NCBI GenBank assembly: GCA_003225055.1
Contig: QIAU01000130.1
Coordinates: 1 to 64,000, forward strand
Direction of reading: 5' to 3'
Length of the DNA stretch: 64,000 nucleotides
DNA from: Acidobacteriota bacterium
GTDB lineage: Bacteria; Acidobacteriota; Terriglobia; Terriglobales; Acidobacteriaceae
The position numbers and the translations under genes are program-made. Under the pieces are notes generated by a model that did not search any database, had not been told where the DNA came from, and worked only from the letters and a program-made list of their open reading frames with translations. This document shows, one piece after another, positions 1-64,000 of this stretch (position 1 is its first letter; each line of letters starts with the position of its first letter).

Positions 1-245
1 TGCTTAACCAACCGATGGATACCCAACTGCGGGTCCACTTCTACCAGCACGTGTACGTGGTCGGGCATGATTTCCAGAGCGATGATTTCGGCACGATATT
101 TGTTTGCCACTTGTCTTAGCACCTGTTCGCATCGTTTAGCGATTGGTCCGACCCGCACAGCTCGCCGATACTTAGGCGTCCACACGCAATGGTACTTGCT
201 TGAATAGACCACGTTGTGGTTTGATTTGTACCCTTCCAGGGCCAT
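1..245 (-). CDS. tnpA: IS200/IS605-family TnpA transposase, C-terminus outside window
   Basis: The minus strand reads open from an ATG at 243-245 to the window edge, giving the first 81 residues of a Y1 (HUH) single-strand transposase. The N-terminus has the usual IS200 pattern with the element YHCVWTPKYRR, and the HUH metal-binding motif HVHVLVEV follows near residue 68. The catalytic tyrosine, which lies further C-terminal in this family, is off the window. The enzyme excises and inserts single-stranded IS DNA at replication forks by recognising subterminal hairpins. A hairpin of the right kind lies about 60 bases upstream of the start (302-322). Whether the gene is intact cannot be judged here. 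A solo REP-associated TnpA is an alternative, but the sequence looks like a standard IS200 transposase. Confidence 0.9.
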   Translation of the reverse strand, partial: MALEGYKSNHNVVYSSKYHCVWTPKYRRAVRVGPIAKRCEQVLRQVANKYRAEIIALEIMPDHVHVLVEVDPQLGIHRLVK

Positions 246-301
246 ACTGATGCTTATACCTAATGAAGAAATCTAAGACAAGGCAAAATCACGCCTTATA
301 T

Positions 302-322
302 CCCCAGCCCTAAAGGGCGGGG
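302..322. repeat. Subterminal hairpin of the IS200-type element
   Basis: An imperfect palindrome with CCCC-a-GCCCT and AGGGCGGGG arms and a two-base loop lies just outside the transposase start. IS200/IS605 elements carry such hairpins inside each end, where TnpA binds. The element boundary is probably a little beyond this point, between about 322 and 360. The exact cleavage site was not determined. Confidence 0.65.
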
Positions 323-435
323 CTTTACGGCGCTTCTCGGACTTACGCCCTGCCCGGGAAAAGGGTCGGGCGATTTTTTCGGCCGATCGGGGGCTATATC
401 ACCTCGGCGTTGTCGCTTCCGGTGTATTCGGTGGC

Positions 436-821
436 ATGTGCGTGGAGGTGAACGGTCCCACTTTCACCCCGGACGGCAAGACTGTCTTCGAAGCGACAAT
501 ATGGACAGCATCAATATCATGAACGCCGATGGCAAGGGGATCAAAGTCCTCGATAATGCCAGCGGCGAGTACTCTGATCCCTACCCAGCCCTTTCTCCCC
601 ATGGCACCAAGGTGTTCGGTTGAAACCGCGACGTGTGCATCGTGGACGCCAACGGCCAGAACCTGAAGCAGCGCCCAAACCGAGGGGAGAATTGAGACCC
701 GATGCTCGTGAATGACAAGATCGTCTTCGCCTCCTGGAAAGATGACGTATCAGGCGAAGAGATCCACAGCATGAAAGTTGACGAAACCCGTCAGAAGGCG
801 ACTCACCAACAACAGGGTTGA
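436..821 (+). pseudogene. Remnant of TolB/PD40-type beta-propeller protein
   Basis: Three reading segments on the plus strand together resemble one TolB/WD40-like propeller. The first (from 436) carries FTPDGKTVF, a typical blade end, and then stops. The second (from 501, shifted frame) carries INIMNADGKGIKVL and ALSPHGTKVFG, typical of the 'MNADGSG..LT / SPDGTKI' blade repeat, and ends at a TGA at 621-623. Readthrough of that stop gives VCIVDANGQNLKQ, then a second TGA at 693-695, then KIVFASWKDD up to 821. One frameshift and two stops make this a pseudogene. It has no clear 5' end and lies beside the IS200 end, so insertion may have removed the start. The parent was probably a periplasmic PD40 protein. 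Confidence 0.6.
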
Positions 822-994
822 TGAGTACTTCGCGTGGTAGTGAGACTGAACGTAAGGCCGGCACTGGGTGAAGGTTGCGGCAGAAATGTATTGACAATAT
901 TCCGGCGCTGCCATCATTCTTCACATCGGCGGCGGGGCGCCTCTCGTCTCCTAAGCGCGGCGCCTTTGATTTCGCCTGCTTTACTTCCCAGCTT
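822..994. other. Intergenic stretch downstream of glgA
   Basis: No credible gene. Two GGCGCC-containing blocks near 937-964 could form a weak structure at the 3' end of glgA, but no U-tract follows, so no terminator is called. Confidence 0.4.
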
Positions 995-2455
995 TCAGGC
1001 TGCATTCGCCGCCCTTAGCTGTCGCACCCGCTCATACACTCGCACGTACTCTTTGGCCGACGCATTCCACGAAAAATCCTTGGCCATGCCGTTGCGCATC
1101 AACACCTGCCAGGAAGTCTGATCGCGATAAGCCAGCAGCGCCTGCCGAATCGTAGAGAGCAGCGCCTCTCCGTTGTAGTCGGTGAACTTGAAGCCGGTTC
1201 CGCGTCCGGTGCGCGCGTCCCAGGGCTCAATGGTGTCATCCAATCCGCCCGTTGCCCGCACAACCGGCACTGTCCCGTATTTCAGACTGTAGATCTGGTT
1301 TAGCCCGCAAGGCTCGTACCTGGAGGGCATCAGGAACATATCGCTGCCGGCCTCGATTTTGTGGGCCAGCTCGTTGTTGTACGCAACCTTCACGGCAATC
1401 TTCTGCGGAAATTGCCGGTTGAGCCGCACAAACATTTCCTCATATTCTTTGTCACCTGCCCCCAGAGCGACGACGATCATATCTTCGCGGGCCAGCCGGT
1501 CCATGATCTGGGTGATCAAGTCGAATCCCTTCTGCGCCGCGAAGCGCGACACGATTCCGACGACCGGTATCTTGGGATTCGTGTCGGTCACGCCGAAAGC
1601 AGTGAGCAAGTCCGCCTTGCATTGAGCCTTGCCGCTCAGATCTTCTGGCGAGTACTTTGCGGCGATGAATTTGTCCTTCTCCGGACTCCATTCCTCGTAG
1701 TCGACGCCATTCAGGATTCCCGTGACCGTAGCCGCCCGCGCCCGCAGCACGCCTTCCAATCCAAAACCGTACTCCGAGGTCTGGATTTCCTGGCTGTACT
1801 TCTTGCTCACCGTGGTAATGAAATCGGAGTAGACCAGGGCGCCTTTAAGGAAGTTCACCTGCCCGAAAAACTCCATTTTGCTCATGGTGAACAGATCCCA
1901 GGGCAGCATCAGCAAGGGCAGGATTTCGGAAGGAAACAAGCCCTGGTATCCCATGTTGTGGATGGTGAAGGTGCAGCCGACGTCGCGAAACGCGGGATCT
2001 TCCGCATAAAGTGTGCGCAGCATCACCGGGACCAGAGCCGACTGCCAATCATGACAGTGAAAGACGTGGGGGACGCGGAGCACTTTGGAAGCTTCCAGCA
2101 CGGCTCGTGAAAACATCGCGAAGCGCTCCGCGTTGTCGGGATAGTCTCCCGCAGGGGTGCCGTAGAGAGCATCGCGATCGAAGAACGCGGGATAATCGAC
2201 GAAATAAAACTGCGCGCCGGACTGGGTTCCCCCGCTTACAACCGAACAGAAGCGATATCGGTCATCATAGGGAACTGTAATGCTGCGCACCACGATCTCG
2301 GGATCGGTCAGCTTGGTTTGACGATACCGCGGCAGGTACACGCTGACCTGGTGTCCCAGCCGGGCGAGCGCATGCGGCAAGGCGCCCACCACGTCCGCCA
2401 GTCCACCCGTCTTGGAAAAGGGCACGCATTCCGGGGCCACCAAAGCAATGTGCAT
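995..2455 (-). CDS. glgA: Glycogen synthase (ADP-glucose type, GT5)
   Basis: Transfers glucose from ADP-glucose to the growing alpha-1,4-glucan in the cytoplasm. The 486-residue product has the normal length for bacterial GlgA. It shows the N-terminal KTGGL motif (residues 15-19) that binds ADP-glucose, HCHDWQSA near 133-140, IHNMGYQG near 165, and the C-terminal active-site block SRYEPCGLNQ near 378-387 followed by TGGLDDT. The start is an ATG at 2453-2455 with an AGGAGG about ten bases upstream. The gene is divergent from rsmA. No other glycogen gene lies in the window, so it is not in a glg operon here. GT5 starch-synthase-type enzymes are the only close alternative and do the same chemistry. 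Confidence 0.97.
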   Translation of the reverse strand: MHIALVAPECVPFSKTGGLADVVGALPHALARLGHQVSVYLPRYRQTKLTDPEIVVRSITVPYDDRYRFCSVVSGGTQSGAQFYFVDYPAFFDRDALYGTPAGDYPDNAERFAMFSRAVLEASKVLRVPHVFHCHDWQSALVPVMLRTLYAEDPAFRDVGCTFTIHNMGYQGLFPSEILPLLMLPWDLFTMSKMEFFGQVNFLKGALVYSDFITTVSKKYSQEIQTSEYGFGLEGVLRARAATVTGILNGVDYEEWSPEKDKFIAAKYSPEDLSGKAQCKADLLTAFGVTDTNPKIPVVGIVSRFAAQKGFDLITQIMDRLAREDMIVVALGAGDKEYEEMFVRLNRQFPQKIAVKVAYNNELAHKIEAGSDMFLMPSRYEPCGLNQIYSLKYGTVPVVRATGGLDDTIEPWDARTGRGTGFKFTDYNGEALLSTIRQALLAYRDQTSWQVLMRNGMAKDFSWNASAKEYVRVYERVRQLRAANAA

Positions 2456-2588
2456 TACCGTGCATCCTCCTAAATTTCCAGCGCCAGCCGGCCCACGTTA
2501 TTATGAGCATCGACACACCACGCCCAGGGTTTGCCGGATCGTGGGATGGAACTGGCAGTTTAAACGGCCGGCAGAAAGAGGGTCAACC

Positions 2589-3461
2589 GTGCCGAAAGGC
2601 CCAGCCGTAATTCGCCGCGGTTCGCGCGATTGGAAACCGAAACTCGGACAGCATTTCCTGCGGGATACCCATACCGCATCTCGAATTGTCGACGCTCTCG
2701 GCGATGTCTCTCAAAGTACGGTCCTCGAAATTGGCCCCGGCGCTGGCGCCCTGACGGTGCTGCTGGCCCGGCGCGCGCGTCGACTGATCGCCATCGAGAC
2801 GGATCGCGTGCTGGCGGCCCAGTTGCGCATGCAGTTCGCGACTGCCGAGAACATCGAAATCATCGAAGGCGACGTACTGGCCATCGACTTCGACACCATC
2901 TTCGGCCCCAAGCCCGGCACCTCGCGTCCCGGCCTCGAATACAGTCCGGAACCGGCGCGTGTAGTGGGCAATCTGCCCTATTTCATCACCTCCGACATTC
3001 TGCTCCGGCTGTTCGAGTTTCGCCGCCATTTCGAAACCATCGTACTGATGGTGCAGCGCGAGGTGGCCGACCGCATCGCCGCCAAAGCGGGCACGCGCGA
3101 CTATGGCCTGCTCTCGGCCACTGCCCAGCTCTATACCCGGGCGGAAAAGCTGTTCACCCTTCCGCCGGGAGCGTTCAATCCGCCGCCCAAGGTACATTCC
3201 ACCGTCCTGCGGCTTACCATGGCTCCGCAACTTGAAAAATTGCGGGTACCGGAAGATCGGTTCATAGCTTTCCTCAAGGTCTCGTTCGGTCAAAAACGAA
3301 AGACTCTGTGGAACAATCTAAAATCTCATTATCAACCCGAACTCCTGAAAACCGCACTGGAGCGCACGGGGATAAAGCCCAATATTCGCGCTGAGGCTCT
3401 GCCTTTGGAGAAAAGCGCCGCCTTGTTTCGGGAACTGACGGCGCGGGATGGAACGCGCTAA
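2589..3461 (+). CDS. rsmA: 16S rRNA dimethyladenosine transferase RsmA/KsgA
   Basis: Dimethylates the two adjacent adenosines in the 3'-terminal helix of 16S rRNA late in small-subunit assembly, using S-adenosylmethionine. Motifs seen: GQHFLRD (residues 20-26), the SAM-binding LEIGPGAG (46-53), the acidic IETD, and the catalytic NLPY (128-131). The frame is open further upstream to 2412, but that would run over the glgA start on the other strand. I place the start at a GTG (2589-2591) preceded by AAAGAGG seven bases upstream, giving 290 residues, normal for the family. It is followed 37 bases later by the MEMO-like gene on the same strand, and the two may be cotranscribed. Confidence 0.95.
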   Translation: MPKGPAVIRRGSRDWKPKLGQHFLRDTHTASRIVDALGDVSQSTVLEIGPGAGALTVLLARRARRLIAIETDRVLAAQLRMQFATAENIEIIEGDVLAIDFDTIFGPKPGTSRPGLEYSPEPARVVGNLPYFITSDILLRLFEFRRHFETIVLMVQREVADRIAAKAGTRDYGLLSATAQLYTRAEKLFTLPPGAFNPPPKVHSTVLRLTMAPQLEKLRVPEDRFIAFLKVSFGQKRKTLWNNLKSHYQPELLKTALERTGIKPNIRAEALPLEKSAALFRELTARDGTR

Positions 3462-3498
3462 GCTATAGTAAATGCCGGCATCCGCGAGGAGGTGAGTT

Positions 3499-4314
3499 AT
3501 GGCTACCACGGTCGTTCGCCATGCCGTTGTCGCTGGACAGTTTTACCCCAGAAATCCCGACAAGCTCAGAGCCGAAATCCGCTCCTACACGGAAGGCGAG
3601 AATAGGCTCATTCCTGCCCTGGGCTGTGTCGTTCCCCACGCGGGTTACATCTATTCCGGACACGTGGCTGGCGCCGTCTATGCGCGGCTCGACTTACCCA
3701 CGCGTTTGATCGTGATGTGCCCTAATCACACGGGCATGGGAACCCCTCTATCGGTCATGAGCGAAGGCGAGTGGGAGACCCCGCTGGGCAACGTGCCTAT
3801 CGATTCCAAACTCGCCACCGACTTGAAGGCGCGCTTTTCGATGCTCTCGGAAGACAGCTATGCGCACCGGTCGGAACACGCGGCTGAAGTCCAATTGCCG
3901 TTCCTGCAGGCCCGCCTGGATAGTTTCAGCTTCGTGCCGATTGCCGTGGGCACGGGGCGATTGGAGATTCTGGAAATGCTTGGCCACGCCATTGGCGAAG
4001 CCGTTGCGGCGCAGAAGGAGCGGGTGCTGATCATTGCCTCCAGCGACATGAACCATTACGAGTCGGACAGCGTGACCCGGCAGAAGGATTCAGAAGCGAT
4101 CGAACGCATACTGGCCCTAGACCCGCGGGGACTCCACAAGGTGGTCACCAGTAAGAACATCTCGATGTGCGGATTCGGGCCCGCGGTGGCCATGCTGACC
4201 GCGTGTAAACCTCTAGGCGCGAAGTCCGTGGAACTGATCAAGTACGCAACCTCCGGCGACGTGTCGGGCGATCGCGACATGGTCGTCGGCTACGCGGGGC
4301 TGGTCGTCTCCTGA
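3499..4314 (+). CDS. amrB: MEMO1-family protein (AmmeMemoRadiSam system protein B)
   Basis: The 271-residue product belongs to the MEMO family, a fold related to class III non-haem-iron dioxygenases whose bacterial function is not settled. Residues matching the metal-site set of human MEMO1 are visible: a His in VVPHAGYIYSG (H47), a His in CPNHTG (H77) and a Cys in SMCGFGPA (C224). In many bacteria the gene sits with an AMMECR1 gene and a radical SAM gene, but neither partner is next to it here. The only radical SAM gene in the window (33 kb) is of another type. The start ATG has a strong GAGGAGGTG ribosome site. It follows rsmA closely. Confidence 0.9.
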   Translation: MATTVVRHAVVAGQFYPRNPDKLRAEIRSYTEGENRLIPALGCVVPHAGYIYSGHVAGAVYARLDLPTRLIVMCPNHTGMGTPLSVMSEGEWETPLGNVPIDSKLATDLKARFSMLSEDSYAHRSEHAAEVQLPFLQARLDSFSFVPIAVGTGRLEILEMLGHAIGEAVAAQKERVLIIASSDMNHYESDSVTRQKDSEAIERILALDPRGLHKVVTSKNISMCGFGPAVAMLTACKPLGAKSVELIKYATSGDVSGDRDMVVGYAGLVVS

Positions 4315-4448
4315 CCCGGTGGTGGCGCCGGCGCCCTCACCCGCGGCAATCCCCAATTCAGTCAGCGCGGACGCTTGGGCTCGCGCGGTTCTAAGAAATC
4401 CAAACAAACCGCTGGGCGAAGCCGCCTGCGTTCGGCTTAGCTTCTTTA

Positions 4449-5807
4449 TCAGTGGCGCGAGCTCGAGTGCGATGAACTGGAACTGGCGTGCGAAGAGGAA
4501 GAGGTCCGCCCCCCACTGAAACCGCCTTCCCCGCGTGAGCTCGACACTCGGGACGTTGTGCCTCGCGATGCGGGGCCCGCCGGCGCTGGCCGTGAGTTTA
4601 CCGGAGCAGCCATCCCACCCCTACCAACCACCGCCGGCATGGGCGTTGCCCCTCTGGCTTCAAACTGACGATTCAAGCTGGGCAGATTCCGCACGCCCCG
4701 CGGCATCCCGAGCCCTGCCCTGTCTTCCTTGATTACCAGCTTCGTGCCGGGACCAACTCCCGGGGAGACCAGCGACGGCGTTGGCCCGCGGCCGACTGCC
4801 ACTGTCCCATGCGGTATCAGGGGGGGGCGAGGCGGGACGTACGCACGCGGTGGGTTCAGCACCGTCGGTACGCGGTTCCACGCTACCCAGCTGGATCCTG
4901 GACGCCACATCCAACCATACCCCGGGACAAACAGCCAGCCGCCATAGTGGTACGGCATCCAGCCCCACGGATACGCCGATACCCAGGTATAGCCGAAGCC
5001 CGGGTACCACATCCAGGCGCCGTCCATGAACGGGTCCCATCCGAAGCTGGTGAAATACGGCTGCCAGCACAGGCCATAGCCGGGTACGTCGTAATAACTG
5101 CCGTAGTAATTCAGATCGCTCAGGCCGTAGCTGTAAGGCGTGTTGTACGACTTGGCAGCGTAGCGGAGATGATAGTCGGTCTGCTGCTTATCCCAGGAGT
5201 CAAATGGGGACTGGGGAATGTTCTTGGCCAATTCAAACTGGCCGTCATGGCTGATGTCGAAAGTAGCAGTATGTTTGCTGGCGATTTCGACAGCACCCGC
5301 GGGCCCCTCCACCTGGACATTGCCTTTGAACACAGCTACTGAGGCCGACTCCTTGTGCACGTCGACCCGGAAGTGAGCGGAGCGCGTCAAAGTCGCGCTC
5401 TCGTGAGCGAGCGTGACCCGAAATTCGTCGTCGTGCTTGCCTGTGAAATTGAAGTAAGCCTGGCCCTGTTGGACGTCGATCGTGCTGACCTTGGCGCCTG
5501 AATCGCGCAAAGACAAATTGGTGAACTCGACGATGGTATTGGGCACCAGGTGGATGGTACTGCCATCCTCGAACTCGACTTCGGCCCGGGCATCTTCCGT
5601 TGTCCGCAGGCGTACACCTTCCGTGATGGGCATATTGAGGAAGGCTTTTTCATAGTCGTCGCCGGTCGTGCGGTCAATTTGCAGGTTCCCTTCAACATCG
5701 CTCAGCCGCACGATGCGTGCCTGCGAGTCCGCCCAGGCGGAGACGGCCGACAGGCAGCAGAACAGGGCTGCCCACATGCGAAGCGTAGTGCCGAATCTCC
5801 GATTCAT
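4449..5807 (-). CDS. Secreted FecR-domain protein with Trp/Tyr/Gly-rich DUF6600-like region
   Basis: The product has a Sec signal peptide (cleavage probably near AVSAWA-DS), then a FecR-type beta region (about residues 25-190) with EVEFEDGSTIHL, as in FecR domains. Next comes a Trp/Tyr/Pro/Gly-rich stretch (about 230-310) with repeats such as WMPYHYGGW and VPGYGWMWRPG, resembling DUF6600, and a low-complexity Ser/Arg/His tail. It is probably exported and cell-envelope associated. FecR domains in this setting are usually not anti-sigma factors, and no sigma gene is adjacent. The frame is open to 6056, but the second of two ATGs (5805-5807) sits six bases after GGGAG, so I chose it, giving 452 residues. 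Molecular function is unknown. Confidence 0.82.
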   Translation of the reverse strand: MNRRFGTTLRMWAALFCCLSAVSAWADSQARIVRLSDVEGNLQIDRTTGDDYEKAFLNMPITEGVRLRTTEDARAEVEFEDGSTIHLVPNTIVEFTNLSLRDSGAKVSTIDVQQGQAYFNFTGKHDDEFRVTLAHESATLTRSAHFRVDVHKESASVAVFKGNVQVEGPAGAVEIASKHTATFDISHDGQFELAKNIPQSPFDSWDKQQTDYHLRYAAKSYNTPYSYGLSDLNYYGSYYDVPGYGLCWQPYFTSFGWDPFMDGAWMWYPGFGYTWVSAYPWGWMPYHYGGWLFVPGYGWMWRPGSSWVAWNRVPTVLNPPRAYVPPRPPLIPHGTVAVGRGPTPSLVSPGVGPGTKLVIKEDRAGLGMPRGVRNLPSLNRQFEARGATPMPAVVGRGGMAAPVNSRPAPAGPASRGTTSRVSSSRGEGGFSGGRTSSSSHASSSSSHSSSRH

Positions 5808-6215
5808 AAACATCTCCCGAGACACTTTCCCTATAACATTAGAACACAGCTGGCAAGGAATAGTTGCTGGAAAATCAGAGGGTTGAAATGCCGGAGGCGC
5901 ATTGGCAAAAGCCAGCAGGAGCGTCCGGCGCAGGTCGCAGGTCTTGGTTCTCAGGTCTCGGGGCCTATTCCGAAGGCGCAGAGCCGGGCAACTTAGCGGC
6001 CCGTATTCTTCTCGGCGAATCTCGGCTGCGGTAATCGCAAAGACCTGCACAACCACCCATTTGGCTCGACTTCTGGCTCGGCCACCTCACCAAGATCCGC
6101 CCCAGTTTTGCACAACAGACGTGAAATATAGGCGTGCAGTGTCGGGTCTGGGACAGACAGCAATATCGGCTTTTTGTCATGGTATCGTTAACTCGCTAGT
6201 TGTAACTTTTATGTT
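5808..6215. other. Intergenic region between divergent genes
   Basis: About 400 bases between the divergent FecR gene and the small plus-strand gene at 6216. It should hold both promoters. The only distinct structure is the degenerate period-7 tract at 5929-5963. AT-rich sequence at 6170-6215 fits a promoter for the small gene, but no good -35/-10 pair was found. Confidence 0.4.
5929..5963. repeat. Degenerate heptanucleotide tandem repeat, 5 units
   Basis: Five consecutive 7-mers read cgcaggt, cgcaggt, cttggtt, ctcaggt, ctcgggg. The first two are identical and the rest keep the GGT core. The pattern matches the larger heptad array at 62063-62139 in period and composition. Confidence 0.6.
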
Positions 6216-6458
6216 ATGCAAGAGCCGAATAAGCTGACCCGTTCTCACCCACAGTGGGAAGCACTCTATCGAGCGGCGGTACTGGAAGGAAATGCCGGCT
6301 TGCTCGCTGAACGGATCGCTGTGGCGATGCTGTCGCTGGGGGCGCGCCTCGAGGAAATCCAGTATTCTGCCGAGCACCGCATGGAGCGACATCGCATCGA
6401 GAGTGCGATCCATATGCTGGATCGGCTCAGAGCCACGGAACTCGGACGGACCGGGTGA
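6216..6458 (+). CDS. Small conserved-looking hypothetical protein (80 aa)
   Basis: An 80-residue, charged, probably all-helical protein. It has two amphipathic segments (about residues 13-45 and 48-75) with repeated Glu/Arg and Leu/Ile spacing, and no signal peptide or membrane segment. It sits alone between the divergent FecR gene and the convergent GT39-like gene. The composition is that of a real soluble helical protein and the competing frames are poor, so I accept it. I do not recognise the family. A coiled-coil regulator or adaptor would fit its shape, but nothing shows this. Confidence 0.55.
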   Translation: MQEPNKLTRSHPQWEALYRAAVLEGNAGLLAERIAVAMLSLGARLEEIQYSAEHRMERHRIESAIHMLDRLRATELGRTG

Positions 6459-6522
6459 CGAGTGGCTCATGGCAGGAGCACAGAGAAGCGAGTGCAAGAG
6501 GCCGGTTGGGCAATATTGCCCG

Positions 6523-8271
6523 TCAACGGACCTTCCCCGTTTCGGCTCGACCCTTCTGCGCGACGGGCGGGTCGGTCGGCTTCCGCAAAGACTCCGAATA
6601 AGGCACCAACTGCGGGGACGGGGCGTCCGCATCCAGCAGCCAAGACTTGCGTGTCGGGAAGTAGCGCAAGAGCTCTTCATCGTCTTTTTCTCCCATATGG
6701 CGAGCCCAGACCACCTTGGCAGAATCAATGTCAGCGCGATTGTAGACGTACTCCATATCCACGTTATGGTTTTGCTCATAGCGCACTAGAATCAGGTGAC
6801 GCGCGGGTTCCCGCTCGAGCTGCCGCACAATGCGCGCACGCTCGAGATTGCCGCGCGGCCAGGCCGGCTCGATTTGAGCGTGGGCGGCCACCGCCGTTAT
6901 CCGCAGAACGACCATCGCAATTGCAATCAGCGGAATCAGGCTCACCAAAGCCGCTCCGGTCCGCTGCCGGCGGCGCCAGGTTCCGAGATGGCGCATGCAT
7001 TCGAGCAGCAGCACATAAAGCAGGCAGGTAGCAGGAGCGAAGTAGTGCGGCATGGTCCAGGTCTCAACCGCCAGGCCCAGCCCAAAGGCTGCGAGCGCAA
7101 TGAGCGGAAATCGCATCGTGCGGTCGCGAACGGCCCAGGGGAGTGCAACCAAAGGAACAGAGAGGAGCGGGCCAAGATAGAACATCCACCAGGAAACAAG
7201 CTTCTCCCCGGCGTGGCGCAGAAAACCACCCAAGGTTCGACCCTCCTCGAATTTGCGAAGTTCCCAGCGATAGAAGTCCCGCATGACCCAGTGGTGATAC
7301 TGCGGCTCGGGACGCGGCGTCTGCCAGAGAAAATATGGCGCCATGGCGTAAGCGCTGCGGTTTACCTGGTAAGCCATGCGGAAGGGACTACCGGTGACGC
7401 GGTAGTAGTAATAGCCGGTCGCAACCGCGGCGAGTGACAGAACCAGCACCAGGGGGAGAACCACGCGACCAACAGCTAGCTTCGCGGGAGGCCGATTTTT
7501 TCCGAAGAACCAGACCAGCATGGCGCCCGCGGCGGGCAAGCCGAAGATCAAACCTTCGTAGGGACGGCTGTTGGCTAGGATTATCAGACCCAGTGCCATC
7601 AACCCAGCGTCGCCAACGTGGGCGTGTCGCTTCAACCTGGGCAGAGCCCCAACAACCAGGGACCCTCCTAACGCGATCACCGATCCGGACCAGTAGGTGT
7701 TCATCCAGTAGCTGAGGACGCCAAGACGAAAAACCGCCAGGATACCTCCCAGGAGCGCCCACCCGGGGGGCAGCCAGGCTTGGAGCATCCAGCACAGAAC
7801 AGAGCACATTAAGGCAGTGACCATCATTTGGCCGATCCACGGATGTCCCAAGCGCTCCCCAACCGCCAGCACGATGCCTTCGGCCGGCGCGTACATGGAC
7901 ATATACGTAGGCCGCTGGATGATGTGGAAGCTTTCGAAGTGGACCCACATCGGGTGGGGCGGATTGGTCAGCCGTCCGTGAGCGAACGTGTCTCCGGCAA
8001 GTAGGTAGCTGAATTCGTCGTTGTAGCGGGGCTGAGGAATACCCAGAATCGGGATGAGGACGGCTCTCGTCGCCAGCACCAACGCTCCGACCAAAGCAAC
8101 CGAGAGCTTGCGCCGCCGCGCCAGGTCTCCGAAGAACTGCTGGAGCCTTCTCCCATGATTCGGCTGGCGGTGGGAAGCGCGCGAGAGGACGAGCATCAGG
8201 GCGGGAACCAGGAGAACCAGCTCCGCAAGCGAAACCAGCCAGGGAGCCAGGCGAGCGTAAAGTTGCGCCAT
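6523..8271 (-). CDS. Multi-pass membrane protein, GT39-like (glycosyltransferase-type)
   Basis: A 582-residue integral membrane protein with roughly ten or more hydrophobic segments. The first large periplasmic loop carries RYNDEFSYLLAGDTF, resembling the acidic DE motif after the first helix of GT-C enzymes (protein O-mannosyltransferase/ArnT type), which take sugars from polyprenyl phosphate. NSRPYEGLIFGLP in the middle is seen in acidobacterial members of this group. The C-terminal part after about residue 470 is soluble (periplasmic) and contains HLILVRYEQNHNVDMEYVYN. The start ATG at 8269-8271 has no strong ribosome site. Acceptor and donor are unknown; a non-enzymatic membrane protein cannot be excluded. 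Confidence 0.75.
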   Translation of the reverse strand: MAQLYARLAPWLVSLAELVLLVPALMLVLSRASHRQPNHGRRLQQFFGDLARRRKLSVALVGALVLATRAVLIPILGIPQPRYNDEFSYLLAGDTFAHGRLTNPPHPMWVHFESFHIIQRPTYMSMYAPAEGIVLAVGERLGHPWIGQMMVTALMCSVLCWMLQAWLPPGWALLGGILAVFRLGVLSYWMNTYWSGSVIALGGSLVVGALPRLKRHAHVGDAGLMALGLIILANSRPYEGLIFGLPAAGAMLVWFFGKNRPPAKLAVGRVVLPLVLVLSLAAVATGYYYYRVTGSPFRMAYQVNRSAYAMAPYFLWQTPRPEPQYHHWVMRDFYRWELRKFEEGRTLGGFLRHAGEKLVSWWMFYLGPLLSVPLVALPWAVRDRTMRFPLIALAAFGLGLAVETWTMPHYFAPATCLLYVLLLECMRHLGTWRRRQRTGAALVSLIPLIAIAMVVLRITAVAAHAQIEPAWPRGNLERARIVRQLEREPARHLILVRYEQNHNVDMEYVYNRADIDSAKVVWARHMGEKDDEELLRYFPTRKSWLLDADAPSPQLVPYSESLRKPTDPPVAQKGRAETGKVR

Positions 8272-8280
8272 GAAGCAAAG

Positions 8281-8381
8281 AATTTCTGATTTTCGATGGC
8301 TGATTTCCGATTTTAGATTGGCCGTCCTGCCAAGGGCTGCTCAAGCGAAAAATCAGCAAACCAAAAATCAACAACCAAAAA
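8281..8381. repeat. AT-rich imperfect inverted repeat (GCTGATTT-type)
   Basis: Between the GT39-like gene and pfkA lies an AT-rich block. Its left part (8281-8320) repeats TGATTT/GATGGCTGATT words, and its right part (8347-8381) carries AAAAATCAGC and AAAAATCAAC, partly complementary to the left. The same words recur in a cleaner inverted repeat at 18620-18684. The base composition contrasts with the GC-rich genes on both sides. Confidence 0.5.
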
Positions 8382-9461
8382 TTATTTTGCCGCCGGTTCC
8401 TTTTCCTTCTCCAACTTGTCGAGAATGCCGGTAGCGGCGTCAATCATTTCCGGATCCACCTTGCGGTTACTGGAGACAGCTTCGGCCAGCGGCACGGAGC
8501 CGATTTTGTTGCCGCGCAGGGCGGCCATGTTACCGAACTCGCCGCGATGCACCATGTCAATGGCACCCAGGCCGTACCGCGTGGCTAGCACGCGATCGAA
8601 AGCGCTGGGGGTGCCGCCACGCTGGATGTGTCCGAGCACCACGGAGCGTGTCTCGAATCCGGTACGTTTTTCGATCTCGCGAGCCAGAACGTTGCCAATG
8701 CCCCCCAGACGCTGGTGGCCGAACTCATCCTTGCCGACCTCCTGCACGATGGGTGCGCCATCATGCAATTCCACGTCGGCGGCGAATTTCGCGCCTTCGG
8801 CAGCAACCACGATGCTGAAATAGCGTCCACGGGCATGGCGCTGCCGGATTAACTCTGCCACCTCGTCAATGTCGAAGGGCCGTTCCGGGATGAGAATAAC
8901 GTCTGCCCCTCCACCAATGCCGCTGTAAAGAGCAATCCAGCCGGAATCGCGGCCCATGACTTCGACCACGATGACCCGGTTATGAGCCTCGGCCGTGGTA
9001 TGCACGCGATCGATGGCGCCGGTTGCGATGTTGACGGCGGTGTCGAAACCGAAAGTGAAATCGGTGCCGGCCAAGTCGTTATCGATCGTCTTGGGCACGC
9101 CTACGACTTTGACGCCCTTCTGGTGTAGTTTCAGGGCAACACTTAGCGTGTCGTCTCCGCCGATTGCGACCAGCGCATCGCAACCATGCTTCTTGAGCGC
9201 ATCAATACATTTCTGCAGCCCATCTCCGTGCTTGGCGGGGTTAGTGCGCGAGGTGCGCAGGATGGTGCCGCCCCGCGGCAGAATCCCGCCTACCGTGGAG
9301 AGGTCCAGCGCCATCGTCTTGTCTTCCAGCAGCCCGCGCCAGCCCTCCATGAAGCCGACAAATTCATCCTGGTAATGAAAAACCCCCTTGCGCACTATAG
9401 CTCGGATGACCGCATTCAGGCCGGGACAATCTCCACCCCCAGTAAGGATTCCGACTTTCAT
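8382..9461 (-). CDS. pfp: 6-phosphofructokinase, residues typical of the PPi-dependent type
   Basis: Phosphorylates fructose 6-phosphate at C1 in glycolysis. Two phosphoryl-donor determinants read as in pyrophosphate-dependent enzymes: GGDDT (residues 101-105, with Asp at 104 where ATP-PFKs have Gly) and PKTIDND (Lys at 124 where ATP-PFKs have Gly). PPi use makes the step reversible. Other family blocks are present: LTGGGDCPGLN at the N-terminus, MGRDSGWIAL, IPERPFDID and HIQRGGTPSA. The 434-codon open frame starts too far upstream. The ATG at 9459-9461 has AGGAG seven bases before it and gives 359 residues starting MKVGILTGG. The product could be labelled pfkA by homology, but the residues argue for PPi. 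Confidence 0.92.
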   Translation of the reverse strand: MKVGILTGGGDCPGLNAVIRAIVRKGVFHYQDEFVGFMEGWRGLLEDKTMALDLSTVGGILPRGGTILRTSRTNPAKHGDGLQKCIDALKKHGCDALVAIGGDDTLSVALKLHQKGVKVVGVPKTIDNDLAGTDFTFGFDTAVNIATGAIDRVHTTAEAHNRVIVVEVMGRDSGWIALYSGIGGGADVILIPERPFDIDEVAELIRQRHARGRYFSIVVAAEGAKFAADVELHDGAPIVQEVGKDEFGHQRLGGIGNVLAREIEKRTGFETRSVVLGHIQRGGTPSAFDRVLATRYGLGAIDMVHRGEFGNMAALRGNKIGSVPLAEAVSSNRKVDPEMIDAATGILDKLEKEKEPAAK

Positions 9462-9824
9462 GGGGCTGCTCCTGTCGTGAAAGATGAGTTTACCCGTGGC
9501 AACTGATCCGCCTGGTGCAGTTCCGCACACTCGTCCCCCAGGGCGACATACGAATCTGGCATCGTGGTCGGAACCGTCAAGGTTACCATTAAACCCGTTC
9601 CCCCGCCTCTTTTCCAGATTGCGCCGGATTGCGCGCTCAGGCGCGCCATTCCCCCAAGATACAGATGGAGGCCCATACAACGACAAGCCCCTCGCCCGTC
9701 CAGCCGAGCCCAGCTCGGCGTGATGTTAAGTTGCGTGATCCGGTGTACTTCTTAGTTTTTGGTGAGTGAACACGAACTCACCCAGTCACGTCGTCCGCGC
9801 TGGCTGCTGAGGTAAACTTCTTGC
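9462..9824. other. Intergenic region upstream of pfp and ruvC
   Basis: 363 bases between the divergent pfp and ruvC. Short open frames here lack ribosome sites and protein-like composition. The clearest structure is the inverted repeat at 9761-9782. Confidence 0.45.
9761..9782. promoter_or_regulatory. Inverted repeat upstream of ruvC, possible operator
   Basis: A perfect 7-base inverted repeat, GGTGAGT and ACTCACC with an 8-base spacer, lies about 43 bases before the ruvC start. Size and position fit a dimeric regulator site. It does not match the LexA boxes I know, so SOS control is not claimed. Confidence 0.35.
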
Positions 9825-10328
9825 GTGCGGGTTCTGGGCATCGACTGCGGCACTGAGTACACCGGCTACGGGGTGGTCGAACTTGCTGCTGACGGTGGAC
9901 TCCATTGCTGCGCTTGCGGCGCCATCAAGCTCCGCCCGCGCGATCCTCTGCCCCTACGCCTCTCGGTTGTTTTCGATCGACTATTCGAGATCATTGGCGA
10001 GCATCAGCCTCAGACTGTCGCTATTGAAGAGGTGTTCTATGCCGTGAATGTGAAATCCGCGCTGAAGCTAGGACAAGTGCGCGGGGTAGCCATGCTGGCG
10101 GCTTCTTCGGCAGGACTCGAAGTCGCCGAGTACTCGCCGCTGTCCATCAAGTCGGCGGTAGTCGGTTACGGCAAAGCCGAGAAGCAGCAAGTACAGCAAA
10201 TGGTCGCCCGACTGCTAAATCTGGAAGCGCCACCGGAGTCCCCCGATGCCGCCGATGCCTTGGCCATCGCCATTTGTCATCTGCACACCGCAACCACGCT
10301 CGAACGGCAACGTGCCGCACCCGCCTGA
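9825..10328 (+). CDS. ruvC: Holliday junction resolvase RuvC
   Basis: Cuts four-way DNA junctions symmetrically during recombination, working with RuvAB. The 167-residue length is normal. The catalytic acidic residues are visible: Asp7 in LGIDCGTEYTGYG, Glu in AIEEVFY (E68/E69), and the C-terminal pair in SPDAADALAIA (D141 and D144). The start is a GTG with GAGGT about nine bases upstream. ruvA, ruvB and the commonly adjacent yebC are not next to it. A secreted protein of unknown function follows 129 bases downstream. Confidence 0.96.
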   Translation: MRVLGIDCGTEYTGYGVVELAADGGLHCCACGAIKLRPRDPLPLRLSVVFDRLFEIIGEHQPQTVAIEEVFYAVNVKSALKLGQVRGVAMLAASSAGLEVAEYSPLSIKSAVVGYGKAEKQQVQQMVARLLNLEAPPESPDAADALAIAICHLHTATTLERQRAAPA

Positions 10329-10457
10329 GATGGGCCACGCCTTCCGTTCCAACCCCTGTTCCTCGTCCACGGACTCTGACCCACAGCTTGCACCATCAGC
10401 ATTGCCCCACTCGAGCACACCCGTTTGGCATAATGTCGTTAGGGGAAAGACTCACCC

Positions 10458-11132
10458 ATGGCAGAAGGGTTGCCGAAACGGCTGCCGAAATGGCTTCTCT
10501 TTTTTGCCGTGCTGGTGTCTTTTGGGCTGGCTGCACCAGCGCAGAAGGCTGCCACGATCACGTTTACTCTCGATTTCCCGGGCTCCATCCCAGACCATTA
10601 CTCAATTACCGTTGATTCGAGCGGGCACGCTTCTTACATTTCTGGCGGCAAAAGGAATGCTGACTCCGACTCGGACGATTTCCATTACGACTTCACAATT
10701 TCTGATTGGAATCGGGCTCGCATCTTTGATTTGGCCTCGCGAGCGCGCTATTTCGCCGGCGATATCAATTACGCCAAGCGCGTCGCCAGCACCGGCACCA
10801 AGACCCTATCTTACAAAGACGACGAGCGGAGCACGCACACTACCTACAACTACACCACCAACCAGCCGGTCCAACACCTGACAACAATTTTCCAGAATAT
10901 CTCCACTACTCTTGAGTTCGCCCAGCGGCTGCAATTCGAGCACAAGTACCAGAAGCTGGCCCTGGACGAAGAATTGAAGCGAATGGAAGAAGCAGCCCAG
11001 CAAAGCAGCCTGGAGGAGATACAGGCCGTAGCCCCTATTCTAAAGCAGATCCTCGCCGATTCGTCGGTAATCAATGTGACGCGCGCCCGCGCCGAACACC
11101 TGCTGGCCAAAACTGGAACCGGTTCTCATTGA
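10458..11132 (+). CDS. Secreted hypothetical protein
   Basis: A 224-residue protein with a basic N-terminus (MAEGLPKRLPKW) followed by a hydrophobic core (about 12-27) and an Ala-rich site near AAPAQ, i.e. a signal peptide or membrane anchor. The following region (about 30-150) is Ser/Asp/Thr-rich and beta-like, with FPGSIPDHYSITVDSSG at its start. The last third (about 150-220) is helical, with LALDEELKRMEEA. The start ATG is preceded by AGGGGAAAG about eight bases away. I do not recognise the family. Location is probably periplasmic. Confidence 0.7.
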   Translation: MAEGLPKRLPKWLLFFAVLVSFGLAAPAQKAATITFTLDFPGSIPDHYSITVDSSGHASYISGGKRNADSDSDDFHYDFTISDWNRARIFDLASRARYFAGDINYAKRVASTGTKTLSYKDDERSTHTTYNYTTNQPVQHLTTIFQNISTTLEFAQRLQFEHKYQKLALDEELKRMEEAAQQSSLEEIQAVAPILKQILADSSVINVTRARAEHLLAKTGTGSH

Positions 11133-11304
11133 TCGACTGCGACTGGCAACTCCTCTATCCAGACCACTTGCCGTCAGGCTTCCTGTCTTATTGACACGGC
11201 TCACATCGGGGTGTGACCAACATCCCATTGAGGGCGTCATAATCCAGCTAGCGGCTAGAAGCCAAGGGACTGGGTGTCGGACCTGACGGGAAGGAGAAGT
11301 GACC

Positions 11305-11759
11305 ATGAAAAGCTGGCCAGTCCTGATTCTGGCGCTCGCGTTGCGCACGGCGACCGTGCCGCTTTTCGCATCTCAAAAATCAGAACCGAAATGGGGACGG
11401 GCCCCAGCACGACGTCTCGAAAGAGGCTAAGTTCAAAGGCACTGCGCACGACGTGAAGGACCGGGAATGCCCAAGCAGCGGCCCGGGATGGTTCGCATTT
11501 GATGGTGAAGATCGAAAACAAGATTTACGAAGCTCACCTTGCGCCCACCAAAACCGTCAAAGATTATGAGATTCGCTTCCACCAGGGCGATGAAGTCGAG
11601 ATCACGGGCATCAAGACGATATTTCAAAGTAGCCGCAATCCTGGTGCGCGAAATCAAGCCCGGCACCGGCACTTTCGTCTTTCGCGACCGAAAGGGCAAG
11701 CCGATCTGGCAGACCAGCGCCGCGGGAGGCCGGCGCCAGCCGGCGCCCACCCGCTTTAG
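11305..11759 (+). pseudogene. Frameshifted small exported OB-like protein gene
   Basis: The gene starts properly, with an AAGGAG ribosome site and an ATG at 11305, and encodes a signal peptide (WPVLILALALR) in the first frame. It then needs at least three frame changes to remain homologous. The first is near a five-A run around 11375, leading to KEAKFKGTAHDVKDREC. The second is near a GGG run around 11487, leading to GSHLMVKIENKIYEAHLAP and GDEVEITGIK. The third is near 11625, leading to AAILVREIKPGTGTFVFRD and KGKPIW. Read together these give a small secreted OB-like protein of a type common in this phylum, ending in the usual 'LRD..G.P.W' tail. Indels at short homopolymers could be mutations or sequence errors; three in 450 bases favours decay. 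Confidence 0.7.
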
Positions 11760-14700
11760 TGGTTGTTGCTTTCGCCTGCCGCTTTGGAAGCTGTGGCTTC
11801 GCTCTCTGACGGCGCGATATAGATTGCCGGAACGCTCTCCTTCCTCATCATTTCATTCAATGCCACCAGGTCAGTGGACATGATGTTCTTCCACTGGGCA
11901 ATCAAGGGCGCCACTTCCTGACTGAGCGCGTCGAAGGCCTCGAATTGCTGCTTGGTGGGGGCAGCGTCGGTTTCCACGCTGAACGCCAGACCGTGGAGCT
12001 GTTCGTCGGCCATGTTGGGAAAATTCAGGTTGGCCTCAGAACTTTTCGCGTTCACTTGCAACAGGCGCTCTTCGATGGGAGCCATTTTCTTGTCAATGGC
12101 ATCGCTGCTGTCGGAAATAGGCTTGAAGCGCACTCCTTCCAGTCGGCCGTGCAAAGAGTGAAGCTGCATGCGCGTTTCGCGAATCTCGCGTACAGTGTCA
12201 TGCAGATCGCTGAGCACGCCTCGAATCTTGAGCTCCAGATCGAACTCCTTTTCGATGTCGGCGGCCGGCACGCTAACCCGCGGATCCATCTTCAGTGCCA
12301 GCGGAACGGTGAGGCTCTTCCCCTCCGCGGTAAGACGAACCTGGTAATTTCCCGGAGGCGCCATCGGCCCCTTGGAGCGATACTCGGCGCCCACCTCGCC
12401 GGGCAATTTGTGCGGACCCTGATAACGCAGGTCCCAGGCGAAGCGATTCATGCCGGCTTCGGCGGGAATCTTCTCCTGCGGAGGCTCCAGATCCGGCCAC
12501 TCGGGCGGCGTCTCGGCTTCCTTCTTTTCGACACTGGAGTACTGGCGCACTACCGTGCCTTGCGCGTCGAGAATTTCCAGGGTGACTTCACCCTTGGGAG
12601 CGGTTTTAAAATAGTAGGAAACCAGAGCGCCCCGCGGCGGATTGTGTCCCACCGGCTGGCGGCGCTCGAAGTCTTCAGGCCAGTGCAGCCGGTATGTGGT
12701 ACCCGGCTTGTAGAGGATGACCGGCGCACTCGCGGCCTGGGCGCTGAGCTGCCGTAAGGGCGTGATATCGTCGAGTATCCAGAAAGAACGCCCGTGCGTG
12801 GCAACAACCAGATCATTGTTCTTGACCACCAGGTCGTGGATCGGAGTGGTCGGCAGGTTCAACTGGAGCGGCTGCCAGTTCGCGCCATTATCCCAGGAAA
12901 CGTAGACTCCCGTTTCGGTTCCGGCATAGAGCAGACCCTTCTGCCCCGGATCTTCGCGGACCGCGTGCACGTAAGCGCCGTCGGGAACGCCGTTGGTGAT
13001 TTTCGTCCAGCTCTTTCCCAAATCTGCGGTTCGGTAGATGTAAGGCCTCAGATCATCGAGTTTGTGACAGTCCAGCGCCACGTAAGCGGCGCCGGCGTCA
13101 TGTGGTGACGCATCGATCAAGCTCACCAGGCTCCACTCGGGCATGCCTTTCGGTGTGACGTTGGCCCAACTCTTGCCGCCGTCGCGCGTGACTTCGACCA
13201 GGCCGTCATCCGTGCCAGCCCAGAGCACGTCTTTCTGCGCAGGCGATTCGGCGATCGTGAACACCGTGTCGTAGTACTCGACGCTGGTGTTGTCCTTGGT
13301 AATCGGGCCTCCAGAGGGCTCCTGCTTCGTCCTGTCGTTGCGGGTCAGATCGGAACTGATCGGGGTCCAACTCATACCGTGATCCGTGCTCTTAAACACC
13401 ACCTGCGCTGTCGTATAGACAACATCCGCATCGTGGGGAGAAATCAGGATAGGATGCGTCCACCCCAGGCGGTATTTCATGTCCTTGGCACCGTGGCCGG
13501 AGTAGTCGACGGGCCAGACGGTGATGTCCTGCGCCTGCATCGTGCGCCTGTCCCAACGCGTGAGATATCCATTGCCGGAGCCGGCATAAACGATGTTCGC
13601 GTCGCGTGGATCGGGGACAACGTAGCCGCTCTCGCCGCCACCTACGTCATACCAATGCTGGCGGCCGATGTAGCCGTCGTCGGTGCGGCTGGCAATGCCA
13701 ACCGTGCTGTTGTCCTGTTGTGCTCCGTAGAGGTAGTAGAGGAACTGGTTATCGGTAGCAACGTGGTAGAACTGGGCGGTCGGCTGGTTGTACTGGGTGG
13801 TCCAGGTCTTGCCGCCATCGACGCTCACCGTCGCCCCCCCATCATTACCGTTAATCATGCGCTCGGGATCAATGGGGTCGATCCAGAGGGCGTGATGGTC
13901 GCCATGCGGAGCGGGCAGTAGATTTAGCGTCTTGCCGCCGTCTGTAGAGCGGAACATCCCGGTATTGAGCATGTAGACTGTGTCCACGCTCCTCGGATCG
14001 GCAAAGATGTGCGTGAAATACCAGGCACGTTGAGTGAGACGCTGATCGTCGTTCACTTTGGTCCAAGTGTCGCCGCCATCGTCGGAGCGGTAGAGGCCGC
14101 TGGCGTCCTTCGCTTCCGTAAGCGCGTATACGCGGTTGGAATCGCCGCCCGACACCGAAACTCCGATTCGTCCCATGATGCTGGTCGGCAGGCCCTTGCC
14201 GTCGAGATGCTTCCAGGTGGTGCCGCCATCCACTGATTTATACAGGCCGCTTCCCGGGCCGCCGCTTTCCAGACTCCACGGCGTGCGCCGTACCTGATAG
14301 AGCGCCGCAAATAAGACATTGGGGTTATGTGGGTCGAACACGACGTCAATGGCGCCGGTGTGGTCATCTTTATAGAGAACTTTCTCCCAGTTCTTGCCGC
14401 CATCCAGCGTCCGATACACGCCGCGATCAGGATTGGGTCCATAGGCGTGCCCAAGAGCGGCCACGTAGACGATGTCAGGGTTGCGCGGGTGAACGATAAG
14501 CGCGCCGATATGCTGGGTACCCTTCAGGCCGACGTTTGTCCAGGTCTTCCCGCCATCGGTGGATTTATAAACTCCATTTCCGTATGAGATGTTCCCGCGG
14601 ATACAGGCTTCGCCGGAGCCGACATAAATGACGCTGGGATTGGAGTCAGCCACGGCGATGGCGCCAATCGAGGAAATCGGCTCTTTATCGAAAAGCGGCG

Positions 14701-14953
14701 TCCAGCTGTGGCCGCCGTTGGTGGTGCGCCACACCCCTCCGCCGACTCCGCCGAAGTAAAAGGTCGTGGGATCGCCCGGCACTCCGGCCACCGCCAGAAC
14801 ACGGCCGCCGCGATAGGGGCCGACGGAACGCCATTTCATGCCTTTGAATAGGCTCTCGTTGTATTGCTCGGCGGCCCAGGCACTCTGACAAAATACCGAC
14901 AGGAGAATCAATGCAGCGGCGCGGAGAAACACACACCAACGACTGTGGCTCAT
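11756..14953 (-). CDS. Secreted sortilin/VPS10-type BNR-repeat protein
   Basis: A 1065-residue exported protein with a signal peptide ending near SAWA-AE. Residues 35-700 are beta-propeller repeats with many Asp-box (BNR) motifs: STDGGKTW, TLDGGKNW, SVDGGTTW, SDDGGDTW, TRDGGKSW, NGGHSW. The pattern matches the large 'glycosyl hydrolase / sortilin-like' family abundant in Acidobacteriota and Bacteroidota. Hydrolase activity has not been established for it and no catalytic residues stand out. The C-terminal 300 residues start with an Ig-like/FlgD-type segment (VTLEILDAQGTVVR) and end in helices. The start has AAAGGAG about ten bases upstream. The 3' end overlaps the convergent pseudogene by four bases. 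Confidence 0.88.
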   Translation of the reverse strand: MSHSRWCVFLRAAALILLSVFCQSAWAAEQYNESLFKGMKWRSVGPYRGGRVLAVAGVPGDPTTFYFGGVGGGVWRTTNGGHSWTPLFDKEPISSIGAIAVADSNPSVIYVGSGEACIRGNISYGNGVYKSTDGGKTWTNVGLKGTQHIGALIVHPRNPDIVYVAALGHAYGPNPDRGVYRTLDGGKNWEKVLYKDDHTGAIDVVFDPHNPNVLFAALYQVRRTPWSLESGGPGSGLYKSVDGGTTWKHLDGKGLPTSIMGRIGVSVSGGDSNRVYALTEAKDASGLYRSDDGGDTWTKVNDDQRLTQRAWYFTHIFADPRSVDTVYMLNTGMFRSTDGGKTLNLLPAPHGDHHALWIDPIDPERMINGNDGGATVSVDGGKTWTTQYNQPTAQFYHVATDNQFLYYLYGAQQDNSTVGIASRTDDGYIGRQHWYDVGGGESGYVVPDPRDANIVYAGSGNGYLTRWDRRTMQAQDITVWPVDYSGHGAKDMKYRLGWTHPILISPHDADVVYTTAQVVFKSTDHGMSWTPISSDLTRNDRTKQEPSGGPITKDNTSVEYYDTVFTIAESPAQKDVLWAGTDDGLVEVTRDGGKSWANVTPKGMPEWSLVSLIDASPHDAGAAYVALDCHKLDDLRPYIYRTADLGKSWTKITNGVPDGAYVHAVREDPGQKGLLYAGTETGVYVSWDNGANWQPLQLNLPTTPIHDLVVKNNDLVVATHGRSFWILDDITPLRQLSAQAASAPVILYKPGTTYRLHWPEDFERRQPVGHNPPRGALVSYYFKTAPKGEVTLEILDAQGTVVRQYSSVEKKEAETPPEWPDLEPPQEKIPAEAGMNRFAWDLRYQGPHKLPGEVGAEYRSKGPMAPPGNYQVRLTAEGKSLTVPLALKMDPRVSVPAADIEKEFDLELKIRGVLSDLHDTVREIRETRMQLHSLHGRLEGVRFKPISDSSDAIDKKMAPIEERLLQVNAKSSEANLNFPNMADEQLHGLAFSVETDAAPTKQQFEAFDALSQEVAPLIAQWKNIMSTDLVALNEMMRKESVPAIYIAPSESEATASKAAGESNNH

Positions 14954-15088
14954 AAACGCTTTTCTCCTTTGACCATCAATGGGTTAACTATCTTACTACG
15001 TTGCGCGTGAGCACGGGATGTGGCAAGCAGTCGAGTCAGTCGAGCGGTGACCAGCGGTCAACGGGGCAGCGGTAAATCGCAGGAAGGA

Positions 15089-15541
15089 TCAGGAAGAGAA
15101 ACTCGACGCGCCGCGCTTCGAATAGAGCAACAAGATGGCGGAAAGCAGGGTAATCGTGAAAATGAGGGTTAGGGACGAGAGGCAGAGAATGCACCAGACG
15201 GCCAGGACGAAAGCTTCCACATAGGTGAGATACAGGGCAAATGCCAGGCCTGCCAGAGCGCCCACAAGGAGCATGACCGGCGTTTCGGCCTTCGTTCGAT
15301 AGAGGGTCGCCAACGCCAATAGCGCGAGATATCCGACCACTCCGATCAGGGCTACAGGAACTCCCATCACCACCGAGTACGCGCTGCGGTTGACCACGTC
15401 GCAATTAAAGGTCTCGCCGAAATCGCAGTAGGAGGTCTTGGACTTGGCGTAGTGGTGGGCGAGTGAAACACTCGAGACGGCTATCCCCGCGACTGCGAGC
15501 AGCGCAATCACCCCCAGGATGCGGCGGGAGCGATCGCTCAT
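15089..15541 (-). CDS. Vitamin K epoxide reductase (VKOR) family protein
   Basis: An integral membrane thiol oxidase that reoxidises a periplasmic DsbA/thioredoxin-like partner and passes electrons to quinone. Four or five membrane helices are visible in 150 residues. Both redox pairs of the family are present: the loop cysteines C39 and C47 (YCDFGETFNCDVV) and the membrane CxxC at C117/C120 (WCILC). The Ser/Tyr-containing stretch after the loop (NRSAYS) is also typical. The open frame begins four codons earlier, but the ATG at 15539-15541 overlaps the stop of the upstream thioredoxin-like gene (ATGA). The two are therefore translationally coupled and very likely work as a pair. Confidence 0.9.
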   Translation of the reverse strand: MSDRSRRILGVIALLAVAGIAVSSVSLAHHYAKSKTSYCDFGETFNCDVVNRSAYSVVMGVPVALIGVVGYLALLALATLYRTKAETPVMLLVGALAGLAFALYLTYVEAFVLAVWCILCLSSLTLIFTITLLSAILLLYSKRGASSFSS

Positions 15542-15957
15542 GGCAGGCTGCATCCGGCTTTGTCGCTTATGGCCTCCAGGGGCAGCGTCCCCTCATGCCG
15601 TTCGCCACGAAACTGCCAGGTGGGGAACAGCTTCACCCCGGCATCTTTGCAGCTCGGTTGCTCACCGCGCTGTCCTTTGATGCCACATTCAATGTAGGGC
15701 ACGTATTTGAAGGCGGCCCCGAACATCTCCTTCTGCTCTGCGCAGTGCTCGCACCAGTAAAGCCCGTACATGGTGACATTCTTGCCCGCCAGGCATCTGG
15801 CGAACCCGTCGTAGCGATGCTCGTGCTTGTACTTGGCCGTGAACCCGACGCTGCCGGCCACGACCACGATCACCGCTATGATCGCAATCTTCCTGAGGGG
15901 CAGAGGTTGGGGCTGCTTCTCGCGTTCTTGTTGCCGTCGTCTTCTCGCTTCGGACAT
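15538..15957 (-). CDS. Membrane-anchored thioredoxin-like protein, VKOR partner
   Basis: A 139-residue protein with a charged cytoplasmic N-terminus (1-22), one transmembrane anchor (about 23-41) and a periplasmic thioredoxin-fold domain. The active site is YWCEHC (C69/C72), and a cis-Pro loop is seen at KLFPTWQF. Two more cysteines (YIECGIKG and PSCKDAG) may form a second disulfide. Fused VKOR-thioredoxin proteins are known in other bacteria; here the two parts are separate genes with a four-base overlap. The expected role is disulfide formation in exported proteins. It lies 44 bases downstream of the DAG-kinase-like gene and could be the end of the same transcript. Confidence 0.88.
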   Translation of the reverse strand: MSEARRRRQQEREKQPQPLPLRKIAIIAVIVVVAGSVGFTAKYKHEHRYDGFARCLAGKNVTMYGLYWCEHCAEQKEMFGAAFKYVPYIECGIKGQRGEQPSCKDAGVKLFPTWQFRGERHEGTLPLEAISDKAGCSLP

Positions 15958-16001
15958 CTCGTTTTTGGTCGTTCCCTCTGATCTGTGTGGCGGATCACTC
16001 T

Positions 16002-16904
16002 TTATACTACGACATCCAACGCTGAAGGCAGCACATCGAGAGTCTCACAATGCAAGCTCAGTACTTCGCCGTCCACCATCACGTCGACCGGGCCATCCAA
16101 ATAAAAATCAATTCGACGGACAGCGCGCCGCGACGCCAAGGGATGATTGATGTGGGTTCCGTCGTAGAGGGTCGGCAGATTGCGAATTAGACCCAGCCGC
16201 CCAATCGGCCCCCAGCGAACGTACTCGATGAGACCGTCATTTACTTCCGCTCTGGGTGCAATCATCATTGTGCCGCCGGTGAATTTGCTGTTATTGAACG
16301 TCAGGAATAAACAACGGCGGCGGTCGATCTCAGCTTCACCTTCTGCATGCAAGGGAAACGGGCGACGATCCAGGCGCGCCAGGCAGGTGAAAACGGCCAT
16401 GACATACCCAAGCTGCCCGAGACGATTAAAACGGCGAGCCCGCATGGCGGCGACGTCAGCCGTGAAACCTAAGCTCAGCAAATTAATGTAGTGGAGCACT
16501 CCGCCCTGGTGCCTGAGGCGAAGCACGTCGCAGGGTCGAACTCTTTGAGCCAGCAAAGCTTGAATCGCGTGCTCGACTCCCTGGTCGCTGAAATCCCGCA
16601 GGAACGAGTTTCCCGTGCCGAGAGGTAAGAAGGCGAGTGCCGGTCGGTCCCCGTTCTGGGCGGCCGGGAACAGGCCGTTAACAATCTCGTAAGAGGTGCC
16701 GTCCCCCCCGACCGCCAGAAAACGACGGCATCCGCGGGAATAGGCGTCGCGAGCGAGTTCTGTAGCCTGGCCGGGTGCTCGGGTTTCAACTACCTCGAGC
16801 CGAATGCCGGCGGCGCGGACCTGATCCAGGGCTGGCCCCACCAGTTTGCGGCAGCGCCCGCCGCCAGCAGCCGGATTGACGACCGCCAGCAAGGCGTCGC
16901 TCAC
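16002..16904 (-). CDS. Diacylglycerol/lipid kinase family protein (DAGK catalytic domain)
   Basis: A 300-residue protein of the DagK/YegS/sphingosine-kinase family, which phosphorylates lipid hydroxyls with ATP. Seen: VNPAAGGGR near the N-terminus, the nucleotide-binding AVGGDGT (about residues 63-69), [13 protein letters not shown], the middle block [13 protein letters not shown], and the C-terminal DGEVLSL. The start is a GTG that overlaps the stop of the acyl-AMP ligase (GTGA), so it is coupled to the lipid block. In that context a lipid alcohol or diacylglycerol-like intermediate is the likely substrate. This is inference, since the family also includes kinases of unrelated lipids. Confidence 0.9.
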
Positions 16905-18613
16905 AGCTCCACCACGGCGGAGCTAGGGTCCAGCCGCTTGCGAATTTCCTCCGCCAGCCCAGGACGCCTGATCTTCATCGAAGCGGTGCGGGGGAATTCC
17001 CTGTCCCACAAGACGTAGCCGCCCACTCGCTTGAAATCAGGCAGGCGGCGATTGCGCGCCGCGAGATCGTCGCGAAGGGTTGAGTTGAACTGCTGACTCG
17101 ATTCGGGCCGTAACACGATGATCAGCATCTCGTGCCCAAGGCTCTTTGCCGGCCAGATGTAATGGGCGGCAAGAATGCAGTATTCCTTCACCGGCAAACC
17201 GTCGAAGACGGTCTCAATATCTTCGGGATAGATGTTCTTGCCGCCTTCGGTCACGATCATGTTCTTCTTGCGGCCGAACAGTTGCAGATGCCGGCTGACG
17301 TCAAAGCGTCCGAGATCGCCGGTGAGCAGCCAGCCGTCCACGATGGTCTGCGTGGTGAGCTCGGGATCGTCGAGATAGTGCGACATCACGGTCTTGCTGC
17401 GTACCGCAACTTCGCCGATACCCTCTCGATCAGGGTTGAGAACTCGCAGCTCAACCCCCGGAAGCGGCTTGCCCACCGTGTCCGCACGAAACGGTTTGAA
17501 GTCGTTCAGGGTGAGAGCCGTGCCCGCCTCGGTCAGTCCATAACCGTTCGCCACGGGGATTCCGAGGTCGTAAAAGAACTGCAGGGTTGAAGGCTCGATA
17601 AACGCCCCTCCCGTAAACATTGCGCGCAATTGCCCGCCGAAAGCGCTATGAACCTGCGGTAAAAGTATTCGGCTGAGCCCTACCCGGGCGCGTCTGCGTG
17701 TTAGCAGCCGGTTCAGGCTGACCAGACGATTCAGCAGAAATCTTCTCGACTTCGGCAGTTCTTCGAACTTTGCCCTCAACCCGCGCTCCAGATTCTTGAG
17801 GACCATCGGAACCAGGCTCATGTAGGTGATCTTGTAGCGCGTAAACGCGTCGCGTACGTACTCCGGCCGCAGGGTGCGCAGGTGAACTACACACGCCCCG
17901 CAGACAAACGGCCCGATGAACCCCACCATGAAATCAATCGCATGATTAGTGGGCAGGATGCTGAGGTAACGCACGCCCGGCCAAAAAGGATACCAGGCAG
18001 TCAGGGCCCGGCACTGCTCGAGATAATTCTCGTGGGTGAGCACGCACCCCTTGGGACGGCCGCCGGTTCCGGAAGAGTAGACGATCGAGGCAGGGTCTTC
18101 TTTCTGGCGATTGACGAACGTGGGTTCCCCTTTGCGGCGAAACTCTTCCCAACGGTAGGCGCCGGCCAAATCGACTGCTGCCGGAGCTTCGGTAACCAGC
18201 ACCACCTGCATTTTCGCGTTCTTGAACTCGGGCGAATGCATGATGGCTCGCCAGAGGTAGTATTCGACGACCAGGAACTTCGCCTTCGAATGCGCCAACA
18301 GTTCGAGGTGTTCGGCCGCGCTGAGCTTGTAATCGAGCGGAACCACGACGCCGCCGCCGTAGAAAATGGCGTAGGCGGAAACCAGCCATTTCGACTGGTT
18401 GGTCATGATGATCGCCGCCCGGTCGCCCGGGTTGAAGTCCGCATCCTGCAAGGCTCGCAGCAGACGCCGAGCCAGCCCCTTAAAATCCGAGTAGGTGAGC
18501 CGCAACTTCTCGCGGTCGCGATCCGACTCGATGAGGCAAGTCTCGTTAGGCCAGCGATCAAGCGCATCGCGCAGGGCTGCGCCCAGACACGTGTATGGCG
18601 TCAGGTCCAGCAT
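16901..18613 (-). CDS. AMP-binding acyl ligase (ANL superfamily), copy 2
   Basis: Adenylates a carboxylic acid, probably a fatty acid, and transfers it to CoA or to the ACP encoded 82 bases upstream. Core motifs: P-loop [51 protein letters not shown], and a C-terminal catalytic Lys in TASMKIRRP. The 570-residue length is normal. The open frame begins at 18646, but the ATG at 18611-18613 ([11 protein letters not shown]) is the natural family start; the upstream part is repeat sequence. The 3' end overlaps the DAG-kinase-like start by four bases. Acyl-ACP synthetase is as likely as acyl-CoA synthetase because of the ACP neighbour. Confidence 0.92.
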
Positions 18614-18619
18614 GAAATG

Positions 18620-18684
18620 GCTGATTTTTGATGGCTGATTCCACACGGCGCCTTCCGATCAGAAATCAGCAATCAGAAATCAGC
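18620..18684. repeat. AT-rich inverted repeat (21-base arms)
   Basis: Arms at 18620-18640 and 18664-18684 are complementary at 19 of 21 positions and are built from GCTGATT / AATCAGC words. The repeat fills the gap between the ACP gene and the downstream ligase start. Related words occur at 8281-8381. It could form a hairpin in the operon mRNA. Confidence 0.7.
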
Positions 18685-18694
18685 AATAACAATT

Positions 18695-18955
18695 CTACAA
18701 TCTGGCTTGGATTCTGTCGGCCAAGGTTCGGAAGTCGGAAACGCCCTGCAGTTCGTAATCCGGCAGCTCGACGTTGAAGTGATGCTCGAGCCGGGTAAGC
18801 AGGTCGAGGGCTTGCAGGCTGTCAATGCCGAGCGTCTTGAAGAAGTCCTCGTCGGGCGTAAGCTTCTCGCGCGGCACCTTAAAGTGCTTGCAGGCGAGAT
18901 CCAGGATCTGGTTGAGAGTCTGATCAGAACTTTGCATGTTGCTATAGCTTCTCAT
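18695..18955 (-). CDS. Acyl carrier protein
   Basis: An 86-residue ACP with the phosphopantetheine-attachment motif GIDSLQ (Ser46) at the start of helix II, a long helix I and the acidic loop typical of ACPs. It is not in a fab locus but sits between an enoyl-CoA hydratase gene and an acyl-AMP ligase. It is therefore probably a dedicated carrier for this pathway, loaded by one of the two AMP ligases. Two starts are possible: ATG at 18953-18955 (GGGAG immediately upstream, too close) or ATG at 18935-18937 (MQSSDQT). The longer form is given. Confidence 0.93.
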   Translation of the reverse strand: MRSYSNMQSSDQTLNQILDLACKHFKVPREKLTPDEDFFKTLGIDSLQALDLLTRLEHHFNVELPDYELQGVSDFRTLADRIQARL

Positions 18956-18994
18956 CTCCCGGGAGCGGTTGTCATCAAGTTGCCATCAAGTTTG

Positions 18995-19045
18995 TGTGGG
19001 GACGGGTCTTGACGGGTGCGAGCGGGTCAGAGACCCGCCTCCACA
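18995..19045. repeat. REP-like inverted repeat inside lipid operon, copy A
   Basis: Arms at 18995-19009 and 19031-19045 (beginning TGTGGGGACGGGTCT and ending CCTCCACA) are complementary at 13 of 15 positions. A related 54-base sequence lies at 21641-21694. It sits just after the enoyl-CoA hydratase stop and before the ACP start. Confidence 0.65.
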
Positions 19046-19049
19046 AAAG

Positions 19050-19880
19050 TTAAGGCAAATACGGTTGCGCGTCCCGGCTTTCCACGAATTTCTTGAGTCC
19101 CGCTTCTACCGCCGGCTTCCCAAACAACTCGCAAAAAATGTCGATCTCGCGTTTGAGTTCCTCGTACGGAATTGGTTTGATGAACCGCTTGGCCGTAGTC
19201 GAGGTTTGGCGGTCAAACTTCTTGAGCTGCGCGGCAGTGGAACGTGCGATACGCAAGGATTGCCCTTCGGCGACCGTCTGGCTGACCAGCCCAATCGATT
19301 GGGCTTTAGTGACATTGAAGCTGCGGCCGGTAAGCAGCAGATCGCGTACCACGGCGTTGCCCAGATCCCGCTTCAGGCGCGGGATCCCGCCGAAACCGGG
19401 AATCAGGCCCAGGCGCAGCTCGGGGAAGGCAAAGCGAGCCGCCTTGTCGGCGATGATCAGATCGCAAACCAGAGCCAGTTCGAAGCCGCCGCCGAACGTG
19501 ATGCCGTGGACAGCGGCGATGGTGGTTAAGGGTAACGCGTCAAGGCTGTTCATCACCTGGTGGATGCGTTCCAGGAAATCGCGGGTGCCTCGTGCAGCCT
19601 CGGTTTTAGAAACCTTTTGCGAGCCTTCATAAAGTTCGCGCAGGTCAGCTCCAGCGGAGAAACCGGCCTTCATGGTGCTGTAAAGGATCAGAGCATGGGC
19701 GCGGTCGGTCAGCTCTTCCAGGGCGACTACGAACTTCTCCAGTTCCCTCAGCGTGAGCGTGCCGATCTCGTTGGCAGGCGGACGATGTAGAGCAACTTCG
19801 ACCACGCCCTCGCGCAGTTCCCAGCTCAGGGCTTCGCCTTGAAAATTCGCCCTTGTGCCGTCCCTAGGAGACTCGTTCAT
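19050..19880 (-). CDS. Enoyl-CoA hydratase/isomerase family protein
   Basis: A 276-residue crotonase-fold protein. The oxyanion-hole segments are visible as FSAGADLREL (about residues 74-83) and HGITFGGGFELALVCD. The following FAFPELRLGLIPGFGG carries the Glu found at one of the two usual catalytic positions. Crotonases hydrate, isomerise or hydrolyse acyl thioesters. In this operon the substrate may be an acyl-ACP or acyl-CoA on the way to the reductases. The start ATG (19878-19880) gives a short polar leader before the fold. Exact reaction not determinable. Confidence 0.9.
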   Translation of the reverse strand: MNESPRDGTRANFQGEALSWELREGVVEVALHRPPANEIGTLTLRELEKFVVALEELTDRAHALILYSTMKAGFSAGADLRELYEGSQKVSKTEAARGTRDFLERIHQVMNSLDALPLTTIAAVHGITFGGGFELALVCDLIIADKAARFAFPELRLGLIPGFGGIPRLKRDLGNAVVRDLLLTGRSFNVTKAQSIGLVSQTVAEGQSLRIARSTAAQLKKFDRQTSTTAKRFIKPIPYEELKREIDIFCELFGKPAVEAGLKKFVESRDAQPYLP

Positions 19881-19894
19881 CTCTTGCCTTCTTA

Positions 19895-19915
19895 CCCGGC
19901 ACCTCCCGTGCCGGG
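19895..19915. repeat. Perfect 8-bp hairpin upstream of enoyl-CoA hydratase gene
   Basis: CCCGGCAC and GTGCCGGG arms with a five-base loop, in the 96-base gap between the first acyl ligase and the hydratase gene. No U-tract follows on the coding strand, so an mRNA-processing or REP-like element is more likely than a terminator. Confidence 0.5.
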
Positions 19916-19976
19916 CTGTCTGGTGCCGCGCTTCGGCTGGTTTCCGAGCGTGGCTCGCGAACCATTTCCTCTCGGC

Positions 19977-21620
19977 TCACGACGCCTGCCTCGCCTGGTA
20001 CAGAGCTTCGATTTCATTGTGGAGCCGTGCCGAGATCAGCTCGCGCTTCAGCTTGCCGTTCGCGGTCAGCAGGCCGTTCTCGATGCTAAAGGGCTCGCGT
20101 TGAATGTGGAACGCGCGAATCTGTTTGTAATGCGGCAGGTCCAGGTTTACTTCGTCAATCGCCGCCTGGACTTTTTCGGCGGCCACGTCTCCGGTCACGA
20201 TCGCCGATAAGTATCCGCGCCCGTTCCCTACCAGTACTGCTTGCTGGGCGCCCGGGATATGCAGCCGCAGCTTGTCTTCGATCGGCTCAGGGGCGATATT
20301 GTGGCCCGAGCCCAGGATGATCAGGTTCTTGATGCGGCCGATAATGCGCCAATTTCCTGCCTCGTCGACCTCCCCCTGGTCGCCGGTGTGAAACCAACCG
20401 TCGCGCAACGTCTTGGCGGTTTCCTCGGGACGATTCCAATAGCCAGGGAAGATATTCGGGCCGCGCACGATGATTTCGTCGTTCTCTCCCAGCTTCATTT
20501 CGATTCCGCTGATCGCCGGGCCTACGCGGCCGGGCTCTACATGTTGAGGATGATCCAGGGTACAAATCGCCGTGGTCTCGGTGAGACCATAAACCTGCAA
20601 CACCGGAATCCCCAGCATCATGAAAAAAAGTTGGGTCTCAAGATTGAGCGGCGCCGACCCCGAGATCAGCGCTTTCAGATTGGCCCCGATCATCTTCTTG
20701 CGGATCGCGGGAAAGACCGCTGAATTCGCCAGGCCCAACCAGATGGAATCCAACCAGCCTGACCGATGCTCGTGCTTGCGAGTCCAAGCAGCTTTGGCGC
20801 GGCTATAGATCGCCAAGACCAAGCCGCCGGTTTGCCAGAGTTGCTCGTCGACGGCTTTGCGCATTCGCTCCAGCAAGGCAGGGACATTGAGGAAGTAATC
20901 GGGAGCAACCGCGCGCATATCCGCCGCAAGTTTCGAAAGATCGGTATTCAGCGTGAGCAGGCTGCCGCGCAATAGACAAGTCAGCAGCATGATCCAGGAA
21001 CCGGCAAAGCAGAACGGCAAGTAATGAAATACCCGGTCCTGACCTTGCTTCTCGCCTCCCAGCAAGTCGAGCCGCCGGGAGGTGCAGCCCAGCATGTGGC
21101 TGATGTTCCCGGCGTTGAGAACTACGCCCTTACCTTCGCCCCCGCTTCCGGAGGTATAAATGATCGTGATCGGGTCGGAATCGGCGAGTTGGACTGTTGC
21201 CGTTGTCTCCGTTTGCGCCGTAAAGATCTGTTCAAAGAGATATTGGTTTTGTGCTTCCGGCCACGGCTCGATGATTCCCCGACGAAGGCTGTCATCTCCG
21301 CAACAGATGAGCGACGGCGACGAGTCCTTCATCATGGCTACAAGCTCCACCGGAGCTTGGCGGGCATAAAGAGGAACGACGATCAGCCCTTCCGCCATCA
21401 TAGCCAGGTCCATGGCCACCCAGCGGATGCTGTTATGGGCCACGAGAGCGCAGCGGTCGCCTTTCTTCAGACCGCGTGTGGAGAGGAAGCCGCGGGCCTT
21501 GCCGACAAGTTCCAGGAGTTCACGACCTGTGACCGAGATGGTCCGGCCGTCACCAATTTCCCGTAGGACTGGCCTGTCAGTCCTTTGCAAGCCGGCGAAG
21601 ATGTTTTCGAGAAAACTCAT
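19977..21620 (-). CDS. AMP-binding long-chain acyl ligase (ANL superfamily), copy 1
   Basis: A 547-residue acyl-adenylating enzyme. Motifs: P-loop IIYTSGSGGEGKGVVL, YGLTETTAICTLDHP, GWFHTGDQGEVDEAGNW and GRIKNLIILGSGHNIAPEPIE, and a C-terminal TANGKLKRELI containing the catalytic Lys. The P-loop has E-G in place of the usual x-P before the Lys-Gly, a small deviation. The architecture resembles long-chain fatty-acyl-CoA synthetases. The frame is open to 21695, but the ATG at 21618-21620 (MSFLENIF) is preferred, because the upstream part is the REP-like sequence. Together with copy 2 it suggests two different acids, or loading of CoA and ACP separately. Confidence 0.92.
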   Translation of the reverse strand: MSFLENIFAGLQRTDRPVLREIGDGRTISVTGRELLELVGKARGFLSTRGLKKGDRCALVAHNSIRWVAMDLAMMAEGLIVVPLYARQAPVELVAMMKDSSPSLICCGDDSLRRGIIEPWPEAQNQYLFEQIFTAQTETTATVQLADSDPITIIYTSGSGGEGKGVVLNAGNISHMLGCTSRRLDLLGGEKQGQDRVFHYLPFCFAGSWIMLLTCLLRGSLLTLNTDLSKLAADMRAVAPDYFLNVPALLERMRKAVDEQLWQTGGLVLAIYSRAKAAWTRKHEHRSGWLDSIWLGLANSAVFPAIRKKMIGANLKALISGSAPLNLETQLFFMMLGIPVLQVYGLTETTAICTLDHPQHVEPGRVGPAISGIEMKLGENDEIIVRGPNIFPGYWNRPEETAKTLRDGWFHTGDQGEVDEAGNWRIIGRIKNLIILGSGHNIAPEPIEDKLRLHIPGAQQAVLVGNGRGYLSAIVTGDVAAEKVQAAIDEVNLDLPHYKQIRAFHIQREPFSIENGLLTANGKLKRELISARLHNEIEALYQARQAS

Positions 21621-21640
21621 TGAATAAGCAAGAAAGAGCG

Positions 21641-21694
21641 TGTCGGGCCCGGGTCTTTGCCCGGGCGGGGTCGGGTCGGAAACCGGCCTCCCCA
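21641..21694. repeat. REP-like sequence inside lipid operon, copy B
   Basis: A GC-rich element beginning TGTCGGG and ending GGCCTCCCCA that can be aligned with the 51-base element at 18995-19045 over most of its length. It contains CCCGGGTC...GCCCGGG complementarity. It fills the gap between the pyruvyl-transferase-like stop and the acyl-ligase start. Confidence 0.55.
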
Positions 21695-23140
21695 TCAGTT
21701 CGCCACTCGGGCCGGCTCCTCGGTCGCGGACACCTCATATTTCTCCAGCAGCCGATCGAGGTCGGGGCCGAGCGGCGGCAAGTAGTCTTCCCAGCTCCAT
21801 TCTCCATGGCGGAGGGGAAATTCAGGATACCTGCGCTGCAGTTCCTCTTCGAAATACACCCCCATGCGGGCCATCGTCTTAAGATTCTTGGCCACGGTCC
21901 GGCCAATTCCGGTCGCGATCCGGTCGCCTTCGGTCGCCAGTTTCTCGAGTGCGACCACCAACTTATCCTCGAGATCAGGATCGTCGACATTGATCACGAG
22001 ATCGGGGTGACCGCGCTCCCGCATCAGGTTCTGAATGCGCTCATCCATGGTGACACCCGCCGAAGGCACCAGCGCGGGCATCGAGGTCACAATGCCGTGA
22101 TAGCGCGACGAAACCATCCGGTGGCAGGCCCGCAGGATGCTGACGACCTGGTACATGTCATAGTCACCGGAACTGAACACCGGCACGCCCCCGAGCTTTT
22201 CGGAAATGAGGTGGCAGGCGCGAGCATCCAGCCGCTCGGTGGCGACCAGCACGACGAACACCTTGCTCCGTTGGCGGTACGCAGCTACTCCCTTGGCCAT
22301 AGCGGTGAGATAGCGGTCGAAGGCGAGGTCCACCTCAGGCCCGGATTTGTGAAAATAAATCGTGCGATAGTGGCTGTCTCGGTAGGCTCCCGTTGTGCTG
22401 CGCGCCACATATTTCGCCACCGACGGCTTCACCGGCCACCAGAACGGGTTAATGGGACAGACCACCAGAACCGGCGTGCGGCCATTCCAGCCGGCATCGG
22501 TGAGAACCTTCTTTCCGTAGTCAATCGGGAGAGGCTCGAAGGTCCAAGCGGTGTCGGTGCCCAGTTCGGTGGGCACACCGAGCTCGCGCAGAATGTTGCG
22601 GGACTCCACGTTGCGCGTGATGATCAGCGATTTCTTGCAGTAGCGGGCACACATTTTCGCGATCATCGGGTCCATGTGGCCGGCTTCCGAGCCGTAGGCG
22701 ATAGAGAGTTTGTTCTGCGCCGCCGCAATGCCCAGCGAGCCAATCATCATGTTGGTCAGAGCGTTGGCGAACTTACTCTTGAACGCCGATCCCTCGCAGG
22801 CAACGACCCCATGATGCTTCGGTACTTCGCGTGCCAGAAACGGCGGGTAGACATCGGGCAGATGAACCTGGCTTGTGCCATGGAAGTAGCCGCGGGAGAA
22901 ACCGAAATTCTGCGACAGCACACTGAATTCAACTTTATCCGCCCCCAGGATGTGGCGAATCTGTCGCAGCATTTCTTCGACCCGCACATCCGATCCCGTA
23001 TTGCGCGTGCCGTTATAGCCGGCAAACAGGAGTTTCAACTTCTCGCCAGGCTGCCAGGGTTTGCCTTTCCCCAACATCCAGCCTAACTTTGCGCTTTCGA
23101 TCAGGCCACTGACCCAAGCCTCCAAAACAAAGTCCATCAT
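21695..23140 (-). CDS. Polysaccharide pyruvyl transferase family protein
   Basis: A 481-residue protein of the WcaK/AmsJ/CsaB type. Known members move pyruvate from phosphoenolpyruvate onto a sugar as a ketal. Seen: [20 protein letters not shown] near the N-terminus, the C-terminal [19 protein letters not shown] block with the conserved RxHG-type signature (RYHG), and a two-domain GT-B-like layout. The ATG at 23138-23140 overlaps the TGA of the upstream SDR gene and has AGGAGG nine bases before it. Its place between lipid genes suggests that the end product may carry a pyruvylated or otherwise modified headgroup. Family members with other functions exist, so the donor is uncertain. Confidence 0.85.
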
Positions 23141-24273
23141 GCGGCGGAACCTCCTACGGCAGCCGTGGGCCAATCCTGGTACTTGTAGGTGAAATGATTC
23201 TCGCGGCTGAATTTCAACAAGGGATAGCTGTATTGCGAAAACGGAATCGGCTTGCGACCGAGCTCCGTAGTAACTCGGGTGTTATCGAAAACTGTGTTCC
23301 ACACCAGGTACGGCATGAAAACCTTCATTAATGACGCGCCATAGCCAAGCGAACCCTTCCAGTTGGAAAGCACATTTACGGTTGAGGTGAATGGCCTTTC
23401 CAGGCCGGACATGAAGATCGGGCGACGCTGGTTCTGCGCGGCAGCCAGGGATTCGGTGAGCTGGCGAAAAGTCTCGGAGCCGGTCCCGGCGGAAAGATGA
23501 TACGTGTCATGGCGCGGCTGATCTTTCTGGTGAAGGGTTGCAATGGCATCCGCCACGAAGTCCACGTTGACGATGTCCACCTTGTCGTCGGGCCGGAATG
23601 GCAACACTGGCAATCGGGCGAGAAAGGCGAATGCCTTCACCATGTCGAACTGGGTGGTGGCGGCGTAGCGGCTGTCGCCGAGTACAATGCTGGGCCGGAA
23701 CAGGGTGCGTGGAACATCGGGCAGCAGCTGCCGAATCATGTGCTCACAAAACTTTTTCGTGCGGGCGTAGGGATCGTAATCGGATCGTTCCCAGTCGATT
23801 GCCTTGTCTTCCGTCACCACTTCGTTTTCTCGCACTCCGGCGACGGCAACGGTTGAAACATGGCTGATACGGCGCAGCCCATGGTGATTATTCGCATGGA
23901 CTCCCAGCTGTACAACTTCGAGCGTGCCGCGCAGGTTGGTGTTGAGGCAGGTCTTTTCCGACTTGCGATTCAGCGAAGCCGCGCAGTGGACAATCGAATC
24001 GCTGCTGTAGACCAGGCGGCCATATTCTTCATCGCTCAGGCCAAACTGCGATGCGCTCAGATCGCCGCGGAAAATATGGATGCGCGAGCGCAGGTAGCTC
24101 TCAAATTTCGGAAAATCGAGATGCAACTGTAAGGCGCGCCACAGACGCACCTCGGCTTCATGAGCGTCTTTCGCGCGGACCAGAACATTCAGCGGGTCGC
24201 GATAACGTTCCAGCAGATTCGCGGCCACATGGGCCCCGATGTATCCGCTCGATCCGGTCAGGAAAATCGCCAC
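23137..24273 (-). CDS. SDR/thioester-reductase-like NAD(P)-dependent protein
   Basis: A 378-residue extended SDR of the thioester-reductase/NAD-binding_4 (male-sterility) type. The N-terminus carries the Rossmann motif [11 protein letters not shown] (residues 6-16). [10 protein letters not shown] and [11 protein letters not shown] (Y..xK dyad) give the catalytic set, and [10 protein letters not shown] the family's specificity region. Such enzymes reduce carrier-bound acyl thioesters to aldehydes or alcohols. The GTG start has GGAG upstream and overlaps the end of the FAR fusion by 16 bases; the 3' end overlaps the pyruvyl-transferase gene. Nucleotide-sugar epimerase is the alternative reading, weaker because of the lipid neighbours. 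Confidence 0.82.
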
Positions 24274-26606
24274 GTTGCTCCGTTCGTTCCCGTCATCTCG
24301 CCGTCGGTCTCGGTGGCTGGGGAAAGCTGAAAACTGCGCGGCGGCCTGGCTTCCAGCGGCCGGCCTTCGATGAGCGGATAGGTCCAGCGGCGCAGGGCTG
24401 GAATGTGGATGTCAATCCAGTACTCCCACCAGTCGATCGAGCGGGTGTCATAGCCGAACTCGGCCCGCTCCTCTGGAAGCAGGGCGTGCGAGAGGTCCTC
24501 GACATGCTCCGCCACAAAATCATGCTCGTTGTGCAGGATGAAGGGCTCGAAAAGCTCGATGAGTTTCTCGACCTTTTCCAGATTCCGCTCCGCTTTCACC
24601 AGCGGCGGGCGCTTCAGGGGCAGCGGCGCCATGACCCGCTGGATGGACTTGATGATCGCCTTCTGTGCCGGCGCCGACATCCGGTTGTATCGCTCCTTGG
24701 AAACGGGAATCGCGTCAAAGCGGAGGCGCAGCCAATATTCCAGGCTCTCCTGCGCCCGATAGTGCTTGCGGTGGGCGAGCGAGGTTAATTCGATGGAGCG
24801 CCGCATGTCGCAGGGATTTGTGACGGAGGTCGCCAACTGGTACAGCCGGTCGTGGCGGCGCTCGATCACGGCCGCCGCCACCAAAGTCATGCCGCGGCAG
24901 ACTGAGTCCACGGGAATGATGTCGAGGCGCTTGCGCTCATTGCTGGGAAGCTGGCGAAAATAAGTTCCGAGTAAGTAAGAAAGCGAAGCCGAAGTGTTGA
25001 TGCCCTCGTTCCATCCCGGGAAAGGTTTTCGCACCGAAGTCTCAACGATGGCCGGCCGGACAATGGCTACCGGGAGGCCGCTGCTGTATTTTGCGATTAA
25101 TGACTCGGCAAGACTTTTCGTGAAGGTGTAAGTATTTGGCCACCCCAAATCCTGGGCGCGCTTCATGCCGGCTTCGACCAGACGATTGCGCAGCCAGCGA
25201 ATGCGGTTCTTACGGATCTGATTTTCCAGCGCCGTGCCGTGCAGATCCTTGGCGGCGTGTTCCTTGCCCAGCGCCTCGCTGCGCAGCTCAGCGGTGGTCT
25301 CTGGGCTCTCCGCCAGCTTCTCGGCCCCGCGGATCAAATCATGCAGCGCCTGATGCTCGCGTTCGGCGTCGAAGTCAGCAATACCGGCCGGCGTGTAGTT
25401 GGGACGCAGCTTTTCGCTGACCCGTCCATCGCGGGCTCCGGCCACGTAGCAAGTGGAAAGATGGATCAAGCCGGCGTGGTCGGACCTGCGCACAAAATCC
25501 AGGACGTGCATGGCGGCATCGACGTTGGTAGCCAAGGCATCGCGCAGGTCGGGATTAAAGTCGGTCAAGCCGGAGCTGTTGACAACCAGGTCCAGCCGGC
25601 CCCGCAGGCGGGTGGCAATCTCCGGGGACAGTCCGAGCCCCGCCTGGCCCGCATCGCCTTCAACAACGTCCACCCGTTCCGCGAGAAATCGTGCCAGACC
25701 GGCGCCATAGCGCTCATGAAGGGGGTCAAAGACCGGGGATTCCTCGACCATCTTTTCAAAACGCCGCAGCGCGGGATTGGACTTTTGCCGCCGGATGAGC
25801 AGGTAGATTCGGCCGACTTCCGGCAGGTCAGAGAGAAGGTTGACCAGCCAGACCTTTCCTATGAAACCGGTCACGCCAATCAGCATGATGTGCCTGCCCG
25901 TCAGGGTGCTGCGTACCGACAGCGGATGGGGCTGGCGGCGGCTGTCAAAGCGCACAAAGGGACGGTTCAGGACCTGCTTTTGTCGTTCCGCCGGGAAGCT
26001 CGCTCGATTCAGGGCTTCCCTGCCGGCAAAGCCGAGATCACGCACCAGTTGCTCGGGTGAGCGGCGCCCGTTGGGGTCAGCCTCGCTGATCCAGGCAAAA
26101 AGCCCACGGGGACGAATGACCGGAGCGAGCAGGCGTCCGGTCGCAATGCCATCGCGAAACTCGAGCCGATTGGCGATAAACCCGTTGACACCGAGATACT
26201 TGGCCAGCGGGCGCATTACATGGTCCAGCACCTGGCTGACCAGGACCACGCTAGCCCCGGTGTTCACCAGTTCCCGGAGCTGGCGCACGCCCTCCTGTTT
26301 CAGGTAAGGCTTGAGCTTGTACTGGAAGTATTCCTCGCCTAGCAGGTCGAGCCGGTCCCGGCTGACTCCGCGCAAGACAGTATGTACAACTCTGGTGGCA
26401 AGCACGCGATGCAGGCCGTAAAGAATCGGCCGCAATGCCGCCATCAGCAGGACGAGGCCCCGGCGCACCCAGCGCTCGAGAAACGTCTGCGCGTTCCAGG
26501 TGAAAAAGGCGACCGGCTTGACCGTGGTGAGGTCAAGCAGGCTGCCCTCTACGCGCCAATACACACGTGGGGCAAACTGGCCAGAATTGTGAGTTGGCGG
26601 TTGCAA
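24258..26606 (-). CDS. Fatty acyl reductase with N-terminal degenerate HAD domain and FAR C-terminal domain
   Basis: First gene of the lipid block; 782 residues in three parts. (1) Residues about 12-180 resemble HAD-IB phosphatases, with [18 protein letters not shown] and [15 protein letters not shown]. The nucleophile motif DxDxT is replaced (WRVEGSLL), so this part is probably not catalytic. (2) Residues 238-590 are a fatty-acyl-CoA reductase Rossmann domain, with GVTGFIGK (244-251), [14 protein letters not shown] (382-390) and the YTFTK dyad (493-497). (3) Residues about 650-740 look like the FAR_C 'sterile' domain. Alcohol-forming FARs reduce acyl-CoA or acyl-ACP to fatty alcohol. The start is TTG at 26604-26606 (a stop lies two codons upstream); GTG at 26564 is possible. 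Confidence 0.85.
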
Positions 26607-26644
26607 AGCCTTAACGTGTCCCGAGGATTAGAAATGCCGTATAG

Positions 26645-26663
26645 GCCTTCCCCACGGGAAGGC
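26645..26663. terminator. Perfect 8-bp hairpin, possible terminator
   Basis: GCCTTCCC and GGGAAGGC with a three-base loop lie between the end of the minus-strand membrane-protein gene (26768) and the start of the lipid block (26606). It could end the sigma-factor transcript or shape the lipid-operon leader. There is no U-tract, so the call is weak. Confidence 0.35.
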
Positions 26664-26767
26664 TAGAGCCCATCTATTGTAAACAATTGTCGGCAAAGGG
26701 CGAAGCAGGCAAATGCCACTCAGGGTATGGGAAGGAACTGCCCTGGACCCGCCCCGGTTCTGATTCC

Positions 26768-27217
26768 CTACGCAGCTATTCCTAACATTCCGTTGAGGAA
26801 CCCCACCAGATATTTCCAGACCAGGTAGTAGACCGCCAGCGCGAAGGGAAACAATAGGACGAAATGAGCGTATTCAATCCTGACGGCCTGGAACCACACG
26901 AATCCATGGTCAACCGGGGTCAGGAAACCCAATAGCGTGGCCAACCGCGCGCCCAGGGGAGCGAGGATGAGCGGCAGAATCGCGCCATGGAATCCGAGCG
27001 GCAGCTGATGCCGCGGCCCGAGCGCCAGGTAAAGCATGTTCCATGCGCCAAAGATATTTGGGATCAGCGCCATCGGGAACACGATCGCCCGCTCAATCGG
27101 GATCGGGACTCGATAGACGAACCGCGCAATACAGAAAGCGGCCAGCACCACCAGCATGAAGCAGGTCGGCACGGCAATTCCGGCCAGATAGGCGCGGAGA
27201 TAAGGATATTGTTTCAT
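26768..27217 (-). CDS. Four-helix integral membrane protein of unknown function
   Basis: A 149-residue protein with four hydrophobic segments (about residues 10-33, 45-66, 78-98 and 117-141) separated by short loops. The N-terminus (MKQYPYLRAYLAG) is short and probably cytoplasmic. AAGGAGG lies six bases before the ATG. It follows, on the same strand, a small one-helix protein and an ECF sigma factor, so the three genes probably form one unit. I do not recognise the family. Confidence 0.75.
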   Translation of the reverse strand: MKQYPYLRAYLAGIAVPTCFMLVVLAAFCIARFVYRVPIPIERAIVFPMALIPNIFGAWNMLYLALGPRHQLPLGFHGAILPLILAPLGARLATLLGFLTPVDHGFVWFQAVRIEYAHFVLLFPFALAVYYLVWKYLVGFLNGMLGIAA

Positions 27218-27234
27218 AACGGCCTCCTTACAAG

Positions 27235-27450
27235 TTACAAGTGATACAGCAACACCGGTATGAGCCTGGGGAACAGGACCAGCATGCCCGCCAACCAGCC
27301 AAGCATGGCCCAGTCGTACCAGGGGGTGGCGATCCCAGGTTGGTCGAACCGTCGCAGCACCTCCGGCCAGAGGTCGCGCCGCGGCGCGGTCTCGACCGGC
27401 GGGAAGACTGCCTTCAGGATTCCCCGAATTTGTTGGTCATCGTTTTCCAT
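27235..27450 (-). CDS. Small one-helix protein, candidate membrane-bound regulator of the ECF sigma factor
   Basis: A 71-residue protein with a charged, helical N-terminal half (IRGILKAVFPPVE, WPEVLRRF) and a single C-terminal membrane helix (about residues 47-70). It starts inside the end of the sigma-factor gene (37-base overlap), so the two are translationally linked. Position and topology (cytoplasmic head, membrane anchor) fit a miniature anti-sigma factor, but no ZAS zinc motif or other anti-sigma signature is present. Confidence 0.6.
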   Translation of the reverse strand: MENDDQQIRGILKAVFPPVETAPRRDLWPEVLRRFDQPGIATPWYDWAMLGWLAGMLVLFPRLIPVLLYHL

Positions 27451-27968
27451 GACGGATTTACACCTGCGTTCCTTAGTTGTTTTCTCAAGATCCGCACGGC
27501 GCGGAAGACGCGCAGCTTGACTGCACCGGCGGTAGTCCCTAAAGCTTCGGCAATTTCTTCATACGGTCTTTCCTCCACCAGTGCCAACATGGCCGCAATC
27601 CGCAATCTGGCCGGCAGACGACGGAATGCGCGCTGAATCTCGTCCTCGAGCTCGTATGCGAGCACTGGATCGGGCGAAGTGGCCCCCGGGATCTCCGCCG
27701 GCAGTTCTGCTTCCGGCTTTGAGCGTTTCAGATAATCCAAGGCGACATTGGTGGCGATGCGCCGCGCCCAGGGCACAGGATTCCTGGTTGGATCAAAGCG
27801 CGCGTGCGCCCGGTAGATTCGCCAGAATGTCTCCACGGTCAAGTCCTCCGCGGTGCCTGGGTCCCGGACGATGCGAACGATCCAGCCATAGACCTCGCCT
27901 CGGAGCCGTCGGAAGAGTGCTTCGAAAGCTTCGATATCGCCCGACCGGAATCGCCCAAGCAGCTCCAT
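27414..27968 (-). CDS. RNA polymerase sigma factor, ECF subfamily
   Basis: A 184-residue group IV sigma factor. Region 2 is seen at about residues 8-75 (GDIEAFEALFRRLRGEVYGW, DLTVETFWRIYR, WARRIATNVALDYLKR) and region 4 at about 115-165 (LPARLRIAAMLALVEERPYEEI, helix-turn-helix GTTAGAVKLRVFRAVRIL). It directs RNA polymerase to a small regulon, often including its own promoter. The downstream overlapping small membrane protein and the four-helix protein are the natural candidates for signal sensing. Start ATG with AGAGAAG a few bases upstream. Confidence 0.93.
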   Translation of the reverse strand: MELLGRFRSGDIEAFEALFRRLRGEVYGWIVRIVRDPGTAEDLTVETFWRIYRAHARFDPTRNPVPWARRIATNVALDYLKRSKPEAELPAEIPGATSPDPVLAYELEDEIQRAFRRLPARLRIAAMLALVEERPYEEIAEALGTTAGAVKLRVFRAVRILRKQLRNAGVNPSWKTMTNKFGES

Positions 27969-28099
27969 TTTTCTTCTCTACTATCTCTTACTTGTCCAGC
28001 ATGGAAAAGGTTACATCTTTCTGCAATCCACCACGGGGGCACAGAGACAGGAAGGCTTTTGGGGGGAACAGGGAAGAGCTAGCAGCTAAAAGCTCTCCG

Positions 28100-28855
28100 C
28101 TATTCCTGCTGCCGCAGACAATGAACCGCATAAGCGAACGCGGCGAGCACGAAAAACAGAAAAGCCAAGCCCTCGAGGGCGGCTCGGTGGGCGCTGCCCA
28201 TTCCGATGGAGGTGTAGCGGAACCAGTCAATTTGCCAGCTGATCGGGTTCACGCTGGCGGCAGCGCGCAGCCATCGGGGCAGCGGATCCAGCGGGTAAAA
28301 CATCGAACTGGCGAACAGGAACACGAAATAAAAGACTGAAGTCACGCTGTTGAAAATGTCATTGCGGCGTGTCTTCAGAGCAAAGATGGAATAGAAGAAA
28401 AACCACCCTGCAGTCCCAATGGCCATGCCGACAAAGGCCAGGGGCACAAGATCCCATCGCATGTGGATACCGAACAGCAGCCGCCCCAGAGCGATCGTGA
28501 TGCCTGCCTGCAGCAAGGCAATCACAACGTTAAACAACACCTTGCCCAGGAGGTAGGCAGTGCGGCTGAGCGGGTAGGTCAGCATCTCGAAAAAAATGCC
28601 GTTGTCGCGATCCAGAAAGAACGACCACGAGGTATTGGCCGCGATCCCGAAACTTGCCATCGCCAAGACGCCGCCCAGGAAAAACGCGTTGTAGTCCACG
28701 CCGGCCAGGGCGAACGGAGACCCCAGAGCCGCATTCACACCCACCCCAAACACCAGCATGTAGCAGAGCGGGTAAAACAGGTCCCAGAAGATGAAGGTCA
28801 GGTTCGTAGTGCGAATCTTGGCTTCGCGGTAAAGCATAGCGATGAGCGCATTCAT
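28100..28855 (-). CDS. ABC-2 type transporter permease
   Basis: A 251-residue membrane protein with six hydrophobic segments, typical of ABC-2 exporters, including the region FALAGVDYNAFFLGGVLAM and a C-terminal amphipathic stretch (LDPLPRWLRAAASVNPISW). It forms the membrane part of an exporter with the ATPase encoded immediately upstream. The open frame begins at a GTG overlapping the ATPase stop, but AGGAGG lies directly against that GTG. The ATG at 28853-28855 is eight bases after AGGAGG and is the better start. Substrate unknown. Confidence 0.9.
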   Translation of the reverse strand: MNALIAMLYREAKIRTTNLTFIFWDLFYPLCYMLVFGVGVNAALGSPFALAGVDYNAFFLGGVLAMASFGIAANTSWSFFLDRDNGIFFEMLTYPLSRTAYLLGKVLFNVVIALLQAGITIALGRLLFGIHMRWDLVPLAFVGMAIGTAGWFFFYSIFALKTRRNDIFNSVTSVFYFVFLFASSMFYPLDPLPRWLRAAASVNPISWQIDWFRYTSIGMGSAHRAALEGLAFLFFVLAAFAYAVHCLRQQE

Positions 28856-28860
28856 GATGG

Positions 28861-29802
28861 TCACCTCCTCTGCATCAGCTCGACGAAAATATCTTCCAGG
28901 CTGGCGCTGTTGACCTCCACTCGCAGCACATGCCGATTGCGGGCAAGTCCGGTAACAACCTCCAGCACCTGCCCTTCGGGCGCTTTGAAAGCCACCTCAA
29001 TCGAGTTCTGATTAATATGCGTGCGCAGCGCCTCAAGCTGTGCCAATTCGGCTTCGATCTGGTCGGGCATCCGGTCAAACGTCATGCTGATCTCATAAAC
29101 CCCCTGCGACAGCAGCTTCAGAGTGTTGAGGTCGCCGCGAGCCACTTGCTTTCCCTTGTCCATGATGAGGATGTCGTCGCAGAGTTCCTCAGCCTCGTTC
29201 AAGATTTGTGTAGTCAGCACGATGGTTCTGCCTTTTCGCGCCTCGTTGCGCAACTGCGCCATGATGTCGCGCTTCAGGATCGGATCCATGCCGCTTGAAA
29301 ATTCATCAAGAAACAACACCGGCGTTTCGACCATGAATACCTTGGCTACCTGAACACGTCGGCGATAACCTCCGCTGAGGTCCTGAGCTTTACGTTCGAC
29401 GTAAGTCCTCAATTGAAAGCGCTCAATGACCTGGTCGGCACGCCGGGCTGCAGTCGCGCGATCCAGCCCGTGGAAGCGGGCAAAGGTCATCAGGTTATCG
29501 CGCACGCTGAGCAGCAGCTCCGCGGCAGTCTCCTGGATAACCGAGGAAATCCGTCGTCGCACTTCCAGCGGCTTCTCGACCACGTCGATCCCGAGAATCG
29601 AAGCCGAGCCCCGCGTAGGACGGCACAAGGTCGTGAGCATCCGCAGCAAGGTCGTCTTCCCGGCGCCGTTGGGTCCAAGCAGACCAAAGATTGTCCCTCG
29701 AGACACCTCGAAGCTCATGCCGTCTACGGCGCGGACCGGCTCCCCACGGTGGGGGTTGTAGATCTTGACGATGTCCCGGACTTCGAGCGCAAGCTGGCTC
29801 AT
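28861..29802 (-). CDS. ABC transporter ATP-binding protein
   Basis: A 313-residue ABC ATPase of the DrrA/CcmA-like exporter group. Walker A is GLLGPNGAGKTTLL (about residues 37-50), the signature is LSGGYRRRVQVAK, Walker B is PVLFLDEFSSGMDP, and the following TIVLTTQILNEAEEL carries a Gln in place of the usual switch His (TTQ for T-T/S-H). The last 90 residues are a C-terminal extension seen in this group. It is paired with the permease downstream. A drug, lipid or polysaccharide substrate is possible; nothing here decides. Confidence 0.93.
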   Translation of the reverse strand: MSQLALEVRDIVKIYNPHRGEPVRAVDGMSFEVSRGTIFGLLGPNGAGKTTLLRMLTTLCRPTRGSASILGIDVVEKPLEVRRRISSVIQETAAELLLSVRDNLMTFARFHGLDRATAARRADQVIERFQLRTYVERKAQDLSGGYRRRVQVAKVFMVETPVLFLDEFSSGMDPILKRDIMAQLRNEARKGRTIVLTTQILNEAEELCDDILIMDKGKQVARGDLNTLKLLSQGVYEISMTFDRMPDQIEAELAQLEALRTHINQNSIEVAFKAPEGQVLEVVTGLARNRHVLRVEVNSASLEDIFVELMQRR

Positions 29803-30071
29803 TTTGTTTCTCCAGATTCCGCCCCAGTCAAGGAGCAGAGATGACGCAGTCAGAAAAACGGGTAGCGAGGGAACGGAGTCAGCTCCCGGCGAAAGCCATA
29901 TAGGAGCCTTAGCGAGCTGCTTAAAGGATGGCGGTTGGGGTTCGCATCGTCAATCTACTTTCGTCTCAAGGCTTTCTCAAGGCTAACCGCGCGGGAAGAC
30001 AAAAGTCAATGGTGGTAAGATTGCTCGATTGCTGCCTCGATCCTGGCAGGTTTTGCGCTACGCTGGATACA
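29803..30071. other. Divergent intergenic region
   Basis: About 270 bases between the minus-strand ABC ATPase and the plus-strand STAS gene. It must hold both promoters. No strong repeat, hairpin or extra gene was seen. Confidence 0.4.
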
Positions 30072-30428
30072 ATGTTGCCGATAAACACAGAACCGCTCGT
30101 CATTGAACAAGGGGAACCGGGCATTCTTCGCCTCCGGGGTCCGCTGACGATGGAGAACCTCTCCTGTTTTCAGAGCGCGCTGCGGCGCGGAAATGCGCCC
30201 ATCCTGTTTCTTGATCTCAGTGAAGTGCCCTACATGGATTCCGCCGGGTTGGGTTCGCTGGTCTCAGCCCATATTTCGGTGCAGAAGACCGGGCGACGCG
30301 TAGTGCTGACCGGCGTCAACGACCGAATCGGTAAGCTGTTCGAGATTACCCGCGTCGAGTCGTTGTTCCTCACCTTCCCCAGTTTGCCGGAAGCATTCGA
30401 TGCGCTACTGAAATCCGGCCGGGCGTAA
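30072..30428 (+). CDS. STAS-domain protein (anti-sigma factor antagonist-like)
   Basis: A 118-residue single STAS domain of the SpoIIAA/RsbV type. The phosphorylatable serine lies in the classic motif YMDSAGLG (Ser57), preceded by the strand PILFLDLS. Such proteins switch partner binding by phosphorylation of this serine by a cognate anti-sigma kinase, which is not encoded nearby. The frame is open upstream to 29928, but the natural start is the ATG at 30072 (MLPINTEPL). Function could be in sigma-factor partner switching or in another STAS signalling complex. Confidence 0.88.
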   Translation: MLPINTEPLVIEQGEPGILRLRGPLTMENLSCFQSALRRGNAPILFLDLSEVPYMDSAGLGSLVSAHISVQKTGRRVVLTGVNDRIGKLFEITRVESLFLTFPSLPEAFDALLKSGRA

Positions 30429-30480
30429 ATGGGTATTGACAGCCGCCCCTCCTCAGTCCTTACCCAGATTGATTTGGCCG

Positions 30481-30927
30481 TCAACGCTTCGTTGATGCCG
30501 CAAGGTAAGCGCTCAGGAGCCTTGCCATCTCTTCGTCAAGTCCATCTTTCGGACCTGACGCGGTGGCCAGCCTGCCCTTGATGCCAACGTAGACGGCATC
30601 ATAGGCGGTATCCCCAAGATTTTCCACGCGATGCTTAAACGGCGGGAACCACCGAGCTTCGCCGGGCTTGGCGAATACCTCTTGTGTTTTGCCATTCTGA
30701 TCGGTGAACCGGAGGTGCCCTCCGGTGATGACCACGACCACACCGCCGGGGTGATCGTGCAACCCCGATTTCTCGTGCGGACCGTAGTGCACCGAGATTA
30801 CCTGCACCCTCTCGTTCTGGAAGTCCAGCTTGTAATGCCGGGGCTCGACCTGGGTGGGGTCTTGAGCCAGAGCAACCTGAACCGTAAGTACTGCACATGC
30901 AGCGGTCCAGAATAGCCTGGAAAACAT
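30481..30927 (-). CDS. Exported cupin-domain protein
   Basis: A 148-residue protein with a signal peptide (cleavage near VALAQ-D) and a single cupin barrel. Cupin motif 1 is seen as HYGPHEKSGLHDHPGG and motif 2 as ARWFPPFKHRVENLG, with two or three metal-ligand His residues. Location is probably periplasmic. AGGAGG lies six bases before the ATG. A long hairpin (30960-30986) sits about 30 bases upstream of the start. Substrate unknown. Confidence 0.85.
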   Translation of the reverse strand: MFSRLFWTAACAVLTVQVALAQDPTQVEPRHYKLDFQNERVQVISVHYGPHEKSGLHDHPGGVVVVITGGHLRFTDQNGKTQEVFAKPGEARWFPPFKHRVENLGDTAYDAVYVGIKGRLATASGPKDGLDEEMARLLSAYLAASTKR

Positions 30928-30959
30928 GGGTGCCTCCTGACCGGGACATTCGGCTTAAA

Positions 30960-30986
30960 CTGGCGCAACGCTATCGTTTGCGCCAG
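30960..30986. promoter_or_regulatory. Near-perfect long hairpin/operator upstream of cupin gene
   Basis: Arms CTGGCGCAA (30960-30968) and TTGCGCCAG (30978-30986) pair perfectly. The inner bases also pair with one bulge (ACG/CGT), leaving a CTAT loop. The element is 33 bases before the cupin start and about 100 bases after the outer-membrane protein stop, so it may be an operator or a terminator-like hairpin for the upstream gene. Confidence 0.5.
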
Positions 30987-30996
30987 AACCTGTCAA

Positions 30997-31024
30997 GATT
31001 ACGCATCCCTGATTACGCATCCCT
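30997..31024. repeat. Perfect 14-bp tandem duplication
   Basis: Two adjacent copies of GATTACGCATCCCT. They lie next to the hairpin at 30960-30986, in the cupin gene's upstream region. Confidence 0.85.
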
Positions 31025-31089
31025 GGGATTCCATCCATAGGATTAGCGGGCGGCTGAGAGCACACTGGACGCCCGTCTCCTCTTGCGGC

Positions 31090-31695
31090 CTAGAACCGAA
31101 AAACGATGCCCGCCGAGTAGCGCAAGTCGTTCTGATGTCCGCCCAGGTTGCCGAATAGGCCGGTGGACAACGCGTCAAAGCTACTGAGTTGTGAGCGCAC
31201 GTAATCCACCTGGGCGAGGCGCAGGGCGATGTGTTTGGTCAACCCTAGATCAAGCCCGCCGCCAAAGGCCATGGCAAACGCACTCGCGCTGGTGACCGGA
31301 GCAGAGATTCCTCCAACCATGGGCACACTGACCCCCGCACCTAAGCTCGAACGCACAACCCCGAACAGAGCGTGCGCGAACGCCGCACTGCGCCCGAAAC
31401 CCGTCGAGACGGTCGGACCGAACAGGTATTCGGAAAAAGTCTGGGTAACGGAGGGCGTGATCAGCGGAACGGGCAGAGACAGCAGATTGCGGCTGTTTCC
31501 GCTCACGTCCGCCGTAATACCCAGGAAACGGTTGAAATTAAAGGTACCCTGGCCTTCCCAGCCATTTGAGCCATTGCTGCCATTCCGGAGATAGGAATAA
31601 CCACCAAAGACGAGAGCTCGTGACGCGCTCTCTTGAGCCATCGCCACCAGGGACAGGAAAAAGGCACACGACAACACTACGACTCGTTTGCGCAT
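31090..31695 (-). CDS. Outer-membrane beta-barrel protein
   Basis: A 201-residue exported protein with a signal peptide (about 1-20, ending SLVAMAQ). It has alternating amphipathic strands (ALVFGGYSYLRNG, FLGITADVSGNSR, FAMAFGGGLDLGL) and ends in a Phe-terminated strand (YSAGIVFRF), the BamA recognition signature. It resembles the small OmpA/OmpW-like eight-strand barrels common in Acidobacteriota. AAAGGAG lies six bases before the ATG. Function unknown, probably structural or porin-like. Confidence 0.83.
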   Translation of the reverse strand: MRKRVVVLSCAFFLSLVAMAQESASRALVFGGYSYLRNGSNGSNGWEGQGTFNFNRFLGITADVSGNSRNLLSLPVPLITPSVTQTFSEYLFGPTVSTGFGRSAAFAHALFGVVRSSLGAGVSVPMVGGISAPVTSASAFAMAFGGGLDLGLTKHIALRLAQVDYVRSQLSSFDALSTGLFGNLGGHQNDLRYSAGIVFRF

Positions 31696-32107
31696 TCTCG
31701 CTCCTTTTGACCGGGTACTAAAGTGTGATGCAGGCGGGGCGCGGAAAGAGGGCTGACGGGGGCAGTTTCTCGTTTCCAGTTTCTAGAGATCGGTCCACTG
31801 TAATGCGAAGGACAAAGAGCATCGCGGGGGAAGGCGAAATGTCGGCACAAACGCGGTACGGTGTCATGGGCGGAGCGAGCCTTTCGCTGGTTGGGTGCTC
31901 TTTTCTCGGTATCGGCTCCCGTCCGCCATGCGATCCCCGCAAACGTTAGTGCCGTATCGAGTTCCACGAGGAAGAATGGGAGGTCACTCGGCTCGAAGTC
32001 GCCCTGAGGGCCAGCGCCAAGTCATCATCGAGCCTAAAACATTCGATGGATGACATCCGGTCGACGTTTGTTTGCCGGCCGAGTGAGAGCTCCTGCCGGC
32101 GTTCCCC
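31696..32107. other. Gene-free stretch with decayed sequence
   Basis: About 410 bases without a supportable gene. A three-unit heptad tract is at 31764-31784. A plus-strand frame at about 31954-32090 contains RIEFHEEEWEVTRLEVAL, which looks protein-like but has no start, ribosome site or known match to me; it may be another relic. Confidence 0.35.
31764..31784. repeat. Three-unit heptanucleotide tract
   Basis: Units agtttct, cgtttcc, agtttct. Same period as the arrays at 5929 and 62063. Confidence 0.45.
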
Positions 32108-32839
32108 CTAATTCTGTCCGCCCGGCTTCGGCGCCGTACTGGCGGCACTGCGGATCGCCGGCCAGTTGTAGACGGGATACTTTGGCCGTTTGATCTCTGG
32201 GACCGGGTGCTCGTGCAGCTGGTCGCTGCTACCGTCGTCAACCGGCGGACCCTCCAGCAAAAACAGGATGTGTGTCTTACCGGCGAGCATCCCGCTGTAG
32301 TTTCGGCTCGGAAACGGTAAGGCTAGAATTCGCTGGTCGATATTTGCAAAATCAATGCAAACGGGCGTGACTTCCCTCGCTTTGCTGTCGTCCTGGTTGG
32401 CGCTCGGATTCTTATCTTTTTCCTTCTCCCCGTTCTTCGACGTGCTTGCCATCCCGTGTCCAGCCCCCAACCTGGTCTGGCGTGGGATGCGTCGTTAGGC
32501 GCTTGGGAATCCCTCCCGAGGCCGGAATGACGTACACATCTTCGTTCCCGTCGTATTCGCCCGTGAAGGCAATCAGGGCGCCGTCAGGCGAAAAAAAGGA
32601 TCGGTCTCAATCCCGACATCGCTGGTAAGGCGGCGAGCTTCGCCGCCGTTCGGGTCCACGATCCACAGATCTCCACCGCAGCTGAACGCAATCTGGGTTC
32701 GGCTCACGGTAGGTTTCCGCAACAACAGAGGCGTGCTCGTTGTGCCCGCAATTGCCGGGGAAAAGAGGCACCAACAAATCAGGCCAGGCACAACTCGGTT
32801 AAACAGGGACTTAGCCAGCTTCGAAGAGCTGAAGCGCAT
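32108..32839 (-). pseudogene. Collapsed tricorn-like protease gene (PD40/S41 type)
   Basis: The gene begins normally, with AGGAGG five bases before the ATG at 32839, a signal peptide and the start of a six-bladed propeller (IAFSCGGDLWIVDPNGGEARRLT). A run of seven T near 32595 breaks the frame; one more T would continue as SPDGALIAFTGEYDGNEDVYV and SGGIPKRLT up to about 32465. The reading then passes without the rest of the propeller to a segment typical of the second half of the family (VCIDFANIDQRILALPFPSRNY, LFLLEGPPV) and ends at 32108. A few hundred residues of the propeller and the whole PDZ/S41 protease part are missing. Intact homologues are about 1000 residues or more. Frameshift, internal deletion and 3' loss together make this a clear pseudogene. 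Confidence 0.85.
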
Positions 32840-33094
32840 GGGACCTCCTCGCCAAGCTAAGGATGCGAGATGCCGTGGAACGCCGAGATGAGGAAGACTA
32901 ACGGCGAGAATCTACCACAGGAGGTTTTCTTCCACCGGGAGGGAGGTCATGACAACCGACACGTACAGCGTCTGGATGTCAGAGAAATCGGCACACAACA
33001 AAAAAGGCCGCCGGGTTCGGTGGCCTCCAGTATTTCGAGATCATCGAGCTTCACTCGACCGGACGGGGGAAAGGGCCGTTGCTGGGTAGTTCCG
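32840..33094. other. Intergenic region downstream of radical SAM gene
   Basis: About 255 bases between the radical SAM stop and the tricorn relic. No gene, strong hairpin or repeat seen. Confidence 0.4.
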
Positions 33095-35224
33095 TTAGTC
33101 TCCGAGGACTGGCTCTTCCACTTCCGGCTTCGGCGTAATATCGTGATGGCCGTTGGCCGGGTTCGCCAATGCGTTCAGGGGGATGAAACCGTTCGCAGAG
33201 ACCGGTTGCTTCTCTTTCAGGACGACCTCGCGGTAGAGCTGCGCCATGCGGGCGTTGTAGGCAGGATCGTTCTTCTGCTTCCGATCGCGCGCCCGGAGTT
33301 TCTCTTCGCGGGCGTTCTTGGCGATGCCTAACCTGTCAAGGTCGCGCTGCTCTTCCAACGTGACAATGTCGTCCCGCAAGTAGAGCGAGTGCTCCTTATT
33401 TTCCAGGTTCACGCGCTTTCCTCCGGCGAAGATTTCGTGACGGCCATGCTCCTCGTACCACTGGGTGAGTGTGGCGGTCATATGCATCTTCTCGATGATG
33501 TTGCGCCAGCCCACACCCGTGTTGTACGCACAGAAGGAAATTTCGCCTTCCTGCGTCGCGTAGGGAATGATGCACTGCTCGGTGCGGCGGAAGTCGTAGT
33601 TGAACAAGTCCTGGAACCACATGCCGGCAATGAACAGGAAATTCCAGCGGTCCTGCCGGCGCTTCATCACATCCTCAAGCGTGCGATCCGGGCCGACCTT
33701 GCCGTAGTTGCGCCCTGTGGCATTGAAGTTCTTATCGAACTTCTTCAGCAGGTCGATCAGCTTGAAATGGGTCGGCGCCTGGAACGGATCGTAGTTCTTC
33801 ATCAATGCCAGCGCCATGCCGACGATAGTGAGGAACTTGCCGCGGGCCGCGTCGTTCACCTTGGCGATGTCTTTGGCGAGTTGGTCACCATCGAGGAACG
33901 CGGTGACGGGAACTGCTTCCTTGGTCTCCTTATCGATCATCACGGCCATGCCGGTGCCGCAATTGGGGTGACAGCCGCAGCTCAACTGGCCCCAGTTGTT
34001 GTTGCTGTCGTTGGCATGCATGACGTCCGCCCAGTCGGAGAACGTGCTCATGAAGGAAATGGGGAACCAGTCGCGGGCGGGCTGGCCCAGACCGGTCTGA
34101 TCCTTCACGTCATGAGCCAGGTGCGACAGCGTGTAACGCTGGGCCTGGCGGCGTTCGTCGGTGATCGCTTCGTCACGGCCGGTGAAGCTCACCGGCTGGA
34201 ACGAGAGGAATCCGATCTTCTTCGGATTGTCGAGCGCGAACTTAATGATGCGGCCGACCTGCTCATTATTGATGCCGTTCACAATCGTAATAACCGGCAC
34301 GATTTCCACGCCCGCCTTGTGCAGGTTGTCGATAGCCTTCAGCTTGACGTCGAAAAGATTGCCCACCTTGCGATGGGCGTTGGCGGCGTTACCGATGCCG
34401 TCGAACTGCAGGTAGGCATACCGCAAACCTGCTTCGGCCGCCTGCTCGGCGAACTCCAGACTCTTGGCGAACTCGATGCCGTTGGTCGCCGCCTGAACGC
34501 TGTTGTACCCGACTTTGCGGGCATAGCGCACGGCGTCGAGAAAGTACGGCGAAAGCGTAGGTTCGCCACCCGAGAACTGCACCGACATCTGACGCCTCGG
34601 CTTGATGGTGATGGCGTTGTCGAGCATGGTCTTTATGTCTTCCCAGCTCAACTCATGTACGAAGCCCACCTGGTTAGCATCCATGAAGCACGGGTCGCAC
34701 ATCATGTTGCAGCGGTTGGTGAGATCGATCGTGAGCACCGCCCCGCGACCATACTTCACGGTGCTGGAACCGTGGTTATGCAACTTCTCGTCATTGTGGG
34801 CGCGGATGTCGCGGCCGGGAAAAACTTCTTCGAGGTGGCGCGAGAAATCGGTGTCGACCGACATCAGGTCTTCGAAATGGCCGTGCTTGGGGCAGTCCTT
34901 CACCATCAGGATCCTGCCGTCGCGTTCGAGGATTTGCGCCTTCACTTCGCCGACCTTTTCATTGAGCAGGATTTCGTAGGGCAGCTCGCCGTCGAGAATC
35001 TGCTGACGAATTTCCGGAACACATTTCGGGCAGAGCGAGTCGGTGGTGCGCGGCCAGCCGAGCGGCGGTTTGGACTTTTCGTAGGACTTCAACAGCGGCT
35101 TATCCGACCACCGCGGCTTGGGCGACGGGTTGGGATGAATGCTGTTTAGCCTCTTGAAGACCATCCACGCACCTGTGGCGGCGATGGTTACAGCTCTCTC
35201 CACGTATTTAACCGGCTTGTACAT
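33095..35224 (-). CDS. Radical SAM enzyme of the Tes/Mss (tetraether / membrane-spanning lipid synthase) type
   Basis: A 709-residue protein. The core has the radical SAM motif CNMMCDPC (Cys172, 176, 179) and SGGEPTLSP. The N-terminal part has a rubredoxin-like set, LCPKC (C65/C68) and CPKHGHFEDL (C111), before the core. Further cysteines occur as SCGCHPNCG (C416, 418, 422) and later C551 and FCAYNTG (C565). This arrangement matches archaeal tetraether synthase (MJ0619 type), which joins two lipid tails at their methyl ends, and the bacterial homologues proposed to make iso-diabolic acid, a hallmark acidobacterial lipid. A short hydrophobic stretch (about 10-25) may anchor it to the membrane. 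The chosen ATG is at 35222-35224; the first listed codons upstream are probably not translated. Another MJ0619-type reaction is possible. Confidence 0.8.
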   Translation of the reverse strand: MYKPVKYVERAVTIAATGAWMVFKRLNSIHPNPSPKPRWSDKPLLKSYEKSKPPLGWPRTTDSLCPKCVPEIRQQILDGELPYEILLNEKVGEVKAQILERDGRILMVKDCPKHGHFEDLMSVDTDFSRHLEEVFPGRDIRAHNDEKLHNHGSSTVKYGRGAVLTIDLTNRCNMMCDPCFMDANQVGFVHELSWEDIKTMLDNAITIKPRRQMSVQFSGGEPTLSPYFLDAVRYARKVGYNSVQAATNGIEFAKSLEFAEQAAEAGLRYAYLQFDGIGNAANAHRKVGNLFDVKLKAIDNLHKAGVEIVPVITIVNGINNEQVGRIIKFALDNPKKIGFLSFQPVSFTGRDEAITDERRQAQRYTLSHLAHDVKDQTGLGQPARDWFPISFMSTFSDWADVMHANDSNNNWGQLSCGCHPNCGTGMAVMIDKETKEAVPVTAFLDGDQLAKDIAKVNDAARGKFLTIVGMALALMKNYDPFQAPTHFKLIDLLKKFDKNFNATGRNYGKVGPDRTLEDVMKRRQDRWNFLFIAGMWFQDLFNYDFRRTEQCIIPYATQEGEISFCAYNTGVGWRNIIEKMHMTATLTQWYEEHGRHEIFAGGKRVNLENKEHSLYLRDDIVTLEEQRDLDRLGIAKNAREEKLRARDRKQKNDPAYNARMAQLYREVVLKEKQPVSANGFIPLNALANPANGHHDITPKPEVEEPVLGD

Positions 35225-35559
35225 GTCTTCTCGCTTTCCTGTGTGGGAAGCCGTCGGACACAAAAAACTGTGCCTCTGTTCCCCTGGGTTGAACCTGCGG
35301 ATCGAACCCGAGACTCCTACTCTCTATCCCTGGGTGCTCGAGTGGCGGATAGGCCACTCCCGCACTTGTGCTCTCTACGACCTATGCTATTAAGGCCAGG
35401 AGGCCAGGGCAGCAAGAACCCAACGAAAGGCCATAAATTGGGGTCTAGTGGCGTGATTTTGCATTGTATGGGTCTAAGTTGTTGAAAAAGAAAGGGGTTT
35501 ACACGGACGAGTTGCCGATTCCCATTCTTGAATGTGGCGATCATGGGCGCAATCGGCAA
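35225..35559. other. Leader region of the radical SAM gene
   Basis: About 335 bases between the radical SAM start and the end of the alcohol dehydrogenase gene. It contains a 7-bp hairpin (35340-35359) and a short direct repeat GGCCAGGAGGCCAGG near 35393-35407. Part of it resembles a tRNA T-loop, but no cloverleaf forms. Confidence 0.4.
35340..35359. promoter_or_regulatory. Hairpin in leader of radical SAM gene
   Basis: GAGTGGC and GCCACTC arms with a six-base loop, about 115 bases upstream of the radical SAM start. It could be an operator or an mRNA leader structure. Confidence 0.35.
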
Positions 35560-36555
35560 TTAGCGAATTCTCAGCACGCCCGCGCCTTCAATCCGGCTGT
35601 GCTTCAAATCCTCGAGGGCCTGGTTGGCCTCGTCGAGCGCGTAGGTTTGAACTTCGGTTTTGAGGTTGGCATTAGCAGCCAACTCGAGAAACTCGCGGCA
35701 ATCCTGGCGTGTGGAGTTGGCTACGCTGCGGACGATTCTCTCCTGATACAGCAACGAGTAATCCAATTCCGGGATGGGGCTCATAGTGATACCCGCCAAG
35801 GCTAGAGTCCCTCCTTTGCGCAAAACGCGCAGGGCATGGTGCGCCAGAGAGCCCGCGGGAGCGAAGAGGATGGCCGCGTCAAGTTGGCCGGGTGGATTGT
35901 CCTCCGCCCCGCCCACCCAGGCCGCGCCCAGCTTCTTCGCCAGTTCGCGGTGAGCAGCCGTGCGAGTGAACACGTAGACCTCGCAGCCTTCGTGACGAGC
36001 GAGTTGAATCACCAGGTGGGCCGAAGCGCCAAAGCCATATAGTCCCAAGCGCTCTCCGCGTCGAATGTTGCTCAAGCGGTAGGAGCGGTATCCGATGATC
36101 CCCGCGCAGAGAAGCGGAGCGGCATTTTCGTCGGAGAATGATTTGGGCAGCGGGTGTGCGAATTCTTCCGAGACGATCATTGCCTCCGCATACCCGCCGT
36201 TGGCGTGATATCCGGTAAACCGTCCGTTGTCGCACAGGTTCTCCCGTCCCTGAACACAGTATTGGCATATACCGTCCGTCGAGTACAGCCAGGCAATCCC
36301 CACGCGGTCGCCTTCCTTAACTTGGCGCACGCCCGAACTAACGGCATCGACTACGCCGACGATCTGATGACCGGGCACGAGCGGAAGCAGGGGGAGGGGC
36401 AGATCGCCTTCCACGGTGTGGAGATCGGTGCAGACGCCACAGCAGCGCACACGAACACGAACCTCATGAACAGCCGGCGACGGCGTAGGAATCTCGCGTT
36501 GCGCAAGCGGCGACTCTTCGGCAGCCCGTGTCTTCTCCAGCACCATCGCGCGCAT
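35560..36555 (-). CDS. Zinc-dependent alcohol dehydrogenase family protein
   Basis: A 331-residue medium-chain dehydrogenase/reductase. The catalytic zinc Cys lies in CCGVCTDLH (C39, with H46). The usual GHE motif reads PGHQ, a known but less common variant. The structural zinc set is seen as CQYCVQGRENLC. The cofactor-binding Rossmann part has LGLYGFGASAHL. It oxidises or reduces alcohols/aldehydes with NAD(P). It lies upstream of the radical SAM gene on the same strand, so a link to fatty alcohol or aldehyde metabolism is possible but unproven. Confidence 0.92.
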   Translation of the reverse strand: MRAMVLEKTRAAEESPLAQREIPTPSPAVHEVRVRVRCCGVCTDLHTVEGDLPLPLLPLVPGHQIVGVVDAVSSGVRQVKEGDRVGIAWLYSTDGICQYCVQGRENLCDNGRFTGYHANGGYAEAMIVSEEFAHPLPKSFSDENAAPLLCAGIIGYRSYRLSNIRRGERLGLYGFGASAHLVIQLARHEGCEVYVFTRTAAHRELAKKLGAAWVGGAEDNPPGQLDAAILFAPAGSLAHHALRVLRKGGTLALAGITMSPIPELDYSLLYQERIVRSVANSTRQDCREFLELAANANLKTEVQTYALDEANQALEDLKHSRIEGAGVLRIR

Positions 36556-36598
36556 GGGTGCAATTGTATTGGAAAAACATCGGGGACTTGGCTCCGCC

Positions 36599-36646
36599 GG
36601 ACAGCCGAGGGCGATGGCCCTACGGGGGCTGTTGATGCGGCTGTCC
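36599..36646. repeat. Nested palindrome between ClC and alcohol dehydrogenase genes
   Basis: Outer arms GGACAGCC (36599-36606) and GGCTGTCC (36639-36646) enclose a smaller hairpin AGGGC-gatg-GCCCT (36608-36621). It begins right after the ClC stop and may end that transcript or be a REP-like element. There is no U-tract. Confidence 0.6.
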
Positions 36647-38407
36647 CTACGCCTCGCGCTCGACCAGCTTGTAGCGGTTGAGGACGTCCTGCTGTGAGAT
36701 CACACCTTCCAGGCGGCCGAAATCGGCTCGATGCACCACGGGCAGCAGGGGCGACTCATGAATGTGTCGGAGTGCGGCCTCGAGCGGCAGGTCGGGGTGC
36801 AGGCACGGTAGGCGCTGGGACGGAAGGGCGGTGCCGAGCGACAGTTCGCCCTTGCCTTCTCCTTTGAGTCTCGCGACCGTGTCGCGGGTCACCGTAGTCC
36901 AACCACCTGGGCTGAGGTGGACCAGGAAGATATTTGCCGACGAAAGCTGGACGCGCTGATTGACATGCTCGACCGTCTCATCGGAATCGAGCACGGGCCC
37001 AACCGGGGCATGCATCGCGTCTTCGACCCGCAGAATCGTCTCTTCACGTTGTTCTTCCAGCGAGGGAAGCTCTAATCCGTCCTGACGTGTGAGCAGATCG
37101 AAAATTGGCGTGGGTTCGAGAGCTCGCGAGACCACGTAAGCCAGGGTATTAGCCACAATCACAGGAACAATGATGGAGTAATTTCCACTTACCTCCAGCA
37201 CCATGAAAACCGAAGTCATTGGGGCACGCAGGAATCCGGCGAACAAGACACCCATTCCAACCAGACAATAAGTTCCGACCGAACCGGTCAGGTACGGGAA
37301 CACGATTCGCTCCACGTGCCCTACCGCGCCGCCCAACATGGCTCCGATGAATAGAGTCGGAGCAAACATTCCACCGGGAGTACCGCTGACGAAGGAGAGT
37401 GTCGTAGCCAGGATTTTCAGCGCAGCGAGCATGGCCAGCGTCTTCCAGGTAAACTGGCCGTGCATTGCCTCGTCGATATACTCGTAACCGGCACCCATCA
37501 CTTGAGGAAAACCCACATAACCGATCAATCCGATCATCAACCCGGCAATGCCGGGCTGTAGGTATTGCGTCCAGCGCGGCAATACCTTGAGACGGGGGCG
37601 AAGGAACCCAATGCCGCGGGCAAAAATCACCGCCGCGAAACCGCCGACGATTCCCAGCGCAGCATAAGCAAGCAATTCCTGGGGGCGAATCAGTTGGACA
37701 GCGGGAATCCGGAACATGGGTTCAGAGCCCAGGAACCAGCGCATCACTACCACGCTGGAAACAGCCGAAAGAACAACGGATCCGAGAATGCCGGCACTCC
37801 AGCGGCCGATGACTTCTTCAATGACAAAAAGGACGGCAGAAATCGGCGCGTTGAACGCAGCCGCTAATCCGGCGGCCGCGCCTACGGGGGCGAGAAGACG
37901 CAGCTTTTCGCGCGACAGCTTCAGGCGGCGTCCCAAGGCAGAGGCCAGGCTGGCCCCGATCTGGAGCGAGGGATCCTCTGGACCTAGGGAATGTCCAGCC
38001 CCAATCGCCCAGGCCGAGGTAATGAACTTCCCGACGCCGGTACGAAGCGGAATATAACCGTTATAGATGTAGAGCGCCGCTTTGGTTTGGTTGACCCCGC
38101 TGCCGCGTACCGTGGGAAAGGCGTGCAGAACCAGGATCGCGACCACGATTCCGGCGAGGGACGGCGCGAGGATCACACGCAGGCCGGAAGGGGAGAGCCG
38201 TGGCCCCAGCAGCCACAACCGACTCCAGTCGATAGCTAAGCGGAAGCAGACGACAGCCAGCGCCGAAAAGATCCCTATAAAGACCGAGAGAACCAGAAAA
38301 AAACGTTCTTCCCGGAACGCAAATTCGAAGGGCCAGCGCCTTAGGCTGCGGCGCGGGGTAGCGACGGTATCGCAGGGCGTATCTGCCGAGCTTACCGCAG
38401 CACTCAC
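36647..38407 (-). CDS. ClC-family chloride channel/transporter with CBS domains
   Basis: A 586-residue membrane protein with the ClC core (about residues 35-440) and a cytoplasmic CBS pair (about 470-586). Anion-path motifs are GSGVNQTK (GSGIP position), GPEDPSLQIG (GREGP position, keeping the gating Glu but with Pro and Asp in place of Arg and Gly) and GTPGGMFAPTLFIGA (GxFxP position). ClC proteins move chloride, some coupled to protons. The retained gating Glu allows either mechanism. The start is GTG, overlapping the stop of the TPR gene (GTGA). Substrate and direction cannot be told. Confidence 0.92.
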   Translation of the reverse strand: MSAAVSSADTPCDTVATPRRSLRRWPFEFAFREERFFLVLSVFIGIFSALAVVCFRLAIDWSRLWLLGPRLSPSGLRVILAPSLAGIVVAILVLHAFPTVRGSGVNQTKAALYIYNGYIPLRTGVGKFITSAWAIGAGHSLGPEDPSLQIGASLASALGRRLKLSREKLRLLAPVGAAAGLAAAFNAPISAVLFVIEEVIGRWSAGILGSVVLSAVSSVVVMRWFLGSEPMFRIPAVQLIRPQELLAYAALGIVGGFAAVIFARGIGFLRPRLKVLPRWTQYLQPGIAGLMIGLIGYVGFPQVMGAGYEYIDEAMHGQFTWKTLAMLAALKILATTLSFVSGTPGGMFAPTLFIGAMLGGAVGHVERIVFPYLTGSVGTYCLVGMGVLFAGFLRAPMTSVFMVLEVSGNYSIIVPVIVANTLAYVVSRALEPTPIFDLLTRQDGLELPSLEEQREETILRVEDAMHAPVGPVLDSDETVEHVNQRVQLSSANIFLVHLSPGGWTTVTRDTVARLKGEGKGELSLGTALPSQRLPCLHPDLPLEAALRHIHESPLLPVVHRADFGRLEGVISQQDVLNRYKLVEREA

Positions 38408-39558
38408 CGTTCGGCCCCTTCGCGGTTGCGGCCTATCAGGACGAGTGCCTGATCAAGCCCGGTCGGCGAACCGCAGTCTGCCGTTTGTTCTTCCACTTCG
38501 AAGACGAAGTCCATCACGCTTTCCTGGAAGTCGGGATCATTGAAGGTTCTCCCGCGGAGTTTCGGTCCGAGATCTGTCTGTCGGTTGTGGAGCTTCTCGA
38601 TGGAGTTCTCGGCAGCGCCGTGACCGGTGGACTCGCCACGTGCCTCGATGCAGTCATTAAGATGCGCGCTGGCCGCGCGAAAGGCATTTTGCACTCGGCG
38701 CTTGCGTTCTTCCATGGATACGTTGGGTCGGAAGGGGTTGCTTGCGAGAACCAGGTTGGCGGTGTTGAGCTTGTTCCTCGATACCTCGTCTTTGCGGTTA
38801 GCAGCAACGGCCGACTCCAGGTAGCGCACGGCGGTTCGGTAACGGCCGAGCTCAAAAGCCGCTTCCCCTGCTCCGGCGGCAGCTTCGACGTTGCCGTGAT
38901 CAAGCTGTAACACTTGCCGGAACTGGGCAAAGCCGTTTTCGTAATCATCGATTTTGCGGAAGAGTTCCGCGACCTTAAGGTGCAGCCAGGGGTCTGGAGG
39001 CAGCCCAGCCTGCATGGCAATTAACTCGGACTGGACCTGGGCCCGGGCGTTTCTCTGCAACAGAAATTCGACCAATTCCAAGCGCGCAGCACGCCGGTTC
39101 TCATCCGGCTGGCTGTCCCAAATTCCGTAAATTGCGTTGTGGTAATAGCGCAGAGTCTGGCTCATGGCGTCACGGTGTACGGCTAGGCGCGCAAGTTGCA
39201 CATTGACCATTCCGTTTTGCGGCTGCCGCTCCCACAAGTTGATCAAGTACGATTCGGCCTCGTCGAACCGGCCTTCTGCCTCGAGTGCCTGGGCCAGACG
39301 GAATTGATAAACAGAGTTATCCCGATCAAAAGCGAGGGCGGAACGGAAATCCTCGATAGCTCGACCGGCACGGCCAGTTTGCAAGTCCCGCTCGCCCCGC
39401 CCGCGCATTGTTTCCGCCAGCGACGCCTGCCAACTGTGAAAACGTGTGGTGAGCCCCAGAACGGCTGCGAAGGCAGCGACGGCAATCACTGACAAGACCA
39501 GGGAGACCAGTGCTTCGCGTTGCGCCGTGGGCTTGGAGGTTGGCTCTGCCGTGTCCAT
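38404..39558 (-). CDS. Membrane-anchored TPR-repeat protein
   Basis: A 384-residue protein with one N-terminal transmembrane helix (about residues 17-36). It is followed by several tetratricopeptide-type helical repeats, such as GRAGRAIEDFRSALAFDRDN, ALEAEGRFDEAESYLINLW and YENGFAQFRQVLQLDHGN. The C-terminal 100 residues are charged and lack repeats. The frame is open to 39678, but the ATG at 39556-39558 (MDTAEPTSKP) places the membrane helix normally. It overlaps the ClC gene by four bases and so may be cotranscribed. It is probably a scaffold on the periplasmic side; partner unknown. Confidence 0.82.
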   Translation of the reverse strand: MDTAEPTSKPTAQREALVSLVLSVIAVAAFAAVLGLTTRFHSWQASLAETMRGRGERDLQTGRAGRAIEDFRSALAFDRDNSVYQFRLAQALEAEGRFDEAESYLINLWERQPQNGMVNVQLARLAVHRDAMSQTLRYYHNAIYGIWDSQPDENRRAARLELVEFLLQRNARAQVQSELIAMQAGLPPDPWLHLKVAELFRKIDDYENGFAQFRQVLQLDHGNVEAAAGAGEAAFELGRYRTAVRYLESAVAANRKDEVSRNKLNTANLVLASNPFRPNVSMEERKRRVQNAFRAASAHLNDCIEARGESTGHGAAENSIEKLHNRQTDLGPKLRGRTFNDPDFQESVMDFVFEVEEQTADCGSPTGLDQALVLIGRNREGAER

Positions 39559-39632
39559 TAGGTCGTAGGACGAGATAATGTCTCCGCTCCATGTTATCGC
39601 AAGCTTAGGAAACGGGAGGATACTAACCGGGC

Positions 39633-40595
39633 TTAACCAGCGAGTAGTTCCGCTGTTACCAGATCCTCCAATGCGCAACCGACGCTCTTGAACAGCGAAA
39701 GGTCTCCCGGTGAGGTTCGAACCCGCTTCTTGCCGCTTACCAGTTCGTGCAGGTCGGAGAGGATGTGAGTGCGCGTGATAAGGCCGTGGTTTAGCGGGAT
39801 TATAATGTCTCCGGCTTCGGCAAGCGCCCCCTCGTAAGTATCCACAGAGATCCGGGAACGCTCGACCGTGACGTCATCGACTTCGCGCGCCTGCGGCTGG
39901 AAGGCACCTACCAGGTTCAAGTGAGTGCCGAGGCGAAGGAGGTTGCCGTCGAACAGGGGTGTCTTGGAGGTCGTACAGGTACAGAGGACGTCAGACTCGG
40001 CAGCGCAGGTTTTTGAAGAAACTGCTTGGACGGGGGCATCGAGTTCCCTTGCCATCTGGGCGGCAAATGCTTGGCTGCGGCCGGGATCAGAACCCGAAAC
40101 CAGGAATCTCTCAAATTGCCGAACCAGCGGGAGAACCTGGAGATGAGCACGTGCCTGACGCCCGGTTCCGAAAATTCCCAACACCCGCACATCTTCGCGA
40201 GCCAGAAACTTTGTGGCTACCGCTGAGGTCGCAGCGGTGCGTACGTCTGTGAGGTAACGCGCTGAAATCACGAGTTTGGGCGCGCCGGTTTCCAGATCGA
40301 GCAGTAGATAGGTGGCGTGAACTTTCTCTTCCGGATGGGAAGAACCCTGCGAAACCGTCGCCAGTTTGATGCCCAATTCTCGGCCGCCGCGATCATAGCA
40401 CGGCATCACCAGGAAAACGCCCTGCGCCAGGTCCATCTGCATGCGAACGGGGATCAGGGTTGTGGGGTAACGATCGCGAAAGGCTTCCTCGATAGCCCTT
40501 ATGACACGTTTCGGATCGATCGTGACCTTCACATCGTCTTCGGTGAGCGTTCTCACAAGATATTCTGTCCATCCCGCGCAAGTCGGGTAAAGCAT
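39633..40595 (-). CDS. Ornithine cyclodeaminase / mu-crystallin family protein
   Basis: A 320-residue NAD(P)-binding protein of the OCD/mu-crystallin family. It has VHATYLLLDLETGAPKLVISA, YLTDVRTAATSAVATKFLA, and the Rossmann segment LGIFGTGRQARAHLQ, which are diagnostic of the family. The late motif LNLVGAFQPQAREVDD is also family-specific. Members include ornithine cyclodeaminase, alanine dehydrogenase and ketimine reductases, so the substrate is open. It is divergent from the amidoligase operon with only 26 bases between starts. A GTG start at 40556 is an alternative. Confidence 0.9.
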   Translation of the reverse strand: MLYPTCAGWTEYLVRTLTEDDVKVTIDPKRVIRAIEEAFRDRYPTTLIPVRMQMDLAQGVFLVMPCYDRGGRELGIKLATVSQGSSHPEEKVHATYLLLDLETGAPKLVISARYLTDVRTAATSAVATKFLAREDVRVLGIFGTGRQARAHLQVLPLVRQFERFLVSGSDPGRSQAFAAQMARELDAPVQAVSSKTCAAESDVLCTCTTSKTPLFDGNLLRLGTHLNLVGAFQPQAREVDDVTVERSRISVDTYEGALAEAGDIIIPLNHGLITRTHILSDLHELVSGKKRVRTSPGDLSLFKSVGCALEDLVTAELLAG

Positions 40596-40621
40596 ATCCC
40601 ATGGAGTAAGATACCTGCCGC

Positions 40622-41332
40622 ATGAACCGCGAATATCTGAAGGGTCACAGTCGGGAACTGGGACGCGAAATGGAGCTGCTGGTGTTTGGTCACAGCGGCA
40701 TGCCTCTGGTCGTATTCCCGACCTCCCAAGGCAGGTTTTTCGATTATGAGGACCGCGGCATGGTCGGAGCCCTGGCGCCCAAGATCGATCGCGGCGAAAT
40801 GCAGCTTTTTTGCGTCGACAGCGTGGATGCGGAGAGCTGGTACAACAAGGGCGCGCAGCCCCGCGCCAGGGTTATGCGCCATGTGCAATACGAGCGTTAC
40901 CTTTTGCACGAGCTGCTTCCCTACCTGCGCTCGCGCAATCGGAATCTGCAACTGGCCGCAACCGGGTGTAGCTTTGGCGGGTATCACGCCTTGAATTTCT
41001 CGTTAAAGCACCCCGATCTGGTGGCTCAATGTGTAAGCATGGGCGGGGCTTTCGATGTCCACCAGTTTCTCGACGGACATTACGATGACGACTGCTACTT
41101 CAACTGCCCACCTGATTACATGGCGAACATCAGCGACGACTGGTTTCTAAGTCGGTATCGTCGCATGCGCATCGTGCTGGCTACGGGTGAGTGGGATATG
41201 TGCATGGATCAGAATGTGAAGATGTCAGAGATCCTCAACGCGAAGGGTATCGCTCATTGGCTGGATGTCTGGGGCGACCATACCGGCCACGACTGGCCTT
41301 GGTGGCAGAAGATGGCCGTGAAGTACTTTTAG
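40622..41332 (+). CDS. Esterase-like alpha/beta hydrolase
   Basis: A 236-residue protein of the esterase D/putative-esterase group. The nucleophile elbow reads GCSFGGYHA (Ser near residue 118). A late Asp (VLATGEWD) and His (WGDHTGHDWPWW) can complete the triad. It is the first gene of a five-gene plus-strand run including ATP-grasp and carboxylate-amine ligases. It may release a product from a carrier or cleave an ester precursor. No good ribosome site lies before the ATG. The promoter must overlap the start of the divergent OCD gene. Confidence 0.88.
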   Translation: MNREYLKGHSRELGREMELLVFGHSGMPLVVFPTSQGRFFDYEDRGMVGALAPKIDRGEMQLFCVDSVDAESWYNKGAQPRARVMRHVQYERYLLHELLPYLRSRNRNLQLAATGCSFGGYHALNFSLKHPDLVAQCVSMGGAFDVHQFLDGHYDDDCYFNCPPDYMANISDDWFLSRYRRMRIVLATGEWDMCMDQNVKMSEILNAKGIAHWLDVWGDHTGHDWPWWQKMAVKYF

Positions 41333-41344
41333 TGGTCAGCGGCT

Positions 41345-41365
41345 GGTTCCCAGTTCTCGGTTCCG
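41345..41365. repeat. Three-unit heptanucleotide tract
   Basis: Units ggttccc, agttctc, ggttccg between the esterase stop and the ATP-grasp start. Same period and G/T/C-rich style as the other heptad tracts. Confidence 0.4.
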
Positions 41366-41395
41366 CCTACAAGCGGCAGGGCCAGGAGTTCTGTT

Positions 41396-42391
41396 ATGCA
41401 AAAGAAAATTGGAATCATCTTTGGGATGGAGAACACCTTCCCGCCGGCGGTGGCAGACCGAATCAACGGGATGAGAGTAGACGGCGTCAAGGCGGAGTTC
41501 GTGAAGCTCGGCGGCGTGAAAATGGCTGAGCCCAGCGGCTATCGCGTGATCATCGACCGCATTTCCCACGATATTCCCTTCTATCGGGCCTACCTCAAGA
41601 ATGCCGCTTTGAATGGGACGATTGTCATCAACAATCCCTTCTGGTGGACGGCGGATGACAAGTTCTTTAACTACGCGTTGGCCACGAAGCTAGGCGTGGC
41701 CATTCCGCCAACCGTTATTCTTCCCCATAACCAGCACCCTCCCGGGACGACCGACCAGTCGATGCGCAACCTTATTTATCCTCTCAACTGGCAGGAGGTC
41801 TTCGACTACGTGGGTTTTCCAGCTTTCCTGAAGCCTTATGCGGGGGGAGGATGGAAGCACGTCTATAAGGTTCACTCACCGCAAGAGTTTTTTCAGCACT
41901 ACAACCAGACCGGCGACTTGTGCATGACGCTACAGCGCGGCGTGGAGTTCAAGGAATATTTCCGCTGCTATGTGGTCGGCCAGGAAGATGTGCACGTGAT
42001 GGTGTACGACCCGAAGGCTCCCCATCATGAGCGCTACGTGAAGAACCCACCGCCCATTCAGCCTGAGCTGTACGAACGAGTGATGAAAGATTCTCTGACT
42101 CTCTGCCGCGCCCTGGGGTATGACCTGAACACTGTTGAATTCGCGGTCGAGGATGGAATTCCTTATGCGATTGATTTTATGAATCCGGCTCCGGACGCGG
42201 ATGTGAACTCAGTCGGAAACGAGAACTTCGATTGGATCGTCAATCGGGTGGCGGAGCTGGCGGTCGAGAAAGCGCTTAGTGATGAGAATCCAGCGCGGGA
42301 ATTTCGCTGGGCGGCGTTTCTGGCGGGCGTCCCGGAAAAAGAAAGGCCGGCTCGAAAAAAGCAAAAGGGACATAAAGCGGCTAGCCATTAG
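41396..42391 (+). CDS. ATP-grasp ligase (RimK-like)
   Basis: A 331-residue ATP-grasp protein. The nucleotide-binding part has FPAFLKPYAGGGWKHVYKV, with the Lys and the Gly-rich loop, followed by metal-ligand residues in NTVEFAVEDGIPYAIDFMNPAP (E and D/N near residues 243-258). These enzymes activate a carboxylate as acyl phosphate and join it to an amine or thiol. AGGAG lies eight bases before the ATG. It is the second gene of the amidoligase run. The last 30 residues are basic and disordered. Substrates unknown. Confidence 0.88.
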   Translation: MQKKIGIIFGMENTFPPAVADRINGMRVDGVKAEFVKLGGVKMAEPSGYRVIIDRISHDIPFYRAYLKNAALNGTIVINNPFWWTADDKFFNYALATKLGVAIPPTVILPHNQHPPGTTDQSMRNLIYPLNWQEVFDYVGFPAFLKPYAGGGWKHVYKVHSPQEFFQHYNQTGDLCMTLQRGVEFKEYFRCYVVGQEDVHVMVYDPKAPHHERYVKNPPPIQPELYERVMKDSLTLCRALGYDLNTVEFAVEDGIPYAIDFMNPAPDADVNSVGNENFDWIVNRVAELAVEKALSDENPAREFRWAAFLAGVPEKERPARKKQKGHKAASH

Positions 42392-42538
42392 CCGACCAGG
42401 GTTGCCGCGCTTCTGGGAGTTGCGGGTGTTTTTGGGGTGGCGCAGGGCTTCGCCGCCCGCGACTAACCCGCCAACCCAAGCGCGGCGCCTTGTGGCGGTT
42501 GTTATACTTGACCAGCCTGACTTCTCGCGTATCGGGGT

Positions 42539-42562
42539 GGAGAGGCGGCTTGCCGCGTCTCC
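42539..42562. repeat. GC-rich hairpin before the GCS2 ligase gene
   Basis: GGAGAGGCGG and CCGCGTCTCC pair at 9 of 10 positions around a four-base loop, 23 bases before the chosen ligase start. It may shape translation of that gene or mark a break in the operon. A T-rich stretch follows but is not a clean U-tract. Confidence 0.5.
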
Positions 42563-42585
42563 GGCTTTGAGTGTTTCTCCTCAGT

Positions 42586-43728
42586 ATGGGTCCTGCCTTC
42601 ACCATCGGGATCGAAGAGGAATATCAGACCGTCGATCCGGTCTCCCGCGACCTGCGCTCGCATATCCATGCCGAGATGATCGAGAAGGGCAAGATGCTGC
42701 TGCAGGAGCAGGTTAAGGCGGAGCTGCATCAGTCCGTGGTCGAGGTGGGAACGCGGGTTTGCTCCAATATTAAGGACGCCAAGCAAGAGGTCAAGAAACT
42801 GCGCCGCGACATGGTCAGGCTTGCCAAGGAAAACGGGCTGCGGCTGGCCTCAGCGGCGACGCATCCTTTCGCTGACTGGCGGGTGCAGGAAATCACTCCT
42901 GACGAGCGCTACAAGAACATCGTCGAGGATATGCAACTGGTAGCGCGGGCCAACCTGATCTTCGGTCTGCATGTGCACATCGGTGTGGAGGACCGGGAAA
43001 CCGCCATCCACATGATGAATCACGCCCGATACTTTCTGCCGCACATCCTGGCGCTCTCCACCAATTCTCCCTTTTGGCTGGGCATGAACACCGGGCTGAA
43101 GTCGTACCGCTCGAAAGTCTTCGACAAATTCCCCCGCACCAATATTCCCGACTACTTCCCTTCTTGGGGCGAATACGAAAACTTCATCAATCTTCTGATC
43201 AAAACGCGTTCGATCGATAATGCCAAGAAAATCTGGTGGGACATCCGGCCGCATCCTTTCTTTCACACCCTGGAGTTTCGCGTCTGCGACATTCCCATGC
43301 GCGTCGACGAAACCATCGCCCTGGCGGCGCTGATCCAGGCCACTGTCGCGAAGCTTTACAAGTTGTACGCGGCGAACCAGGGGTTCCGCCTGTATCGCAG
43401 GGCCTTGATCATGGAAAACAAATGGCGCGCCTCGCGTTACGGACTGGCTGGCAAGCTGATTGATTTCGGCAAGCAGAAAGAAGTCCCTGTCCATGACTTA
43501 ATTCACGAGTATCTGGATTTCGTGGATGATGTCGTGGACGAACTGGACTCACGCGAAGAACTGAACTACATCCGGACGATTCTGGAAATGGGCAGCGGGG
43601 CCGACCGCCAGGTCCGCGTCTTTGAAGAGACCGGCGACCTGAAAAAAGTGGTCGACTACATTATCGAGGAGACGGAGCTCGGCTTGAGCGAGCGAGCGGC
43701 CTCAAGCGCTTCCAGTAAGACAGCCTAA
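42586..43728 (+). CDS. GCS2-type carboxylate-amine ligase (YbdK family)
   Basis: A 380-residue member of the glutamate-cysteine ligase 2 family. It has TIGIEEEYQTVDP at the N-terminus (the conserved acidic triad), FGLHVHIGVEDRE, LALSTNSPFWLG and HTLEFRVCDIPMRVDET, all diagnostic. These enzymes make gamma-glutamyl-type amide bonds using ATP. YbdK itself has weak GCL activity and many relatives have unknown amines. The open frame begins at 42571; the ATG at 42586 (MGPAFTIG) is preferred. The stop shares its last base with the next gene (TAATG), so the two are coupled. Confidence 0.92.
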   Translation: MGPAFTIGIEEEYQTVDPVSRDLRSHIHAEMIEKGKMLLQEQVKAELHQSVVEVGTRVCSNIKDAKQEVKKLRRDMVRLAKENGLRLASAATHPFADWRVQEITPDERYKNIVEDMQLVARANLIFGLHVHIGVEDRETAIHMMNHARYFLPHILALSTNSPFWLGMNTGLKSYRSKVFDKFPRTNIPDYFPSWGEYENFINLLIKTRSIDNAKKIWWDIRPHPFFHTLEFRVCDIPMRVDETIALAALIQATVAKLYKLYAANQGFRLYRRALIMENKWRASRYGLAGKLIDFGKQKEVPVHDLIHEYLDFVDDVVDELDSREELNYIRTILEMGSGADRQVRVFEETGDLKKVVDYIIEETELGLSERAASSASSKTA

Positions 43729-44774
43729 TGAACGTTCCCGTCCCTCAAGCTCAGCGGCGGCTCAGCGCTATTGCGGTTGACCCTGAACTCGTCCCCGGGG
43801 CACGCAATGCGGTAAACGTGTGTCTTGACGTGAAAGCTGCCGAGAGAGTGGCCGTTATTACCGACGAAGCCACCAAGGAAATTGCGGCTGCGCTGGTGTC
43901 AGAAGTCGAAGCTTTGGGGGCACCCTATCGGGCGTGGGTATTGGAAGATCTGGCGCCGCGGCCCTTATCGAGCTTGCCGCAGGAAATTCTGGACGGCTTG
44001 GAGAGTAGCCAAGTCAGCATCTTTGCGGTCCAGGCGCAGACCAATGAATTGAAGTCGCGCATGCAGATGACCGACATCGTCAATCGCAGGAAGATTCGTC
44101 ATGCCCACATGGTCAATATCAACCGGCAGATCATGCTCGAAGGCATGCGGGCGGATTACCTGAAAGTGGATCGGATCAGCCTAAAAGTGCTGGAACTCGT
44201 TGGTCGCGCGAAAGCGATTCGCGCAAAAACCGCCGCCGGAACGGATGTGACCGCAACTCTGAATCCGAATTATCGCTGGCTGAAAACCAGCGGCATCATC
44301 AGCCCGGACAAATGGGGCAACCTGCCCGGGGGGGAAGTCTTTACGACTCCCGGCGAGGTGAATGGAACCTTTGTGATTGATGGTGTGGTTGGCGACTATC
44401 TATGCGTCAAGTTCGGAGATTTAAGAGCCAACCCCCTCACGATTCGCGTCCGGGGAAACCGGCTCAGGGAAGCTCATTCCACCAATCGTGAATTGGAAGA
44501 CGACTTCTGGCGCTATACCCACACGGACAAGAACAGTGATCGCGTCGGCGAGTTCGCGATTGGCACCAACATTGAGTTGAAGGACGTGATCGGGCAGATT
44601 CTGCAGGATGAGAAATTTCCCGGCGTGCACATTGCTTTTGGCAACCCTTATGGCGCGCATACGGGGGCGGAGTGGTATTCGTCCACGCACATTGATGTGG
44701 TGGGACGCAAGTTTGACATTTGGGTCGACGACCAGCAGATTATGCGCGATGGAAGGTTTCTGCTGACTGCTTAG
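43728..44774 (+). CDS. M29-type aminopeptidase-like protein
   Basis: A 348-residue protein resembling thermophilic aminopeptidase T/AmpS and the related 2,5-dihydroxypyridine dioxygenase group. The C-terminal half has GEFAIGTNIELKDVIGQILQDEK, the block GVHIAFGNPYG, and the metal-site His/Asp pair STHIDVV. Aminopeptidases of this family trim N-terminal residues. Between amide ligases it may recycle or mature a small peptide. Start overlaps the preceding stop by one base. The ring-cleaving dioxygenase branch is a less likely alternative. Confidence 0.85.
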   Translation: MNVPVPQAQRRLSAIAVDPELVPGARNAVNVCLDVKAAERVAVITDEATKEIAAALVSEVEALGAPYRAWVLEDLAPRPLSSLPQEILDGLESSQVSIFAVQAQTNELKSRMQMTDIVNRRKIRHAHMVNINRQIMLEGMRADYLKVDRISLKVLELVGRAKAIRAKTAAGTDVTATLNPNYRWLKTSGIISPDKWGNLPGGEVFTTPGEVNGTFVIDGVVGDYLCVKFGDLRANPLTIRVRGNRLREAHSTNRELEDDFWRYTHTDKNSDRVGEFAIGTNIELKDVIGQILQDEKFPGVHIAFGNPYGAHTGAEWYSSTHIDVVGRKFDIWVDDQQIMRDGRFLLTA

Positions 44775-44789
44775 ACGCCGGCGCTATCT

Positions 44790-45971
44790 ATGGTCCCCGC
44801 TCTTCGGCAACGGTTTAACGCTAACTATTCAGCGGCGAAGTATCAGGCGCTTCTCCAACGTTTAGAAGACCAATGCGATACGCCTGTGAAGTTTCGCGTT
44901 TCCGAGACGCCTTGCTTCTTTCCTAAGTCACTTCTGGATCGCGTGTCAGAAGCGGGAAAAGAACTGGTTCAGCAGTTGGTTGGCGACCCTCAGTATCAGG
45001 CCCAATCCAGCCGGTCGATCCCACCCGAGTTCAATGTTCCCAACGAAGCGCCACATCCCGTGTTTGTCCAGGTGGATTTTGGGCTGGTGCGCGGTCAACA
45101 CGGCGAATTGCAACCGAAGCTCGTGGAATTACAAGCCTTCCCTTCGCTTTACGGTTACCAGGCCGTCTTGTCGGAAAGCTACATCGAGGCATTCGGGCTG
45201 GATGGGAGGCTGCAATACTTGTTGAGCGGATTGGACAAGCAGTCGTACGTTCGCCTGCTCGGCGACGCGGTTGTCGCTGAGCACGACCCGGAAAACGTGA
45301 TCTTGATGGAAGTCGATCCCCGGCATCAGAAAACACTCCCGGACTTCGTCGTGACCGAGAAGATGTTGGGCATCAAGACCGTATGTATTACCCACATAAA
45401 GAAGGAGGGTCGCCGACTCTACTACGAGACGAACGGCAAGCGAATTCCGATCCGTCGCATCTACAATCGCGCCATCGTGGACGAACTGGAACGCAAAGGA
45501 GTCAAACCGGCCTTCGATTTCCGCGATGATCTGGATGTGGAATGGGCCGGACATCCCAACTGGTACTTCCGCATCAGCAAGTACTCGATTCCTTATCTCC
45601 GGCATCAGTCGGTGCCCAAGACCTGGTTCCTGGACCAACTGCACGACACCCCCGAGGATCTGGAGAACTATGCTCTGAAGCCCCTCTATTCCTTCGCCGG
45701 TTTGGGAGTGGTGATAGGGCCAACCAAAAGAGAAATCGCGGCAGTCCCGGCTGACAAACGTTCGCAATACATTCTTCAGGAGCGCTTGCACTTTGAACCG
45801 GTAATCGAGACTCCACAGGGCAAGACCAAAGCTGAGATCAGGGTGATGTATATCTGGCTGAAACAATTGCTGCCCGTGATGACCATCGTTCGCATGGGCC
45901 GCGGCCTGCAGATGGGGGTAGACCACAATCGTGACCTCGAGTGGGTTGGCTCCTCGGCAGGGCTGTATTAA
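44790..45971 (+). CDS. ATP-grasp-like protein of unknown substrate
   Basis: A 393-residue protein, last of the five-gene run and 15 bases after the aminopeptidase. The central part has ALKPLYSFAGLGVVIGPT, like the Lys and Gly-rich loop of ATP-grasp enzymes, followed by the conserved QERLHFEP and a late metal-ligand-like region. The N-terminal third (KLVELQAFPSLYGYQ, with acidic residues in VDFGLV) resembles the glutathionylspermidine-synthase-type and circularly permuted ATP-grasp proteins. I do not assign a family. It is a likely second amide ligase. Confidence 0.7.
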   Translation: MVPALRQRFNANYSAAKYQALLQRLEDQCDTPVKFRVSETPCFFPKSLLDRVSEAGKELVQQLVGDPQYQAQSSRSIPPEFNVPNEAPHPVFVQVDFGLVRGQHGELQPKLVELQAFPSLYGYQAVLSESYIEAFGLDGRLQYLLSGLDKQSYVRLLGDAVVAEHDPENVILMEVDPRHQKTLPDFVVTEKMLGIKTVCITHIKKEGRRLYYETNGKRIPIRRIYNRAIVDELERKGVKPAFDFRDDLDVEWAGHPNWYFRISKYSIPYLRHQSVPKTWFLDQLHDTPEDLENYALKPLYSFAGLGVVIGPTKREIAAVPADKRSQYILQERLHFEPVIETPQGKTKAEIRVMYIWLKQLLPVMTIVRMGRGLQMGVDHNRDLEWVGSSAGLY

Positions 45972-45996
45972 GGGTGGCTGTCCTTCCCGGGTCAGC

Positions 45997-46014
45997 GGCT
46001 AAAATGGCTAAAAT
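45997..46014. repeat. Nonanucleotide tandem repeat, 2 units
   Basis: Two identical copies of ggctaaaat. Confidence 0.6.
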
Positions 46015-46036
46015 AATGGGTGATCTGGCTAACCAG

Positions 46037-46062
46037 ATTCTCGGCATTCTCGGCACTCTCGG
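46037..46062. repeat. Nonanucleotide tandem repeat, about 3 units
   Basis: Units attctcggc, attctcggc, actctcgg, in the gap upstream of the kinase gene. Confidence 0.65.
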
Positions 46063-46129
46063 CACTTACTCAGTTGACCCGAGGACGGCACGGGCCTAAC
46101 ATGGGCGCCGAAAGCTACGGGAGTTCCCG

Positions 46130-48535
46130 GTGATTGGCGAGACCGTTTCTCACTATCGCATTGTGGGGAAACTCGGTGGCGGAGGCATGGGTGTAGTCTA
46201 TGAGGCTGAGGATGTTCGCCTCGGCCGTCACGTAGCTCTCAAGTTCATTCCTGACCAGTTCGTAAACGATCGGAAGTCTCTGGAACGATTCGAGCGGGAA
46301 GCCCGCGCCGCCTCGCAACTCAACCACCCCAACATCTGCATCATTCACGAGATCGACGACAACAAGGGGCATCCCTTCATCGTCATGGAGAAGCTGGAGG
46401 GCGAAAGCCTGAAACAGCGCATCCGCAACAAGCCCCTGGATTTGGACGAGGTGCTCGATATCGGAATACAGATCGCCGACGCCCTCATCGCTTCTCACGC
46501 CAAGGGAATCATTCATCGCGACATCAAGCCGGCCAACATCTTTCTGACCACCAACGGTCAAGCCAAGATTCTGGACTTCGGCCTGGCCAAACTGTCGCGC
46601 GACTCCAATATCACGACCGACAGCGGGATGGGGGAGGAATCACTTACTGGCGTCGGACTTCTGCCCGGCACCGCCGTGTACATGTCGCCCGAGCAGGCGC
46701 GGGGCGAGGAATTGGATGCGCGCAGCGACGTCTTTTCGTTCGGAATCGTTCTCTACGAGATGGCAACGGGCAAGAAGCCGTTCTCGGGCACCAACATCGT
46801 GACCACGCTGGATGCGGTCATGAACAGGAAGCCGCCCTCGCCGCATCTGGTCAACCCTAACCTCCCGATCGAACTCCTAAACATTATCGGCCGCGCCATG
46901 GAAAAAGACCGCAGTCAGCGGTACGGGAGCGCCTCCGACGTTCGGGCGGACCTACAGCGGCTGAAGAAAGAAAGCGAATCGGCGCTGACCAGGACAGCAC
47001 GCCTTCCCGTGTTCCTCTCGACCAACACCTTTCAGAGGACGAGCCGGCTGCAAGCTTATCTATTGTTGGCGACCAGTTGCCTGCTGATCACGGTGCTGGC
47101 CGCGGTTGGAACCTGGTGGTTCAAGCATCGTGGGTCGGCTTTTGGCGTTAATAAGAAGAGCATCGCGGTGCTGCCGCTGCAGAACCTCAATGCCGATCCC
47201 AGCGTGGATTATCTGCGTTTCGCGCTGGCCGATGAGATCGCGAATGTGCTCACCAACAGCCGCGCCCTGGACGTTCGCCCCTCGGCTATAACCCGGAGAT
47301 ATAACGGCGCAGACCTGGATCTCCAAAAGATCGGCCGTGAACTCAAGGTCGGCAATGTCCTGACTGGACATTTCGTGCGCCAGGAAAAACAGCTGCTGGT
47401 CACGCTGGAAGCGGTGGAAGTGACCAGTGAGCGCGTGCTGTGGCAAACCACGCTGACCGCGGCGGCCAACGAGCTCATCTCCTTCCAGGCACAGCTCGAC
47501 ACGCAGGTACGCCAGGGTCTGCTGCCGCTCCTGGGAGCCGAAAGGGGCTACATCGAGGCCGCCAGCCGGCCGAGAAATCCGGAGGCTTACGAGCTCTATT
47601 TGCGCAGCATAGCTGCCTCCCACGATCCCGGCCCCAACAAGCAGGCTATCGCCCTGCTCGAACGCGCGACCACCCTGGACCCGAACTACGCGCCAGCCTG
47701 GGAAGAATTGGGATTACGTTACTACTACGATGCCACATTCTCCGACGGCGGAGAGGCAATGTTTCAACAATCCAACACCGCGTATGAGCAGGCGCTTGGC
47801 CTGGATCCCAACCGGATCCTCGCCGCGGGACAGCTGATCGTCAACCGAGTGGAAAGGGGAGAACTTACCAAAGCTTATGCCGAAGCTCGCGAACTTGTCG
47901 AGCGGCGGCCGGAAAATGCCCAAGCTCATTTCACCTTGAGTTATGTTTTGAGGTATGCGGGAAAGCTTGAGGAGGCTGCCCGCGAGTGTGACTCCGCTTC
48001 GGCAATCGACCCCGGCAATTATCTGTTTCGCTCCTGCGCCTGGGTCTACCTGGAACTGGGAAAGACGGAGCGGGTGCCGGACTATGAGCGCTTGGACGCG
48101 GGTTCCGAGTATGCCGGGTTTGTAACCATCAACCGGCTTCTGCGAGAGGGCAAGCTGGAGGAAGCTCAGCAGGCAGTCCGGAGAGTGCCGATCAATCCTC
48201 GCGATCATCGCGAATTCCTGGAAGCATGCCTCGAACCCGGTCGAGCTACTGGTTTGGACAAGCTCGCCGCACGAACCCAGAGCGCGGTGCTGGCCGAGCC
48301 CGATCCGGAGAAGTGGTACCAGCATGGAGCCATCATGGCATTCTGCGGCAGGAAGGAAATTGCCCTCGCGATGATCGGCCGCGCCATACAGCAGAACTAT
48401 TGCTCCTACTCCGCCCTCGAATCCGACCCGCTGCTCGCACGGTTGCGCAGCGTGCCGCAGTTCGATAAGTTGCTCACCGCTGCGGATAATTGCCAGAAAG
48501 CTGCCGCAGCGACGCCTGACGTTCCACAACCGTGA
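46130..48535 (+). CDS. Membrane Ser/Thr protein kinase with TolB-like and TPR sensor regions
   Basis: An 801-residue Hanks-type kinase. The kinase domain (about 10-275) is complete: GKLGGGGMG (P-loop), Lys38 in VALKFI, HRD (129-131), DFG (149-151) and MSPEQA. One transmembrane helix (about 305-328) follows. The outside part starts with a TolB-N-like segment (KKSIAVLPLQNL, residues about 343-455) and continues with TPR-type repeats. The architecture is common in Acidobacteriota and suggests a sensor that phosphorylates cytoplasmic proteins. Start is a GTG with GGGAG seven bases upstream. Targets unknown. Short repeats fill its promoter region. Confidence 0.92.
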   Translation: MIGETVSHYRIVGKLGGGGMGVVYEAEDVRLGRHVALKFIPDQFVNDRKSLERFEREARAASQLNHPNICIIHEIDDNKGHPFIVMEKLEGESLKQRIRNKPLDLDEVLDIGIQIADALIASHAKGIIHRDIKPANIFLTTNGQAKILDFGLAKLSRDSNITTDSGMGEESLTGVGLLPGTAVYMSPEQARGEELDARSDVFSFGIVLYEMATGKKPFSGTNIVTTLDAVMNRKPPSPHLVNPNLPIELLNIIGRAMEKDRSQRYGSASDVRADLQRLKKESESALTRTARLPVFLSTNTFQRTSRLQAYLLLATSCLLITVLAAVGTWWFKHRGSAFGVNKKSIAVLPLQNLNADPSVDYLRFALADEIANVLTNSRALDVRPSAITRRYNGADLDLQKIGRELKVGNVLTGHFVRQEKQLLVTLEAVEVTSERVLWQTTLTAAANELISFQAQLDTQVRQGLLPLLGAERGYIEAASRPRNPEAYELYLRSIAASHDPGPNKQAIALLERATTLDPNYAPAWEELGLRYYYDATFSDGGEAMFQQSNTAYEQALGLDPNRILAAGQLIVNRVERGELTKAYAEARELVERRPENAQAHFTLSYVLRYAGKLEEAARECDSASAIDPGNYLFRSCAWVYLELGKTERVPDYERLDAGSEYAGFVTINRLLREGKLEEAQQAVRRVPINPRDHREFLEACLEPGRATGLDKLAARTQSAVLAEPDPEKWYQHGAIMAFCGRKEIALAMIGRAIQQNYCSYSALESDPLLARLRSVPQFDKLLTAADNCQKAAAATPDVPQP

Positions 48536-48662
48536 GTTGTCTGTTAGGCTGAACGCCCCTGAAGCCCTGGAATGAATTCTTGAACCCACTCCGGTAAACT
48601 ATGGAAGCTGGTACCCGGGAAAAATATTGCGTCTCACCTTTGACAAAACCAATCCCCTGGGC

Positions 48663-51404
48663 ATGACAGAGTCGGACCGCTGGCCGAAAGCCGGATCGCG
48701 CGGCTTTTCCAGCCGCGTCGCGCGGCGGGCGCTCGGTTTTTTGTTCGCGCTCGCGCTCGTTCCAGCCCTGGCCCAGAACCCAGCCGACAAGGTCAGCCCG
48801 GTTAATCCGCTTCCCCAGGACACCGGCGCCGCGGGCCTCAACGAGATGCTGTTGCGCTTGCCCACGACGGCGCGCCTTTTGCACATCACTGCGCATCCCG
48901 ATGACGAAGACGGCGGCATGCTCACGTTGGAATCGCGCGGCAGAGGTGTGACGGCGGAATTGCTAACTCTCAATCGTGGCGAGGGTGGACAAAATAAGGT
49001 CGGCAGCAATCTATTCGATGTGCTCGGGGTCTTGCGCACGCTGGAGTTGACTGCATCCGACCGCTACTACAGGGTAGAGCAACGCTTCACTCGCGTCGCA
49101 GACTTTGGATTCTCCAAGACTGCCGACGAGACTTTTCAGAAATGGCAAGGTCACGATATCGCGCTGGCCGACATGGTGCGCGTAATCCGCACCTTTCGTC
49201 CAGACGTGATCGTCTCGCGCTTTGGCGGCACCGACCGCGACGGTCATGGCAATCATCAGGCCTCGGGAATTCTGTCGGGTGAAGCTTTTCGAGCCGCCGC
49301 CGATCCGAACCGCTTTCCCGAGCAGATCGCCGAGGGGCTGCCGCCCTGGCAAGCCAAGAAACTGTATATCGACAACGTCTGCCCCTTCCGCAGCAATGAG
49401 TGTCCGGCAAAGGACTACACCGTCAAGCTGAGCACGGGCGAAATGAATCCCGCTCTGGGTATGACTTACGTCCAGTTCGCGATGCAAGGACTGAAGCGCC
49501 AGCTTTCGCAGGGTGCCGGCGGCTGGTCGGTGGATGCCGGTCCACATTACGCCTTCTATCGCCTGCTAGATTCGGCTCTGCCGTCGACCACCGACGGAGA
49601 TGGGCACGAAAAGGATTTCTTCGATGGCATTGATACGACCCTGCCTGGACTGGCAACCCGTCTGGGCGATGAAGGAAAGAAGGTGCCCTTCTTGAAACCG
49701 GCACTGGTGAACCTGGACAACGTCGCTGCGCACGCGAGGGCAGCGGCTGCCCACGACCTAAACTTGGCTGTGAATGCACTCCTCACCGGGTTTCAAAGTA
49801 CGAACGCCCTCATTGCCCAGATAGAAACATCGTCGCTATCGGCAGGAGGAAGGAACGCTCTGCTGGCGGAACTGATCACCAAGCAGGCGCAGTTCGAAGC
49901 GGCGGCAAATCTTGCGGCCGGGATTCAATTGGAAGTCGATGCCGACGTTCCCATCGCAAGCGATGCGGAGGACGCCTTCATGGCGGTGCCGGGGCAGACG
50001 TTCGGAGCCACGGTGCGGGTCACAGCCGGAGCCGGAGCGGTGGTAAAGAGAATCGAGCTTGACGTGCCGCCGGGTTGGACGGCTAAGCAAGTCGGCGCGC
50101 CAGAAACGGGTCTGGCAAGATTTCAGGTCACGGTCTCGCCCGAGGCGCAATATACTAAACCCTACTGGCATCGTGCCGAACCAGAGATTGACGCCATCAA
50201 CACCGTCGATGACACAAATTACGCAACTCTTCCGTTTCCTCCTGCCCCGGTCGAAGCGCATGTGATTTATGCCCTGAACGAACGCGAAGGGATTGCGCGT
50301 CGGGTCTTGATGGTCAGATACAAGGAGCCGGATGGAACCGAATCCAAGCGCCCGCTTGCGGTGGCACCTCCGTTTTCAATTGCCTTGGAACCGGGAAATG
50401 CGGCCATTTCCACCTCGCATCCTGGGAACACCGAGATCACCGTCGGGTTACGCAGCAATATCGCAACTTCCGGAGAAGCGCAGCTCCGCCTGGAGCTACC
50501 GAAGGCGTGGAGTGCAGAGCCCTCAGGCCAAAAAGTCGGTTTCGATCATCCGGGAGAATCCAAGAACTTCAACTTCCAGATCCGGCCCGCGGATCTGCGC
50601 GAAGGCCATTACCAGGTCAAGGCACGATTGGACTACCGGGGCAAGTCCTATGACTTAGGCTACAGCGTGGTTACGCGCTCTGATCTCGACACCTTTTATT
50701 ACTACCAGCCTGCAATCCAGCGCCTGAGCATCGTGGACGTCAAGGTGCTCAAGAACCTGAAGGTCGCCTACATCATGGGCGCTGGGGACGATATTCCGAC
50801 GATCCTCAAGCAGGTGGGCGTGGATGTGAGTCTTGTTCCCGCTGAGAAGCTTCGAACCGAGGACCTGAGCCGCTACGGCACAATCGTCCTCGGAATTCGC
50901 GCCTACGACACAGAGAAGGACGTCGCCACCAACAATAAGAAGTTGCTCGACTACGTGTCCGACGGGGGGACCCTGATCGTGCAGTACAACGCGAGCGTCA
51001 GCGACTTCAACAGCGGTCATTTCACACCCTATCCTGCACAGTTGAGCCGGGCTCGCGTTTCGGTGGAGGAGGCGCCGGTCGACATTCTCGCGCCCGATGA
51101 CAGCGTCTTCCACTATCCCAACCAGATTACGCCAAAGGACTTCGAGGGATGGGTGCAGGAGCGCGGGTTGTACTTCATGGATCAGTGGGATGAGCACTTC
51201 AAGGCCTTGCTCGCCTGCCACGATCCCGGAGAGGGACCGCAGAAAGGAGGGCTTTTGCGGGCGCGGTACGGCAAGGGCACGTACATCTACGCCGGCTATG
51301 CATTCTTCCGGCAGCTGCCGGTCGGCGTTCCCGGAGCGATCCGCTTGTATGTGAATTTGTTAAGCGCGGGACATGACCAAGACTTTCTTGGCGCTAGGCC
51401 CTAG
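48663..51404 (+). CDS. Secreted PIG-L family deacetylase with C-terminal GATase1-like domain
   Basis: About 913 residues. A signal peptide (about 1-37, ending PALA-QN) is followed by the PIG-L/LmbE zinc site (AHPDDE and, later, GHGNHQASG), the family that deacetylates N-acetylglucosaminyl substrates. A middle beta-sandwich (about 400-660), including an NEW3/NPCBM-like part (AQLRLELPKAW), is followed by a GATase1-type domain (about 690-880) with IVLGIRAYD and GGTLIVQYN. The frame is open from a TTG at 48627, but the ATG at 48663 (MTESDRW) is preferred. The stop lies in a heptad-like tract. Substrate unknown. Confidence 0.85.
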   Translation: MTESDRWPKAGSRGFSSRVARRALGFLFALALVPALAQNPADKVSPVNPLPQDTGAAGLNEMLLRLPTTARLLHITAHPDDEDGGMLTLESRGRGVTAELLTLNRGEGGQNKVGSNLFDVLGVLRTLELTASDRYYRVEQRFTRVADFGFSKTADETFQKWQGHDIALADMVRVIRTFRPDVIVSRFGGTDRDGHGNHQASGILSGEAFRAAADPNRFPEQIAEGLPPWQAKKLYIDNVCPFRSNECPAKDYTVKLSTGEMNPALGMTYVQFAMQGLKRQLSQGAGGWSVDAGPHYAFYRLLDSALPSTTDGDGHEKDFFDGIDTTLPGLATRLGDEGKKVPFLKPALVNLDNVAAHARAAAAHDLNLAVNALLTGFQSTNALIAQIETSSLSAGGRNALLAELITKQAQFEAAANLAAGIQLEVDADVPIASDAEDAFMAVPGQTFGATVRVTAGAGAVVKRIELDVPPGWTAKQVGAPETGLARFQVTVSPEAQYTKPYWHRAEPEIDAINTVDDTNYATLPFPPAPVEAHVIYALNEREGIARRVLMVRYKEPDGTESKRPLAVAPPFSIALEPGNAAISTSHPGNTEITVGLRSNIATSGEAQLRLELPKAWSAEPSGQKVGFDHPGESKNFNFQIRPADLREGHYQVKARLDYRGKSYDLGYSVVTRSDLDTFYYYQPAIQRLSIVDVKVLKNLKVAYIMGAGDDIPTILKQVGVDVSLVPAEKLRTEDLSRYGTIVLGIRAYDTEKDVATNNKKLLDYVSDGGTLIVQYNASVSDFNSGHFTPYPAQLSRARVSVEEAPVDILAPDDSVFHYPNQITPKDFEGWVQERGLYFMDQWDEHFKALLACHDPGEGPQKGGLLRARYGKGTYIYAGYAFFRQLPVGVPGAIRLYVNLLSAGHDQDFLGARP

Positions 51405-51432
51405 GCGTTGGGAAGATAGGGTTCTCGGCCCC
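51391..51432. repeat. Degenerate heptad tract at the 3' end of the PIG-L gene
   Basis: Consecutive 7-mers gcgctag, gccctag, gcgttgg, gaagata, gggttct, cggcccc. The first two differ at one base, and the tract contributes the stop codon of the gene. Confidence 0.35.
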
Positions 51433-51494
51433 AGACGTAACGTCAAGAAATCAAGAGCGAAAACCTGAGAGCCTGGAGCTCAGAGCCAACTTCC

Positions 51495-52988
51495 ATGGAA
51501 CCTGATCCCCATCCCCACGATACCTCCTCTCCCGACCTGATCCGCGGCATAGGTCTAGGCAGCGCCACCGCCCTCAACATGATCGACATGATCGGCATCG
51601 GCCCGTTCATCACGATCCCGCTGATCGTGAGTGCCGTCGGGGGGCCACAGGCCATGCTGGGATGGATTCTGGGAGCGCTCTTCGCCATGTGCGACGGTCT
51701 GGTTTGGGCAGAACTGGGAGCAGCCATGCCCGGGTCAGGCGGATCATATCGCTTCCTCAATGAAATCTATGGCCCCAAAACGCTGGGCCGGCTGATCTCG
51801 TTTCTCTTTATCTGGCAGCTCTCCTTCAGCGCGCCGATGTCGATTGCCAGCGGCTGCATCGGGCTATCCCAATATGCAGCCTACTTCTGGCCCCGCCTCG
51901 ACCACGTTTACGCCGCGCACAAGCTTAGTCTCGGCTTGTCCGTCCTTGGTACGCTCGAGCTGAACTGGCTGGTTTCGGCGGGGACATTCGTGGCAATTGC
52001 CGGCTGTCTGATTGCGATCTTTCTCCTGTATCGCCGGATCACGAGTATCGGGGCGCTTTCGAAACTGATGTGGCTGGTCGTCGTGGGCACCATGGCGTGG
52101 ATCATCTTGTCCGGTCTCGCCCATTTCAATCGCGCGCGGGCCTTCGATTTTCCTCCCGGCACCCTCCACCTTTCCCGGCCATTCTTCCGGGGCATGGGCT
52201 CGTCCATGCTGTATGCGGCTTACCTGTATTGGGGCTACTACAACGTCTGCTTCTTTGGCGGCGAGGTGAAGGAGCCGGGAAAAACAATTCCCCGCGCTCT
52301 TTTGCTGTCCATTTTGCTGGTTGCCTGTCTATATATCGTGATGAACATCAGCGTGCTGGGTGTTATCCCTTGGCGGGAACTGGACCAGGCCGCCAAGTCG
52401 AACCGCGGGATGTACACAATTTCCCTCTTTATGCAGCGGATTTATGGCCCCTGGGCGGGCTACTCAGTGACTGTGCTGCTGATGTTTGCCGCCTTTTCTT
52501 CGGTCTTTTCGCTGATGCTGGGTTACTCCCGCGTGCCCTACGCCGCCGCCCTGGACGGTAACTACTTTCGAGTGTTTGGGCGGGTCCACCCGGAGGGACG
52601 ATTCCCTCATATTTCCTTGCTCTGGCTGGGGCTGGTGGCCACAGCTTTCTGCTTTTTCAGTTTGGCGGATGTAATCGCCGCATTGGTGGTCATTCGCATC
52701 ACATTACAGTTTCTTGTGCAGGCGATTGGAGTTATTGTCTTGCGGGTCCGCCGGCCAGAGATGCCCCGTCCCTTCCGCATGTGGCTCTATCCGCTTCCCG
52801 CGCTGCTGGCATCGGCTGGATTCGTGTTTGTGCTTTTCTCGCGAACCAACTCCATGAAGCAGATCCGGTACGCGCTTGTCCTCCTGCTGACCGGGCTGGT
52901 TCTCTATTTCGCTCGGGCCTTGTATAACCGCGAATGGCCCTTCGGGCGGGCCGTGGCGCCGGTGGCCCACGGAGCACCGACCCGCTGA
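51495..52988 (+). CDS. APC-superfamily amino acid permease
   Basis: A 497-residue transporter with twelve predicted membrane helices. TM1 has the unwound Gly-rich region (MIGIGPFITIPLIVSAVGGP), and the first cytoplasmic loop has the family motif WAELGAAMPGSGGSYRFLNE. TM6 (YWGYYNVCFFGGEVKEPGKTIPRAL) follows the usual APC pattern. It imports or exchanges amino acids or amines. It overlaps the MFS gene by one base (TGATG), so they are probably cotranscribed. Substrate unknown. Confidence 0.92.
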   Translation: MEPDPHPHDTSSPDLIRGIGLGSATALNMIDMIGIGPFITIPLIVSAVGGPQAMLGWILGALFAMCDGLVWAELGAAMPGSGGSYRFLNEIYGPKTLGRLISFLFIWQLSFSAPMSIASGCIGLSQYAAYFWPRLDHVYAAHKLSLGLSVLGTLELNWLVSAGTFVAIAGCLIAIFLLYRRITSIGALSKLMWLVVVGTMAWIILSGLAHFNRARAFDFPPGTLHLSRPFFRGMGSSMLYAAYLYWGYYNVCFFGGEVKEPGKTIPRALLLSILLVACLYIVMNISVLGVIPWRELDQAAKSNRGMYTISLFMQRIYGPWAGYSVTVLLMFAAFSSVFSLMLGYSRVPYAAALDGNYFRVFGRVHPEGRFPHISLLWLGLVATAFCFFSLADVIAALVVIRITLQFLVQAIGVIVLRVRRPEMPRPFRMWLYPLPALLASAGFVFVLFSRTNSMKQIRYALVLLLTGLVLYFARALYNREWPFGRAVAPVAHGAPTR

Positions 52989-54253
52989 TGGCGGAAACGA
53001 TCAAAATGCCGGTTGCCAAGCACCTTCCGCGCTCCAGTTCTGCATTGGCTCCTCTAGGAGAGCCGTTGTTCCGCTCCCTTTGGATCGCCGCTGTGATTTC
53101 TTACACGGGCACCTGGATGCAGAACGTCGGCGCGGGCTGGTTGATGACTACCCTCACCATGTCCCCGTTCAAGGTGGGCATGGTACAGGCGGCCGCTACC
53201 CTGCCTGTATTTTTGGTCATTGTTCCGGCCGGCGCTTTGGCCGATATGATAGACCGGCGCAGGCTTCTGCTGTTCGCTCAGACATGGATGGTCCTGGCTT
53301 CTGCAATCCTTGGAATTCTCACGCTCCTTCAAGTTGTGACCCCGTGGGTGTTGTTGCTGTTTACGTTTTTGCTGGGACTGGGCGCTGTCATGAACGATCC
53401 GGCGTGGCAGGCAATCACCCCGGAAATTGTGTCCCGCGAGCAACATGCGTCGGCGGTGGCATTGAATTCGGCAGGCTTTAATGTGGCGCGGGCCGTTGGC
53501 CCCGCTCTGGGCGGGATCGTGGTTGCGAGCGCCGGTTGCGGAATCACGTTTCTGCTGAATGCGCTCTCTTTCTTCGGCGTGATTCTCTTTCTTTATCATT
53601 GGAAACGGCAGGGGCACGAGCACGTCGAGACGGGGCGCGTTTTTGATGCGATCAAAATCGGGTTCAGTTATGTTCGCAAGTCCACCGTGGTGCAGTCGGT
53701 GTTGATTCGCACCGGAGCTTTCAGTCTGGCGGCGAGCGCCATATGGGCCTTGTTACCGATCATCGCACGACCTCATGGCGCCACCGGCTACGGGATACTT
53801 GTGGGATCGTTCGGAGCCGGAGCGCTGGCGGGCGCTGCGGCCCTGCCGCGGCTTCGGCGACAGTTCTCCGTGGATGGCGTGGTCGCGTTGGCGATCGCGG
53901 CTTTCGCCTTGGTCACGTTCTTCGCAGGCCGGGTTCATGATTTCGGCCCGTTGTGCGTGGTTCTGTTTGTGGGTGGCACAGCCTGGATCGGCATCCTAGC
54001 CTGCCTGAACACGGCGGCTCAGACTATGAGTCCCGACTGGGTCCGCGCCCGGGCCTTGTCGATGTATCTGCTCGTGTTACAGGGAGGCATGGCCCTGGGC
54101 AGCGCGGCCTGGGGAGCCTTGGCGACGAAAATCGGCGTGCGCGGGGCTCTGCTCTGGTCGGCTCTTGCTTTGCTGGTCGGGCTGACCAGCATCCGGCGGC
54201 ACCGTCTATCCGCGCGAGACGTGGAATTGGCACCGTCGGTGGTGAGGGATTAG
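52988..54253 (+). CDS. MFS transporter (EntS/MFS_3-like)
   Basis: A 421-residue major facilitator of the MFS_3/enterobactin-exporter type. It has the TM2-TM3 signature GALADMIDRRRLLLFAQ, the FLLGLGAVMNDPAWQA block and the AVALNSAGFNVARAVGPALGG motif, all typical of this group. Twelve helices are expected. The frame is open from 52934, but the ATG at 52988 (MAETIKM), overlapping the permease stop, is preferred. Probably exports small molecules; coupling to the adjacent permease suggests an amino-acid-derived product, but this is speculation. Confidence 0.92.
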   Translation: MAETIKMPVAKHLPRSSSALAPLGEPLFRSLWIAAVISYTGTWMQNVGAGWLMTTLTMSPFKVGMVQAAATLPVFLVIVPAGALADMIDRRRLLLFAQTWMVLASAILGILTLLQVVTPWVLLLFTFLLGLGAVMNDPAWQAITPEIVSREQHASAVALNSAGFNVARAVGPALGGIVVASAGCGITFLLNALSFFGVILFLYHWKRQGHEHVETGRVFDAIKIGFSYVRKSTVVQSVLIRTGAFSLAASAIWALLPIIARPHGATGYGILVGSFGAGALAGAAALPRLRRQFSVDGVVALAIAAFALVTFFAGRVHDFGPLCVVLFVGGTAWIGILACLNTAAQTMSPDWVRARALSMYLLVLQGGMALGSAAWGALATKIGVRGALLWSALALLVGLTSIRRHRLSARDVELAPSVVRD

Positions 54254-54392
54254 CTCACGTTCGTCGGGGGATGGCCGTCCCCGCCCTCCGTCCAGCACGC
54301 CAACCTGGCTTTTGTGCCAGCCTTTGCGCCGTAAGTTGTCGTGGTTGGGCAGTTTTGTGCAGTTACAATGTTGCATTCACAAGGAGAGCTCA

Positions 54393-54965
54393 ATGAAAAA
54401 TCTTGCTCGCTTGTTCTTGGCCCTGATCTGGCTGATGATCGGCTCGGCAGGTTTCGCCCAGGCCTCCAAACCGGCCAGCGAGAATCCTACAATTGCCCAA
54501 GTTCTGGATCGTTCGGTGTCTAACGTGGAGAACGAGTTTGTGCCGGCGGCCGCCGCCATGCCCGAAGACAAGTACAGTTTTGCCCCGAGCCATGGCGAAT
54601 TCAAAGGTGTGCGCACCTTTGCGCAGCAAATAAAACATGTGGCGGCGTCAAACTACATGATTGCTGCTGCCATCTTAGGTGAGAAGCCGCCCGTGGAACT
54701 GGGTGGGGAAAATGGACCAGACTCGATGACCGCTAAAGCGGACATCGTAGAGTTCGCGAAAGACTCGTTTGCCTACGCACACAAGGCGGTCGCGACCATC
54801 AACGAGAAGAACCTGGTGGCACCGATAAAAAACCCCTTTGGGGAGGGAACTGCCACCCGTTTGGGCATGGCCACTTCGATCACGTGGCACAGTTTTGATC
54901 ATTACGGGCAGATGGTGGAATACCTGCGCATGAACGGAATGATTCCGCCGGCAAGCCGGAGGTAG
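54393..54965 (+). CDS. Exported DinB-superfamily protein
   Basis: A 190-residue protein with a signal peptide (cleavage near GFAQ-AS) and a four-helix DinB fold. The metal-ligand His residues are seen in QIKHVAASNY and SITWHSFDHYGQM, the two usual positions, with AAAMPEDKYSFAPS at the start of the fold. DinB-like proteins are metal-dependent and often act as thiol-transferases or are of unknown function. Exported versions are common in this phylum. AAGGAG lies five bases before the ATG at 54393. Confidence 0.88.
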   Translation: MKNLARLFLALIWLMIGSAGFAQASKPASENPTIAQVLDRSVSNVENEFVPAAAAMPEDKYSFAPSHGEFKGVRTFAQQIKHVAASNYMIAAAILGEKPPVELGGENGPDSMTAKADIVEFAKDSFAYAHKAVATINEKNLVAPIKNPFGEGTATRLGMATSITWHSFDHYGQMVEYLRMNGMIPPASRR

Positions 54966-55073
54966 CAACTCAAGAGTCGGGTGTCACAAAGTCGCGGGCT
55001 GCCACTGCGGACTGACGACTGAGTGCCGACTACTAACTAACTAGCAGCCCTTCCCCCAGCTTCAGGAACCTTG

Positions 55074-56198
55074 ATGAGCCGTAACCAACTACTCGCGCTG
55101 GTCCTCCTTTTTCTGACCGCGGCGTCGTCTTTGGGCGAGTCCAGTTCGACTGGCGACGGAATTGGACAACCCATCTACACGGTCCAGCCGATTCAGGGTC
55201 TTCGCAGGACTCTGCCTTTTGTAACCTCGAGCATCGTTACGCCTCCCATCTGGACTGGTCAGTTCACTTACAAGATGCCCAGCGGCGGACTACGCGCGTT
55301 TCGCTACCAAATGGTGGGCACGAATCCCTGGGCGGGATCGGCAAGCACGATCGTTCCAGTCGACATAATTCCAATCGCTCTGATTTTTTCCAACGGCGCC
55401 AGCCTGGACGGGGCTAGCCGCGTGGCGTCTACGATTGCTTCTCCCATCTTCCAGCCATTCGCCTCCGAGGCCGGCTTTACGCAATTCGGTGATGCAGTGT
55501 TGCGGGCATCTTTTTACGACGTGGTGGAAAAGGCTAGCCCGGATTGGCATGTGACCCTCAGCCATCCCGCGGTGTTGCCAACGCTTAACATCACGGTGCC
55601 CCCGGAGTTTGGCTTCGAATTTACCGGCTCGGTTTCGGGCGTTCCCATCGGTCTGGTCAACATGGATTGGTTCAGCAAACAGCTGCGCAACCTGCTGACC
55701 ATGGTGAATCCTGACCCGCGCGGCCTCTCGATTTTCCTGACCTATAACGCCTTTCTTTTCTCTGGGACTCCCGACAAATGCTGCGTGATTGGGCTGCACA
55801 GCGCAGTAGCTTCCCCGGGGCCGGGAAACACGCAAAACGTGAACACATTCGTCTGGGCGAGTCACAATGACGCACAGATTTTCTCAGTCCCACTCGAAGA
55901 CATTACCGCTCTCAGCCACGAGGTCGCGGAGTGGTATAGCGATCCGTTGGTGAACAACGTTGTGCCGGCCTGGGTACAGCCGGGCTCCTCCGCCTGTTTT
56001 TCGAACCTGCTTGAGGTCGGCGATGCGATCGAAAGTTTCCCGAACCTTTCCTTCCGCGTTCTGTTAAATGGCAGCGAATACCATCCCCAGGATGTCGCGC
56101 TTTTTTCCTGGTTTGCCCGGCAGTTGCCCTCCATCGGCTTGAAAGGCCGCTATTCTTATCGAGGCGGCAAGCTGCTCTCTGTTGCTCCGCACTGCTAA
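55074..56198 (+). CDS. Secreted protein with zincin-like HExxE...DP motif
   Basis: A 374-residue exported protein (signal peptide about 1-22, ending SLGES). The central domain has the motif SHEVAEWYSDP near residue 280, resembling the HExxE..TDP active-site helix of secreted zincin-like peptidases. Four cysteines may form disulfides (CC in DKCCVIG, and two C-terminal). It is flanked by DinB and thrB and belongs to no clear operon. The ATG at 55074 has AGGAA six bases upstream. Catalysis is unproven; the family is not recognised with certainty. Confidence 0.7.
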   Translation: MSRNQLLALVLLFLTAASSLGESSSTGDGIGQPIYTVQPIQGLRRTLPFVTSSIVTPPIWTGQFTYKMPSGGLRAFRYQMVGTNPWAGSASTIVPVDIIPIALIFSNGASLDGASRVASTIASPIFQPFASEAGFTQFGDAVLRASFYDVVEKASPDWHVTLSHPAVLPTLNITVPPEFGFEFTGSVSGVPIGLVNMDWFSKQLRNLLTMVNPDPRGLSIFLTYNAFLFSGTPDKCCVIGLHSAVASPGPGNTQNVNTFVWASHNDAQIFSVPLEDITALSHEVAEWYSDPLVNNVVPAWVQPGSSACFSNLLEVGDAIESFPNLSFRVLLNGSEYHPQDVALFSWFARQLPSIGLKGRYSYRGGKLLSVAPHC

Positions 56199-57151
56199 CC
56201 ACGGGAGCGGCCACGCGCCTTCTTCCAACCCTTCTCGTCGCTCGCACCCTTATCGGCAATCGAGGTGAGAAATAGTTCGGCGGACAGACCATGCTTGCCG
56301 AGATGCCGCACCATCGCCGCCTTGCTCTTCTTCACCAGATAGGACGGATCAAGAAACACCAGGACCGAGGGGCCCGCGCCGCTGAGGGCCACGCCGAGCA
56401 TACCCTCTCTCGCCTGCATTTCCTGCACAGCGGGAAGCAGGGGACACAAGCGGGCGCGATACGGTTGGTGAATCTTATCCTGCAAGGCAGAAGCGAGGAG
56501 ATCGTGCCGCCCTTGAACGAAGGCCGACAGCAAGAGCATAGAATTTTGGATGTTCGAGACGGCATCGCCTCGCGAATACTGATCGGGCAGCACCCGACGG
56601 GCCTCTTCCGTCGATAAGGCTTCGTTCGGAACGGCCAACAACAAGGGCCATTTCCCTTTGGGCACGATCTTCACCGCCTGAGCCTCGCTTGCGCTATCCA
56701 TTCGCGCCACACACAAGCCCCCCATCCAGCATGCTGCAGCGTTGTCGGGATGATGCTCGCGGCGGGACGCCTCGCCGATAATTTGGCGGTCGTTCCAACC
56801 CAGCTTTCCGAAGTGGACGGCCAGGGCAATGCCGGCGAGTCTGGCAGCCGCCGAAGACCCGCACCCCTTGCCAATGGGCATTTCGTTCTCAATCCGCAGC
56901 GCTAGAGGCGTGACGCGCTTTCCTTGTTCCTCGAGCACCTCGCGGTAGGTGGTCAGAATCAGATGGTTCTCGAGTTGACCGCAAAGGTCAGCATCGCGGC
57001 CCTCGGCCTGGATCGAGAATGCCGGAGCTGCGCGGGCCCGGACATTCAGATAGAGACGGAACGCCAGGGCCGCGGCATCGAAGGCCGGTCCAAGATTGGC
57101 CGAGGTGGCCGGAAGCACTAATTCCAGCGCCGAATCTCGCTTACTCCTCAT
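56195..57151 (-). CDS. thrB: Homoserine kinase
   Basis: Phosphorylates homoserine, the step before threonine synthase. The 318-residue GHMP kinase has LPATSANLGPAFDAAALA (N-terminal motif), the ATP-binding MPIGKGCGSSAAARLAG (about residues 91-107) and the C-terminal GVALSGAGPSVLVF. It lies 13 bases after thrC on the same strand, the standard partner order, so the two genes form a threonine operon. It overlaps the convergent secreted-protein gene by four bases. Cytoplasmic. Confidence 0.95.
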   Translation of the reverse strand: MRSKRDSALELVLPATSANLGPAFDAAALAFRLYLNVRARAAPAFSIQAEGRDADLCGQLENHLILTTYREVLEEQGKRVTPLALRIENEMPIGKGCGSSAAARLAGIALAVHFGKLGWNDRQIIGEASRREHHPDNAAACWMGGLCVARMDSASEAQAVKIVPKGKWPLLLAVPNEALSTEEARRVLPDQYSRGDAVSNIQNSMLLLSAFVQGRHDLLASALQDKIHQPYRARLCPLLPAVQEMQAREGMLGVALSGAGPSVLVFLDPSYLVKKSKAAMVRHLGKHGLSAELFLTSIADKGASDEKGWKKARGRSRG

Positions 57152-57164
57152 CGAGCCGGCACTC

Positions 57165-58556
57165 TCATTCCGCTTTCTCCGCCTGCTCCAGTGTTTTCAT
57201 AACCGTATCTACACTAGCGTCGACAATTATGGGGGCGCGTTGATGAGGAGCTAGAATCTTCGCGTCCTCGGCATATTGCGTTCCCGAAAATAGGTCGCCA
57301 CGATGAAACTTCAGGGTGAACTCGGGGTCCTTCAGTAGATGTCCCGTCAGGAGCAGGACTACGCTTTCGCTCGGTTTCACGATTCCTTGCTTCACTAATT
57401 TCTTAAGCCCAGCCAGTGTGACTGCCGAAGCCGGTTCGCAACCGATGCCGTCGCCGCCGATCTCCGCCTTGGCTTGAGCGATTTCGACTTCACTGACCTC
57501 TTCCACACTTCCGCCGGTCGCTTCCAGGATTCGCAGGGCCTTTTTCCACGAGGCGGGATTGCCTATACGAATCGCGGTCGCCATCGTCTCGGCTTCGACG
57601 GCCCTCAGTTGTTTTCTGCCTTCGCGGACCAGGCGGACCAGTGGATTTGCGCCCTCCGCCTGAATGATAGACAGCTTCGGAACCCGCGAAGTCAAACCCA
57701 AGTCCTTCATCTCGAGGAAGGCTTTGCCCAGTGCTGAGGAGTTCCCCAGATTTCCCCCGGGTACGATCACGTGATCGGGAACGTCCCAGTCGAAATGTTC
57801 CAGCAGTTCGATAGCGGCCGTTTTTTGACCCTCCACTCGATAGGGGTTCACGGAGTTCAGGAGATACACCGGCATGCGTTCAACAACTTCATTGAGAATG
57901 CCCATGCAACCGTCGAAGTCGGTGCGCAGCTGGCAGGTCACGGCCGCATAATCGAGTGCCTGCGAAAGTTTGCCCCAGGAAATCTTGCCTTCGGGTATGA
58001 GCACCAGACTTCGCATGGCACCGCGCGCGGCGTAGGCTGCCATGGATGCTGAAGTGTTGCCGGTCGAAGCGCAGGCCACCCAACGAAATCCTCCCTGTTT
58101 GGCAAAGGAAGCGGCAACCGTCATCCCGGTATCTTTGAAAGATCCGGTCGGATTCATTCCCTGATGCTTGGCAAACAAGCGATCGACACCTGCACTACGA
58201 GCGCAAGAAGGCAGATCGTAGACAGGCGTGTTGCCCTCGTGCAGCGTGATCACCGAAGCAGAATCGGTCACGCTGGGGAGAAGTTCCCGAAAACGCCAGA
58301 CGCCGCTCTGATCGATCGGCAAGAGCGATTTACGACGCGCGCGCCAGAGCGACTTCAGGGCCGCTGCGTCCAGTCCTGCCGGGCGCAGCTTCCCTTCGAT
58401 GTTCCAATTTGGATAGAAGGCCTCCAGCAGGTCGCCGCACCGGCGGCATCGGAAGTTCTGCGAGGCGCTGTCGGACACCGACCCGCACGAAATGCAGCGT
58501 AGACGCGAGGCGGCAGGCTCGAGCTGAGACTCCGACGCAGTTGGTTTTACCTTCAT
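57165..58556 (-). CDS. thrC: Threonine synthase
   Basis: Converts O-phosphohomoserine to threonine using PLP. The 463-residue protein begins with a zinc-ribbon-like segment (CISCG and CRRCG, residues 22-40), then has the PLP-Lys motif NPTGSFKDTG (near 138), the phosphate-binding ACASTGNTSASMAAYAA and the later GGNLGNS. The N-terminal ribbon is typical of the type found in Acidobacteriota and archaea. It is followed by thrB. A long palindrome (58592-58635) lies about 36 bases upstream of the start and may regulate it. Confidence 0.95.
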   Translation of the reverse strand: MKVKPTASESQLEPAASRLRCISCGSVSDSASQNFRCRRCGDLLEAFYPNWNIEGKLRPAGLDAAALKSLWRARRKSLLPIDQSGVWRFRELLPSVTDSASVITLHEGNTPVYDLPSCARSAGVDRLFAKHQGMNPTGSFKDTGMTVAASFAKQGGFRWVACASTGNTSASMAAYAARGAMRSLVLIPEGKISWGKLSQALDYAAVTCQLRTDFDGCMGILNEVVERMPVYLLNSVNPYRVEGQKTAAIELLEHFDWDVPDHVIVPGGNLGNSSALGKAFLEMKDLGLTSRVPKLSIIQAEGANPLVRLVREGRKQLRAVEAETMATAIRIGNPASWKKALRILEATGGSVEEVSEVEIAQAKAEIGGDGIGCEPASAVTLAGLKKLVKQGIVKPSESVVLLLTGHLLKDPEFTLKFHRGDLFSGTQYAEDAKILAPHQRAPIIVDASVDTVMKTLEQAEKAE

Positions 58557-58591
58557 GTTTTACGCTTATCGCAGCAAGGGCAGGCCTCAGA

Positions 58592-58635
58592 GTTGGCGTA
58601 TCAGGGCATGGCTTTAGCCATGCCCTTGAGCCAAC
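58592..58635. repeat. 44-nt palindrome upstream of thrC
   Basis: Inner arms AGGGCATGGC and GCCATGCCCT pair perfectly around a four-base loop (58603-58626). Outer arms GTTGGC (58592-58597) and GCCAAC (58630-58635) also pair. The element lies in the 267-base gap between thrC and the cupin gene, which otherwise holds no gene. It could be a REP-like element or a leader structure. Confidence 0.7.
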
Positions 58636-58823
58636 CAACAACCGGCCGCGTCAGCGGCTGCCCTTCGACTAGTTCCGCTTCAATTCCTCGGCATCGAGCA
58701 GCTAAAGCCGCAACATTTTTGGCGAGAAGTTACGACATACCGCAAAACGCGCCATGATACAAGTATTGGCAGCTTTTCAGCAGCTTGGGAAGCCGCACCC
58801 TGATACCAAGTCAATCCTTCACC

Positions 58824-59294
58824 TTACTTGGTTCCTCGCAGATAGCTGTCATCCTTATTCATCCAATCGGCGCGCGGGGGGCTGAACACGTCCAGATCGA
58901 GCGTATCGGCCAGTGCCTCGGCCTTATGCGGCATGTTAGGCGGGATCGTCAGCACCTCACCGGCGTTGACCACAATCTCTTTTCCATCGATCCAAAACTT
59001 CAGCGCGCCATCGAGGATGTAGGTAACCTGCTCGTTGACATGGCTATGCTCGGGCACGATGCAGCCTTTCTTCATGATGACCCGGGCCACCATGATGTCT
59101 CGGCCGACCACGAATTGCCGCCCCAGCAGGGGATTTAGCGTCTCGATTTCCACCGTGTTCCACGGAATGTGCTTTACTTCGGCCTTGCGCCGCGTCCTGG
59201 GAATTCCTTGCTGCCGGAAGAGGCTGCTCTCACCGGCAACCGCAATTCTGCTTTTCTTCTGTGTCGCGTGCTTCTTGGTCTTCGCTCGAGCCAT
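58824..59294 (-). CDS. Cupin-domain protein
   Basis: A 156-residue cytoplasmic protein with a basic N-terminal tail (MARAKTKKHATQKK) and a single cupin barrel. Metal-ligand motifs are PEHSHVNEQVTYIL (motif 1) and IPPNMPHKAEAL (motif 2). It starts one base after the stop of the amidohydrolase gene, so the two are coupled. Possibly an isomerase or oxygenase acting on the hydrolase product. Substrate unknown. Confidence 0.88.
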   Translation of the reverse strand: MARAKTKKHATQKKSRIAVAGESSLFRQQGIPRTRRKAEVKHIPWNTVEIETLNPLLGRQFVVGRDIMVARVIMKKGCIVPEHSHVNEQVTYILDGALKFWIDGKEIVVNAGEVLTIPPNMPHKAEALADTLDLDVFSPPRADWMNKDDSYLRGTK

Positions 59295-59295
59295 G

Positions 59296-60624
59296 TCAGT
59301 GTACCTTTCCTTGGTAGAGCCCGGTGGCGGTATCGTGCAAGTAAGCCTTAGCCATTTCGAGAGCTTTGGCTTCGGTCACCTCACCCATAGAAACCATTTC
59401 CGCCAAGGCGGCCGAGAGTCCGCTTCGCGCCGACTGCACTCCCAGCCAGTAGCTTTCTTCCGCGCCGAGAGCATCATTGTACGGGAAAGCGTCCGTCCCA
59501 AAGGTAATCTTGTCGGGAAAAGTCTCCAGCCACTGCTTGAGAGAACGCTTGAATTCCGAAGGATATTCCGCAATCTCCATCAGCGACGAATCCATATAGA
59601 CGTTCTTCACCGCCGTCAGCCAGATCGCTTCGCGCTCGTAGGGATAGCCGCCGTGAATCATGACAAAGGTGGTACTGGCATACCGCGGATCGCGCAGGAC
59701 GTTTTCCAGATTCATGATGCCGCTCTCGGTCAGGCTGAAGTAGTCTCCGATGCCGACCGCAGAGTGAATGTGCACGGGCAGATGCAGTCGGCCGCCTTCG
59801 CGGATCAGGTAACGAAACAGGTAATCCTGAAACGTCTTGTATTCCTCGGGGCTGGGTACGCCCCGAGCGACGTACTTCTTATAGATCTGTTCCGCTTCCT
59901 CCCGCGGCGGATCGCCGAACCTGGTCGAGCGGAAATACGCCACTTCGAACTTCATTGCAATCCCGCCCTTCTTCTGGTTGTCTTCGAGGGTGCGGCTCAC
60001 GAACGAAAGATAGGAGGCAAAATCCGGCGGCAGCTTGGAAACGCCCTCCTGCTCGATCCAGCGGTGCAACATTTTTTCCTGCAGGGGGAGGTAGACCTCT
60101 TCATCCGGATTGCGCGAGCGCTGCTGGCTGTTGTCGAAGGGCCACATGAAGGCATCAGCGAAGAAGACCCACGAAAAGCGCCGGGGATCGAGGTAGTCGG
60201 CCATCATGGCGCGATTGGCAACCGAGCCCTCGATGTTCAGTTTATCGAGGATATTCGAGAAGTATCGAGTTCCTTGCGCTCTCTTGAGTTCAGCCTTCTT
60301 TTGGACGAGCCAGCGGGCGTGCTCGGGCGAGAGATCGGTAAACGGATATCCGAACAGGGCCTGGGCGGCCGTTACAAGCTCGGGATTGGAATCGCGTTCC
60401 CGCAGGGCAGCACTTCCCGGCGGCGCCGCCATCGCGTCCACGTCGGGATCATCAGGAAAGCCGGGATGGGCGTGGTGATCGAAGATCTCGATCTTCTCGA
60501 TTTGCGCGAGCAGGCGTTGATAGATCTCGTGAACATCGGGCCCAGGAAGCGGGCGGGCCTGAGCAGAACACAATGGGGGTAGGCCGCACAGGATGATGAA
60601 AAAGACACGAATACCGACTCTCAT
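59296..60624 (-). CDS. Exported amidohydrolase-family (amidohydrolase_2) protein
   Basis: A 442-residue protein with a signal peptide (about 1-22, LCGLPPLCSA) and an amidohydrolase_2-type metal-dependent TIM barrel. FDHHAHPGFPDD gives the HxH metal ligands, LPVHIHSAVGIGDY and FVMIHGGYPYE give later His ligands, and ITFGTDAFPY the terminal Asp. The C-terminal end has the usual helical tail. The frame is open to 60654; the ATG at 60622-60624 (MRVGIRVFF) is preferred. It overlaps no neighbour and is followed directly by the cupin gene. Substrate could be a glucuronate-like or aromatic compound; not determinable. Confidence 0.9.
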   Translation of the reverse strand: MRVGIRVFFIILCGLPPLCSAQARPLPGPDVHEIYQRLLAQIEKIEIFDHHAHPGFPDDPDVDAMAAPPGSAALRERDSNPELVTAAQALFGYPFTDLSPEHARWLVQKKAELKRAQGTRYFSNILDKLNIEGSVANRAMMADYLDPRRFSWVFFADAFMWPFDNSQQRSRNPDEEVYLPLQEKMLHRWIEQEGVSKLPPDFASYLSFVSRTLEDNQKKGGIAMKFEVAYFRSTRFGDPPREEAEQIYKKYVARGVPSPEEYKTFQDYLFRYLIREGGRLHLPVHIHSAVGIGDYFSLTESGIMNLENVLRDPRYASTTFVMIHGGYPYEREAIWLTAVKNVYMDSSLMEIAEYPSEFKRSLKQWLETFPDKITFGTDAFPYNDALGAEESYWLGVQSARSGLSAALAEMVSMGEVTEAKALEMAKAYLHDTATGLYQGKVH

Positions 60625-60791
60625 GAGCGTTGTTCTCTCCCCCGGCAAGATCAACCGTGTTCAGAATCCAATGTGCACCATACGAAACCCAGCCGCAACC
60701 AAGCGCAAGATTAGGCCCCCCGGCGCCGGCCGTGAGTCAGCACAAAATGGGAGCGGCCCTGTAAGAGCGAACGACCGCCGAACTCAGCCTA

Positions 60792-61979
60792 TTATCGCCC
60801 TGCCGGTGTACCCTGCCACGCGGTGGATACCTTTAAGATTCTTTCGACCGCCTCCTTCAACGTAGCGGCCGAAGACGCGAACGAGAACCGTACAAAATCG
60901 TTGCCTGACGGCCCGAACGCAGCGCCGGGAATGGCGGCCACTCCTGCTTCCTCCAGCATAATCCGGCAGATTTCTTCCGCGCTCATGCCGGTATCGGTAA
61001 TATTCACCCAGGCATAGAACGCACCTTCCGGCGGCGCACAGCGAAATCCGGGAACACGGTTCAGGTGGCCTGTGAACTGCTCGCGGCGCTTGGCGAATTC
61101 GGCGACCATCCGCGGAGTCGCACCCTGACGGTCACGCAGCGCTTCGATGGCGGCGTACTGCGTGAACTCGGCCACGCACGTGTAGCTGTTCATCGTCAGC
61201 ATGTTGAGTGCTGGAACGATGTGCGCCGGCGCAACCGTGTAGCCTAATCTCCAGCCCGTCATGGCAAAACTCTTTGAGAACCCGTCGATGATTAGCGCGC
61301 GCTCTTCCATCCCTCGATAGCGCAGCATGGAGGCATACTCTCCACCGTAAATAATGCGCGCGTAAATTTCGTCGGACACAACCAGCAAATCGTGTTGCAC
61401 TGCCAGCTCGGCAATGCGCCGCTGGACTTTGTCGGTGTAAACGGTTCCGGTAGGATTTCCCGGGGAATTGGTGAGCAAAACCTTGCTGCGGGAGGTAATT
61501 TTTGCGGCAATCTCGTCGGGATCGGGCTGGAATTGGTTTCGCTCCGCCAGTTCAAATGGAACTGGAACTCCACCTACTCCGAGTGTGATGGACGAGTAGC
61601 CGGGGAATCCCGGGTCGGGATAAAGCACTTCATCGCCCGGCTCAATCAACGCCATCATCGCCATGAAAAGCGCAATTTTGCAGCCGGGTGCGATGACGAC
61701 GTTATCGGCAGAAACATTCAGTCTGCGGGTGTGATTCAGGTAGGCTGCGAGTTCCTCGCGCAGCGCAGGTACCCCCTGCACTGGGCAGTAGCGGTCTTTG
61801 CCCTCATGGAGTGCCGATTTCGCGGCATCCAGCACCGGGGCGGGGGGATGAAAATCAGGTTCACCCAATTCGAGATGGATGATGGAGCGGCCTTTGCGTT
61901 CCAGTTCCTTGGCCCGCGCAAAAACCGCCAGTGCGCCTTCGCCACTCATCACCGACATTCGTGAGGCAAGAGGTCTCAT
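60792..61979 (-). CDS. PLP-dependent class I/II aminotransferase
   Basis: A 395-residue fold-type I aminotransferase close to aspartate aminotransferases. Seen: ELGEPDFHPP at the N-terminus, LTNSPGNPTGTVY, the PLP-Tyr region VSDEIYARIIY, the Schiff-base Lys in SKSFAMTGWRLG (near residue 235) and VRFSFASS with the terminal Arg. It transfers amino groups between amino and keto acids. Without a pathway neighbour the substrate stays open. Heptad repeats lie just upstream of the start. Confidence 0.92.
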   Translation of the reverse strand: MRPLASRMSVMSGEGALAVFARAKELERKGRSIIHLELGEPDFHPPAPVLDAAKSALHEGKDRYCPVQGVPALREELAAYLNHTRRLNVSADNVVIAPGCKIALFMAMMALIEPGDEVLYPDPGFPGYSSITLGVGGVPVPFELAERNQFQPDPDEIAAKITSRSKVLLTNSPGNPTGTVYTDKVQRRIAELAVQHDLLVVSDEIYARIIYGGEYASMLRYRGMEERALIIDGFSKSFAMTGWRLGYTVAPAHIVPALNMLTMNSYTCVAEFTQYAAIEALRDRQGATPRMVAEFAKRREQFTGHLNRVPGFRCAPPEGAFYAWVNITDTGMSAEEICRIMLEEAGVAAIPGAAFGPSGNDFVRFSFASSAATLKEAVERILKVSTAWQGTPAGR

Positions 61980-62062
61980 GGAAATTGCCGGATCTCGGTT
62001 CTCTGCCGTGCGGACAAGCGATCTGACCGAGAACTTAGATTGGTCATTCTAGCGTGTTGACC

Positions 62063-62139
62063 GATCTCTGGTCTCTGGTCTCTGGTCTCTGGTCTTTGGT
62101 CTTTGGCCTTCGGTCTTTGGCCTTCGGTCTTTGGCTCGT
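62063..62139. repeat. Heptanucleotide tandem array, 11 units
   Basis: Eleven consecutive 7-mers of the form GGTCTCT or GGTCTTT, with variants GGCCTTC and a first unit GATCTCT. Units 2-4 are identical and the last units vary at one or two positions. It lies in the 160-base gap between the aminotransferase and the CMD-like relic. Being seven bases long, the unit reads through every frame as a 21-base, 7-residue repeat (LWSLVSG), so any open frame over it is an artefact. Confidence 0.9.
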
Positions 62140-62659
62140 TCACCTTCCCGGCGGTGGCGTGGTTGGAACGCGCAGAGCTCCGATGAACCGCGGAAAGAAT
62201 TCGAAGGCCGCCGCCACGGCCGTCAGCTCCAAAATCTCCAGCTGTAGACGCGCTTCACGCGCGCATAAAACGCATCGTCGATCTCGCGGGGCGAACGGTG
62301 CAGCCGGTCCGCATACCGGAAGCCGAGCTTTTCCGCTTCGGAAAAGGGGGCCGCGTTCGAAATCTTTCAAACTGTTGATCTGGTCCTCCCCTGCGCCCTT
62401 TTGTTTGGCGGACAGCGAGTGCGCCTTGATGCCGTACTCGAAGTCGTGCAGCAGGCACACCCGGATCGCGACCAGTTCTTTGTACCAGCCCCGGGCAGCG
62501 CGCCGTCGCCAACGATCGGCTTCAGGAAAGCAGCAAAACCCTGGGCCATCGCCGGAATATGCGCGATGGTCTTGAACATGTTAGGAACGACGCCCCGCTC
62601 GGCCCGCAGGGCGTCATAGAGCTCGCCGACCCCGCCGAGACCTGATCTCGCTCCAGCAT
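62140..62659 (-). pseudogene. Frameshifted carboxymuconolactone decarboxylase (AhpD-like) gene
   Basis: Read with four frame changes, the minus strand gives a complete CMD-family protein. It begins at an ATG at 62657-62659 (MLERDQVS), then VGELYDALRAERGVVPNMFK and MAQGFAAFLKPIVGDG. Next come YKELVAIRVCLLHDFEYGIK and SLSAKQKGAGEDQINSLKDF, then FSEAEKLGFRYADRLH and REIDDAFYARVK, then LEILELTAVAAAFEFFPRF and the stop at 62140. The breaks are near 62640, 62490, 62345 and 62240. In the family a CxxC or Cys/His site is expected after the helix 'KELVAIRV'; here it reads CLLHDFEYG (Cys..His). Several indels mean the gene is dead. CMD proteins act as peroxidase partners or decarboxylases. Confidence 0.8.
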
Positions 62660-62690
62660 GGGAATACGGCCTGGTTGCTTTATGCTCAGT

Positions 62691-64000
62691 TCAGAAGGCA
62701 TAGCGCAACGAAAGCTGGATCAAGCGCGGATTTCCCGCCGTGGACGTGATCTTCGCGAATTGGGGATTGTTGATGTCCTGCTGGGCGATGGCCGGGCTGG
62801 CGAAGTTCGCGTGATTCCAAATATTGAAGAAGTCAGCGGTAAATCGAAGTTGCTGACGCTCACGGACCAAGAAGTTCTTGACCAGAGAAAAGTCCCAGTT
62901 CTGCTGGAACGGTCCCCGGTAGAGATTTCTACGCAGGTTCCCGAAGCCCGTTGTACAGGCGTTTTTCGGATCGAGTGCACAACCGGCGGAATCAGCGTGG
63001 GGAGCGGTTGTGAAATTGTTGACATCGAGGTAGCCGTCGAGGCGGCGATGAATATCGCCCGAGGTCTGGCCTGATGCAATCGTCTTGCCGGGCGCTAAGG
63101 TCGCTCCCAAGGTTTCGAAAGCCAGGCCATTCGCGACGTAGGCCGAACCTGCCGTGGCGTCCAGTACCGAAAATGGCGTGCCAGACTGCGCGGTGGTGAT
63201 GCCGCTAAGCGCCCAGTTGCCCAGCGCGTGGTGAGCCAAGCCCGTTCCGTGCGAGAAGAACGGCAAGTCGTAGCGGTAGCTGACCGTAAACCGATGGCTG
63301 CGGTCGAAGTCCGACAACCCGTACGAATTGCTGATATTGCTTTCGTCATTAAACGCCGTGTTGAAAGCGGTATTGCCCGTTGAGGTGGCGTCCAGCGCCT
63401 TGGAGAACGTGTAGGCGGCCTGGAAGTAGCCAGCGCCCCAGCGGCGCGAGAGCGTTGTCTGCAACGAGTGATAGTGCGAGTATGCGTCATTGGCAAACAA
63501 CTGCATTCCGCCGTAGCCGTTCACACCCTGGAGGTTGGAGCGCGCCACAGCGTTTGCCGTGGTGCTTTCGCTGATCTTGTATTGCACGCCATCGGTCCCG
63601 GTCACAAAGATCGGATTGGCGGCAGTCGCCAGCCGGGACTGCACGTTCGTCCTGGTCTCACGAAGGTGGATCGTGTGATTGCCGATGTAACCGATCTCGA
63701 CGATCCAGTTCTTGCCCAGATCGCGCTGGAAGGTCAGGTTCCACGCTTGCGTGGACGGCACGATGTAATGACGGGGCACAGCCAGAACGAAGAGGTCCTG
63801 AGAGGGCAGCACTCCCGCGCTCCCGTTGGCGCAGGTGTAGGCTGGGAATGTGGTCGTGTCGCCGTTCTGGAAGCTTTGTAAAACCCCTAAGCAGGGCACA
63901 AAGTTGGGGTCAATCGTGCCCGCAACCGGCAGAGCATTGGGGTTGGCGCCGTTCTGCTGGCAATTGGCCGGAGCGTTGGCGGAGAAGAACGCGGTGAGGC
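62691..64000 (-). CDS. TonB-dependent receptor, Oar-like; 5' part outside window
   Basis: The open frame runs from the stop at 62691 to the window edge, giving about 436 residues of the C-terminal barrel of an Oar-like outer-membrane receptor. Typical segments are TFQRDLGKNWIVEIGYIGNHT, the SYRYDLPF strand, TADFFNIWNHANFASP and the Phe-terminated last strand (QLSLRYAF). Such proteins usually begin with a carboxypeptidase-regulatory-like domain and are about 1000-1200 residues long. They import large molecules or anchor surface components with TonB energy. Ligand unknown. The N-terminal plug is off the window. Confidence 0.88.
   Translation of the reverse strand, partial: LTAFFSANAPANCQQNGANPNALPVAGTIDPNFVPCLGVLQSFQNGDTTTFPAYTCANGSAGVLPSQDLFVLAVPRHYIVPSTQAWNLTFQRDLGKNWIVEIGYIGNHTIHLRETRTNVQSRLATAANPIFVTGTDGVQYKISESTTANAVARSNLQGVNGYGGMQLFANDAYSHYHSLQTTLSRRWGAGYFQAAYTFSKALDATSTGNTAFNTAFNDESNISNSYGLSDFDRSHRFTVSYRYDLPFFSHGTGLAHHALGNWALSGITTAQSGTPFSVLDATAGSAYVANGLAFETLGATLAPGKTIASGQTSGDIHRRLDGYLDVNNFTTAPHADSAGCALDPKNACTTGFGNLRRNLYRGPFQQNWDFSLVKNFLVRERQQLRFTADFFNIWNHANFASPAIAQQDINNPQFAKITSTAGNPRLIQLSLRYAF

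Follow-up and report, generated by a model that had tools for sequence, protein, structure and literature searches.

A conserved eight-gene candidate lipid operon of Acidobacteriota, related to elb but differently built

The window analysed here, a 64,000-nt stretch of an Acidobacteriota genome, carries eight minus-strand genes that form a real unit rather than a chance grouping and that very probably convert fatty acids into fatty alcohols and these into a membrane lipid (Table 1). Judged by its sequences, the operon is related to the elb ether-lipid operon but is built differently. On balance we favour a fatty-alcohol-derived membrane lipid as its product, most likely an alkyl (ether) glycerolipid. 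All eight open reading frames reported in a first-pass annotation are present where it had placed them and each matches the family named there; its proposal of a dedicated lipid operon is supported.

Table 1. Genes of the operon and its downstream neighbours, in window coordinates
Feature	Position	Strand	Length (aa)	Basis
HAD-FAR fusion	24258..26606	-	782	Pfam HAD + NAD_binding_4 + Sterile, motifs, tree, fold
TR, thioester-reductase-like extended SDR	23137..24273	-	378	NAD_binding_4; TIGR01746 below cut-off
PST, polysaccharide pyruvyl transferase-like GT-B protein	21695..23173	-	492	PF04230, alignments, model
ANL1, acyl-CoA/ACP ligase-type AMP-binding enzyme	19977..21695	-	572	PF00501, PF23562
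ECH, enoyl-CoA hydratase/crotonase	19050..19880	-	276	PF00378 (ECH_1)
ACP, dedicated acyl carrier protein	18695..18955	-	86	PF00550 (PP-binding)
ANL2, acyl-CoA/ACP ligase-type AMP-binding enzyme	16901..18646	-	581	PF00501
DAGK, YegS/DAGK-type lipid kinase	16002..16904	-	300	PF00781 + PF19279 (DAGK_cat + YegS_C); TIGR00147 over cut-off
Small CxxC (thioredoxin-like) protein	15538..15957	-		constant kinase neighbour; no Pfam match
VKOR-family membrane protein	15089..15553	-		PF07884; position conserved

Gene order and distribution

Four of the seven junctions in the operon overlap, by 1-37 bases, and the remaining gaps measure 48-96 bases; the conserved start of PST is probably residue 12, which would make it overlap TR by 4 bases. 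The operon region shows no shift in base composition, and the operon is present in a single copy in the 7.4 Mb host genome. No Rfam family matched anywhere in the 64,000-nt window and no sigma-70-like promoter site was found upstream of the operon.

The first-pass annotation had made its proposal depend on the neighbourhood being conserved across genomes, and the proposal survived this check. Other Acidobacteriota genomes supplied 43 loci that exceed 19 kb, and in 41 of these the order HADFAR-TR-PST-ANL1-ECH-ACP-ANL2-DAGK was complete; the last four genes were inverted in one of the two deviating loci and not nearby in the other. A PST profile picked out 314 relatives in a set of 84,980 species genomes; of these relatives, the 80 best are all Acidobacteriota by record title and mostly Terriglobia. 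In a survey of 297 genomes of the phylum, close HAD-FAR proteins (58-71% identity) and strong PST matches occurred in exactly the same nine genomes, two further genomes had weak PST matches only, and one genome (G062) carried an additional, second paralogue at 38%. In operons interrupted by other genes the kinase is retained, approximately 8 kb downstream of ANL2 in one genome (G291) and approximately 2.6 kb in another (G275). The genes inserted between ANL2 and the kinase at one locus (L056) encode AAA/DUF4435 proteins and an NTF2-like one and are not obvious members of the pathway. Altogether, the kept gene order, the co-occurrence and the retention of the kinase despite insertions speak for selection on the set. 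Beyond the kinase, the CxxC and VKOR genes, overlooked in the first-pass annotation, follow in 52 of the 55 loci with room for them, and we are unsure whether their products belong to the pathway.

This conservation also bears on a different type of product. The operon might make a specialised small molecule by NRPS/PKS-like logic, in which a ligase, the ACP and the thioester reductase would release an aldehyde or alcohol for tailoring by FAR, ECH, PST and the kinase. Consistent with this, carboxylic acid reductase contains parts matched individually by ANL1, ACP and TR, the nearest solved relative of TR is the MxaA reductase domain (a terminal reductase), and two loci carry an inserted FabH-like gene. 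Yet a near-constant order over many genera and several families is unlike most specialised metabolite clusters, and the lipid kinase and the ElbD-family FAR point to a membrane lipid, which makes a small molecule distinctly improbable in our view.

Across the class, 177 of 399 genomes had a FAR match; a count by hand assigned 118 of them to HAD-FAR and 59 to other FARs. No genome among the 399 combined the two types in the matches listed, outside which the second match of one genome (G389) falls. Several of the other FAR genes sit in surroundings of ElbB, ElbC, ElbE and kinase genes, and two families (f84 and f93) include both FAR types, in different genomes. Such mutual exclusion is compatible with two systems that stand in for each other in a similar role, as weak evidence because it partly follows taxonomy.

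A HAD-FAR fusion with relatives in elb clusters

The HAD-FAR protein consists of an ElbB-type HAD pseudo-domain (residues ~15-175) and an alcohol-forming-type fatty acyl reductase (~235-760). A Rossmann motif, YxxxK, the FAR_C (Sterile) domain and a FAR fold are present in the latter; domains, motifs and predicted fold thus point to the alcohol-forming type, as had been proposed. In a structural model (mean pLDDT 81.9), the FAR region was matched to rice DPW (TM-score by target 0.82), an entry described as a fatty acyl-CoA reductase. The operon FAR has its NAD_binding_4 + Sterile architecture and fold in common with rice DPW, FAR1 and FarA, but carries the extra N-terminal HAD pseudo-domain, and its scores against ElbD FARs exceed that against the solved FAR.

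From its motifs, the HAD half, which had not been noted at first pass, is predicted to be a catalytically dead pseudo-phosphatase. Motif I, in ElbB DLEGTL or nearly so, reads WRVEGSL here (WRAEGSL in one row shown); Arg thus takes the place of the nucleophile Asp, and the last motif, DSxSD, is missing. Active-site motifs are retained in all operon enzymes except HAD (60-89 aligned sequences per family), including the P-loop and C-terminal Lys of ANL1, both catalytic Glu positions of ECH and the phosphopantetheine Ser of ACP, in GIDSLQ.

When used as a query in elb genomes, HAD-FAR matched the ElbD FAR and the ElbB HAD gene, mostly at one locus, with its HAD half matching the ElbB genes. In a FAR tree that included TR and ElbE as distant rows, the HAD-FAR proteins came out as a single clade (100/100) alongside ElbD and the stand-alone FARs of elb clusters; the grouping with a support of 91/80 leaves out the ElbDs of four loci (L045, L048, L049 and L050). 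Because the closest relatives of each half come from elb clusters, the best reading of HAD-FAR is that two elb components, the ElbB HAD and the ElbD FAR, became fused. The comparison with ElbD drawn at first pass is upheld as an evolutionary link by the FAR, which groups with ElbD FARs, and by the HAD part, which goes with ElbB.

Elsewhere in the phylum, the same query matched proteins of ~1450-1520 aa, one of which was scanned and contains FAR, AMP-binding, PP-binding and acyltransferase domains, an architecture described for ElbD (PMC9131029, PMC9426513). Next to these ElbD-like genes are an ElbB-like HAD gene and, occupying the ElbC and ElbE positions, genes for a conserved protein of ~531 aa and an SDR, respectively. 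Formation of alkyl and vinyl ether lipids in M. xanthus requires elbD; neither FAR nor acyltransferase activity was detected for ElbD in vitro, and a review considers the way from a fatty acid to an alkyl ether in M. xanthus still to be established (PMC9131029).

The operon shares an ElbD-family FAR, an ElbB-type HAD, an ANL ligase and an ACP with elb (elbA-E of M. xanthus and Acidobacteriota homologues), and a lipid kinase stands beside several of the Acidobacteriota elb clusters as well. It differs from elb in that its HAD is fused to FAR and apparently dead, and in that its functions lie on separate proteins rather than on a multidomain ElbD (FAR-ANL-ACP-AGPAT in one protein). It lacks ElbC, an ElbE orthologue and an AGPAT, and has in addition PST, TR, ANL1, ECH and the kinase, all of which are outside the published M. 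xanthus elb operon (PMC9131029). None of the 14 operon genomes tested has ElbC, and four of them gave only partial matches of 28-29%. Clusters of a split elb type, in which FAR is a protein of its own (L046, L047, L173 and L178), resemble the operon in that FAR is not fused to the ligase and, in several, a DAGK-type kinase is adjacent; unlike the operon they have ElbC, ElbE and an active-looking ElbB, and no PST, ECH or TR.

Ligases, PST and the lipid kinase

The first-pass annotation had described the operon as holding the functions of ElbD on separate proteins. This is right in part: the operon contains no acyltransferase gene, the genome has ligases that are more ElbD-like than ANL2, and PST, TR, ECH and ANL1 have no elb counterpart. 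In most elb genomes the best match of ANL2 is ElbD. ANL-ACP-AGPAT-like proteins encoded elsewhere in the host genome (contigs C71 and C94) nevertheless score higher with ElbD than ANL2 does, and orthology of ANL2 to the ElbD ligase is unsupported despite its best matches. We also rejected TR as ElbE, as TR branches apart in the tree and ElbE is not its best match in elb genomes, and PST as ElbC, which is a Lar_N-type protein.

PST matched PF04230 (PS_pyruv_trans) with 32.8 bits, over the cut-off of 25.3, and shares with the polysaccharide pyruvyl transferases of this family a GT-B fold and a conserved SSRYHG motif. It falls far below the cut-off for CsaB (52 of 213 bits), and its gene is located in a lipid operon. 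A PST profile found no relative by sequence among solved structures, and a structural model (mean pLDDT 88.6) gave broad GT-B matches at low TM-scores, a predicted fold that would fit a pyruvyl- or a glycosyltransferase, choosing neither. Pyruvylation by PST would be a tentative reading, drawn from the modest family match and the GT-B fold.

The kinase has DAGK_cat and YegS_C domains with a GGDGT motif. The closest relative of the window kinase was found beside an elb/FAR cluster, or within a few kb of one, in 6 of 11 genomes (G104, G008, G095, G188, G267 and G025), and two further elb-type loci of the class (L178 and L179) have such a kinase. In two lineages (L058 and L184) an AGPAT-like gene adjoins the kinase. 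The same kinase type beside both systems suggests, by analogy, that phosphorylation of an alkylglycerol-like product may be a step common to them. In mammals, alkylglycerol kinase turns dietary alkylglycerol into 1-O-alkyl-glycerol-3-phosphate (PMC9131029).

The kinase might alternatively act on a long-chain base or ceramide analogue, with the operon making a sphingolipid-like or other long-chain-base lipid. It is weakly similar to sphingosine kinase 1 but nearer to bacterial DgkB/YegS proteins, and no serine palmitoyltransferase-type gene was found in the operon or its near flanks. A dedicated ACP and ligases, as found here, are typical of gene clusters for sphingolipid-like lipids. We hold such a product to be very unlikely.

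A proposed route to an alkyl lipid

From the gene set, its conservation, the ancestry of HAD and FAR and the active-site motifs retained outside the HAD, we infer a route of which every reaction and product is proposed conditionally. ANL1 and ANL2 would activate long-chain acids and load them onto CoA or the dedicated ACP, and TR and FAR would reduce the thioester to an aldehyde or alcohol. The alkyl chain would be joined to a glycerol backbone by a further step, and the DAGK-type kinase would phosphorylate the alkylglycerol-type product, which an acyltransferase encoded elsewhere would acylate for entry into polar-lipid synthesis. PST, as a GT-B protein, may decorate the head group or serve the step that joins alkyl chain and glycerol, ECH may tailor the acyl chain, and the HAD pseudo-phosphatase may be kept for structure or binding. 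The ether bond is our leading hypothesis and not a result; a pyruvyl head group is weaker still.

No ether-forming enzyme was found among the operon genes, and a PlsA/Ger-like gene is present elsewhere in the host genome, whose product could make the ethers of the host by another route. A search for CarF (PF10520) gave no match, and neither did its controls. This ester-reducing Ger/PlsA route may have alkyl ether lipids of Acidobacteriota as an end product in common with the operon, but its enzymes are unrelated to those of the operon. Were the host ethers made in this way, the operon might make a fatty-alcohol lipid free of ether bonds: this could be a wax-type ester or an alkyl glycoside, or else a surface glycolipid with a phosphate or pyruvyl group and the alcohol as aglycone. 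FAR, ligases and ACP would be enough for the alcohol, PST comes from a surface-polysaccharide family with a GT-B fold, and FarA-type enzymes also act in wax-ester synthesis (PMC11948995). Set against this, the nearest FAR relatives lie in elb clusters with ElbB, where the kinase recurs too, a DAG-type kinase would suggest a glycerolipid, and no wax synthase gene was seen adjoining the operon in its surroundings. We consider this possible but unlikely, and retain the alkyl glycerolipid as the preferred product.

The operon is related to elb by its FAR and HAD, but it lacks ElbC, ElbE and the multidomain ElbD and has four enzymes with no elb counterpart. In open-licence PMC papers we found no description of a PST, FAR and ACP set in Acidobacteriota, only work on elb and Ger. 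Genes for the ether and branched membrane lipids of soil Acidobacteriota are sought, as these lipids underlie widely used brGDGT climate proxies. The candidate ether-lipid genes so far are elbD and the Mss/Ger enzymes, and some producers, Solibacter usitatus among them, are without ElbD (PMC10087280, PMC13274423). Speculatively, the operon could be a second, ElbC-independent route of Terriglobia to alkyl ether lipids, possibly membrane-spanning ones of the iso-diabolic type, in which the pairs of ligases and reductases would serve two different chains or the two ends of a diacid, and PST would supply a novel head group or even carry out the missing bond formation. Taken jointly, we regard these points as rather unlikely; if true, they would account for Acidobacteriota ether lipids made without elbD. 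With the FAR operon, found in ~30% of the class genomes sampled, there is a concrete candidate for a pathway to a fatty-alcohol lipid. Comparing the operon with elb leaves a common core of a FAR, an ElbB-like HAD, a ligase with ACP and a lipid kinase.

Genes beside and within the operon

The last gene of the lipid operon, a DAGK-type kinase, is followed directly by two genes in 52 of the 55 loci with room for them: one for a thioredoxin-like CxxC protein, the other for a member of the VKOR family. The two proteins are possibly a cotranscribed disulfide pair. In two genomes of one family, a FabH-like KAS III gene lies between the enoyl-CoA hydratase and ACP genes. Elsewhere in the window, a strong AT skew (-0.326, 52001-54000) spans two plus-strand ORFs of 497 and 439 aa, which by their sequence look like membrane transporters.

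Coordinates of accessory and related genes
Feature	Location	Position
CxxC (thioredoxin-like) + VKOR-family genes	window 15089-15957	directly after kinase
FabH-like KAS III gene	L055:13716-14714	
FabH-like KAS III gene	L056:5642-6628	
ElbD-rear-like protein	G000:C71:2611-5208	
ElbD-rear-like protein	G000:C94:29368-31794	

Related proteins outside the operon

The host genome (G000) encodes two FAR-less proteins that resemble ElbD in its rear portion, with ligase, ACP and acyltransferase (covered by loci L162 and L163), as well as a PlsA/Ger-like protein (PF09989; G000:C114:57517-58206, L169). A paralogue of the pyruvyl-transferase-like protein (38%) is located outside the lipid operon in another genome (G062:C148:28490-29827, L164), adjoining a patatin-like gene with an MFS gene nearby. 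One genome seems to carry two HAD-FAR copies on separate contigs (G662:C2 and C65).

ElbC in Acidobacteriota

ElbC is termed unknown in the literature; here, the ElbC proteins of Acidobacteriota elb clusters (L037:6505-8097 and relatives) match PF09861, the lactate racemase N-terminal domain.

Follow-up and report, generated by a model that had tools for sequence, protein, structure and literature searches.

The window analysed here is a stretch of 64,000 nucleotides (positions 1 to 64,000 of contig QIAU01000130.1, assembly GCA_003225055.1) from an Acidobacteriota bacterium of the family Acidobacteriaceae. Its minus strand carries, at 33095..35224, the coding sequence of a Tes-like radical SAM protein of 709 aa plus stop, referred to below as class A. 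The frame is open for 709 codons, from the ATG at 35224 to the stop codon at 33095-33097. This ATG has a purine-rich stretch upstream (AGGAAAGCGAGAAG), which makes it unnecessary to assume a longer frame from the TTG at 35263. All five cysteine motifs reported in an earlier note on this DNA (LCPKC, CPKHG, CNMMCDPC, SCGCHPNCG and FCAYNTG) are found in the translation. Orthologues across the phylum are 58-87% identical to the protein, indicating that the ORF is a genuine conserved gene. A promoter and terminator scan around the gene gave no signal above chance. A 586-codon open frame runs antisense to it (33389-35149, plus strand) and most likely arose as a side effect of codon use in GC-rich DNA. 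The protein begins with a helix (residues 5-29, PVKYVERAVTIAATGAWMVFKRLNS; 35138..35212, minus strand) that has no counterpart in archaeal Tes and is a possible membrane-surface anchor. The GAW-containing stretch of this helix is similar in a class A paralogue (P0003, as SAVW) and in a protein of the derived class C (P0002).

The Tes-type radical SAM fold proposed in the earlier note is borne out by comparison with known structures. In a phmmer search of the PDB, the window protein hits GDGT-MAS (MJ0619, 7tol) with an E value of 4.9e-65, with MoaA far behind (8e-6). With an AlphaFold2 model built from 53 window or genome-contig sequences (mean pLDDT 80.8, pTM 0.82), Foldseek and VIA-align place 7tom/7tol at the top by a wide margin (Z 44.3 and rmsd 2.8 A over 478 aligned residues for 7tom, with the next structure at Z 19.6; Foldseek TMt 0.87 against GDGT-MAS). 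The best NCBIfam model is that of tetraether lipid synthase Tes (NF045702), at 321.5 bits. This is under the curated equivalog cut-off of 450 bits, which a class B control (L088) passes with 576.6 bits. Further matches of the protein are the Pfam HMPTM zinc ribbon and, at 210.2 bits, the NCBIfam TrsS model (NF045646); MJ0619 was itself formerly called a pterin methylase. On these grounds class A could act on a substrate other than a lipid, as a radical SAM protein of a TrsS-like or another HMPTM type, but this is very improbable: the Tes model scores higher (321 against 210 bits), the TrsS score is far under its cut-off of 490 bits, GDGT-MAS is the clear top structural match, and there are lipid genes among the neighbours.

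Metal ligands were mapped by native numbering from the positions given in the MJ0619 structure paper (PMC9433317). The rubredoxin-type site (CX2C...CX2H) is present in the window protein as C65, C68, C111 and H114 (34883..35032, minus strand; C9, C12, C33 and H36 in MJ0619), followed by the radical SAM motif C172-x3-C176-x2-C179 (34688..34711, minus strand). Ligands of the C-terminal auxiliary [4Fe4S] cluster are C422 (in HPNCG), M535, C551 and C565, together with Y555 (33530..33961, minus strand). In the alignment, M535 corresponds to the labile Met439 of MJ0619, which PMC9433317 names as a ligand of this cluster, and Y555 to Tyr459. The cluster cysteines of MJ0619 are probably C338, C455 and C470, to judge from conservation. 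The site of the archaeal N-terminal auxiliary cluster (C73, C77, C80 and a His) falls at residues ~143-160 (34745..34798, minus strand). Here the [4Fe4S] motif CxxxCxxCxxH is missing, with K/H/S/K at the aligned positions, no cysteines, and a stretch four residues shorter than the archaeal counterpart. Thus the archaeal Tes architecture that the earlier note read from the cysteine layout holds at three of four sites, rubredoxin, radical SAM and C-terminal, but not at the N-terminal cluster. The check that it proposed, alignment of the key auxiliary cysteines, comes out the same way, with every ligand of the C-terminal catalytic cluster in place and the N-terminal cluster absent.

Throughout class A, the rubredoxin, radical SAM and C-terminal cluster ligands are kept, as are the equivalents of Met439 and Tyr459, with the exception of L017, which departs at the rubredoxin His. 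The SAM-loop residues Q268, S271, R275, Y195 and D199 are also kept across the class. According to PMC9433317, the S-C intermediate sits on the C-terminal cluster of MJ0619, and M439A and Y459 variants retain robust activity; class A thus keeps the catalytic part. The N-terminal cluster would have to be dispensable or replaced in class A. It is also missing from a subclade of archaeal Tes comprising Methanomassiliicoccales and related MAGs (L118, L120, L123, L128, L132, L135 and L144-L146), where its loss is independent of that in class A. Its absence in class A is therefore no argument against Tes-like chemistry, and this cluster is not strictly defining for Tes.

In an IQ-TREE phylogeny of 75 proteins, in which bootstrap support is not fully settled, a 100/100 branch splits class A and class C from class B and archaeal Tes. 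The window protein lies in acidobacterial class A, across this branch from archaeal Tes and from the acidobacterial homologues that exceed the Tes cut-off. Placement in a clade with a different proven reaction, which would have spoken against that note, did not arise among the families compared. The class A stem is long (1.13 changes per site), and the class comprises two main groups and minor ones, with class C nesting beside the second group. Identity to a Methanosarcina Tes is 31% for the window protein and 41-43% for class B; to archaeal Tes, class A is 31-32% and class B 41-44% identical. Published Tes homologues of Edaphobacter aggregans (32%), Koribacter (42%) and Solibacter (40%; PMC8941075) would, by these identities, belong to class A in the first case and to class B in the other two. 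Solibacter usitatus is without iso-diabolic acid (PMC10087280).

Tes-type proteins match at E <= 1e-60 in 163 of 297 sampled Acidobacteriota, and 20 of the 163 carry class B only, as assigned by E-value (1e-73 to 1e-101). Class A is found in ~143 of the 297, and class B in 37 of 396 genomes. In the family of the window, 130 of 150 genomes match the Tes-type query (104 of 110 among high-quality genomes), and in most of them class A is the only Tes-type protein. One genome (G323) has class A and class B ~11 kb apart. The window genome itself (G000) has three Tes-type proteins, namely the window protein, a class A paralogue 75% identical to it, and a class C protein, after which scores fall to 50 bits. 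The paralogue (L174, G000:C123) is located near the chromate-transport genes ChrA and ChrB and has no lipid neighbours. The 80 matches listed in a genome-contig scan are class B and archaeal Tes, except for two class A (L143, L148), with no Bacillota or Thermotogota locus among them. Plasmid searches returned haloarchaeal, mycobacterial and other distant matches, and no Mss.

The class C proteins (P0002, G000:C214, L003:1434-3143; L060, G357:C159; L061, G354:C61) keep the rubredoxin and radical SAM sites. However, they carry the substitutions C338->H, C455->S and Y459->V, with C470->S in G000 only, so that Tyr459 and either two or three cysteines of the C-terminal cluster are missing. With these residues gone, Tes-type coupling through the C-terminal cluster would not be easily possible. 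In G000 and G357, class C adjoins trwB and trwC genes and so probably rides a conjugative element. Since class C is nested in class A and no longer has the catalytic cluster, at least one change of function has taken place within the clade. The same observation, with paralogues sharing one genome, indicates that the scaffold has been re-used, and it would fit a role of class A in modifying lipid tails other than by joining, for example through cyclisation, cross-links inside a single lipid or support of methylation. The long class A stem and the Tes score under cut-off would fit this role too. Such a role is improbable, as class A keeps Met439 and the complete set of C-terminal cluster ligands, no use of this cluster other than coupling is known in the Tes fold, and iso-diabolic acid is abundant where class A is mostly the only Tes-type gene (PMC13274423, PMC8941075).

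An elb-like operon occupies 16005-26606 of the window, on the same strand as the Tes-like gene. In order of transcription, it encodes a HAD phosphatase-fatty acyl-CoA reductase (FAR) fusion (24261..26606), an NAD-dependent epimerase/thioester reductase resembling ElbE/ElbA (23140..24273), a polysaccharide pyruvyl transferase-like protein conserved in the operon (21698..23173), a first AMP-binding acyl ligase (19980..21695), an enoyl-CoA hydratase/isomerase family protein (19053..19880), an acyl carrier protein with a DSLQ phosphopantetheine site (18698..18955), a second AMP-binding acyl ligase (16904..18646) and a YegS-type diacylglycerol/lipid kinase (16005..16904), all on the minus strand. 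In the elb system, ElbD combines FAR, ACS, ACP and acyltransferase, in that order, and its partners are ElbB (HAD) and the epimerases ElbA and ElbE (PMC9131029). FAR, ACS, ACP, HAD and epimerase functions are all present in the window operon, and no AGPAT-like acyltransferase domain as in ElbD was found within it; it thus appears as an unfused elb-like set without the acyltransferase. The nearby ether/fatty-alcohol pathway of the earlier note is accordingly there on the same strand, 6,491 bp downstream of the Tes-like stop codon, in an association that recurs in other genomes. However, six genes intervene (OMP, cupin, an ABC pair, a sigma factor and a 149-aa ORF), and the operon is a separate transcription unit. 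A VKOR-family gene adjoins the lipid operon (15092-15553), and a VKOR-thioredoxin-rhodanese fusion is found near class B in G323 (L173:12315-13970). At the far end of the operon is a gene for a 1065-aa sortilin/BNR-repeat protein (11759-14953); two relatives (L172, L178) have homologues of it in the interval from class A to class B.

A relative, G023, has a class A orthologue 83% identical to the window protein. There, class A is the first of nine co-directional genes, ~150 bp from HAD-FAR, and is followed by HAD-FAR, epimerase, pyruvyl-like, ligase, hydratase, ACP, ligase and kinase genes. In a genome of another family (G132), 4 kb separate class A from HAD-FAR, and an AMP-ACP-acyltransferase fusion lies alongside. 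In a third family (G095), class A is transcribed divergently from a set comprising PlsY, HAD, a LarA-like gene, FAR, epimerase and a lipid kinase. Class A in G132 is also flanked by two radical SAM genes (L160:7380-8420 and 11139-12809), one resembling B12-binding radical SAM families; these are possible tail methylation or ring enzymes. Among 42 genomes with both genes, four are closely linked against ~0.23 expected by chance. Two of the four, G000 and G023, belong to one family, and the limit on distance was chosen after the data were seen. Without the window genome, three remain (G023, G132 and G095; P ~0.0015). The presence of class A beside ether-lipid gene sets in G023 and two other families thus indicates a link that is more than chance.

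An obligatory linkage is rejected, as several operon-bearing genomes have the operon and class A on different contigs (the close relatives G084 and G210, and the f70 genomes). The link is recurrent, not obligatory. Most class A genes do not adjoin lipid genes, and, apart from the lipid genes of a few genomes and some scattered others, no neighbour is conserved across all of them. Full-length HAD-reductase is found in nine genomes, against class A in about half of those sampled. This imbalance, with the separate contigs in G084, G210 and f70 genomes, is what would be expected if class A coupled tails into ester-bound iso-diabolic acid only, with the elb-like operon unrelated and its closeness in the window accidental. 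We regard this as unlikely, though with an appreciable share of the probability, since G023, G132 and G095 are linked where chance predicts ~0.2, and the G023 run of nine co-directional genes starts with class A.

Elsewhere in the window genome, a double PF01869 occurs together with DUF2229 at two Ger/PlsA-like loci (L193:5014-8595 and L194:4731-9814). One encodes a 1194-aa protein with two PF01869 domains plus DUF2229, and the other is a split set. Glycerol ester reductase Ger is reported to have this double-activase layout (PMC13274423), and the two loci are candidates for ester-to-ether conversion. With an elb-like operon in the same genome, there are therefore two possible routes to ether bonds.

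Class A is probably a tail-coupling synthase of the Tes/GDGT-MAS fold, likely giving an iso-diabolic-acid-type core. This reading follows from the predicted fold, the cluster ligands and the position of class A as the only Tes-type gene in most genomes of a group rich in iso-diabolic acid. Subdivision 1 and 3 acidobacteria contain 20-40% iso-diabolic acid (PMC13274423), and Edaphobacter aggregans, a producer of iso-diabolic acid and brGDGTs, has a single Tes homologue of 32% identity (PMC8941075). Counted against coupling are the ~32% identity, which fixes neither substrate nor reaction, the change of function within the clade (class C), the mostly absent lipid neighbours and the missing N-terminal cluster.

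On the model of MJ0619, 5'-deoxyadenosyl radicals generated at the radical SAM cluster would abstract hydrogen from the methyl group that ends one of the lipid tails. The resulting carbon radical would be held by a sulfur atom of the C-terminal [4Fe4S] cluster, and a second radical on the other tail would attack the held carbon to form the C-C bond. Electrons would probably be supplied by the rubredoxin iron. Iso-branched C15 chains on two glycerolipids are the likely partners in the coupling, and would give the iso-diabolic (C30) core common in the phylum; an iso-C15 tail has the same end as a phytanyl chain (PMC8941075). Where class A adjoins the elb-like operon, the coupled tails would probably be ether-bound, via the operon and/or Ger/PlsA-like genes elsewhere. 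The analysis shows the fold (as a predicted model), the ligands, the clade and the linkage; substrate, product and the order of coupling and etherification are what we infer from these comparisons. At its fullest, the interpretation is that class A is a distinct, phylum-wide, three-cofactor family of iso-diabolic-acid synthases that evolved apart from class B (perhaps for brGDGTs) and, in some lineages, acts within an unfused elb-like operon to make ether-bound membrane-spanning lipids without the N-terminal cluster. We hold this composite tentatively, at a little under even chances.

No proof of an acidobacterial coupling enzyme was found in the literature searched. Branched GDGTs, built on iso-diabolic-acid-type chains, serve as fossil thermometers. 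The present analysis distinguishes two classes among the acidobacterial relatives of Tes, class A, which is common and has no N-terminal cluster, and class B, which is rarer, and it names candidate partner genes for ether-bound products. Genomes of the G023 type, with class A and ether-lipid genes in one co-directional run, are a suited test system.

Compared with known systems, class A has in common with archaeal Tes/GDGT-MAS (MJ0619, MA_1486; 7TOL, 7TOM) the fold, rubredoxin site, CX3CX2C cluster, C-terminal cluster with labile Met, Tyr459 and SAM-binding residues. The window protein differs in its identity of 31-32%, separate clade, lack of the N-terminal [4Fe4S] motif and score under the equivalog cut-off, and in an extra N-terminal helix, a ~20-residue insert in the rubredoxin domain and a C-terminal extension. 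Class B, the bacterial Tes-proper matching the published Koribacter and Solibacter homologues, shares the fold family, catalytic cluster and phylum with class A, sometimes only a few kb away. However, class B has all four metal sites and groups with archaeal Tes, and L088 exceeds the Tes cut-off. The Edaphobacter aggregans homologue would match class A in identity level and family distribution. Mss of Thermotoga and Thermoanaerobacter couples fatty acids tail-to-tail and is reported to share the Tes catalytic architecture (PMC13274423); Thermotoga mainly makes omega-1 coupled diabolic acid (PMC8788747). With elb/ElbD of Myxococcus xanthus (PMC9131029), the window operon shares the FAR, ACS, ACP, HAD and epimerase parts in unfused form, but it has HAD fused to FAR, no acyltransferase found, and added genes for a pyruvyl-transferase-like protein, an enoyl-CoA hydratase and a lipid kinase.
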